Notes under the pieces: generated by a model | What the model saw: the letters and a program-made list of their open reading frames with translations, nothing else | Databases searched by the model: none | Told to the model about the DNA's origin: nothing | Position numbers and translations under genes: made by a program | Part shown: one piece after another, positions 1 to 32,140 of the stretch | Position numbering within the stretch: position 1 is the stretch's first letter | Layout of the letters: every line of letters begins with the position of its first letter | Assembly: GCF_944387725.1 (NCBI RefSeq) | Contig: NZ_CALXGA010000021.1 | Coordinates: 1 to 32,140, forward strand | Source: an uncultured Intestinimonas sp. | GTDB taxonomy: Bacteria; Bacillota; Clostridia; Oscillospirales; Oscillospiraceae | Reading direction: 5' to 3' | DNA length: 32,140 bases

Positions 1-90
1 GCGCAAGCGAGCCGCGCCGTCAGGCGCGTCCAAAGGTTTCGGGCCGAAGGCCCGAAACCTTTCCGCAGGGGCAATTCGCTTGCCCCGAGG
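1..90. repeat. Multi-stem palindromic element, function unknown
   Basis: Three nested or adjacent inverted repeats are visible. Positions 32-45 pair perfectly with 49-62 (14 bp, 3-nt loop). Positions 14-18 pair with 23-27. Positions 68-74 pair with 80-86, or alternatively 3-10 pair with 76-83 to enclose the other two hairpins as a three-way junction. Read on the minus strand, the 14-bp hairpin is capped by a C-UUCG-G tetraloop, which is typical of stable transcribed RNAs. There is no T-run beside any stem, so it is not a normal intrinsic terminator. It could be a REP/BIME-like repeat or the end of a structured RNA that starts outside the window. Confidence 0.45.
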
Positions 91-110
91 ATGTCAAATC
101 CCCCCGGGGC

Positions 111-142
111 CCCAAAGGCGCGGGCCCGCCCGCGCCTTTGGG
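111..142. repeat. Perfect 14-bp hairpin without T-run
   Basis: Positions 111-124 are the exact reverse complement of 129-142, with a 4-nt loop. The stem is GC-rich and has no following T-run on either strand. It could weakly end transcription from the possible small gene at 192-293, or belong to the same palindrome-rich patch as 1-90. Confidence 0.4.
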
Positions 143-191
143 ATTGGGCTGTGGGCTTTATCTTTCCCTTCGTCGAAGGTCAACGGGGAAA

Positions 192-293
192 TCACCACCT
201 TGGATCAGGGTTCACGGTCAGGACAGCCTGCCGCGCGGGCCGCTCCTGAACATAGTCTTCCACATCGGGCGCATCATCCTCCCGGCTTCCCAT
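192..293 (-). CDS. Possible 33-aa small protein
   Basis: An ATG (291-293) sits about 5 nt after a strong Shine-Dalgarno (GGGGAGG on the minus strand) and opens a 33-codon frame ending in TGA at 192-194. The product is acidic in its first half (MGSREDDAPDVEDY...) and ends in PDPRW. It matches no family I recognise. It lies just after the HPr terminator and has no obvious promoter, so it would need read-through or its own weak promoter. The good ribosome binding site is the main argument for it; chance is a real alternative. Confidence 0.27.
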   Translation of the reverse strand: MGSREDDAPDVEDYVQERPARQAVLTVNPDPRW

Positions 294-313
294 AGGCGCC
301 TCCCCTCCGATAT

Positions 314-343
314 AAAAAAAGCGCCGCTGCCGCGGCGCTTTTT
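314..343 (-). terminator. Intrinsic terminator of the HPr gene
   Basis: The stem GCGCCGC (321-327) pairs with GCGGCGC (332-338) around a 4-nt loop. It is flanked by seven A on the left, which form the T-run on the minus strand, and five T on the right. It starts 12 nt after the HPr stop and is symmetric enough to work in both directions. Confidence 0.9.
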
Positions 344-355
344 GCAGTGAAATCC

Positions 356-619
356 TTACTCCGAGAAGTTGCTGGAGATCAGCTCGATGAGCGCCTCAAC
401 GGCCTCCTTCTCGTCGGGCCCGTCCGCGATCAGATTGATGGCGGTCCCCTTTACGATGCCCAGAGAGAGGACGCCAAGCAGGCTTTTGGCATTCACCCTG
501 CGCTCTTCCTTTTCCACCCAGATGGAACTCTTGAACTCGTTGGCCTTCTGGATGAAGAAAGTGGCCGGCCTGGCATGGAGACCTACCTGATTGTTCACGA
601 CAGCCTCTTTGATATACAC
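356..619 (-). CDS. ptsH: HPr-family phosphocarrier protein
   Basis: This is the small cytoplasmic phosphocarrier of the sugar phosphotransferase system; in Firmicutes its Ser46-phosphorylated form is also the CcpA corepressor. The open frame extends to an ATG at 682, but a GTG at 617-619 is the better start: a strong AGGGGGG site lies just upstream, the promoter at 661-689 would leave the ATG untranscribed, and this start gives an 87-residue protein with the phosphorylated histidine exactly at position 15 (GLHARPA) and the regulatory serine exactly at 46 (NAKSLLG). With both sites present it can be a PTS HPr rather than the His-less paralogue Crh. It is a single-gene unit with its own promoter and terminator; no enzyme I or II gene is nearby. 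Confidence 0.93.
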   Translation of the reverse strand: MYIKEAVVNNQVGLHARPATFFIQKANEFKSSIWVEKEERRVNAKSLLGVLSLGIVKGTAINLIADGPDEKEAVEALIELISSNFSE

Positions 620-660
620 TTGTGTTCCCCCCTCAAAAACAAAACCTATTTGCGTATCTA

Positions 661-689
661 AGCATACCAAATTTCGCTTCAACCGTCAA
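661..689 (-). promoter_or_regulatory. Sigma-A type promoter of the HPr gene
   Basis: On the minus strand a -35 box TTGACG (684-689) and a -10 box TATGCT (661-666) are separated by exactly 17 nt. The expected start site, near 653, leaves a leader of about 34 nt with the AGGGGGG ribosome binding site before the GTG start. The spacing and position support the GTG start. Confidence 0.85.
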
Positions 690-802
690 TGACATTTTAC
701 ACAAATTCACATGGCCTGACAGAAAAATTTCACGGCAGAACTTTGTGTCCCGACGAAAAACAGGGACGGCCCCATATGGCGCCCGGCTTGCTTCGCTCCG
801 CC

Positions 803-3181
803 TTACCTGAGCTCCACCACCGTGACGCCGTCCTCGCCCTCGCCGTAGCGGCCCGGACGGAAGGACTTGACGTATTTGCTGCGCTTGAGGTGGTCCCGCA
901 CCGCCTTGCGCACCGCGCCGGTGCCCTTGCCGTGGATGACCGTCACCGTCTCCAGCCGTCCCATAACGGCGCTGTCCAGAAAGCGGTCCAGGGCCAGGAT
1001 GGCCTCGTCGGTCATCATGCCCCGCAGGTCCGCCTCCGGGGAGGCCCCCAGGGCCCGGAGCTTGTGCTCCGCCCGCTGGGCGATCCGGGCGGCCTGCTGC
1101 TTTCCGCTGCCGCCCGCGTCCTCCACCACCCGGACCTCCTCCTGCTTGGCGGTGATCTTCAAAATCCCCGCCTGGAGCTGGAGAGACCCGTCCTTGTTCA
1201 CGGCGATGACGCTGGCCCGGGCGCCCATCTTCACCAGCTCCACGGTGTCCCCCGCCCGGGCGGGGCGGGTGGGGGGCGGAGCCGGAAGCGCCTCCCCGGC
1301 CCCCAGGGCGTCCTCGGCCTCGTTGAGCTGGTGGAGAAGGCCGGCCCGCCGCTGGTTCTGCTCCAGCCAGCCGGCCTCCTTCTCCTGGCGGCGGCGCATG
1401 TCGTTGAGCTCGGCGAAGACCCGGTCGGCGGTATCCCGGGCCTCCTGGAGGATAACCCGGGCCTCGGCCTGGGCCTTCTCCACTGCCTTGGCCTTCTCCT
1501 TTTCCAGCTTCTCCCGGTACGCCCGGGCGGCCTGGGCCGACTCCTCCATCTCCCGGCGGAGGCGTCGGGCCTCGTCCTTCTCCTTCTCCAGCTGCTGGCG
1601 CTGGCGGTCCAGCTGGGTCAGCACGTCCTCAAAGCGGATGTTCTCGGCGTCGATGCGCCCGGCGGCCTTGTCAATGATGGCCTGAGGCAGGCCCAGCCGT
1701 CGGGAGATGGCGAAGGCGTTGGACTTCCCCGGCACCCCGATGAGCAGGCGGTAGGTGGGGGCCAGGGTCTCCACGTCGAACTCACAGGAGGCGTTCTCCA
1801 CCCCCTTGGTGGTCATGGCGTAGACCTTCAGCTCGGCGTAGTGGGTGGTGGCGCACACCAGAGCCCCCCGCTCCCGGGCCGACTCGATGATGGCGGCGGC
1901 CAGGGCGGCCCCCTCCACCGGGTCGGTGCCCGCCCCCAGCTCGTCAAAGAGGATGAGGGAGCCGGGGCCGCACTCGGCCAGGATGCCCACGATGTTCACC
2001 ATGTGGGAGGAGAAGGTGGACAGGCTCTGGGCGATGGACTGCTCGTCGCCGATGTCGGAGAGCACATGGTCGAAGACCATCACGGAGCTGCCGTCGTCCA
2101 CGGGGATGTGGAGGCCGCACTGGGCCATGAGAGTCAACAGGCCGATGGTCTTGAGGGTCACCGTCTTGCCGCCGGTGTTGGGGCCGGTGATCACCAGGGT
2201 GTCAAAGTCCCCGCCCAGATAGAGGTCGTTGGCCACCGCCTTCTTGGGGTCCAGCAGGGGGTGCCGGGCCTTCCGCAGGGTGAGGCCCCGCTTCGCCAGC
2301 CTGGGCTCGGAACACTTGAGCCGCCCGGAGAGCCGGCCCCGGGCGAAGATGCAGTCGATGAGGATGATGAGGTCGTAGTCCTGGGCGATGTCCTCCCGGT
2401 GGGCGGCGCACTCGGCGGAGAGCTCCCGGAGGATGCGGTCGATCTCCTTCTCCTCCCGGGACTGGAGCTCCCGGAGCTCGTTGTTGGTCTTGACCACCGC
2501 CATGGGCTCGATGAAGAAGGTGCCTCCGGAGCCAGACACGTCATGGACCAGGCCGGGGATCTCATTTTTGTACTCCGACTTCACCGGCACCACATACCGG
2601 CCGGAGCGCATGGTGATGATGGACTCCTGGAGGTACCTGGACTGGGAGGAGGAGATGAGCTTTTGGAGGATGTCCCGGACCTTGGAGGCGGAGGCCCGGA
2701 TGTGCCGCCGGATGTCGGCCAGCTCGGGGCTGGCGGCGTCGGCGATCTCGTCCTCGGAGAGGATGGCCCCGGTGATCCTGTCCTCCAGAAAGCGGTTGGC
2801 CTGGAGGGAGGCGAAGAGATGGTCGATGCAGGTCCTGGCGTTTCCGTCCCCGGCGGCGTACTCCTTGGCGGAGCGGGCGCAGCGCAGGAGTGCGGCGATG
2901 TCCAGCAGCTCCCGGGTGTTGAGGGCGCCCCCCATCTCGGCCCGCTGGAGGGAGGCCGCCACCGGCCGCACCCCCGACAGGGCGGGGGTCCCTCTGAGCA
3001 CGATCATGGAGCAGGCGGCGGAGGTCTCCCGCAGCAGCCGCGCCACATCGTCCGGGTCTGTGCTGGGCCGCAGGGCGCGGCAGCGCTCCCGGCCCTCCTC
3101 GGTGGCGGCCTGAGCCGCCAGGAGCTCCAGCACACGGGGCAGCTCCAGGGTCTGGATGGATTTTTCAAACAGGTCGGTCAT
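803..3181 (-). CDS. mutS2: MutS2 family ATPase/endonuclease with Smr domain
   Basis: MutS2 proteins bind branched DNA and suppress recombination; in Bacillus they also act on collided ribosomes through the Smr domain. The 792-residue length is normal. An N-terminal lever/clamp region precedes the ATPase, with Walker A GPNTGGKT near residue 331 and Walker B LILFDELGAGTD near 407. A long charged coiled coil rich in Glu, Lys and Arg follows, then a KOW-like stretch, and a C-terminal Smr nuclease domain starts near 715 with DLRG and HGKGTG. I chose the ATG at 3179-3181 (MTDLFEKS) because GGAGAG precedes it at proper distance; two upstream ATGs at 3197-3202 have no such site. It is the last gene of the ybeY-era-recO run. 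No clear terminator follows before the HPr promoter. Confidence 0.95.
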   Translation of the reverse strand: MTDLFEKSIQTLELPRVLELLAAQAATEEGRERCRALRPSTDPDDVARLLRETSAACSMIVLRGTPALSGVRPVAASLQRAEMGGALNTRELLDIAALLRCARSAKEYAAGDGNARTCIDHLFASLQANRFLEDRITGAILSEDEIADAASPELADIRRHIRASASKVRDILQKLISSSQSRYLQESIITMRSGRYVVPVKSEYKNEIPGLVHDVSGSGGTFFIEPMAVVKTNNELRELQSREEKEIDRILRELSAECAAHREDIAQDYDLIILIDCIFARGRLSGRLKCSEPRLAKRGLTLRKARHPLLDPKKAVANDLYLGGDFDTLVITGPNTGGKTVTLKTIGLLTLMAQCGLHIPVDDGSSVMVFDHVLSDIGDEQSIAQSLSTFSSHMVNIVGILAECGPGSLILFDELGAGTDPVEGAALAAAIIESARERGALVCATTHYAELKVYAMTTKGVENASCEFDVETLAPTYRLLIGVPGKSNAFAISRRLGLPQAIIDKAAGRIDAENIRFEDVLTQLDRQRQQLEKEKDEARRLRREMEESAQAARAYREKLEKEKAKAVEKAQAEARVILQEARDTADRVFAELNDMRRRQEKEAGWLEQNQRRAGLLHQLNEAEDALGAGEALPAPPPTRPARAGDTVELVKMGARASVIAVNKDGSLQLQAGILKITAKQEEVRVVEDAGGSGKQQAARIAQRAEHKLRALGASPEADLRGMMTDEAILALDRFLDSAVMGRLETVTVIHGKGTGAVRKAVRDHLKRSKYVKSFRPGRYGEGEDGVTVVELR

Positions 3182-3221
3182 AGCGATTCTCTCCAACATC
3201 ATTGCAGTCGTACACGGGCTC

Positions 3222-3263
3222 GTGCTCAGGCGGGCGTTCCGTGCTCAGGCGGGCGTTCCGTGC
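3222..3263. repeat. 19-bp tandem repeat between recO and mutS2
   Basis: A 19-bp unit (GTGCTCAGGCGGGCGTTCC) is present at 3222-3240 and again, identical, at 3241-3259; a third partial copy starts at 3260 and runs into the recO stop. It makes up most of the recO-mutS2 spacer and looks like replication slippage. Confidence 0.85.
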
Positions 3264-4016
3264 TTAGGCTCCGCCCGCCGTGAGCCGGCGGTAAAAGTCC
3301 AGGGTGGAAAAGCCCCGCTCCAGCTGCCTGAGCAGGAAGTCCTCACAGGCGGCGGCCATGCGGCCCAGGGCGGCGGCGTCCAGGGTAAAGGAGAAGAGCC
3401 GCTTGGGGTCTCCGTAGACCACATGGCGCATGGCGGCCAGACTTGCGGCGTCCAGGCTCCGGTCCGCTCCGTCCCCCAGGCCGCAGGCGGCGCAGCGGAG
3501 GACCCCCTCCGCCAGGTCCAGGCGGGGCTCCCGGGGCTGGGGGTCGCCGCAGACGGCGCAGGCGTCCAGCAGGGGCTCATACCCCGCCACGCACAGAAGC
3601 TTGAGCTCAAAGGCCGCCTTCACCAGGGGAAGGGGCTTTCGCAGCTTGTCCAGGGCGTAGAGGGAGTTGAGCGCCAGGGACAGGAGGGCGGGGTCGGGCC
3701 GCCCCTCCTCGGCTGCCGCCCCGGCGGCCTCGGCGAAGTAGGAGGCCAGGGCCAGCTTTTCCACATCGGCGCGGACCCCCCAGAAGAGGTCCAGGGGCTC
3801 GGCCTCCTGGAGGGTGAAGCGCTCCCGGTGGGCAAAGAGGGTCATATCCGACCAGGCCAGGAGCTGGGCGGAGGCGGCCAGAGGGCTGTTCCTCCGGCGG
3901 CAGCCCCGGGCCTTCACCGTCCGCTTTCCCCCCTCCCGGGTGAGCACCGTGAGGATCTTGTCGGCTTCCTTATAATTGGTTTCCCGGAGGATCAGCCCCT
4001 GGGTCTTGACGTACAT
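3264..4016 (-). CDS. recO: DNA repair protein RecO
   Basis: RecO loads RecA with RecF and RecR during recombinational repair of single-strand gaps. The 250-residue product begins MYVKTQGLILRETNYKEADK, the typical RecO start leading into its OB-fold (residues 1-80), followed by a helical domain. A four-cysteine zinc site lies in the second half: CAVC, then CAAC about 20 residues later, as in many Firmicutes RecO. The frame is open ten codons further upstream, but the ATG at 4014-4016 fits the family N-terminus and has AGGTGA at good spacing. It follows yqzL directly and precedes mutS2, and is probably expressed with them from the promoter upstream of ybeY. Confidence 0.93.
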   Translation of the reverse strand: MYVKTQGLILRETNYKEADKILTVLTREGGKRTVKARGCRRRNSPLAASAQLLAWSDMTLFAHRERFTLQEAEPLDLFWGVRADVEKLALASYFAEAAGAAAEEGRPDPALLSLALNSLYALDKLRKPLPLVKAAFELKLLCVAGYEPLLDACAVCGDPQPREPRLDLAEGVLRCAACGLGDGADRSLDAASLAAMRHVVYGDPKRLFSFTLDAAALGRMAAACEDFLLRQLERGFSTLDFYRRLTAGGA

Positions 4017-4058
4017 AGCATCACCTGATATGTAAGGGGGGCGCACCGCCCCCGCTCT

Positions 4059-4166
4059 CTACGCTGTTTTCGCCGCCCGCTCCTCCTCCAGAAGGAGGCG
4101 GTAGAGGGTGTACGCCTCCGGAAGGCCAGTGGCGGCAAAGAGCGTCCAGAGCATCTGGCTGGACAT
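4059..4166 (-). CDS. yqzL: YqzL-like microprotein (35 aa)
   Basis: This is a 35-codon gene between era and recO, the place where Bacillus yqzL sits. The product starts MSSQMLWTLFAATGLPEAY and continues TLYRLLLEEE. The pattern W-x2-F-x2-TG-x4-Y-x2-Y-x2-L followed by acidic residues is what I recall of the YqzL family, whose function is unknown. An AGGGGG ribosome binding site precedes the ATG (4164-4166). The stop TAG at 4059 leaves 42 nt before recO. Length and position are the main evidence; at this size the homology is a judgement by eye. Confidence 0.65.
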   Translation of the reverse strand: MSSQMLWTLFAATGLPEAYTLYRLLLEEERAAKTA

Positions 4167-4253
4167 TTTGATCAGGCCCCCTTTTACGGTTAGGTTGCCT
4201 GCCGCCGCCGGAATTATCAGCGGTAAATTTTATGCCTCAGTCCGCCCGGTAGC

Positions 4254-4419
4254 TAGGGCTTGTTTGAAAATTGGCGATGCGTCCGGCAGCGAGGGATTTT
4301 GGGCGGCTGGCAAGCAATTTTTTCGCAGGAATCCTGGCGGATTGCAAGGAAAAATTGCGCCGTCCAGGGGGCAAAAGACCCGCCGGTTGGGCATGTTGAC
4401 ATGTTTCAAACAAGCCCTA
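4254..4419. mobile_element. TA-flanked MITE-like repeat, copy 1 (in the era 3' end)
   Basis: This 166-bp element is bounded by TA on both sides. Its ends are the perfect inverted repeat GGGCTTGTTTGAAA (4256-4269) and TTTCAAACAAGCCC (4404-4417). Inside is a second imperfect hairpin: GCAATTTTT near 4314 pairs with AAAAATTGC near 4350, and within it AATCC (4330-4334) pairs with GGATT (4339-4343). It has no transposase gene. A second copy of the same length and orientation lies at 19140-19305 with six differences. TA flanks plus short terminal repeats suggest a non-autonomous element moved by a Tc1/mariner/IS630-type transposase (inference). It interrupts the end of era and supplies its stop codon. 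Confidence 0.88.
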
Positions 4420-5332
4420 CGTCCCGGATAAAATTGGGGTTGTCCCTCCAGTTTTTCTTGACCTTGACAAAGACCTGAAGGAAGACCTTGGTTCCCATAA
4501 AGGCCTCGATGTCCCTCCGGGCCAGGGTGGAGATTTTTTTCAGCATAGCCCCCCCCCTGCCGATGAGGATACCCTTGTGGCTCTCCTTCTCGCAGTAGAT
4601 GGTGGCGTCGATGTCGAGGATGCCGCTGCCGGTCCGCTCGGAAAACTTGGTGAGCTCCACGGCGGTACCGTGGGGGATCTCCTTGTCCAGGCAGAGCAGC
4701 AGCTTCTCCCGGATGAGCTCGGCGCAGACCTGGCGCTCCGGCTGGTCGGTGACCATGCCGTCGGGGAAGAGCTGAGGGCCCTCCGGAAGGAAGGGCTCCA
4801 GCACGTCCAGCAGCTCCTCCACCCCCTCGCCGGTCTTGGCGGAGATGGGGACGATGGCCTGGAAGTCGTGGGCCTCCTGGTAGGTCTGCATGACGGCGAG
4901 GAGCTTTTCCTTCTCCACCGTGTCGATCTTGTTGATGACCAGCACGGCGGGGACCTTCAGGGCCTGGATGCGCCCCATGAGCTCGGCCTCCGGGCCCCCG
5001 ATGTGGGGGATGGGCTCCACCAGCAGCAGCACGGCGTCCACGTCGGCCACGCTCTCCCGGACCACGTTCACCATGTAATCCCCCAGCCGGGTCCGAGCCT
5101 TGTGGAGACCCGGGGTGTCCAGGAAGACAAACTGGCACTCTCCCCGGTCCACTACCGCGCAGATGCGGTTCCGGGTGGTCTGGGGCTTATTGGTAACGAT
5201 GGCGATCTTCTCCCCCACCAGTGCGTTGGTCAGGGTGGATTTCCCCACGTTGGGCCGTCCCACAATGGACAGCATCCCCGATTTTTTGATCTCCACAGGC
5301 AATTCCGCCTCTCTTTTTTGTTCTTCGGCCAT
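4406..5332 (-). CDS. era: GTPase Era, C-terminus altered by MITE insertion
   Basis: Era is an essential GTPase that binds the 3' end of 16S rRNA and helps assemble the 30S ribosomal subunit. The 308-residue product shows G1 GRPNVGKST (25-33), the switch region with QTTR, G3 DTPG (72-75), G4 NKID near 134, and a C-terminal KH RNA-binding domain with the GRGG loop. The normal body ends at KKNWRDNPNFIRDV; the last three codons and the TGA come from the repeat at 4254-4419. Removing the repeat and one TA restores an in-frame ending ATGRTEA followed by TAA, so the insertion swapped seven C-terminal residues for three. The essential domains are intact, so the protein is probably functional. The ribosome binding site is modest. 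Confidence 0.95.
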   Translation of the reverse strand: MAEEQKREAELPVEIKKSGMLSIVGRPNVGKSTLTNALVGEKIAIVTNKPQTTRNRICAVVDRGECQFVFLDTPGLHKARTRLGDYMVNVVRESVADVDAVLLLVEPIPHIGGPEAELMGRIQALKVPAVLVINKIDTVEKEKLLAVMQTYQEAHDFQAIVPISAKTGEGVEELLDVLEPFLPEGPQLFPDGMVTDQPERQVCAELIREKLLLCLDKEIPHGTAVELTKFSERTGSGILDIDATIYCEKESHKGILIGRGGAMLKKISTLARRDIEAFMGTKVFLQVFVKVKKNWRDNPNFIRDVGLV

Positions 5333-5395
5333 TCCAAGCGTGCCCCCCAGAATGGCCTCCTTTCAGGCCCGCCTCCGGGCCTTCTCCGGTCTCTT

Positions 5396-5593
5396 TTATT
5401 CCCCGGGCTCCTCCCGGTCCTGCTTCAGGGCCTGGACCACGCTGAGGCCGGTGCCTACAATGACCCCTGGAAGCGCCAAGAGGCAGACCGCGAATACCAT
5501 ATCCCCCAGCAGAAGGGACAGCCCCATAAACAGGGCAAAGGAGAGAAATCCAAAGCCCGCGGCGCTGAACAGGGTGCCCAACAGGTCCTTCAT
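5396..5593 (-). CDS. Small two-helix membrane protein, unknown function
   Basis: This 65-residue hydrophobic protein has two predicted membrane segments, roughly residues 8-30 and 33-54, and a charged tail (KQDREEPGE). The start ATG overlaps the ybeY stop (ATGA) and is preceded by GGAGGAAAA, so the two genes are translationally coupled. In Bacillus the space between ybeY and era holds dgkA and cdd. This protein is much shorter than diacylglycerol/undecaprenol kinase (about 120 residues, three helices) and lacks its acidic catalytic residues, so I do not call it DgkA. No family is recognised. Confidence 0.8.
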   Translation of the reverse strand: MKDLLGTLFSAAGFGFLSFALFMGLSLLLGDMVFAVCLLALPGVIVGTGLSVVQALKQDREEPGE

Positions 5594-6108
5594 GCTTTTT
5601 CCTCCTCTTTCTCTGCTTCCCGGGGGATGCCCAGCTCCCCCAGGATGGCCTCCTCCCGCTCCCGCATCCGGGCCTTCTCCGGACCCTCATCCAGGTGGTC
5701 ATAGCCCAGCAGGTGGAGGACCGAGTGGACCACCAGATAGGCCAGCTCCCGGCGGTTGGAGTGGCCGTACTCCCTGGCCTGGGCCTTCACCCGCTCCAGG
5801 GAGAGGCACATATCTCCCAGAGGCACCAGCCCGGTGGCCGGGTCGGCGTCCTCCGGCCCCGGCAGCTCTCCGGGGGTCAGGGCAAAGGCGGGGAAGCTCA
5901 GTACATCAGTGGGCCGGTCCACCCCCCGCATATCCCGGTTGAGGGCCTGGATACCCCTGTCGCTGGTGACACTCACATCCACCTCACAGGGAAAATCCAC
6001 CCCCTCCGCCGTCAAGGCCGTCCGGATCACCTTCCGAATGAAAGCCTGCTGACCCTCGCTGACCCCGGGCACGTCGGCGGTAATGGGGATGTAGTTTCGT
6101 TTTGCCAT
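5590..6108 (-). CDS. ybeY: Endoribonuclease YbeY
   Basis: YbeY is a zinc-dependent single-strand RNase needed for 16S rRNA 3'-end maturation and ribosome quality control. The 172-residue length is usual. The metal site HSVLHLLGYDH is visible with His128, His132 and His138, and the conserved central region reads LNRDMRGVDRPTDVLSFP. The charged tail (REAEKEEEKA) is a small extension. The start ATG at 6106-6108 follows GGAGTGATACC at normal distance. It lies just after a decayed gene and upstream of the small membrane protein and era, and shares a likely promoter at 6440-6468. Confidence 0.95.
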   Translation of the reverse strand: MAKRNYIPITADVPGVSEGQQAFIRKVIRTALTAEGVDFPCEVDVSVTSDRGIQALNRDMRGVDRPTDVLSFPAFALTPGELPGPEDADPATGLVPLGDMCLSLERVKAQAREYGHSNRRELAYLVVHSVLHLLGYDHLDEGPEKARMREREEAILGELGIPREAEKEEEKA

Positions 6109-6112
6109 GGTA

Positions 6113-6381
6113 TCACTCCTTCTTGGGACCGCCGATGGTCTCGTCCAGCACCCAGCCCGTCACGCGGCAGCGCAGGCCGCAGCGCAATTTCCCGTCCTCA
6201 TCGCAAAATTCACTCAGATCTGTGGTCTTCTCCGGCGGGATGTGCAGTTGATCCAGAATCTCCAAAATCTCCTCCGGCAGCGGCCGCAGTCACAGCCCCA
6301 TTCCTCCGCCTAGGCGTACCAGTCCCGGGTGGCCTGCCCGTCCACCTCCAGGTCGTATCCGTACCAGGAAATCCGGGTCAT
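6113..6381 (-). pseudogene. Decayed small conserved gene (WYGYD-type N-terminus)
   Basis: An ATG at 6379-6381 with a strong GGAGGGAGAGAG leader starts MTRISWYGYDLEVDGQATRD and hits TAG (6310-6312) at codon 24. The same frame continues AEEWGCDCGRC and then loses sense. A second frame takes over near 6284 with LPEEILEILDQLHIPPEKT and runs to a TGA at 6113-6115. The pieces read as one small protein with a CxC-x2-C motif that has suffered a nonsense mutation and a short internal deletion. I recall similar uncharacterised clostridial proteins (WYGYDxxVDGxATRDWYAQAE...WGCxCGHCRNF) but know no function. The good ribosome binding site and nearby promoter suggest recent loss. Confidence 0.75.
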
Positions 6382-6439
6382 CTCTCTCCCTCCAAGCGCT
6401 CCGGTCCTCAGCCCCGTGTCCATTCCCGCTCGCCCTGTG

Positions 6440-6468
6440 ATTATACACGATTTTCCCCGGTTTGAACA
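6440..6468 (-). promoter_or_regulatory. Probable promoter of the ybeY-era-recO-mutS2 run
   Basis: On the minus strand a perfect -10 TATAAT (6440-6445) lies 17 nt downstream of a weak -35 TGTTCA (6463-6468). It sits between the phoH terminator and the decayed gene, where a new transcript is needed. Confidence 0.6.
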
Positions 6469-6484
6469 GTCCCCTTTCCCCGGC

Positions 6485-6520
6485 AAAAAAAGCGGACGCC
6501 CCTTTGGCCGGGGCGTCCGC
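6485..6520 (-). terminator. Intrinsic terminator after phoH
   Basis: An 11-bp perfect stem (6492-6502 with 6510-6520) with a 7-nt loop is followed on the minus strand by seven T (6485-6491). It begins 11 nt after the phoH stop and separates the sporulation/phoH unit from the ybeY unit. Confidence 0.93.
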
Positions 6521-6531
6521 AGGTACGCGGT

Positions 6532-7512
6532 CTATTTCCGCTTTCCCTCCTGGGATTTGCGGCGGTGCTCGTCCTCCTCGTAGGCCTTGATGATACGCTG
6601 AACGATAACATGGCGAACCACGTCGGCCCCGCTGAGCCGGCAGATGGCGATGTCCTCCACCCCATTGAGGACCCGCATGGCCTCCCGAAGGCCGCTTACC
6701 TTGTCGGCGGGCAGGTCGATCTGGGTGACGTCCCCGGTGATGACCACCTTGGAGCCAAAGCCCATCCGGGTGAGGAACATTTTCATCTGTTCCCGGGAGG
6801 TGTTCTGTGCCTCATCCAAAATAATAAAGGAGTCGTCCAAAGTCCGGCCCCGCATGTAGGCCAGGGGGGCCACCTCGATATTCCCCCGCTCCAGATACTT
6901 ATTGTAGGTCTCAGGTCCCAGCATGTCAAAAAGAGCGTCATAGAGGGGCCGCAGGTAGGGGTCCACCTTGCTCTGGAGATCTCCAGGCAGGAAGCCCAGC
7001 CGCTCTCCGGCCTCCACCGCCGGGCGGGTCAGGATGATGCGGTTGATCTGCCCCGACCGGAAGGCGGCCACGGCGGCGGCCACCGCCAGATAGGTCTTTC
7101 CGGTCCCGGCGGGACCGATGCCCAGGGTGACGGTATTGGCCTTGATGGCGTCCACATAGCGCTTCTGGCCCAAGGTCTTGGGCTTGACGGGCTTGCCCTT
7201 GGCGGTGACGCAGAGGACGTCCCGGGCCACCTGGCCGATCTTGTCCTCCTGGCCGGACCTCACCAGCTGGAGGACATAGCGCACGTTCTGTTCGTTGAGG
7301 GGCTCCCCCCGGCCGGAGAGCTCCAGCAGGCCCTGGATGGCCTTGGCGGCGTATAATACGGCCTCTTCCCCGCCGGAGACCTTCAGGCTGCCGTCCCGGT
7401 TCACCACCGACACGCCCAGCTCCCGCTCCAGGATGCGGATGTTCTCGTCGAAGGAGCCGAAGAGCTCGGCGGCCTCTTCCACGCGCTCCAAACTGACGGT
7501 CTGTTCTGTCAA
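6532..7512 (-). CDS. phoH: PhoH family P-loop ATPase
   Basis: PhoH-like proteins are cytoplasmic ATPases related to the helicase core; their role in the YbeY/Era neighbourhood is thought to be in RNA metabolism. The 326-residue protein has an N-terminal KH-like segment (about 25-70), Walker A GPAGTGKT (133-140), the PhoH motif LTRPAVEAGERLGFLPGD (161-178) and Walker B FIILDEAQN (229-237). The start is TTG (7510-7512), the only plausible initiator before the conserved N-terminus, served by GGAG about 9 nt upstream; a TTG start may keep expression modest. It follows yqfD by 37 nt and is closed by a strong terminator, so it probably shares the yqfC-yqfD transcript. Confidence 0.94.
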   Translation of the reverse strand: MTEQTVSLERVEEAAELFGSFDENIRILERELGVSVVNRDGSLKVSGGEEAVLYAAKAIQGLLELSGRGEPLNEQNVRYVLQLVRSGQEDKIGQVARDVLCVTAKGKPVKPKTLGQKRYVDAIKANTVTLGIGPAGTGKTYLAVAAAVAAFRSGQINRIILTRPAVEAGERLGFLPGDLQSKVDPYLRPLYDALFDMLGPETYNKYLERGNIEVAPLAYMRGRTLDDSFIILDEAQNTSREQMKMFLTRMGFGSKVVITGDVTQIDLPADKVSGLREAMRVLNGVEDIAICRLSGADVVRHVIVQRIIKAYEEDEHRRKSQEGKRK

Positions 7513-7549
7513 ATTTCCTCGCTCCTTATACGTCCCGGGGCTTTATATT

Positions 7550-8797
7550 TTATTCCGCCCCGCTGTTGGATGTCCCTGGGATCAGCTCCCCCACCGTCCC
7601 CTCAAAGGGGACCTCCCGGCCGATCTGCTCCCGGCACTCGGCCCGCAGGGTGACCACCAGCATACCGTCCTCCTCCCGGACCGTGAAGACGGTGTTCAAA
7701 ACCGCTCCGTCCTCCCCCACCAGGGCGTCCAGCCGCGCCAGAAGCCGCTCCTCCAGCATATTCCGGGCGGCGGCGGCGTTCAGGGCGGCGGGCCGGGTCT
7801 CATAGGCCCGGTACTCCGTTCTCCGCAGGGCCAGGGGCATCACCCGGCCCCCGGGGAGGGTGAGGGGATAGGTCTCCACTATTTTATCATATCCCCCGGT
7901 GAAAACGCCACCCTTTCCGAAAAAATTTACCGTCCGGCCCAGAATCAGCAGGGACCACTGGGTCACTCCCTCCCCGGTGTACTGCTTCACCCGGGCCTCC
8001 AGGGGAAGGGCGGCGGAGAGGGTGCGGTAGGTCCGGGCCCAGACGCTGCCCCGGGCGTGGACCAGCCGCTGCCCGGCGTCCACCGCAGCATACTCCGGCT
8101 CCTTCAGGTCCACCGTCCCGCGGATGACCACCTCCCCCCGGAGCACCGCCTCCCCCTCCCGGAAGGCGGCCTGGCCGTCCAGCACCTCCAGGTCCAGGAT
8201 CACCCCGTCGGCCCGGGCCACCACGTTGGCGGGGGTGGACTCGTCCCGGACCTCCGGCTCGGGCAGCTTCTCCCGCACCAGCACCTCCGCCCGGGTGCCG
8301 TGGAGGTTAATGGCCATCCAGGACAGACCGTCCAGCTGGAGCAGGGACTCCTGGCTGATGCGCCGCACATCCAGACCCGGGCCGTAGGCCCCCACCCGCA
8401 CCCCCTGCCGGGAGAGCTCCGTGAGAATGGCGGCGGTGGAGACCCGCTCGTTGCCCGAGACCTCGATGGTGAGGACGAACCGGGAGAGGACGCACACCGC
8501 CGTCAGGGAGAGGGCCAGCCCCAGCAGCAGGGCGTACCGCTTCCGAAAGCCTGCCAGGAAATAGGGCGCGCCCAAGTGCCGCCGGGCCCTGGCCTCGCAC
8601 AGGACCTTCTCCGCCAGGGCCTCCACCCGCCGGGCGTCCCGCCGGGAGACCCGCAGGCGCAGGGTGTGGGGGTCCAGCCATTCCAGGTCCCAGAACCCCA
8701 CCCTCGCCTGGGCGCACAGGTTCAGAAACCGCTCCGGGAAGGCCCCGGTAACGGTGAAGAGGACGCTGCCCCGCAGAAAGTTGATGATGGCCTGCAT
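7550..8797 (-). CDS. yqfD: Sporulation protein YqfD
   Basis: YqfD is a membrane protein made in the mother cell under sigma-E in Bacillus; it is linked to engulfment and later stages but its biochemistry is unclear. The 415-residue product matches the family in size, starting MQAIINFLRGSVLFTVTG, with one membrane segment near residues 90-110 (YALLLGLALSLTAVCVL) and a long external part with the NERVSTAAILTEL region, similar to POTRA/FtsQ-like folds. The ATG (8795-8797) follows GGGAGGGAAGGAT. It lies 30 nt after yqfC, so the two form one operon. Confidence 0.93.
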   Translation of the reverse strand: MQAIINFLRGSVLFTVTGAFPERFLNLCAQARVGFWDLEWLDPHTLRLRVSRRDARRVEALAEKVLCEARARRHLGAPYFLAGFRKRYALLLGLALSLTAVCVLSRFVLTIEVSGNERVSTAAILTELSRQGVRVGAYGPGLDVRRISQESLLQLDGLSWMAINLHGTRAEVLVREKLPEPEVRDESTPANVVARADGVILDLEVLDGQAAFREGEAVLRGEVVIRGTVDLKEPEYAAVDAGQRLVHARGSVWARTYRTLSAALPLEARVKQYTGEGVTQWSLLILGRTVNFFGKGGVFTGGYDKIVETYPLTLPGGRVMPLALRRTEYRAYETRPAALNAAAARNMLEERLLARLDALVGEDGAVLNTVFTVREEDGMLVVTLRAECREQIGREVPFEGTVGELIPGTSNSGAE

Positions 8798-8827
8798 ATC
8801 CTTCCCTCCCCTTCGCGCCCCGGCGGC

Positions 8828-9109
8828 TCAGGCCAGGTCCACCCCGATGATGTCCCCGGTGATGAGGAGCTCCGAGGCGTTCATGGCCCGCAGGGTCAGG
8901 TTGGCCCCCCGGACCTTGACAATGAGTTTGCCGCCGCTGATGTGGATTTCCTCGCTGCCGTAGGCCAGGATGCCCTTGTGATTTTCCATGCGCAGCTGCC
9001 GGTCCCCCAGCAGCTCCACCCGGGGGAGTCCCGCCACCACGTCGCCGGGCAGGTCGAAGACCTCCGCCGTCCGCTCCAAAAGCCCCTCCCGCCGCCCCTT
9101 TTTCTCCAT
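8828..9109 (-). CDS. yqfC: Sporulation protein YqfC
   Basis: This 93-residue protein reads MEKKGRREGLLERTAEVFDL, then LPRVELLGDRQLRMENHKGI, ending NASELLITGDIIGVDLA. This is the compact beta-rich YqfC family, found almost only in endospore formers and always beside yqfD. The start ATG (9107-9109) is 9 nt after GGAGGAA; a longer frame upstream lacks a ribosome binding site. A sigma-E-like -10 element lies at 9159-9166. The molecular role is unknown. Confidence 0.93.
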   Translation of the reverse strand: MEKKGRREGLLERTAEVFDLPGDVVAGLPRVELLGDRQLRMENHKGILAYGSEEIHISGGKLIVKVRGANLTLRAMNASELLITGDIIGVDLA

Positions 9110-9158
9110 AACCCGTTCCTCCCGCGCCTCTGTGCCGCTCCGGCGGCCCTTTCCTGGA

Positions 9159-9166
9159 ATTGTATG
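9159..9166 (-). promoter_or_regulatory. Candidate sigma-E-type -10 element before yqfC
   Basis: The minus strand reads CATACAAT, identical to the Bacillus sigma-E -10 consensus (CATACAnT), about 50 nt upstream of the yqfC start. The matching -35 is not convincing because the region overlaps the terminator stem at 9168-9214. Position and regulon fit the known sigma-E control of yqfC/yqfD; the box alone is short. Confidence 0.4.
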
Positions 9167-9167
9167 C

Positions 9168-9214
9168 AAAAAGTTCCCCCGGCTTGCCTGTCCGGGGCAA
9201 ACCGGGGGGCTTTT
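9168..9214 (-). terminator. Intrinsic terminator after the YgjP-like gene
   Basis: The outer arms AAAAG...CCCCCGG (9169-9182) pair with CCGGGGG...CTTTT (9202-9214), and inside the loop TTGCC (9184-9188) pairs with GGCAA (9196-9200). On the minus strand a T-run (9168-9172) follows. It separates the metallopeptidase gene from yqfC. Confidence 0.8.
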
Positions 9215-9226
9215 CTGTTTTTTGAA

Positions 9227-9829
9227 TCAAGGCCGCTCCAGGCGGCGCCCCTTCAGCCGCCGGCGCTTGACCTGCCAGTCGGGGAGGAGGGCGTCCATAG
9301 CGGCGTAGAACCCCGCCCCGTGGTTGGGGTGGAGGAAGTGGACCAGCTCATGGAGGGTCACATAGTCCAGCAGGTCCTCCTCCGCCGCCGCCAAGGCGGT
9401 GTTGAGGACGACGACCCCCTTGGCAACGTGGCAGCTCCCCCAGCGGCTGGTCATGAACCGGGCCCGGAGGACCGGCCTGGGGACCCCCAGGGGCTCCACC
9501 AGGGGGTACATCCGCTCCAGGGAGGCGGCCAGGACCGGCAGGGCCGCCGCCGGGTCCGGCGGGGCCGGGAGGACGGCCCCCTGGTCCCGCTGGAGGGCCT
9601 GCCGGTGGCGGACAATCCAGTCCGCCCGGTCCCGGACAAAGGCGTCGGCGGCGCTCCTGGGCGCCCGCCGGGGCAGGGACACCGCCACCGTCCCGTCGGA
9701 CCGGAGCCGCAGGTTCAGGTTTTTCACCTGCTTTACCGTCAGCCGGTATTCCATGGGCCCCAGGGGGGTCTCCACCGTCCGGCGCTCCTCGCTCCCCTGG
9801 CCGCAGGCAGGGGACTGTTTCATGCGCAT
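9227..9829 (-). CDS. YgjP-like (DUF45, M48-type) metallopeptidase
   Basis: This 200-residue cytoplasmic protein is of the YgjP/DUF45 family, predicted zinc metallopeptidases of uncertain substrate. The zinc motif HELVHFLHPNHGAGF (HExxH plus a downstream His) lies in the last third, preceded by the family hallmark MTSRWGSC and the N-terminal ETPLGPMEYRLTVKQVKNL. I placed the start at the ATG 9827-9829 because GGAGAGGAG lies just upstream; another ATG two codons later is possible, and the long upstream extension runs into ylbJ. It is divergent from ylbJ and ends in its own terminator. Confidence 0.88.
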   Translation of the reverse strand: MRMKQSPACGQGSEERRTVETPLGPMEYRLTVKQVKNLNLRLRSDGTVAVSLPRRAPRSAADAFVRDRADWIVRHRQALQRDQGAVLPAPPDPAAALPVLAASLERMYPLVEPLGVPRPVLRARFMTSRWGSCHVAKGVVVLNTALAAAEEDLLDYVTLHELVHFLHPNHGAGFYAAMDALLPDWQVKRRRLKGRRLERP

Positions 9830-9899
9830 GGGGTTCTCCTCTCCTTCCGGCATGGGACAGCCCACGCCCGGCATATCCTCTGCTGTGAGGTGATGTCTT

Positions 9900-11081
9900 G
9901 TGTCCAGGCTGCTCTCCCGCCAGGGGGTCCGGGATTTTTTCCTGGGCCTGGCCCTTCTGTGCGCCGTCCTGTCCCTGATGCTCTGGCCCCAGGAGGCCAT
10001 GGAGGCCGCCCGGGAGGGGCTCCGGCTGTGCTATCACGTCATCATCCCCTCCCTCTTCCCCTTCTTCGTCCTCTCCGCCCTGGTGGTGGACCTGGGGCTG
10101 GCCGGCTATCTGGGGCGGGCCCTGGAAAAGCTCATGCGTCCCCTGTTCAACGTGCCGGGGGCCTGCGCCTCCGCCTTCGTCCTGGGCTTCGTGGGGGGCT
10201 ACCCCGTGGGGGCCCGCACCGCCCTGTCCCTCTACCAGAAGGGCATGTGTACCAAGACGGAGGCAGAACGGCTCCTCTCCTTCTGCAACAACTCCGGCCC
10301 TGCCTTTATCCTGGGGGTGGTGGGGGCGGGGGTCTTCGCCAGCAGCCGGGTGGGGGTGCTCCTCTACCTGGCCCACGCCGCCGCCTCGGTGTGCGTGGGG
10401 CTCCTCTTCCACTTCTACAAGGGGGGCCGCCGGGGAAAGGAGGCCCGGACCGTCCCCCGGTTCCAGGCGGAGCGGTTCACCGCCGCCTTCACCGGCGCGG
10501 TAAAAAATTCCTTCCTCTCGGTCCTCAACATCTGCGCCTTTGTGGTCTTCTTCACTGTGGTCATCCGGCTGCTCTTCCTCTCCGGCCTCCTGCCGGGGCT
10601 GGCGGCCCTCCTGGGGCGGCTCTTCGCCCCCCTTGGGTTCTCTCCCGCCTGGGCGGAGCGCCTGCTCACCGGAGCCCTGGAGCTCTCCTCGGGGGTCTGG
10701 TCCCTCTCCGGGGGCGGGGCCACGGCGGGAGAGCTCTCCATGGCCGCCTTCCTGCTGGGGTGGGCGGGGCTGTCCGTCCACTGCCAGGTCCTCTCCTTCC
10801 TGGGGGGCAGCGGCCTGTCGGTGCGGCCCTACCTGGGGGGCAAGCTCCTCCACGGCGGCCTGGCGGCCCTCCTGACCGCCCTGCTGGTCCAGGTCTTCCC
10901 CCTGGAGGCGCCGGTGTCCTCCTACCTGGCCGCCCAGGTGGAGGGCATCGCGGAGCTGGACTTCTCCACCGCCCTCACCATCTCCATCGTGTGCGCCTGG
11001 GTGCTGTGGCTGCTCTTTTTCGCCGCCGCTGCGGCCGCCGTGGGAAAAACCAGTAGAAAACGGCGCGGAGGCGTAGTATAA
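9900..11081 (+). CDS. ylbJ: Sporulation integral membrane protein YlbJ
   Basis: YlbJ is a polytopic membrane protein of endospore formers required for heat-resistant spores; it carries nucleoside-transporter-like gate domains. The 393 residues contain about eight hydrophobic segments. The conserved stretches CYHVIIPSLFPFFVLSALV (near 43-61), FVGGYPVGARTA (near 98-109) and SFCNNSGPAFILGVVG (near 126-141) are typical. The start is GTG (9900-9902), with GAGGTGA 6 nt upstream. It faces the YgjP-like gene across 70 nt. The promoter of the next gene overlaps its stop codon. Confidence 0.92.
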   Translation: MSRLLSRQGVRDFFLGLALLCAVLSLMLWPQEAMEAAREGLRLCYHVIIPSLFPFFVLSALVVDLGLAGYLGRALEKLMRPLFNVPGACASAFVLGFVGGYPVGARTALSLYQKGMCTKTEAERLLSFCNNSGPAFILGVVGAGVFASSRVGVLLYLAHAAASVCVGLLFHFYKGGRRGKEARTVPRFQAERFTAAFTGAVKNSFLSVLNICAFVVFFTVVIRLLFLSGLLPGLAALLGRLFAPLGFSPAWAERLLTGALELSSGVWSLSGGGATAGELSMAAFLLGWAGLSVHCQVLSFLGGSGLSVRPYLGGKLLHGGLAALLTALLVQVFPLEAPVSSYLAAQVEGIAELDFSTALTISIVCAWVLWLLFFAAAAAAVGKTSRKRRGGVV

Positions 11082-11082
11082 T
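11054..11082 (+). promoter_or_regulatory. Sigma-A type promoter of the small Cys-rich gene
   Basis: A -35-like TAGAAA (11054-11059), a 17-nt spacer and a perfect -10 TATAAT (11077-11082) are visible. The -10 box overlaps the ylbJ stop codon TAA. It would let the downstream small gene be expressed in growing cells independently of ylbJ. Confidence 0.65.
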
Positions 11083-11117
11083 GGAGGGGAAACCACTGGA
11101 GAGGATGCGTTCCCGTC

Positions 11118-11327
11118 ATGCTGTTTGAGAAAAACATGGAGCCTCGATGCTTCTACTGCGTCCGCTGCACCCCCCTGGATGGGGAACAGGTGGTCTGTAT
11201 CAAAAAGGGCGTGGTGCCGGCGGGAGGGAGCTGCCGCTCCTTCCGCTACGACCCCCTGAAGCGGGTCCCGCCCCGGCCCCACGCCCCGGACTTCTCCCAC
11301 CTGAAGGACGAGGACTTCACCCTGTAG
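11118..11327 (+). CDS. Small Cys-rich conserved protein, possible metal binder
   Basis: The 69-residue product starts MLFEKNMEPRCFYCVRC and has five cysteines (11, 14, 17, 27, 39) plus a basic stretch, SCRSFRYDPLKRVPPRP. CxxC followed by spaced Cys suggests a zinc ribbon or another metal site. I recall similar uncharacterised proteins in clostridial genomes but no function. GGAGAGGAT lies about 11 nt before the ATG, slightly long. It has its own promoter (11054-11082) and terminator (11335-11367), which makes it a self-contained gene. Confidence 0.82.
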   Translation: MLFEKNMEPRCFYCVRCTPLDGEQVVCIKKGVVPAGGSCRSFRYDPLKRVPPRPHAPDFSHLKDEDFTL

Positions 11328-11334
11328 CGGAAAG

Positions 11335-11367
11335 CGGACGGCTGCCGGAGGCAGCCGTCCGTTTTTT
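11335..11367 (+). terminator. Intrinsic terminator after the small Cys-rich gene
   Basis: A 12-bp perfect stem (11335-11346 with 11350-11361), a 3-nt loop and six T follow the stop codon by 7 nt. The hydrogenase gene converges from the other side and its stop is 25 nt further on. Confidence 0.93.
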
Positions 11368-11391
11368 CCGCTGTTCTGGGTCTGTAGGGGC

Positions 11392-12915
11392 TCAGTCCAC
11401 CAGCTTGTCCAGCTCCTTGATGTGCTCGGTGTCGCAGGAGGCCTTATGCTTGGCCTGCTTGGCGTAGAGGTTCACCATTGCTTGGGACTTCTTAATGCCC
11501 TGCATGGTGCCGGCCCCCGCCACGCAGCCGCCGGGGCAGGCCATGCCCTCCAGCAGATAGCCGGGGTACTTGCCGGCCGCCGCGTCCTTCATCATCTGGC
11601 GGCACTCCCGCAGGCCCTCGGCGGCGGCCACCTTCACCTCCCGGTCGGGGCAGCGCTTCTGGATGACGTCCACCACCGCTGCGGCCACGCCGCCGGAGAC
11701 GGCGAAGTTCCGCCCGTCGGTGGAGGCGTCGTTGACCCCGTCTGGGTCCTCAGGGAGGCTCTCCAGCTCCAGGTGCCTGGCGTCGAAGATGCCGGCCATC
11801 TCCTCAAAGGTGAGGACAAAGTCCACCTCACTGCGGACGCTCTTGCGCATGGCCTCCAGCTTCTTGGCGGCGCAGGGGCCGATGAAGACCACCTTGGCGT
11901 TGGGGTGCTGGTGCTTGATGAGCCGGGCGGTGAGGGTCATGGGGGTCAGGGCCATGGAGATGCACTTGGCGTGCGCCGGGAAGAGCTTCTTGGCCATGAC
12001 GGACCAGGCGGGGCAGCAGGAGGTCCCCATGAAGGGCAGCTCTTCCGGCACCTCCCGGACGAAATCCTCGGCCTCCTGGGTAGCGCACAGGTCGGCGCCG
12101 ATGGCCACCTCGAAGATGTCGGCGAAGCCCAGGGCCTTCATGGCGGCCCGGAGCTTGCCCGGCGTCACCTTGGGCCCGAACTGGCCCACGAAGGCCGGGG
12201 CCACGGCGGCATAGACCCGCTCGCCGGACTGAATGGCCCGGATGACCTGGAAAATCTGGGACTTGTCGGCAATGGCCCCAAAGGGGCAGTTCACCAGGCA
12301 CATGCCGCAGGAGACGCACTTTTCGTAGTCGATGTTGGCCTTGCCGTTGGCGTCGGAGCCGATGGCGTCCACGCCGCAGGCGGAGGCGCAGGGCCGCTCC
12401 TGGATAATGATGGCGTGGTAGGCGCACACGCCGGCGCACCGGCCGCACTGGATGCACTTGTCCTGGTCGATATGGGAGCGGCCGTTGTAGCGGTCCAGCT
12501 TGACGGCGTCCTTGGGACAGACCTCCTCGCAGGGGTGGGCCAGACAGCCCTTGCAGCCGTCGGTGACGAAGACCCGCTTCTCCTCACAGCCGTTGCAGGC
12601 GAACTTGATGACGTTGATGAGGGGGGGCGTATAGTAGGTCTCCGGGCGGTCCGCCGCCTCGATGTTGTCGGAGAGGGGGGCGTGCTCGGCGGCGCTGCGG
12701 CAGGGCAGGCCCATGGCCAGGCGCAGCCGCTCCCCGATGATGGCCCGCTCCAGGAAGACGTCGTTGCGGTAATTGCCCACCTCTCCCGGAATGATCTTGT
12801 AGGGCAGCTCCTCGATCCGTTTGTCCACCGGCCACTCGGTATGGTAGGCCATCCGGGCCACCTCCCGGAATACCCTGTGGCGGAGCTCCTGAATGCGTGT
12901 CTCTACACCTCGCAT
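11392..12915 (-). CDS. Group B-type [FeFe] hydrogenase (monomeric)
   Basis: The product (507 aa) is a cytoplasmic iron-sulfur enzyme that reduces protons or oxidises H2 at an H-cluster. The three H-cluster motifs are all present: TSCCPAW (298-304), IGPCAAKKLE (345-354) and EGMACPGGC (456-464), giving ligands Cys300, Cys348, Cys460 and Cys464. Upstream are many ferredoxin-type cysteines: 107/110/121/124/129/133, CIQCGRCAGVC (154-164) and CVSCGMCLVNC (200-210). GPCAAKK in place of the MPCxxKKxE of classical group A enzymes points to group B, whose physiological partner is mostly unknown. Two ATGs are possible; 12913-12915 has AGGGG about 9 nt upstream, while 12922-12924 would abut it. No maturase (hydE/F/G) or partner subunit is adjacent. 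Confidence 0.92.
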   Translation of the reverse strand: MRGVETRIQELRHRVFREVARMAYHTEWPVDKRIEELPYKIIPGEVGNYRNDVFLERAIIGERLRLAMGLPCRSAAEHAPLSDNIEAADRPETYYTPPLINVIKFACNGCEEKRVFVTDGCKGCLAHPCEEVCPKDAVKLDRYNGRSHIDQDKCIQCGRCAGVCAYHAIIIQERPCASACGVDAIGSDANGKANIDYEKCVSCGMCLVNCPFGAIADKSQIFQVIRAIQSGERVYAAVAPAFVGQFGPKVTPGKLRAAMKALGFADIFEVAIGADLCATQEAEDFVREVPEELPFMGTSCCPAWSVMAKKLFPAHAKCISMALTPMTLTARLIKHQHPNAKVVFIGPCAAKKLEAMRKSVRSEVDFVLTFEEMAGIFDARHLELESLPEDPDGVNDASTDGRNFAVSGGVAAAVVDVIQKRCPDREVKVAAAEGLRECRQMMKDAAAGKYPGYLLEGMACPGGCVAGAGTMQGIKKSQAMVNLYAKQAKHKASCDTEHIKELDKLVD

Positions 12916-12983
12916 CTCTCTCATCCCCTTTGCATTTGAAATGGATCCGCGGGGCCCCGCCGGAGCGGGGTTCCCGCCTGTTC

Positions 12984-13012
12984 AGCATACTCCAAATCCC
13001 CCTGCTTGTAAA
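12984..13012 (-). promoter_or_regulatory. Sigma-A type promoter of the hydrogenase gene
   Basis: On the minus strand a -35 TTTACA (13007-13012) and a -10 TATGCT (12984-12989) are separated by 17 nt. This gives a leader of about 60 nt before the hydrogenase start. The hydrogenase is thus transcribed independently of the upstream ATPase gene, whose terminator lies at 13077-13118. Confidence 0.7.
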
Positions 13013-13076
13013 GCGTCAAAGGGGGAAAATCGCCGGGTTTCTCGGGGGCTCTTCCCTTCCGGCGGCGTTTTCGGGC

Positions 13077-13118
13077 AAAAAGGGTCCGCCTCTCCGGGGG
13101 ATTGGCGCGGAGAGGCGG
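13077..13118 (-). terminator. Probable terminator after the PRK06851-type gene
   Basis: CCGCCTCTCC (13086-13095) pairs with GGAGAGGCGG (13109-13118) around a 13-nt loop. On the minus strand the stem is followed after a few bases by five T (13077-13081). It lies about 35 nt after the stop of the ATPase gene. Confidence 0.7.
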
Positions 13119-13152
13119 CGGATTGGTTCCTGTTGGCGGCGTTGCGGTCCAG

Positions 13153-14244
13153 CTATCCGGCCTCCCGGTCCCCCAGGAGCTCCCCGGCGGCCCAGCCGGC
13201 CAGGGCGTGGACCCGGTCGAAGTCCACATAGGGGTTATAGATGGCCTCCAGGTTGTCGTGCATGGCCTTGGCCTGGGCCAGGGAGTCCACCGCCTCCTCC
13301 ACCAGGGCGGCGGAGACCTTCCGGGAGAACCGGAGCCGGGCCTTGTTCCGGCGGACGGCCTCGGGGTCGGCCATGGCGTCCATGCGGATGCGGCGGTAGG
13401 GCCGCTTTTCGTAGGGCAGGGCCGGGCTGCTGGTAACAAAGGCCAGGGACAGCCCCGGCACCAGCACATGCTCCAGCCGGTCGGGGGCCATGGGGGAGGG
13501 GCAGGCGATGACGTCGTGCCCCGCCGCCGCCGCGCCGGAGAGGAGGTGGGTGAGCATCAGGTGGCTCAGTCCGTAGGTGTCGGAGAGCTCATAGACCCGG
13601 CGGCACAGCCGCTCCACGGTGCCGAACTCCACCAGCGGCCCCTTGTGGGTGACGGCGGAGAGGAACCGCTGCCGCACCCGGCCCCCCTCTCCCCCGCCCC
13701 GGCGGACCTCCCGGGAGAGGATGCCCTTGGCCCGCCGGGCGATTTTGGCCTCCACCGCCGGGGTGACCACCAGGGCCCGCAGGTCGGCGGCGATCTCCGC
13801 CGCCGCGTCCAGGCAGCGGTAGGCCCGGGCATAGCAGCCCTTGTAGCCCTTCATGGCCTCCTGGAGCTCCCCCCGGCGGGGCTTCAAGCCCTTGTGGTCG
13901 TAGCAGTCCCCCAGGTTGACGTACCGCTCCACCGCCCCGGGGCAGGCAGGCTCCACCACATGGGGGGCAGTGCCGTCCACAATGGCGGCCCGGCGCTCCG
14001 GCAGGACGATGGCGTCCAGGGAGTCCGGGTCCCCGGAACAGGGGATGTACTCCACCTGGAGGCCCCGCTCCTCCGCCTGGGCCGCCACGGCCTTCATCAG
14101 GGTGGACTTGCCGCAGCCCGCGCCCCCCTTCAGGATCAGGACCTCCTCCGCCCCGGCGGGGTCGATAAGCTGGTCGTAGAGTGAGAAAAAGCCGCCGGGG
14201 GAATTCGCCCCCAAATAAAATCGGACCTTGGGTTCCGTTGCCAT
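13153..14244 (-). CDS. PRK06851-type P-loop ATPase, unknown function
   Basis: The 363-residue cytoplasmic protein starts MATEPKVRFYLGANSPGGFF, with Walker A GGAGCGKST at 40-48. Then come a conserved core with YIPCSGDPDSLDAIVLPE, DGTAPHVVEPACPG and LGDCYD, and a C-terminal half with VTSSPALPYEKRPYRRIRMD. This matches the uncharacterised PRK06851 family of Firmicutes as I recall it; the substrate is not known. The second ATG (14242-14244) is placed correctly (8 nt) after GGAGGGT, while the first (14248-14250) is too close. It is separated from the lipoprotein gene upstream by the 26-bp hairpin terminator and has no clear promoter, so regulation is open. Confidence 0.8.
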   Translation of the reverse strand: MATEPKVRFYLGANSPGGFFSLYDQLIDPAGAEEVLILKGGAGCGKSTLMKAVAAQAEERGLQVEYIPCSGDPDSLDAIVLPERRAAIVDGTAPHVVEPACPGAVERYVNLGDCYDHKGLKPRRGELQEAMKGYKGCYARAYRCLDAAAEIAADLRALVVTPAVEAKIARRAKGILSREVRRGGGEGGRVRQRFLSAVTHKGPLVEFGTVERLCRRVYELSDTYGLSHLMLTHLLSGAAAAGHDVIACPSPMAPDRLEHVLVPGLSLAFVTSSPALPYEKRPYRRIRMDAMADPEAVRRNKARLRFSRKVSAALVEEAVDSLAQAKAMHDNLEAIYNPYVDFDRVHALAGWAAGELLGDREAG

Positions 14245-14347
14245 TTTCATACCCTCCAATGAACGAGAATCTACTTCAGCGTATGCGCCCGGGACCCCGC
14301 CGGTACCCTGTCCCGGCCCGGTTTTCCCCGCTTTTCCGGCCCGAATG

Positions 14348-14403
14348 AAAAACCAAAGGCCCCCGGCCCGCGCCTGGGCGCGGGCCGGGGGCCTTTGGTT
14401 TTT
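14348..14403 (-). terminator. Exceptionally long perfect-stem terminator (26 bp)
   Basis: Positions 14348-14373 are the exact reverse complement of 14378-14403, with a 4-nt loop. Both ends carry a 5-nt A/T run, so it can act on both strands. It begins 11 nt after the lipoprotein stop. A 26-bp perfect stem is far longer than the usual 8-14 bp. Confidence 0.92.
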
Positions 14404-14414
14404 GCGGAAGGCGC

Positions 14415-15164
14415 TTACCGCAGCTGGGTCACCTCGCCGGTGAGCCGGTCCAGGCGGTAGACCTGCTCTCCGGTGGCAGAGACCATATAGGTCCCGGCAT
14501 ATTTGTGCTCGCCGGTGGTATAGGCGTCCAGCTGAAAGCAGGGCTCGCCGTTGACCATGACGATGCCGTCGTCCGGGTAGATGTAGTAGACGGACAGGTC
14601 GGTCCCCGCCAGCCCCAGGGACTGGGGGGAGAACTCCTCCAGCACCGTCACCGCCTCGGCCATGGTGATGCTCTCGTCCTCCGACGGGGCGGCCGGCTGA
14701 ATCTGGGCCCCCTCCAGGAACTGGGGGGAGACGGTGCAGGAGTCCGTCCCCCACCGGATGTCCAGGACGAAGAGGCCGTTGCCGGCGCTCCCCGCCATCC
14801 CCACCCGAAGGGAGCCCTCCTCGGCCAGGGCGCCCAGCTCGGTCTCCCGGTTCTCCTCATCCAGGACGGAGCAGTGGTACATGCTCACCAGGGTGTCCAC
14901 ATACTCCGTCACCATGGCGCTGCCGGACTCCAGCCCGGTGTAGTGGTAGGAGGGGGCGTCCTCCTCCCCCTCCTGGGAGAAGGCGGCATCCTCCCCCGGG
15001 GTGGCAAGCTGGGTGATGGAGGGCAGGAAGTCGTCCCCAATGCGGTACTCCACGGGGGCGCCGGACTCCCCCCCGCCGCAGCCGCTCAGCAGCAGGAACA
15101 TCCCCAGGACCAGCCCCGCCAGACCCTGGCGGGGGGCTTGTCTCACTTGTTCAATCATCTTCAT
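14415..15164 (-). CDS. Secreted lipoprotein, unknown function
   Basis: The 249-residue product has a basic N-terminus (MKMIEQVRQAPRQG), a hydrophobic core (LAGLVLGMFLL) and the lipobox LLSGC followed by GGGES, so it should be lipid-anchored on the outer face of the membrane. The mature part is acidic, with no recognised domain. Features are YDxx-free strands such as VEYRIGDDFLPSITQL, a central EYVDTLVSMYHCSVLDEE and a C-terminal YMVSATGEQVYRLDRLTGEV. The ATG at 15162-15164, with GGAGA upstream, overlaps the end of the FtsA-like gene by 14 nt, so the two are translationally coupled and probably work together (inference). Confidence 0.82.
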   Translation of the reverse strand: MKMIEQVRQAPRQGLAGLVLGMFLLLSGCGGGESGAPVEYRIGDDFLPSITQLATPGEDAAFSQEGEEDAPSYHYTGLESGSAMVTEYVDTLVSMYHCSVLDEENRETELGALAEEGSLRVGMAGSAGNGLFVLDIRWGTDSCTVSPQFLEGAQIQPAAPSEDESITMAEAVTVLEEFSPQSLGLAGTDLSVYYIYPDDGIVMVNGEPCFQLDAYTTGEHKYAGTYMVSATGEQVYRLDRLTGEVTQLR

Positions 15165-17169
15165 AGCGAATCTCCACATTGTCATGATCGTTGAGCCTCT
15201 GCTGGAAGGTGCAGGCCGCCCCGTTGACGGTCAGCACCACCGGGCGCTCCACATGCTTGAAGTCGATCCCGGACCGCTCCAGCAGGTCCATCAGGTAGTA
15301 GGGCGCGCCGTCCGCCTTGGGCGGCAGGCGCAGGGTTCTCCCGTTCAGGGTAAGGATGCAGGCGGCCCCGGCGGGGGCGGCGCCCCCGCCGGGGGCGGCG
15401 GACGCCGCCGGGCGTCCAGGGGGGGCCTCAGGGCTCCCGGCACTCCCAGGCGGGGGCCCAGAGCTCCCGGCACTCCCAGGCGGGGGCCCAGAGCTCCCGG
15501 CGGAGGGGGTTGGACTCCCAACGGGGGCCGCAGGATACTCGGCCGGGGGCGGGCCCTCCCGGGGCTTGGGGGGCTGTCCCGCCGGGACGGTCTCCAGCTC
15601 CATGCCGGAGGTCAGCAGGGCCCCCGGCTCCAGGAGCGCTCCCTGGCAGCGGAGCCCCGCCGCCCCCAGCTCCCGGGCCAGGTCCCCGGCGGTAAGGGTC
15701 CGGTCGGCCCCCGGCCGCGCCGGCTGGAAGCGGATGTCGTCCCCCGCCTGGATCATCCGGGAGGGCTGGGCCGCCTGGCCGTTGACCTCCAGCACCGCCG
15801 GGGCTGCCGGGTCGCCGTAGAAGACCGCCCGCCGCCCGTCGATCTGGAGCACCAGGCTCTTCCCGCCCCGGCCCAGCAGGTCGCCGTAGGCGTAGCCGTT
15901 CATCATCAGCAGCTCCAGGGCGGTGAGCTCCCCGCTGCGGAAGAGCTTGGCCGGCGTCCCGTTGAGCCGCACCCGAAAGCTGTCGCTGATGAGCCCCAGC
16001 CCCGAGGAGACCAGGATGCCCAGGGGGGTGGTGAGCTCCGGGTCCTCCAGGTGGAATTCCTCGGAGAAGACGCTGTTCTGGAAGTAGCGCCCCGCCAGGG
16101 CCACCCGCTTCTCGTCCATTTTCAGGGCCCGGGCCAGCCCGGCGCACAGGCCGGAGAGCTTGCTGCCGCCCCCCGCCGCAAAGAGGGCCGAGGGGGGGCC
16201 GCCGTTCACCTGGAGGACCCGCCGGGCGATCTCCCCCACCAGGGCCTCCACGGCGGGACCGGCCTGCTCCTGCACCTCCCCGGGGGTCATGCGGTGCTCG
16301 AAGCCCAGGATGTCGGTGCAGACCACCTCCTCCCCCGCCGCCAGGGCGGTCTTCACCCGCTCCGCCGTGGGGTAGTCCAACAGGTAGGCCCGCATCAGGG
16401 CCTCGGTGATCTCGTCCCCCGCCACCGTGGCCATGGTGTAGCCCACCACGCTGCCGTCCCGGCAGATGGCGATGTCCGAGGTGCCGGCCCCGATGTCCAC
16501 CAGGGCCAGGTTCAGCAGCCGCAGGTCGGCGGGGATGGCGGCGTTCAGGGCGGCGATGGGCTCCAGGGTGAGGCTGGCCACCTCCAGCCCCGCCCCCCGC
16601 ATGACGGCGTAGAGGCTGTCCACCACCTCGCTGGGCAGGAAGGTGGCCACTGCGGCGGCCTCCAGGACCTGGCCGGTGTGGCCCTCCAGGCTGGTCATGG
16701 GGTAGTGGTCCAGCTGGAGCTGGGTCACGGTGTAGCCCACCAGAAACATCCGGGGGCCTCCCGCCTCGTCCTCCCGGATCGCCCGCTCCGCCTCGGCCAC
16801 CGCCGAGAGCTCCAGCTGGCTGACCTGGTCAGGACCAATGCGCTCCGGCTCGGGGAGCTCCAGCCGGGCCCTGCCCCGCTCGGTTTGCAGGGCCCGGCCG
16901 GCGGCGGCCACGCTGGCCCGGACCAGCCTGCGCTGCACGGTGCGCTCCAGCCGCCGGGTGACGGCGGACACCACCTGGACCACCTGCCCGATGTCCTCAA
17001 TCTGGCCGTCCATCATGGTCCGCTTGGCGTGCTGCTGTTTTTCCACCGCCAGGATGCGCATCCGGTCCCCCTCCCGGCGGCCCAGGACGCCGATGACGCT
17101 CCTGGTGCCGATGTCCAGGGCGTAGACCAGCTCGGTTTCCTGGACGGGATATTCCACGGCTGTGGGCAT
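15151..17169 (-). CDS. FtsA/Hsp70-fold ATPase with proline-rich linker and C-terminal small-fold domain
   Basis: The 672-residue protein belongs to the actin-like FtsA/PilM group. Phosphate-1 loop DIGTRS is at 19-24, then an SHS2-like 1C segment (RASVAAAGRALQTERGRARL), phosphate-2 VDIGAGTSDIAI near 222 and the adenosine motif AAGGGSKLSGL. The actin-like body ends near residue 400. After it come LEVNGQAAQPSRMIQAGDDI and, at the C-terminus, LTVNGAACTFQQRL...DNVEIRYEDD, two similar short segments that look like beta-grasp (ThiS/S4-like) modules, separated by a Pro/Gly/Ser linker with tandem repeats. Classical FtsA (about 420 residues) ends in a membrane-binding helix, absent here. The ATG at 17167-17169 follows GGAGGGG. 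FtsZ is not nearby; partner and role are unknown. Confidence 0.8.
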   Translation of the reverse strand: MPTAVEYPVQETELVYALDIGTRSVIGVLGRREGDRMRILAVEKQQHAKRTMMDGQIEDIGQVVQVVSAVTRRLERTVQRRLVRASVAAAGRALQTERGRARLELPEPERIGPDQVSQLELSAVAEAERAIREDEAGGPRMFLVGYTVTQLQLDHYPMTSLEGHTGQVLEAAAVATFLPSEVVDSLYAVMRGAGLEVASLTLEPIAALNAAIPADLRLLNLALVDIGAGTSDIAICRDGSVVGYTMATVAGDEITEALMRAYLLDYPTAERVKTALAAGEEVVCTDILGFEHRMTPGEVQEQAGPAVEALVGEIARRVLQVNGGPPSALFAAGGGSKLSGLCAGLARALKMDEKRVALAGRYFQNSVFSEEFHLEDPELTTPLGILVSSGLGLISDSFRVRLNGTPAKLFRSGELTALELLMMNGYAYGDLLGRGGKSLVLQIDGRRAVFYGDPAAPAVLEVNGQAAQPSRMIQAGDDIRFQPARPGADRTLTAGDLARELGAAGLRCQGALLEPGALLTSGMELETVPAGQPPKPREGPPPAEYPAAPVGSPTPSAGSSGPPPGSAGSSGPPPGSAGSPEAPPGRPAASAAPGGGAAPAGAACILTLNGRTLRLPPKADGAPYYLMDLLERSGIDFKHVERPVVLTVNGAACTFQQRLNDHDNVEIRYEDD
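15431..15503. repeat. 30-bp in-frame tandem repeat in the FtsA-like gene
   Basis: A 30-bp unit is repeated at 15431-15460 and 15461-15490 with one difference, and a partial third copy runs to about 15501. It encodes the repeated decapeptide SAGSSGPPPG-type linker. In-frame length (10 codons) means copy number can change without loss of the C-terminal domain. Confidence 0.88.
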
Positions 17170-17348
17170 CTCTCTGCCCCTCCTTCCAACAGAAGCCGGG
17201 AGGGCGCCCTTTCCCCAAAGACACCCTCCCTTTTTCTCCGGCCGGGGCCCTCCGCGCTTCCTCCGGCCGGAATTCCGCGTTCCCTCCCGGGAGGCTGAAC
17301 TTCCATTTCCGCCGGATGCAGCGCCGGCCCCAGGCCGTCTCATCCAAA

Positions 17349-19115
17349 TCAATACTTGCTGAAGATATTCTCACCGGCGCTGTCCCCGCCGCCGCTGTAG
17401 GCGGGGGCGGCGCCCACGGACGCCGCAGCGGGCTGGGGCTCCTCCGCAGCCTGTTCCCCCCGCAGGCGGAACTTCTGGATCATCTGCTTCATGACCACCG
17501 CCTGGGAGGAGAGCTCCTCACTGGCGGCGGCGGACTCCTCGCTGGTGGCGGAGTTGGTCTGCACCACGGCGGAGATCTGGTCCACGCCGGTGGTGAGCTG
17601 GGCGATGGAATCGGCCTGGGCGATGGAGCTGTCGGCCAGCTGCTCCATATAGGAGATGGCCACGGAGGCGCTCTCCACCGTCTTCTCCATGCTCTTGACC
17701 ACGTCGGACACCAGCTGGCTGCCCCGGTCCACATAGGACATGGAATCCTCGATGAGCTTCTTGGTCTGCTTGGCGGCCTGGTCGGACTTGGAGGCCAGGT
17801 TGCGCACCTCGTCGGCCACCACCGCGAAGCCCTTGCCGGCGGAGCCGGCCCGGGCGGCCTCCACCGCCGCGTTCAGGGCCAGGATGTTGGTCTGGAAGGC
17901 GATGTTCTCGATGGTCTCGATGATCTTCTCGATGTCCTTCTGTCCCGTCAGGATGTCCCGCATGGCCTGCTCCATCTCCTGCATCCTGCTGTTGCTGACC
18001 TCCACCTGACCGGCGGCCTCGTGGGACTTGCTCTGGGCGGTCTTGGCCAGGTTCAGGTTGTCCTGGGCGCTCTTGTCGATCTCGTTGATGGTGGCGGAGA
18101 GCTCCTCCACGGCGCTGGCCTGCTCGGTGGCGCCCTGGGCCAGACCCTGGGCGCCGGTGGAGACCTGGTCGGCCCCGGCGGCCACCTGGTCCGAGGCCTG
18201 GAGGATGTTGCCCATGGTGCTGTTCAGGCGGTCAAAGAGCTCCTCCAGGTTGGCCTTGATGGGGGCGAACTCGCCGGGATAGTCCCGGTCGATCTCCATG
18301 GTCAGGTCGCCGTCGGACAGCCGCTGGGTCACGGAGACGATGTCCCCGATGATGCTGCTGACAATGGCCTGGGAGTCCCGGACGGCGGCGCACATGGCTC
18401 CGATCTCATTGTTGGCGTCGTAGTCCACGTTGCGGGAGAGTTCGCCCTTGCTGAAGGCCACCACGGCCTCCTCTGCGGTTTGCAGGGGCTTGAGGATGCT
18501 GGTGAGCTGCTGGACGTTCAGGATGACGCTCACCAGGATGGTCAGCACCACCAGGACCACAATCAGAATGATGTCCCGCAGAATCCGGGCGTCCACCGCC
18601 TCGGTTGCCTGGAGCCCCAGGGCGTACACCTGCTGGGCCAGGGCTTCCCGGGCGCTGAGCACCTGCTCCAGGGCGGGCCCGCCCTGGGTCTCGATGATGG
18701 TGAGGGCCCGGTCCACGTTGTTGGCGCTCAAAGCCGATTCCGTGCTCAGCAGCACTTCCTCATAGGCGTCCACAGCGTCGATGTAGTTCTGCGCCAGGCT
18801 GTCCCCGCCGTTGTAGAGGCTGAGGATGGTGTTGAGCTGGACATCAATGTTCGCAACGGAATCGGAGATGTCAGCGGACGTGGTGCTGTCATAGCCAAAG
18901 AGCGCCATATCCCGCAGCTGCCGGGCGATGAGATTGACGCTCTCGGCGCTCTCCTGTACGGCGTCGGTGAGGGCGACGGGCTGGTTGAGAACCGCCTCAT
19001 AGCTGTCGTGCACCGCGCGGATGGAGAGCAGCGCGGCCACCGCCACCGCCGCCATCAGCACAAAGGTGATGATGAACGAGACTATCATCAGCGTTTTGAT
19101 CTTTACGTTCTTCAT
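17349..19115 (-). CDS. Methyl-accepting chemotaxis protein
   Basis: This 588-residue membrane receptor starts [20 protein letters not shown] (first membrane helix about 8-30). An extracellular four-helix-bundle-type sensor follows (about 31-185), then a second membrane helix ([18 protein letters not shown]), one or two HAMP units ([18 protein letters not shown], then [19 protein letters not shown]) and a cytoplasmic signalling hairpin with the tip [20 protein letters not shown]. The C-terminus (AGENIFSKY) has no CheR-binding pentapeptide. The frame is open far upstream through the MITE, but the ATG at 19113-19115 with GGAGG upstream is clearly the start. It should feed CheA/CheW and flagella encoded elsewhere. 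Confidence 0.94.
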
Positions 19116-19139
19116 AAAATCTATCCTCCAGTTGATTTC

Positions 19140-19305
19140 TAGGGCTTGTTTGAAAATTGGCGATGTATCCGGCAGCGAGGGATTTTGGGCCTCTGGCAAG
19201 CAATTTTTTCGCAGGAATCCTGGCGGATTGCAAGGAAAAATTGCGCCGTCCAGGGGGCAAAAGCCCCGCCGGTTGGACATGTTGACATGTTTCAAACAAG
19301 CCCTA
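19140..19305. mobile_element. TA-flanked MITE-like repeat, copy 2 (upstream of the chemoreceptor)
   Basis: This 166-bp copy has the same orientation and length as 4254-4419, with identical terminal repeats (19142-19155 and 19290-19303) and TA on both sides. I count six substitutions between the copies, about 96% identity. It ends about 10 nt before the chemoreceptor ribosome binding site and begins 120 nt after the FtsE-like stop. In this copy GGGGC/GCCCC around a TTTT loop is perfectly paired, while copy 1 has a mismatch there. Any original chemoreceptor promoter would now lie over 160 nt further upstream or be replaced by sequence inside the element. Confidence 0.88.
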
Positions 19306-19425
19306 CGGGTCCGTCCCAAAATTCAGGGCCCGAACGGACGCCGGCAGCCTCCCCGCTTTGGACGCTCCGATGGTCTGTCCGGCGGCGTGAAGGCTTGGGG
19401 CCGGCGCTCCGTTTTCCATGTGGGC

Positions 19426-20130
19426 CTAGACGACGTCACCGTAGCGGCCCTTCTGCACATCTCCAAAAATTCTCCCGTCCACCAGCGTAATCACGCGCTT
19501 GCGCATCAGGTTGACAAACTGCTTGGCGTGCGTCGCCATGATCACGGTGGTTCCCCGCCGGTTTAGGTCGCTGATGAGGTGAAACATATCCCAGATGGTG
19601 TCCTCATCCAGGTTGGCTGTCAGCTCATCCAGCACCAAAATGGGGGGGCTGTTGATGATGGCCCGGGCCAGCTCCACCCGGCGGCACTCCCCCTGGGAGA
19701 GCTCCGCAGGGTAGCGCCCCTCCACATTCTTCAGGCCCACCAGGCTCAGGGCCTTCTGAATCCGGTCCTGGACCGGGGCCCGCCGCCTCCTGTGGGTGAG
19801 GCGGGCCGCCGTTTCTAGGTTCTCCTGTATGGTCCGCTTTCGCATCAGCTGGGAGAGCTGGGGGACGTAGCCGATCTGGAGCCGCCGGCGGCTCCAGCTC
19901 CGGGCCATCAGGGAGGAGGTGCTGACATTGTTGATATAAATCTCTCCCCTGGAGGGCCGCAGTTCCCCGGCAATGAGCTGCAGCAGGGTGCTCTTGCCCG
20001 CGCCGCTGCTCCCGGTGACAAAGACGAACTCCTGCCGCTCCACCGTCAGGTCGATCCCCTGGACAGCGGCCACCAGCTTTTTCTCCTGTTGGTAAAATTT
20101 GCTGACACCTTCCATCCAAATTTGTGGCAT
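19426..20130 (-). CDS. FtsE-like ABC transporter ATPase without FtsX partner
   Basis: The 234-residue ABC ATPase is of the FtsE/LolD group: Walker A GSSGAGKST (40-48), Q-loop YVPQLSQL (88-95), signature LSQGE (144-148), Walker B ILVLDE (164-169) followed by LTANLDEDT, and H-loop MATHAKQFVN. FtsE pairs with the membrane protein FtsX to activate peptidoglycan hydrolases at division sites. Here no FtsX gene follows; downstream lie 120 nt of non-coding DNA and the MITE. The usual EPTGNLD after Walker B is ELTANLD. The start ATG (20128-20130, MPQIW) lies 9 nt after AAAGGA; an ATG three codons earlier abuts it. It may be a true FtsE separated from its partner or an unrelated lone ATPase. Confidence 0.85.
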   Translation of the reverse strand: MPQIWMEGVSKFYQQEKKLVAAVQGIDLTVERQEFVFVTGSSGAGKSTLLQLIAGELRPSRGEIYINNVSTSSLMARSWSRRRLQIGYVPQLSQLMRKRTIQENLETAARLTHRRRRAPVQDRIQKALSLVGLKNVEGRYPAELSQGECRRVELARAIINSPPILVLDELTANLDEDTIWDMFHLISDLNRRGTTVIMATHAKQFVNLMRKRVITLVDGRIFGDVQKGRYGDVV

Positions 20131-20225
20131 ATCGACCATTCCTTTCCTGAGCCCCGTGTCTCCCGCCTGTCCGGTCTCCATGTCCCCGCTGCCGCTCGGT
20201 TCCACAGGTTTTCCTGATTCTGCTC

Positions 20226-20254
20226 TATACAAATTCGCTGGACTTTGTTATAAT
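20226..20254 (+). promoter_or_regulatory. Promoter of the C39-like peptidase gene
   Basis: A -35-like TATACA (20226-20231), a 17-nt spacer and a perfect -10 TATAAT (20249-20254) lie 35 nt before the TTG start. The FtsE-like gene diverges from the same region. Confidence 0.65.
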
Positions 20255-20288
20255 TTCTGCCATCAAGGATGAAACTGGGGGGAGCCGC

Positions 20289-21188
20289 TTGCGCCGTCAA
20301 GGAAAACCAGCCAAAAAACGCCGGCTGCTGGGGTGGATTCTGCTGGCCCTGCTGTGCGTCATAGGCACGGAGCTGGCGGTGTGCCGCTTCGCGGACCCGG
20401 CCCTGTTCCGCCGGCTGACCGAGCCGGTGGCCGCCCTGTCCGGGCGGCTCTGGTCCAGCGCCGCCGGGGCCCTGGCCCAGCTCCCCCAGCAGATTTCCCA
20501 GCTCGCCCAGCCGGAGGAGACGCCCGAGGAAATCCCGGAGCCGGAGGCCCCCGTCAGCCAGCTGGCCGGGGAGCCCGCCATTGTGGAGGACCTGACGCCG
20601 GAGGACCCCGCCGTTACGGGCTTCCGCCTGCGGGACGGCCGGGAAATCCTCACCGGCGGCGCGGTGGATGTGGTCTACTTCTGCCAGGGCGAGGAGCCCT
20701 GGGCCAGCAGCCCCTACGGCCCGGACGCCATCCGGGGCTACGGCTGCGGCCCCGTCGCCATGTCCATGGTGGTCTCCTCCCTCACCCCAGAGGTGGTGGA
20801 CCCCGCTGAAATGGCCCGGTTTGCCTACCAGTCCGGCTACTGCGCCCCGGGCAGCGGCTCCTACCTCTCCATCGTGGAGGGCACGGCGGCGGCCTACGGC
20901 CTGGAGGCCGAGTCTGTCCCGGACCTCTCGGCGGAGCAGCTGTACCAAGACCTGGCCTCCGGCTGTCTCTTTGTGGCCCTGATGACCAAGGGGCACTTTA
21001 CCAACGCCGGACACTTCATCCTCCTCCGGGGCGTCACCCTGGATGGGAGGGTGCTGGTGGCCGACCCCAACAGCCGGGAGCGGAGCCTCGCCGCCTGGGA
21101 CCCGGAGCTGATCCTCTCGGAGCTCTCCCCAAGCCGCAACAACGGCGCGCCCCTGTGGCGCTTTCCCGCTCTGGGACCGGCTTCTTAA
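20289..21188 (+). CDS. Membrane-anchored C39-like cysteine peptidase
   Basis: The 299-residue protein has a basic start (MRRQGKPAKKRR), one membrane anchor (about 13-32), a Pro/Glu-rich external stalk (75-100) and a papain-like domain. The catalytic residues are visible: an oxyanion Gln in FCQGEEPW (133), nucleophile Cys153 in YGCGPVAMSM, His242 in AGHFILLRG and Asp259 in VADPNSRE. This matches the C39-like group of secreted peptidases, which act outside the cell on unknown proteins or peptides. The start is a TTG (20289-20291) after a GGGGGGAG site; no ATG or GTG precedes the anchor. It has its own promoter and terminator and is convergent with the flagellar genes. Confidence 0.87.
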   Translation: MRRQGKPAKKRRLLGWILLALLCVIGTELAVCRFADPALFRRLTEPVAALSGRLWSSAAGALAQLPQQISQLAQPEETPEEIPEPEAPVSQLAGEPAIVEDLTPEDPAVTGFRLRDGREILTGGAVDVVYFCQGEEPWASSPYGPDAIRGYGCGPVAMSMVVSSLTPEVVDPAEMARFAYQSGYCAPGSGSYLSIVEGTAAAYGLEAESVPDLSAEQLYQDLASGCLFVALMTKGHFTNAGHFILLRGVTLDGRVLVADPNSRERSLAAWDPELILSELSPSRNNGAPLWRFPALGPAS

Positions 21189-21211
21189 GAAAGCTCGAAA
21201 AACATCAAGTT

Positions 21212-21250
21212 CCCTCTGCCGGCCTCAGGCCGGCAGAGGGCTTTCTTTTC
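21212..21250 (+). terminator. Intrinsic terminator between the peptidase and flagellar genes
   Basis: A 13-bp perfect stem (21212-21224 with 21228-21240) with a 3-nt loop is followed by CTTTCTTTTC. The stop of the convergent flagellar gene lies directly behind it, so the hairpin probably serves both directions. Confidence 0.85.
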
Positions 21251-21664
21251 TCAACGCGTTTTCTCCAGGGCTTCGCTACGGTAAAAGGAGTCCTTTCCCC
21301 CCAGCCGCCGGCTGACCCGCCGGTCCGCCTGGACGGTCCGCTCCAGGAGGTCCCGGTTCCGGCGCACCTGGCGGCAGAGCTCCTCCCCCTCCGGATCCCC
21401 GGCGGGGCCGCCGGAGAGGACCTGCCGGAGGAGGTCCCCGTCGGCCTTGGGGAGCGCGCCGCACTGCTTGCGGAGCATATCCTTGCAGTTTCTGAGCTGG
21501 TTGACCTGCTCCTGGCGCATATTCAAATACATGCGGACGGAGACCTGGTCCTGGCGCTCCACCGCGTCCAGCATACTCTCCGTGGTCTCCAGCACCTCCG
21601 AGAGGGCCAGGTACATCCGCTTTTCCACGGAGAGCGCCGCCGTCCAATCCCCTTTTTTCAGCAT
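21251..21664 (-). CDS. Putative flagellar chaperone (FliT/FlgN-like), third gene of the fliD operon
   Basis: The 137-residue protein is charged and almost wholly helical, with a coiled-coil-like heptad pattern (LSEVLETTESMLDAVERQDQ, then YLNMRQEQVNQLRNCKDMLR). Its place right after fliD-fliS, its size and helical nature match the FliT/FlgN type of export chaperones or hook-junction chaperones, but no sequence motif proves it. The ATG (21662-21664) follows AGGAG, 9 nt after the fliS stop. The convergent terminator at 21212-21250 ends the operon. Confidence 0.72.
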   Translation of the reverse strand: MLKKGDWTAALSVEKRMYLALSEVLETTESMLDAVERQDQVSVRMYLNMRQEQVNQLRNCKDMLRKQCGALPKADGDLLRQVLSGGPAGDPEGEELCRQVRRNRDLLERTVQADRRVSRRLGGKDSFYRSEALEKTR

Positions 21665-21673
21665 CTCGCGCTC

Positions 21674-22048
21674 CTATCGGCTGTTCTGGTTCTTATCCGC
21701 CTTTCGGAAGCTGTCCCGCAGCTCCGTCACCATGCCCTTCACCCGGGTCAGCTCGGTGCTGTTGCGCCCCGCCTTCACCCGGCTGAGCTCATAGCCGAAA
21801 TAGTCGTACAGCCGGTCCAGGTTCCTGCTGATGGGGTACCTGCGGTCCAGGGTATCGTCCAGATAGCGGATGATGTCCAGGCTCTTATTCACCGCCGCCT
21901 CAAAGGTGGGATAATTTTCTTTGGAGAGTTCCAACTCGGCCAGCGTCAGGCGCTTCACCAGCTCGTCGTAGAGCAGGAGCAGCAGCTCCCCCGGCGTCAT
22001 CGTGCTCAGGGAGTCCTCCCGGTAACGCTGATAGCCTCTCATATCCAT
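21674..22048 (-). CDS. fliS: Flagellar export chaperone FliS
   Basis: FliS binds the C-terminus of flagellin in the cytoplasm and prevents early polymerisation. The 124-residue length is usual. The family pattern is clear: RGYQRYREDSLSTMTPGELL near the start, LLYDELVKRLTLAELEL, then NKSLDIIRYLDDTLD and LYDYFGYEL. A start at 22046-22048 or two codons later is possible; AAGGAA upstream serves either. It lies 30 nt after fliD. Confidence 0.94.
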   Translation of the reverse strand: MDMRGYQRYREDSLSTMTPGELLLLLYDELVKRLTLAELELSKENYPTFEAAVNKSLDIIRYLDDTLDRRYPISRNLDRLYDYFGYELSRVKAGRNSTELTRVKGMVTELRDSFRKADKNQNSR

Positions 22049-22078
22049 AGGGTAGATGTTCCTTTCTTGCCGTCAGGC

Positions 22079-24556
22079 TCAGTACCCACCCATCAGGCCG
22101 GCCAGGGCGGAGCTCTGGGAGTTCATCTGGTTAATCAGCATCTCCAGCTGGGTAAACTTGTTGGTGTAGAAGTCCACCTGGTCGGACAGCTTGCCCTGCC
22201 AGCGCTCGATCTCGTCGTCCACATCCTGAATCTTGGAGAGCATGGTGTTGTTCAGGGCCGACGTGGGGGAGTACTGGGAGCCGGCCTTTTCGATCAGGAT
22301 GCCCTTGGTGGCCCCGGTGGTGGCGGCGTAGCGGTCGGTGACCTTCTGGATGGAGGCCATGAGGCCGTCGGTGGAGGCGCCGCCTTCCTCGCTCTTGGTG
22401 AAGGCATCCCGCACCTGGTCCGGGTTGGTCGCCAGGGCCTGCCGGAGGGCGTCCTCGTCCAGGGTGAGGGTGGTGAGCCCGTCGGAGTAGCTGGTAGAGA
22501 TGCCGATGGAGCGCAGGAAGGAGCCGTCGGAGCCGCTGGGGGTGATGGCGCCGCGCAGGGCGTTGTAGAGGGAGGAGATGTCGCTGTCCATGAAGAGGAT
22601 GCCCGTCTTGGCCTGCTCCTCATACTCCTTGATGGCGCCCTCGCTCATGTCGGCCCGGTCCTCGTCGGTGAGGGGCTCGTAGCGGTCGCCGTTGGTCTTC
22701 CGCAGGGGCATGTCGGTGTAGGCCTTCTTGACCTCTTCCATGATGGCGTTGTAGTCCGTCACCATCTGCTTGACCGCGTCGACGATGGTGTCGGCGTCGG
22801 TGGCGCTGGTGAAGGAGACCGCCTCGCCGTTCGGGTCGAAGTAACCGGCGTCTGTGCCGGCTGCCACCTGATTCGCCACGTCCTGACTGGTGATGGGGGT
22901 GGACCCGCTCCAGGCGCTGTTGAAGGTCCCGCTCAGGGTCACAGACATGCCGTCCACGTCAAAGGTGTTGGTGCTGCGGGTGAGCGTCATGGAGGCGCCG
23001 TTGACGGTGGTGCGGAAGACGGCGTCCGTGCCGGCGTCGTAGCCAGACGAACTAGAGTTCGCCTCCCCAAACAGGGCCACAGCCAGGTTTTGATTGGTCC
23101 CGCCGGAGCTGAGCTCATTGGCAATCTCAATGCGGCCGCCCTCGCCGGTCTCCTTGGCGGTGAAGACAAACTGGTTGGTGAGATTGGAGTAGCTGACGTT
23201 CACCCCGGCGTCGCTGCTGTTGATGCCGTTGATGACGGTCTCCAGGGCGGTGTCCCTGGTGTAGCGGCCCACCTCCACGCCGTTGATGGTCAGCGCGTAC
23301 AGGTCCCTGCCCTCGCTGTCCTGGTCCACCGGGGTCAGATTGCTCCAGGCGTTCTCATCCAACAGGCTCCCCAGGGACTTGCCGGTGTCCAGGTAGGAGG
23401 TCAGCGTGCCGTCCTCCATCCCCAGAATCGAGCCGGCACTGGAAGAGGAGATGGAGAAGGTGCTGCCGCTTGCCACGGTGTAGGACAGCTTGCCGCCCTG
23501 CAAATCCACCGTGATCTTCCCGCTGCCGAAGGCGGTGTCCAGTCTGTTTTGAAGCTCTGTCTTAAAGGCGTCGGCAAAGGTCTGGCCCGCGCCGGCCTTG
23601 ATGTTGTCCAGCGAGATCTGCTTGGTCTGGCCGTTCAGGGTGACGCTGAGGGTCTTGCCGGAGAGGTAGTCGCCGGTGTCCATCTCCTTCACAACGTCCT
23701 TGCTCATATCCAGCTGAACGGTCGCGGGCCGGTCCTCCGAGGCGTTGGACAGGTCCGTTGTCACCAGGCCGGCAAAGTCCCCGCTGGCTTTGCTGATATA
23801 GGGACTGTTTCCCGCGTTCAACTTGTCCGACAGAGTGAGGCTGCCGCTGCTGTCCACCGTCACATCGAAAAGCTGATCCCCTGTATAGGTGTTGTCCCCG
23901 ATGGTGACCTGCTGCGCCTTCAGCTGCTCGTTGATGGCCGTCTCCAGAGCCGTCGTGTCCAGGGTGCCGTCAGGCTTGTTGAACAGATCCAGCTCCCCGA
24001 AGCTCACGGTGAGATTTTTGCTGCCGTAGGTCAGGGTCAGGGAACCCTCGATGGTGCTGACATTCGTGGTGTCCCCCAGGGACACCGTGCCGCTGGTCAC
24101 GGCGCCGCTGCCCAGGCTGCCCAGCCGGGTGTTGTTCACCGTGTACTTGGCGGCGGTGGCCAGCTGGGCCACGGCGTCGATGGTGACGCTGCTGCTGGTC
24201 TTGCCGGCGGCGCTGACCAGGTTGGCAAAGGCCCCGCCGGTGGTGGTGGTCACCGCGTTGTTGAAGAAGCTGTTGCTGAAGAGGTTGGTGCCGGAGGAAT
24301 AAGCATAGGTGGTGTATTTCCGGGCAAACTCCACCAGCTTGTCGGAGATGCTCTGATAGGCCTCCTGCTGCCACTGGAGCTTGGTGCGGTCCTGCTCCAG
24401 GCCGGTGATTTTCTGCTGGTAGCTCTGTACCAGACCTTCGATCATGGCCTCCGTGTCCAGGCCGCTGGCCAGGCCGGAGATGATGTTGGCGTTGCGGCTT
24501 CCGTAGATGCTGCCGCTGGAAGACGTGCCGCCCATTAAACTGCTGATCGACGCCAT
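22079..24556 (-). CDS. fliD: Flagellar filament cap protein FliD, long form
   Basis: FliD caps the growing flagellar filament and folds exported flagellin. The N-terminal D0/D1 region is typical (NIISGLASGLDTEAMIEGLV, then KITGLEQDRTKLQWQQEAYQ), as is the C-terminus (QVDFYTNKFTQLEMLINQMN followed by SQSSALAGLMGGY). At 825 residues it is well above the common 450-650. The extra length is in the surface-exposed middle domains, which are rich in Ser, Thr, Asp and Gly and poor in Cys. AAGGAG precedes the ATG (24554-24556). No convincing sigma-28 promoter is seen upstream; the divergent parA promoter is 60 nt away. Confidence 0.95.
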   Translation of the reverse strand: MASISSLMGGTSSSGSIYGSRNANIISGLASGLDTEAMIEGLVQSYQQKITGLEQDRTKLQWQQEAYQSISDKLVEFARKYTTYAYSSGTNLFSNSFFNNAVTTTTGGAFANLVSAAGKTSSSVTIDAVAQLATAAKYTVNNTRLGSLGSGAVTSGTVSLGDTTNVSTIEGSLTLTYGSKNLTVSFGELDLFNKPDGTLDTTALETAINEQLKAQQVTIGDNTYTGDQLFDVTVDSSGSLTLSDKLNAGNSPYISKASGDFAGLVTTDLSNASEDRPATVQLDMSKDVVKEMDTGDYLSGKTLSVTLNGQTKQISLDNIKAGAGQTFADAFKTELQNRLDTAFGSGKITVDLQGGKLSYTVASGSTFSISSSSAGSILGMEDGTLTSYLDTGKSLGSLLDENAWSNLTPVDQDSEGRDLYALTINGVEVGRYTRDTALETVINGINSSDAGVNVSYSNLTNQFVFTAKETGEGGRIEIANELSSGGTNQNLAVALFGEANSSSSGYDAGTDAVFRTTVNGASMTLTRSTNTFDVDGMSVTLSGTFNSAWSGSTPITSQDVANQVAAGTDAGYFDPNGEAVSFTSATDADTIVDAVKQMVTDYNAIMEEVKKAYTDMPLRKTNGDRYEPLTDEDRADMSEGAIKEYEEQAKTGILFMDSDISSLYNALRGAITPSGSDGSFLRSIGISTSYSDGLTTLTLDEDALRQALATNPDQVRDAFTKSEEGGASTDGLMASIQKVTDRYAATTGATKGILIEKAGSQYSPTSALNNTMLSKIQDVDDEIERWQGKLSDQVDFYTNKFTQLEMLINQMNSQSSALAGLMGGY

Positions 24557-24585
24557 TTCTATTCCACTCCTTCTTTTGATTCGGT

Positions 24586-24603
24586 GTAAGGGGTATCCCT
24601 TAC
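24586..24603. promoter_or_regulatory. Small inverted repeat next to the parA -35 box
   Basis: GTAAGGG (24586-24592) and CCCTTAC (24597-24603) form a 7-bp inverted repeat with a 4-nt spacer. It ends 8 nt before the parA -35 box and about 30 nt from the fliD start, so a bound regulator could affect either gene. No known operator is matched. Confidence 0.35.
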
Positions 24604-24611
24604 GACATGGA

Positions 24612-24641
24612 TTGACAATCGGACGCTTTTTAGGGTAAAAT
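24612..24641 (+). promoter_or_regulatory. Strong sigma-A promoter of parA-comFB
   Basis: A perfect -35 TTGACA (24612-24617), an 18-nt spacer and a -10 TAAAAT (24636-24641) are visible. The predicted start near 24648 leaves a leader of about 157 nt before the parA ATG. The leader contains a 9-bp hairpin with one bulge (24719-24727 with 24752-24761) and matches no riboswitch I recognise. Confidence 0.8.
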
Positions 24642-24804
24642 CAATCTGCCAGGCTTACTGCGTGATCCTACTCTGAGTTCTCACTTGTTATATCGTCCAA
24701 CAGAGCCCAAAAATAAGAGCTGTCCGCGGATTTTCTCATAAAATTCCTCTGGCGGGACAGCCCTTCTCTGGTCTCTCGCGGATCGAGGAAGGGAGTTACG
24801 GGGC

Positions 24805-25590
24805 ATGTCAACCACCGTGATCGCCATTACCAACCAAAAGGGCGGCGTGGGCAAAACCACCACCGCCGCCGCGCTGCTCTCCTCTCTGCACCGCCGGGGG
24901 GCCAGGGTCCTGGGGGTGGACCTGGACCCCCAGGGGAGCCTGGGCTTCAGCCTGGGGCTGGACATTGAGGGCTGTACCACCGTCTACGAGGTCTTCCGGG
25001 GGGAGGTGGAGCCGGACCAGGCCATCACCCAGACGGAGCACGGGGACATTCTGCCCTCCAACATTCTCCTCTCCGCCGCAGAGGTGGAGTTCAACCGCCC
25101 GGGGCGGGAGTTCCTGCTGCGGACCGCCCTGTCCAAGGTGCGGGAGCGGTACGACTTCATCATCATCGACACACCCCCCGCCCTGAACGTCCTGACGGTC
25201 AACGCCTATGTGGCCACCGACGGGCTCATCATCCCCATGTCCCCCGAGGTCCTCAGCCTGCTGGGGGTGTCCCAGATCAAGGAGACCATCGAGAGCGTCC
25301 GGGGCTACTACAACGCCCATCTGCGGGTGCTGGGCATCCTCCTCAACCGCTTCAACCCCCGGCTGAACCTGAACCGGGAGATTCTGGAGCTGGCGGAGCA
25401 GATCGCCGGGCAGCTGGAAACCCGCGTCTTTCAGACCAGGATTCGGACCAGCGTTTCGGTGGCCGAGGCCCCGGCCCACGGCCTGAGCGTGGTGGACTAC
25501 GCCCCCCGCTCCAAGCCCGCCCTGGACTTTGAAGACCTGTGCGACGAGGTGGCTGGAGCCGCCTTTCCCCGACAGAAGGAGGAAAATTGA
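24805..25590 (+). CDS. Orphan ParA/Soj-family ATPase
   Basis: The 261-residue ParA-type ATPase has the deviant Walker A KGGVGKTTT (12-20) with signature lysine, Walker A' VDLDPQGS near 38, Walker B FIIIDTPP near 115 and a C-terminal TRIRTSVSVAEAPAHG typical of Soj. Such ATPases bind DNA non-specifically and position chromosomes, chemoreceptor arrays or other cargo. No parB and no parS site follow; instead its stop overlaps the start of a ComFB-domain gene (TGATG), so the two are coupled. The ATG at 24805 follows GGGAG at about 11 nt. The genomic setting, beside fliD, argues for a cargo-positioning or motility role rather than chromosome segregation (inference). Confidence 0.93.
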   Translation: MSTTVIAITNQKGGVGKTTTAAALLSSLHRRGARVLGVDLDPQGSLGFSLGLDIEGCTTVYEVFRGEVEPDQAITQTEHGDILPSNILLSAAEVEFNRPGREFLLRTALSKVRERYDFIIIDTPPALNVLTVNAYVATDGLIIPMSPEVLSLLGVSQIKETIESVRGYYNAHLRVLGILLNRFNPRLNLNREILELAEQIAGQLETRVFQTRIRTSVSVAEAPAHGLSVVDYAPRSKPALDFEDLCDEVAGAAFPRQKEEN

Positions 25591-26387
25591 TGGCCAATAA
25601 GAAGGCGTCCAAGAGCAGCAAGACCGATCACGTCCTGAACCTCCTGGCGGGCTCCTCCGGGCAGGAGTCCCCCAAGCCCGCCGCGCCCCCAGCCCGGGAG
25701 GCCGCCGCGCCGGAGCCGGCGGAAGCCGCCTCCGCCCGGGAGGCCGCCGCGCCGGAGCCGGCGGAAGCCGCCTCCGCCCAGGAGACCCCGGCCCAGACCC
25801 CGGCCCGGCGGCTCACGCCCCCCATTCTCGAGGTGGCCCGCAGCAACAATGAGGCCCTGTCCGAGACCATCCACCAGGCGCTGGAGCGGGAGCTGACCCA
25901 GGAGCTGGCGGAGGCGGCCGCCCCGGCCCCGGCGGCCGCCCCGGCCCCGGAGACTGCCCCGGTCCCGGAGACTGCCCCGGTCCCGGAGACTGCCCCGGTC
26001 CCGGCGCCCCGGGAGACGGCCCCGGCAGAAGCGCCTGTACCCCCGGAGCCGGCCCCTCCCGCCCCGAAGCGGGAGTCCCCTGCCGCGCAGGAGCCCGCCG
26101 CCGGCCTCCTGCCGGACGGGGCCGAGCTCATCAACGTCATGGAGCTCCAGGTGGAGGAAAAGCTCGCCCGCTATGTGCGGATGTTCCACCTGTGCGCGTG
26201 CCCCCGGTGTCTGGCCGACGCCAAGGCCCTGGCCCTCACCCGGCTGCCGGCCAAATATGTGGTGCTGGATGCCGCCGCCAAGGCCCCCATGCTCAGCCTC
26301 TATGAGGCGAAGTTCGACTCGGCCGTCACCACCCAGATCATCTACGCCTGCAAGGAGGTCATGGAGCACCCCCGGCACACCCTTTGA
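25590..26387 (+). CDS. ComFB-domain protein with long Ala/Pro-rich linker
   Basis: The 265-residue product has a short basic head (MANKKASKSSKTDHVLNLL), a low-complexity Ala/Pro/Glu linker (about 22-180) interrupted by a likely helix (LEVARSNNEALSETIHQALE), and a C-terminal ComFB domain (about 183-265). The domain reads ELINVMELQVEEKLARYVRM, then CACPRCLADAKALALTRLP, with CxCxxC, and ends FDSAVTTQIIYACKEVM. ComFB is a small domain of competence operons; it has lately been reported to bind cyclic dinucleotides in some bacteria. The ATG is fixed by GGAGG at 25578-25582 and the TGATG overlap with parA. A head that could contact ParA, a flexible linker and a sensor domain would suit an adaptor (inference). 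Confidence 0.87.
   Translation: MANKKASKSSKTDHVLNLLAGSSGQESPKPAAPPAREAAAPEPAEAASAREAAAPEPAEAASAQETPAQTPARRLTPPILEVARSNNEALSETIHQALERELTQELAEAAAPAPAAAPAPETAPVPETAPVPETAPVPAPRETAPAEAPVPPEPAPPAPKRESPAAQEPAAGLLPDGAELINVMELQVEEKLARYVRMFHLCACPRCLADAKALALTRLPAKYVVLDAAAKAPMLSLYEAKFDSAVTTQIIYACKEVMEHPRHTL
25695..25778. repeat. 42-bp in-frame tandem repeat in the ComFB-protein linker
   Basis: A 42-bp unit at 25695-25736 is repeated at 25737-25778 with almost no change and encodes EAAAPEPAEAASAR-type repeats. Further on (about 25947-26000) an 18-bp unit is repeated three times, encoding PETAPV. Both are multiples of three and expand only the linker. Confidence 0.9.
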
Positions 26388-26473
26388 TCCAAAGCGCCTC
26401 TGCCGCTTGATCTTGGGGCCTTGTTCGGTCCGCGTCTCAACCGGGGACAGACCCGCCCGGGAAAGGAGCTTTT

Positions 26474-26663
26474 CTGACCTCATATCGCATCGCGGCCTGC
26501 GAGGACGGCCAGGCGGACGGGGCCCGGCTTTGCGGCCTGGGCGGAGGAGACCGGCTGGACCAGCCTGTGCCTGCGGGGTGGAGCCCGCCTGCCCATGAGC
26601 CGGACCTTCTGCCGCGCCTTCCAGGGCGGCCTGGCGCACTGGCTGAACCAGGCGGGGAGATAA
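26474..26663 (+). pseudogene. Remnant of a LytTR-type response regulator
   Basis: After AAAGGAG, a frame opening at a non-standard CTG (26474) reads LTSYRIAACEDGQADGARL, which resembles the start of a receiver domain (xxIAxCEDxxxD). About 20 codons in, sense moves to the next frame: GFAAWAEETGWTSLCLRGGA, then RLPMSRTFCRAFQGGLAHWL and a TAA at 26661-26663. The latter resembles the C-terminal end of LytTR DNA-binding domains (LPxSRxxxxxxxxAFxxxL). So about 60 codons of a protein that is normally around 240 residues remain, with the start codon changed, a frameshift near 26520 and most of the middle lost. The assignment is by eye on short pieces. Confidence 0.5.
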
Positions 26664-26700
26664 GGTCTGCCGGGGCGGCAGGCGGTCCGCTTCAGAGGCA

Positions 26701-26744
26701 AAAAGAGACTGGCAGTCCCCCTTTCGGGGCTGCCAGTCTCTTTT
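26701..26744. terminator. Bidirectional intrinsic terminator
   Basis: Positions 26701-26715 pair perfectly with 26730-26744, and the stem continues with a G-T wobble and three more pairs. Flanking A and T runs are present on both sides. It ends plus-strand transcripts from parA-comFB and minus-strand transcripts from the anti-sigma gene, whose stop is at 26768. Confidence 0.92.
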
Positions 26745-26767
26745 CTGCGCCGTGCCCCGCAGGGCCC

Positions 26768-27643
26768 TCACACCGTAGGGAGATACCCCAGGACCTCCAG
26801 GGTGGCGCTGTCGCACAGGAGGACGTCGGAGCTCCCCAGGGTGACCCGGTAGTCGTCCAGGTCCAGCCGGGCCCTCTGGTCCTCCCCGGGGCAGACGGCG
26901 GCCTCCAGGTCCGTCTGGGTCACCGCCTCCACCGTGAGGAGGCCGGCCTCCGCCGGGTCCAGGCCGGAGGTCTGGAGCCAGGCGGCGCAGTTGGCCGTCA
27001 GGGCGGCCCGCTGTGCCTCCGTCAGGTCCTCATTTTGCGCGGCGGCCTGGTTCATCGCCGCTCCCACCGTGGGGAGGGGGCTCGCCTCCGGGAGGACCTC
27101 CCCGCTGTCCGCCGCCTCCCGGGCGCCGGAGGGATCCGCCATGGCCGTGTAGAGCCTCAGCTCGGGCCCCTGGCCCTCCCCGGCGGCCTCCTTTTGTGGG
27201 GCGGCCTCCTCCTGTGGGGCGGCCCCCGCCTGGGCAGCGGCCCCCGCCTGGGCCGCCTGGACCGGAAGGGTCTCCCCGGCGGCCGGTTCCGTGCCGCCGC
27301 TCCGGTCCCAGAACCTGCCCAGGCTCCCGGCTCCCGCCAGCACCACGGCGCAGACCGCCGCCAGGGAGAGCCAGCGCCGCCAGGGAACCGCCCGGCCCCG
27401 CCCGGCCGGAAGGGCCTGGACCTTCTCCGCACGAACGCGCTCCATCACGGCCTGTTGGAAGCCCTCCGGGACCTCCTCCTCCAGCTCCGGAAGGACCCGG
27501 TGGAGGGCGGCGAGCTCCCGGGCCAGGGCGGCGCAGCCGGGACAGACGGCCAGATGGTCCTCCAGCTCCCGGCGCTCCTGGGGCGTCAGGGCCCCGTCCA
27601 GGTCCAGGCTGATCCAGTCCAGGGCTTTTTCACAGTCACACAC
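26768..27643 (-). CDS. Zinc-finger anti-sigma factor, membrane anchored
   Basis: The 291-residue protein begins with a ZAS-type zinc site, His30-x3-Cys34-x2-Cys37 (HLAVCPGC) with additional N-terminal Cys2/Cys4. A membrane helix follows at about 89-110 (WLSLAAVCAVVLAGAGSLG), then an external part with a low-complexity Ala/Gln/Glu stretch and a C-terminal domain of unknown fold. Such proteins hold an ECF sigma factor inactive until an envelope signal triggers proteolysis or release. The start is GTG; I prefer 27641-27643 because the first GTG (27650-27652) directly abuts GGAGGAG. It follows the sigma gene by 22 nt, so the pair is an operon and it should control that sigma factor. Confidence 0.88.
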   Translation of the reverse strand: MCDCEKALDWISLDLDGALTPQERRELEDHLAVCPGCAALARELAALHRVLPELEEEVPEGFQQAVMERVRAEKVQALPAGRGRAVPWRRWLSLAAVCAVVLAGAGSLGRFWDRSGGTEPAAGETLPVQAAQAGAAAQAGAAPQEEAAPQKEAAGEGQGPELRLYTAMADPSGAREAADSGEVLPEASPLPTVGAAMNQAAAQNEDLTEAQRAALTANCAAWLQTSGLDPAEAGLLTVEAVTQTDLEAAVCPGEDQRARLDLDDYRVTLGSSDVLLCDSATLEVLGYLPTV

Positions 27644-27665
27644 GCGGTTCACCTCCTCCGGCCGT

Positions 27666-28259
27666 TTATCTTGTAGACGAAGCCCCGCCGAAAAAGTTCC
27701 CCTCCGCCAGCAATCTCTTTCGCAGGGCGGCCCGGGCCCGGGCGATGCGTGACTTCACCGTCCCCTCCTCCAGGCCCAGGACCTGGCTGATTTCGGCGTA
27801 GCTCAGGCCGCTGAGCTCCCGCATGACCAGCACCTGCCGGTGCTCCGGGGAGACCTGCTCCAGGGCCCGGGCGATGGCCCGGCGGTCCTCCGCCCGCTCC
27901 AGGCGCTCCTCGGGGCCGGCCCCCTGGTCGGGCAGCTCGGCCTGCCGCCCCTCCTCCTCGTCGTCCAGGGAGACGGTCATGGAGAGGCTCCGCCGCCGCT
28001 TCTCCCTGCGGAGGAAGTCGATGCAGGCGTTGGAGGCCAGCCGGTAGAGCCAGGTGGCAAAGGAGCTCTCCCCGTGGAACTTCCCAAGGCCCCGCCAGGC
28101 GTTGAGGAAGGCCTCCTGGGCCAGCTCCGCGCCGTCGTCTGGATTGCCGGTCAGGCGGCGGCACAAATTGTAGATGCGCTTTTCGTTGTCGGTGACCAGC
28201 TGCGCAAAGGCCAGCTCGTCGCCCTCCCTGGCCCGCTGGACCAGCTCCTGCTCTGTCAC
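27666..28259 (-). CDS. ECF RNA polymerase sigma factor (SigW/RpoE-like)
   Basis: The 197-residue sigma-70 family protein has region 2 (ELAFAQLVTDNEKRIYNLCR, then DGAELAQEAFLNAWRGLGKF and SSFATWLYRLASNACIDFLR) and region 4 (LEQVSPEHRQVLVMRELSGL, then YAEISQVLGLEEGTVKSRIA) joined by an acidic linker, with no regions 1 or 3: an ECF type of the SigW/RpoE group. It should respond to cell envelope stress with the anti-sigma factor encoded next. The start is GTG (28257-28259) with AGGTGA upstream. It lies 54 nt after dusB, and no separate terminator is seen between them. ECF operons often autoregulate, but no own promoter is clear. Confidence 0.93.
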   Translation of the reverse strand: MTEQELVQRAREGDELAFAQLVTDNEKRIYNLCRRLTGNPDDGAELAQEAFLNAWRGLGKFHGESSFATWLYRLASNACIDFLRREKRRRSLSMTVSLDDEEEGRQAELPDQGAGPEERLERAEDRRAIARALEQVSPEHRQVLVMRELSGLSYAEISQVLGLEEGTVKSRIARARAALRKRLLAEGNFFGGASSTR

Positions 28260-28313
28260 GCCCCTTTGTCACCTGCCTTTCGTTCCCCCAGGACGCCCTG
28301 CCGGGGCGCCGCC

Positions 28314-29285
28314 TTATGTCAGGTCCCGCAGGATGCCGGCGGTGACCCGCTCCAGGCCGGCCATGGTCTCCACATGGCAGATCTGCTCCTTCCAATAGCC
28401 CGCGTAGGGGACCCCCTTCAAATACCAGCAGTACTGCTTCCGGGCCTCCAGGCAGGCGATCTTTTCCCCCTTGTGGGCGGCGTTGATGGCAAACTGCCGC
28501 ATGGCGGTGCGGCACCGCTCCGCCAGAGGCGGCAGCGGCGGGATGTCCCGGCCCTCCAGGGCGGCCTGGGCCTGCTGAAAGAGCCAGGGATTGCCGAAGC
28601 ACCCCCGGCCGATCATCACGGCGTCGGCCCCGGTGTACCGGAGGATGCGGGGGGCGTCCGCCCCCGCGAAGACGTCGCCGTTGGCCAGGACGGGGATGCG
28701 GAGGGCGTTTTTCACCTCCCGGATGAGGTCCCAGCTGGCGGCGCCGGCGTACTGCTGGCTCCGGGTCCGGCCGTGGACGGCCACAGCGGCCACCCCGGCC
28801 TCCTCCAGGGCCTTGGAGAGCTCCACGCAGTTGATGGAGCCCTTATCCCAGCCCAGGCGCATTTTCACGGTGACGGGCCGGCCCCCCGCCCCGCGGATCA
28901 CCGCCTCGGCCACCCGGACAGCCAGCTCCGGCGTCCGCATGAGGCCGGAGCCGTCCCCGGCGTTGGCCACCTTGGGCACAGGGCAGCCCATGTTGATGTC
29001 GATGACCTCCGCCCCGGAGACCTCCCCGGCGATGGCGGCGGCCTCCTCCATGCACACCGGGTCGGAGCCGAAAATCTGGGCGGCGGCGGGGTGCTCGTTC
29101 TCCCCCAGCTTCAGCAGGGGGATGGATTTTTTATCCTGGTAGCACAGGGCCTTGGCGCTGACCATCTCGGTGACGGTGTAGCCGGCCCCCAGCTCCCGGC
29201 AGATGGTGCGGAACCCAAGGTCGGTGACGCCCGCCATGGGGGCCAGCACCAGCCTGGAGCTCACGGCAACGGTTCCGATCTTCAC
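28314..29285 (-). CDS. dusB: tRNA-dihydrouridine synthase (DusB type)
   Basis: This FMN enzyme reduces uridines in tRNA D-loops with NADPH. The 323-residue TIM-barrel shows LAPMAGVTDLGFR (14-26), the catalytic Cys101 in DINMGCPVPKV, KMRLGW, HGRTRSQQYAG, LANGDVF and IGRGCFGNPWLF, all standard for the family. The start is GTG (29283-29285), directly served by GGAGGAA; a frame open further upstream starts inside the promoter region. An extended -10 promoter is at 29320-29348. Downstream are the ECF sigma and anti-sigma genes, which could be read from the same promoter. Confidence 0.94.
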   Translation of the reverse strand: MKIGTVAVSSRLVLAPMAGVTDLGFRTICRELGAGYTVTEMVSAKALCYQDKKSIPLLKLGENEHPAAAQIFGSDPVCMEEAAAIAGEVSGAEVIDINMGCPVPKVANAGDGSGLMRTPELAVRVAEAVIRGAGGRPVTVKMRLGWDKGSINCVELSKALEEAGVAAVAVHGRTRSQQYAGAASWDLIREVKNALRIPVLANGDVFAGADAPRILRYTGADAVMIGRGCFGNPWLFQQAQAALEGRDIPPLPPLAERCRTAMRQFAINAAHKGEKIACLEARKQYCWYLKGVPYAGYWKEQICHVETMAGLERVTAGILRDLT

Positions 29286-29319
29286 GGTCTTCCTCCGATT
29301 CCTAGGATTGGCAGGGTAT

Positions 29320-29348
29320 ATCATACCATAAACCGCCCCGGCGGGCAA
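29320..29348 (-). promoter_or_regulatory. Extended -10 promoter of dusB
   Basis: The minus strand reads TTGCCC (29343-29348), a 17-nt spacer ending in TGG, and TATGAT (29320-29325). The TGn before the -10 makes it an extended -10 promoter. The leader is about 27 nt. Confidence 0.7.
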
Positions 29349-29435
29349 GGGGGGATCACCGCTGGAGTGTCAAGATATTGCAGGAAAAGAGTGCGCGCAA
29401 ATTGCCGTCACAGGTTGAATCCCTTCCAAATTTGC

Positions 29436-29465
29436 AAAAAGGACCGGAGGCTTGTCCTCCGGTCC
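29436..29465 (-). terminator. Terminator after the transketolase genes
   Basis: GGACCGGAGG (29441-29450) pairs perfectly with CCTCCGGTCC (29456-29465) with a 5-nt loop. On the minus strand five T follow (29436-29440). It begins about 40 nt after the transketolase stop. The 29466-29506 and 29349-29435 stretches show nothing further. Confidence 0.9.
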
Positions 29466-29506
29466 TTTCGGTCTGTTTTGCGCGGCAGGCGTCGAGGCCG
29501 CCGGAT

Positions 29507-30454
29507 TTATTTCTTCAGCGCCGCCGCACGGCGCGCGGCGGCGGCAATGCCCTCCGGCGTCAGGCCGTAGTGCGCCAGCACCTGGGCGGCCTTCCCGGAG
29601 CGTCCGAAGCAGTCCTCCACGCCGTGCCGGACCACGGGCACGGGACACGCGCCCCCCAGGTAGCCGGCCACGGCCTCCCCCAGGCCGCCGATGATGTTGT
29701 GCTCCTCGGTTGTGACAATGGCCCCCGTCTCCCGGGCGGCCTTCAGGATCAGCCCCTCGTCCAGGGGCTTGAGGGTGTGCATGTCGATGACGCGGGCGTC
29801 AATCCCCTCCCCCGCCAAGGTCTCCGCCGCCTGGAGGGCCATCTGGACCATCAGGCCCACCGCCACCAGGGTGACGTCGGCGCCGTCCCGGAGAACGGCC
29901 CCCTCCCCCAGCTTGAACTGATAGCCCGGGATGCTGTCGGTGACGGTCTCCACCGCCAGCCGGCCCAGGCGCAGGTAGGCGGGGCCGTCGTATGCGGCCA
30001 GGGCCTCCACGGCCAGGCGCATCTCATGGCCGTCGCAGGGACAGCACACCAGCATGTTGGGCACGGCCCGCATCAGGGCGAAATCCTCACAGCACTGGTG
30101 GGTCGCCCCGTCCTCCCCCACGGACAGCCCGCCGTGGGAGCCCACCACCTTCACATTCAGCCGGGGGTAGGCGATGGAATTGCGGACCTGCTCAAAGGCC
30201 CGGCCGGCGGCGAACATGGCAAAGGTGGAGGCAAAGGGCTTTTTCCCACAGGCGGCCAGGCCGGCGGCCACGCCCATCATGTTGCACTCCGCGATGCCCA
30301 TGTTGAAAAAGCGTTCTGGATATACCTGGGAAAACTGCCTGGTCATGGTGGCGCTGGACAGATCGGCGTCTAAGACGACAATCCCGGGGTCCCGTGCGCC
30401 GAGGGCGGTCACGGCCTCTCCGTAGGCGCTCCGGGTTGCAAGCTTCTCTCCCAT
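29507..30454 (-). CDS. Transketolase, C-terminal subunit
   Basis: The 315-residue protein contains the pyrimidine-binding domain and the C-terminal domain of a thiamine diphosphate-dependent transketolase: IVVLDADLSSAT, FFNMGIAECNMMGVAAGLA (with the catalytic Glu), PFASTFAMFAAGRAFEQVR, GSHGGLSVGEDGATHQ, and the C-terminal TTEEHNIIGGLGEAVA. It forms the active enzyme with the N-terminal subunit encoded just upstream, transferring two-carbon units between sugar phosphates. The ATG (30452-30454) follows GGAGGG; a 33-codon upstream extension has no support. Only 1 nt separates it from the preceding stop, so the two are coupled. DXP synthase also has this fold but is a single ~620-residue chain. 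Confidence 0.93.
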   Translation of the reverse strand: MGEKLATRSAYGEAVTALGARDPGIVVLDADLSSATMTRQFSQVYPERFFNMGIAECNMMGVAAGLAACGKKPFASTFAMFAAGRAFEQVRNSIAYPRLNVKVVGSHGGLSVGEDGATHQCCEDFALMRAVPNMLVCCPCDGHEMRLAVEALAAYDGPAYLRLGRLAVETVTDSIPGYQFKLGEGAVLRDGADVTLVAVGLMVQMALQAAETLAGEGIDARVIDMHTLKPLDEGLILKAARETGAIVTTEEHNIIGGLGEAVAGYLGGACPVPVVRHGVEDCFGRSGKAAQVLAHYGLTPEGIAAAARRAAALKK

Positions 30455-30455
30455 C

Positions 30456-31301
30456 TCAGTTTCCCTCCCATCCTTCCAGCGCGGCCTGGAGCTCCTCCAT
30501 GGCCTTGGCAAACTGCTCGTCGTTGGGGGCCTTTCCGTGCCAGCCCGCGTCATTCTCCATGAAGGAGACCCCCTTGCCCTTCACGGTCCTGGCCAGAATC
30601 ACCGACGGACCCCCCCGGTGCTCCGCCGCCTGGGCAAGGGCGGCCTCCAGGCTGCGGAAGTCGTGGCCGTCCGCAGGGATCACCTGACAGCCGAAGGCCG
30701 CGAATTTCGCGTCCAGGGGCTCGGAGGGCATGACGTCGCTGGTCCTGCCGTCAATTTGCAGGCCGTTGATATCCACAATGGCGCACAGATTGTCCAGCTT
30801 GTACTTGGAGGCGGCCATAAACGCCTCCCATACCTGGCCCTCCTCCACCTCGCCGTCGCCCAGCAGGGCGTAGACCCGGTAGTCCTTCCGGTCCAGCCTG
30901 CCTGCCAGGGCCATCCCCACGGCGGCGGAGATCCCCTGGCCCAGACTGCCGGTGGACATGTCCACGCCGGGGACATAGTTCATGTCCGGGTGGCCGGAAT
31001 AGTGCCCCTCAATGGAGCGGAACAGCTTCAGATCCTCCTGGGGGAAGTAGCCCCGCAGGGCGAGGACGGCGTACAGGGCCGGCGTACAGTGCCCCTTGGA
31101 GAGGACAAAGCGGTCCCGGTCCGGGTCCTTTGGGCGGGCGGGATCGATCCTCATGACGTCGAAATACAGCGCCGTCAGAATATCCATGGCGGACAGAGAG
31201 CCGCCAATGTGGCCGGAGGCGGCCCGGTGCACCATCTCCATGGCCCGTATTCTTCCCCTTGCGGCCGTCAGCGACAGCCGTTTGAACTTCTCCTGGTCCA
31301 T
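30456..31301 (-). CDS. Transketolase, N-terminal subunit
   Basis: This 281-residue protein carries the diphosphate-binding domain: RAASGHIGGSLSAMDILTAL, DRFVLSKGHCTPALYAVLA, GVDMSTGSLGQGISAAVGMA, and the ThDP/Mg motif GDGEVEEGQVWEA...NLCAIVDINGLQIDG. Split transketolases of this type are common in Firmicutes, often beside carbohydrate transport genes. The ATG (31299-31301) follows AAGGTGAG. Upstream lies a broken sugar ABC ATPase that may once have been in the same operon. No promoter is clear within 31302-31387. Confidence 0.93.
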   Translation of the reverse strand: MDQEKFKRLSLTAARGRIRAMEMVHRAASGHIGGSLSAMDILTALYFDVMRIDPARPKDPDRDRFVLSKGHCTPALYAVLALRGYFPQEDLKLFRSIEGHYSGHPDMNYVPGVDMSTGSLGQGISAAVGMALAGRLDRKDYRVYALLGDGEVEEGQVWEAFMAASKYKLDNLCAIVDINGLQIDGRTSDVMPSEPLDAKFAAFGCQVIPADGHDFRSLEAALAQAAEHRGGPSVILARTVKGKGVSFMENDAGWHGKAPNDEQFAKAMEELQAALEGWEGN

Positions 31302-31387
31302 GTTCTCACCTTCTTTTTCCATTTCATGCCTGCCCTGGGGAGGCGCCGGCGCAAGCGGACGCCCACGCACCAGGTACGCAGGCGTCG

Positions 31388-31857
31388 CTATGGCTCTCCC
31401 ATCAGCGTCTCGATGCGGGCGAGCAGTTCCCGCTCCTTGGGAAACATCATCCGGCGGGGGGTGCGCCGCAGCAGCTCCGCCCGCCACCGCTCCAGCGCCT
31501 CCCTGGGCAGGTAGGGGAGGAGGGGGGCGCACTGGTACTCCGCGGCCAGCAGATAGCTGGGTTTTCCGCCACCGACATCTCGCTGACCGGGGAGAGCTCC
31601 TGGTGAATCATGGCGATGCCCAGCTCCCGGGCCTTGGCCGGAGAGTCGATCTCCACCGGCCGGCCCTCGATGGCGATCTCTCCCGCGTCGCATTTATGTA
31701 CGCCGGCCAGGACCTTCATCAGCGTGGACTTTCCCGCGCCGTTTTCCCCCATCAGCGCGTGTACCGTTCCGGCCTGTAGGTGGAAATCCACCCCATGGAG
31801 CACTTCAACCCCATAGAAGCTTTTGCGGATTCCCTTCATCTCGACTAATAGGTTCAT
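31388..31857 (-). pseudogene. Truncated sugar ABC transporter ATPase fused out of frame to an unknown C-terminal fragment
   Basis: The ATG at 31855-31857 begins [20 protein letters not shown] and continues with Walker [10 protein letters not shown] (37-45), Q-loop MIHQELSPV and MSVAEN (94-99): the first 99 residues of an RbsA/MglA-type ATPase, normally about 500 residues with two ATPase domains. At about 31561 homology stops. In that frame nonsense follows, whereas the neighbouring frame reads [20 protein letters not shown], then [20 protein letters not shown] and TAG (31388-31390), a plausible C-terminus of a different protein that I do not recognise. A deletion has joined two genes, losing the rest of the ATPase and probably the permease. 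The N-terminal piece is too short to work. Confidence 0.82.
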
Positions 31858-32140
31858 GTCTTCCGCCACCTCGTTTCCTCTTTCCGCTTGCAAATGCGGC
31901 TGCCCGCCGCGTCCTCCCCCGCCCGAATTGCAAAAAGCGGAAGGGACGGACCCTCCAGCGCGAGCCCCGCTGGATTCCCCGAATCCGGGAGGACGCAGGG
32001 AAAGCCTGGTTTTACCAGTAATCCCCAAAAAAAGTACGCGCTTCCAATAAAACTGAAGTCTCTTTAAGAAGCCGTATTCATAAGCGTTTCACGAGTGTAT
32101 GAATATGAGAGATTTTAACCATTGTCTCTTCAGAAGCGGA
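31858..32140. other. Non-coding, AT-richer right edge with an inverted repeat
   Basis: No gene is seen here. From about 32020 the sequence is clearly less GC-rich than the rest. TATTCATA (32075-32082) and TATGAATA (32098-32105) form an 8-bp inverted repeat with a 15-nt spacer; the spacer contains AAGCGTTT (partly overlapping), which resembles the core of LacI-family operators. It could be the control region of the former sugar operon on the minus strand. Confidence 0.35.

Follow-up and report, generated by a model that had tools for sequence, protein, structure and literature searches.

The window, a stretch of 32,140 nucleotides, is contig C21 of an Intestinimonas draft genome (2.18 Mb, 116 contigs, 84.7% complete) and carries two copies of a short repeat (Table 1). 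Reading of the sequence confirmed the original prediction of two 166-bp copies, TA borders included, with the same orientation and perfect 14-bp ends (GGGCTTGTTTGAAA); the six differences counted between them by eye correspond to 96% identity in the sequence comparison, and the inner hairpin GCAATTTTT/AAAAATTGC with its AATCC/GGATT stem is present in both. The transcribed form had been expected to be highly structured, as was borne out by folding of the plus strand of the two copies against shuffles (z -6.6 and -7.9). At 166 bp the element, which short open reading frames cross, is smaller than a transposase gene and, being short with perfect 14-bp ends, has the form of a miniature inverted-repeat transposable element (MITE); as a whole it is a quasi-palindrome. 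The window had been described as lacking a transposase gene, and neither of the two families sought, PF13358 and PF01609, had a match on C21.

Copy 2 lies beside an ABC-transporter-type gene (19426-20232, minus strand) and, on its other side, a methyl-accepting-chemotaxis-type gene with a likely start below 19140, both named from their translations. A scan of the region 4200-4480 found no terminator-like site and a single weak promoter-like match spanning the edge of the element, and a terminator or promoter role was rejected on this result. Positions 14348-14403 of the window resemble a two-way terminator, with a perfect inverted repeat of 27 bp whose arms are 2 bases apart and whose ends carry A/T runs.

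Table 1. Positions of the repeat copies, their parts and the interrupted gene in the window
Feature	Position	Strand	Remark
Element copy 1, including TA borders	4254..4419	+	in last codons of era
Copy 1 left terminal inverted repeat, GGGCTTGTTTGAAA	4256..4269	+	
Copy 1 conserved 45-nt core hairpin	4314..4358	+	two helices, GCA/AA internal loop between
Copy 1 right terminal inverted repeat	4404..4417	-	
era, shortened and re-stopped by the element	4406..5332	-	ends ...RDVGLV; closest relative G007 ...RDVGYRED
Element copy 2, including TA borders	19140..19305	+	
Copy 2 left terminal inverted repeat	19142..19155	+	
Copy 2 conserved 45-nt core hairpin	19200..19244	+	offset as in copy 1
Copy 2 right terminal inverted repeat	19290..19303	-	

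Copies, target sites and stop codons

A search of the genome for further copies, as the original prediction had advised, found the 14-base end, one mismatch being allowed, 178 times on the plus strand and 177 times on the minus strand (0 and 0 for a reversed control pattern), a density of approximately one end repeat per 12 kb, and returned at least 42 matches at 95-100% identity with the best 40 of 208 candidates scored. The loci fetched from this genome held 93 places, 74 of them full length and 60 of these exactly 166 bases. Median distance to the consensus was 2.4% across the 74 full copies, two of which had no substitutions. Twenty-seven of the 74 were best BLAST hits picked elsewhere (median 1.8% from consensus), among them both copies of the window and a pair from contig C13 absent from the list of our script, and the other 47 came from contigs C1-C13 (median 3.6%). 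The proposed recent spread is supported in the form of a recently expanded MITE family. Contigs C8, C9, C13, C26 and C68 of the same genome begin within a copy, and the fragmentation of the assembly is probably due to the repeat itself.

TA stood at both borders of 68 of the 74 full copies, in line with target-site duplication, and was preceded by a pyrimidine in 72 of the 74 and followed by a purine in 72. These borders indicate that the element inserts at YTAR with duplication of the TA. Since such an insertion leaves YTAR at each border, abutting copies are expected; nine junctions of this kind were found, most with one common TA, two of them belonging to a copy nested within another at an internal TA (locus L076). 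At era, the last codons were uninterrupted and without the element in all ten genus relatives (one site, compared by eye). The gene of G007 ends in GYRED followed by a stop, whereas here the element truncates it and the end repeat provides a TGA. With the element and one TA removed, the site is one base shorter than in G007; the suggested comparison with empty sites therefore yielded era without the element in relatives but not the exact empty allele. Given its many copies and the era site without the element in relatives, the window element appears to be a MITE in recent expansion.

Gene calls made with our own codon-usage script placed the stop of a neighbouring gene at the element border in 20 of the 74 copies, the TA and the first G of the element forming TAG, and in three gene ends, era among them, the stop was a TGA inside the end repeat. 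In those loci, stop codons made up 10 of the 203 YTAR sites that were free and non-coding (Fisher test of 20 versus 54 copies against 10/203 sites: odds ratio 7.1, p 1.3e-6). An insertion into the TA of a stop leaves the protein unchanged, because only TAA and TAG start with TA and a purine; the initial G of the element would restore TAG, making stop codons safe landing places, and the excess would then reflect survival rather than targeting. In itself, a repeat that provides stop codons is nothing new, as BOX repeats in pneumococcus encode the stop codon of 36 genes according to an excerpt of PMC3049150. By the same gene calls, copies lay at a median of 63 bases from a gene 3' end (67 neighbours) but of 249 from a gene start (55 neighbours), and had no orientation bias (17 sense and 26 antisense among 61 placed copies, with 13 of the 74 at locus edges left out, p 0.22). 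Order-wide, orientation was also unbiased (7 versus 10, with 15 of 49 loci skipped), and a role in read-through transcripts is accordingly not favoured.

Set against the Intestinimonas consensus, the two copies from Flavonifractor sp. An10 (L128, L135) showed 4 differences in 166 positions, an Anaeromassilibacillus copy 5 and an F. plautii copy 9. The fetched Flavonifractor loci had four stretches of more than 300 bases in common with those of our genome, and these were only 75-84% identical; this contrast points to transfer between genera. Spread by plasmid or phage was rejected, with no match in the plasmid search, one partial match in the phage search (40% of the query at 81.8%) and, in IMG/VR, no exact match to the left end of the element and one viral contig with the core pattern. 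An IMG/VR contig of 13,448 bases (L205) carries a GGCC-type element at 1275-1394 with flanks that resemble contig C12 of genome G163 (L156), which makes a prophage a possible carrier of the element from host to host.

The probable partner insertion sequence

The original prediction took the TA duplication as a mark of Tc1/mariner/IS630-type transposition. In this genome, PF13358 (IS630-type) matches were confined to two adjacent stretches (C40, 16028-16458), perhaps a remnant or a frameshifted gene. Of three end repeats nearby, two belong together as an independent element some 165 bp long, and the third faces away, at the edge of the locus; no IS630-type gene bounded by these ends was seen at C40. 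The ends adjoin pieces of IS5-family genes instead, and IS630 was rejected as the mover: the duplication stood and the attribution to IS630 did not.

PF01609 had eight matches in the genome, with a perfect repeat correctly placed beside the match on contig C98 alone, where a gene cut by the contig start is followed by the end repeat and TA. The C98 protein in turn led to a 5' piece at the end of contig C67, which has a perfect 14-bp repeat and TA ahead of the gene. The two pieces, each at a contig end, overlap by 137 bases, and because this overlap is only 97% identical they probably represent two insertion sequence (IS) copies rather than one. Both the C67 OrfA and the C98 piece scored above the cut-off of NF033580 (IS5); the pieces also match DUF4096 and DDE_Tnp_1, and the C67 piece has overlapping open reading frames and an A-run. 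The search for a full-length IS with the same 14-bp ends, which had been recommended, thus succeeded in that IS5-family pieces carry them, but the genome itself shows two pieces only.

A relative of 847 bp in genome G009 has both ends, which differ by one base, and overlapping open reading frames. Plain blastn of our IS pieces against it gave no match, and the proteins are 83% identical. Of 11 genus genomes searched, 7 gave no match to the IS protein, all seven at most 85% complete and G007, which holds many elements, among them. Excerpts of PMC3281130 describe the IS427 group of IS5 as 832-865 bp long, mostly with a 2-bp duplication and with two overlapping open reading frames and a frameshift motif; the size and overlapping frames of the G009 relative fit this group, as does a 2-bp duplication. 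This IS differs from the element in being its presumed mover, the two having about only the end repeat in common (by eye). The sequences make a strong case for a MITE with an IS5/IS427-type partner, in which an IS427-type transposase would recognise the 14-bp GGGCTTGTTTGAAA ends, move the 166-bp element in trans and insert it into YTAR, duplicating the TA.

A conserved core under different ends

The core hairpin reads GCA-GGAATCC-loop-GGATTTC-AAG and is also found within elements bearing other ends. Across 394 genomes of the order, which we take to be Oscillospirales, the strict core pattern occurred in 7, and the full DNA query recovered the element in 20 (best 2 candidates per genome scored), several partial matches covering its middle alone. 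Since both searches found few genomes, a structure model of 45 positions was built. On the best 15 candidates per genome, the model placed the core in at least 90 of the 394 genomes and in 48 of 168 genera; its E-values are rough, and 16 of the 90 genomes fed the model and match by construction, whilst 74 did not. In a draw from the phylum, at least 9 of 398 genomes carried the core, three of the nine from the order (best 15 candidates per genome). Presence between order genomes was patchy, and blastn of 31 loci revealed long common flanks only in the close pair G030/G054, with a few short extras of 37-141 bases. Outside the order, genomes G745 and G785 (each about 6.5 Mb) had 11 and 4 core matches, mostly with GGGCGTGTCTGAAAACTC-like ends (core loci L254, L255, L263, L264, L269, L270, L274, L275 and L279), a possible transfer between orders.

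Covariation was counted in an unfitted alignment (A1) of 27 diverse elements, taken from 32 extracted related cores and the window with L058, L205, L207, L210, L211 and L216 left out (a further alignment, A3, left out L058, L205, L210 and L211). With the structure derived from A1 itself and one predicted pair dropped before the count, 15 of 20 pairs showed changes on both sides, double-change cells numbered 60 compared to 13.7 in shuffles (reached by 0 of 500), and 92.4% of cells were paired against at most 56.2% when slid. For 53 distinct rows aligned to the model (A4), the covariation score was 0.604, where shuffling gave 0.187 and sliding no more than 0.201; the counts of pairs with a double change (reached by 150 of 500 shuffles) and of further pair types (410 of 500) were not above shuffles. 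We read this as stems kept by compensatory changes.

The pairs are also polar. On the strand GCAGG...CAAGG, A1 held 47 G.T against 9 A.C cells (non-independent cells, from 12 versus 9 pair columns), and 50 distinct fitted A4 rows held 55 against 1, a count made with three rows and the two outermost pairs dropped and leaning towards G.T because A4 was fitted to a model that permits G.U on that strand. Folded as RNA, this strand is the more stable one in 26 of 27 elements (median 14.3 kcal/mol; exception L059). Both sides of the internal loop are nearly invariant, GCA with G in 48, C in 50 and A in 48 of 50 rows, and AA with A in 47 and 49 of 50. Wobble polarity and near-invariant loop bases together favour recognition, by sequence and shape, of RNA or of one defined DNA strand. 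A known RNA family was rejected, as Rfam gave 0 matches for the window and, for nine related loci, one match far under the gathering score (E 0.42). GTAG/CGTC-tagged REP sequences (tag names after PMC3733652) bear a tag beside the hairpin; judged by eye, this core has GCA on one side and AAG on the other.

Around the core, the ends differ. Of 54 loci, several of which shared a genome, two yielded no result; 33 of the other 52 cores had inverted repeats at the expected place, compared with 1 of 184 control positions. Elements delimited in this way mostly measured 159-171 bases, with two families longer, at about 190 and 280. By eye, at least nine kinds of end exist within the order: GGSCTTGTTTGAA; RGGAACCTCTGAATAAA; GGGYGYATCTGAAAA and the like; GAACCTGTTCCCRTAGG; GACCWCCTCGGRAACTTCC; RGGCAATACCGCAYAAT; TTGCTCCACCAATTAAAC; GCAGTGGAGAGCCGAAC; and GCCGCACTGACATAGGAAAACA. 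Some copies, not all, of each of the first eight kinds have TA at both borders; a right TA was not seen for GCCGCACTGACATAGGAAAACA. G040 carries more than one kind within one genome, and the transposase partner search covered GGSCTTGTTTGAA alone. There is good evidence, drawn from sequence comparison, that the element belongs to a wider superfamily defined by the conserved core. Elements of the core family in genomes G160 and G302 (L206-L208, L230, L232) measure about 190 bases or more, and two of those in G302 extend into hairpins that resemble terminators and carry T runs (by eye).

Readings of the interior

The whole is probably explained by a MITE that an IS5/IS427 transposase would move and that carries a conserved one-strand core module. 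The interior, foreign to the IS seen here, is a conserved foldback module with the 45-nt hairpin core, shared across the order by numerous elements that have other ends and marked by compensatory changes and one-strand polarity. A host factor would bind this module, which would act either as RNA or as a single defined strand of DNA. The weakest step concerns its function: that it aids the persistence or movement of the element, rather than particular host genes, is a suggestion we consider less likely than not. A broader reading, an order-wide superfamily of mini-transposons with a selected, one-strand, RNA-like hairpin and replaceable ends whose transposase changed repeatedly, is plausible and falls just short of being probable.

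MITEs are generally held to need only their ends, and a plain IS5/IS427 MITE could have an interior without a role, its conservation due to common descent and to palindrome-templated repair copying one arm onto the other. The element is quasi-palindromic, and templated correction could yield paired changes; neither the near-invariant, non-complementary GCA/AA internal loop nor the one-strand excess of G.T over A.C is expected from it, and the core is kept while the ends differ, which makes this account unlikely. Structure conserved on one strand, the nearness of copies to gene 3' ends and the two G302 copies within terminator-like hairpins would also suit a regulatory RNA useful to the host (a processing site, an insulator or a 3'-end structure) that transposases spread incidentally. 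The unbiased orientation, the patchy presence between genomes and long common flanks limited to G030/G054 speak against such an RNA, and we regard it as quite improbable. The first proposal, an ordinary Tc1/mariner/IS630-type MITE, shares the TA duplication and could draw on the C40 matches, yet with its ends and TA bordering IS5-family gene pieces, no end repeat seen bounding the C40 gene and YTAR rather than any TA as target, it is very improbable indeed.

The preferred reading, a MITE with a conserved core module, bears comparison with several known repeats. Like the window element, ERIC is an imperfect palindrome with TA duplication, but it is a single consensus sequence with its own ends, the Correia element has TA flanks, and bcr1 has a conserved RNA structure. 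According to excerpts of the published descriptions, ERIC is a 127-bp repeat (PMC3049150) that occurs 30 to 711 times across two bacterial families (PMC10969869); like the window element it is short and many-copy, but here the core lies under at least nine kinds of end, with an IS5-type partner for one, which sets the two apart by description. BOX and RUP of pneumococcus are likewise dispersed, structured repeats tied to IS ends, but RUP has IS630-Spn1-like ends and BOX a modular build, and an order-wide core common to different end types is absent from the excerpted description (PMC3049150). In the Bacillus cereus group, bcr1 has features of a mobile element and numbers up to 130 copies (PMC6542083); it differs, in the excerpt, in its TTTAT motif, a mechanism like site-specific recombination and its restriction to one species group. 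Over 120 copies of the Correia element are reported (PMC10969869), and neither for it nor for other prokaryotic MITEs do the excerpts describe a conserved core with exchanged ends. The open-licence PMC titles and abstract beginnings listed did not name the element, which is no proof that it is unpublished, and contained nothing joining Flavonifractor with miniature inverted-repeat.

A single window shows neither the conservation of the interior far beyond the family nor the enrichment of copies at stop codons. The rule by which TA and the following G make TAG helps account for the tolerance of well over 100 insertions in one genome. The ends are usually taken to be all that a MITE needs, and the persistence of the core fold under differing ends in 48 of the 168 genera examined in the order suggests that the interior may be selected, and offers a testable handle on the persistence of small repeats in a large and little studied group of gut bacteria.
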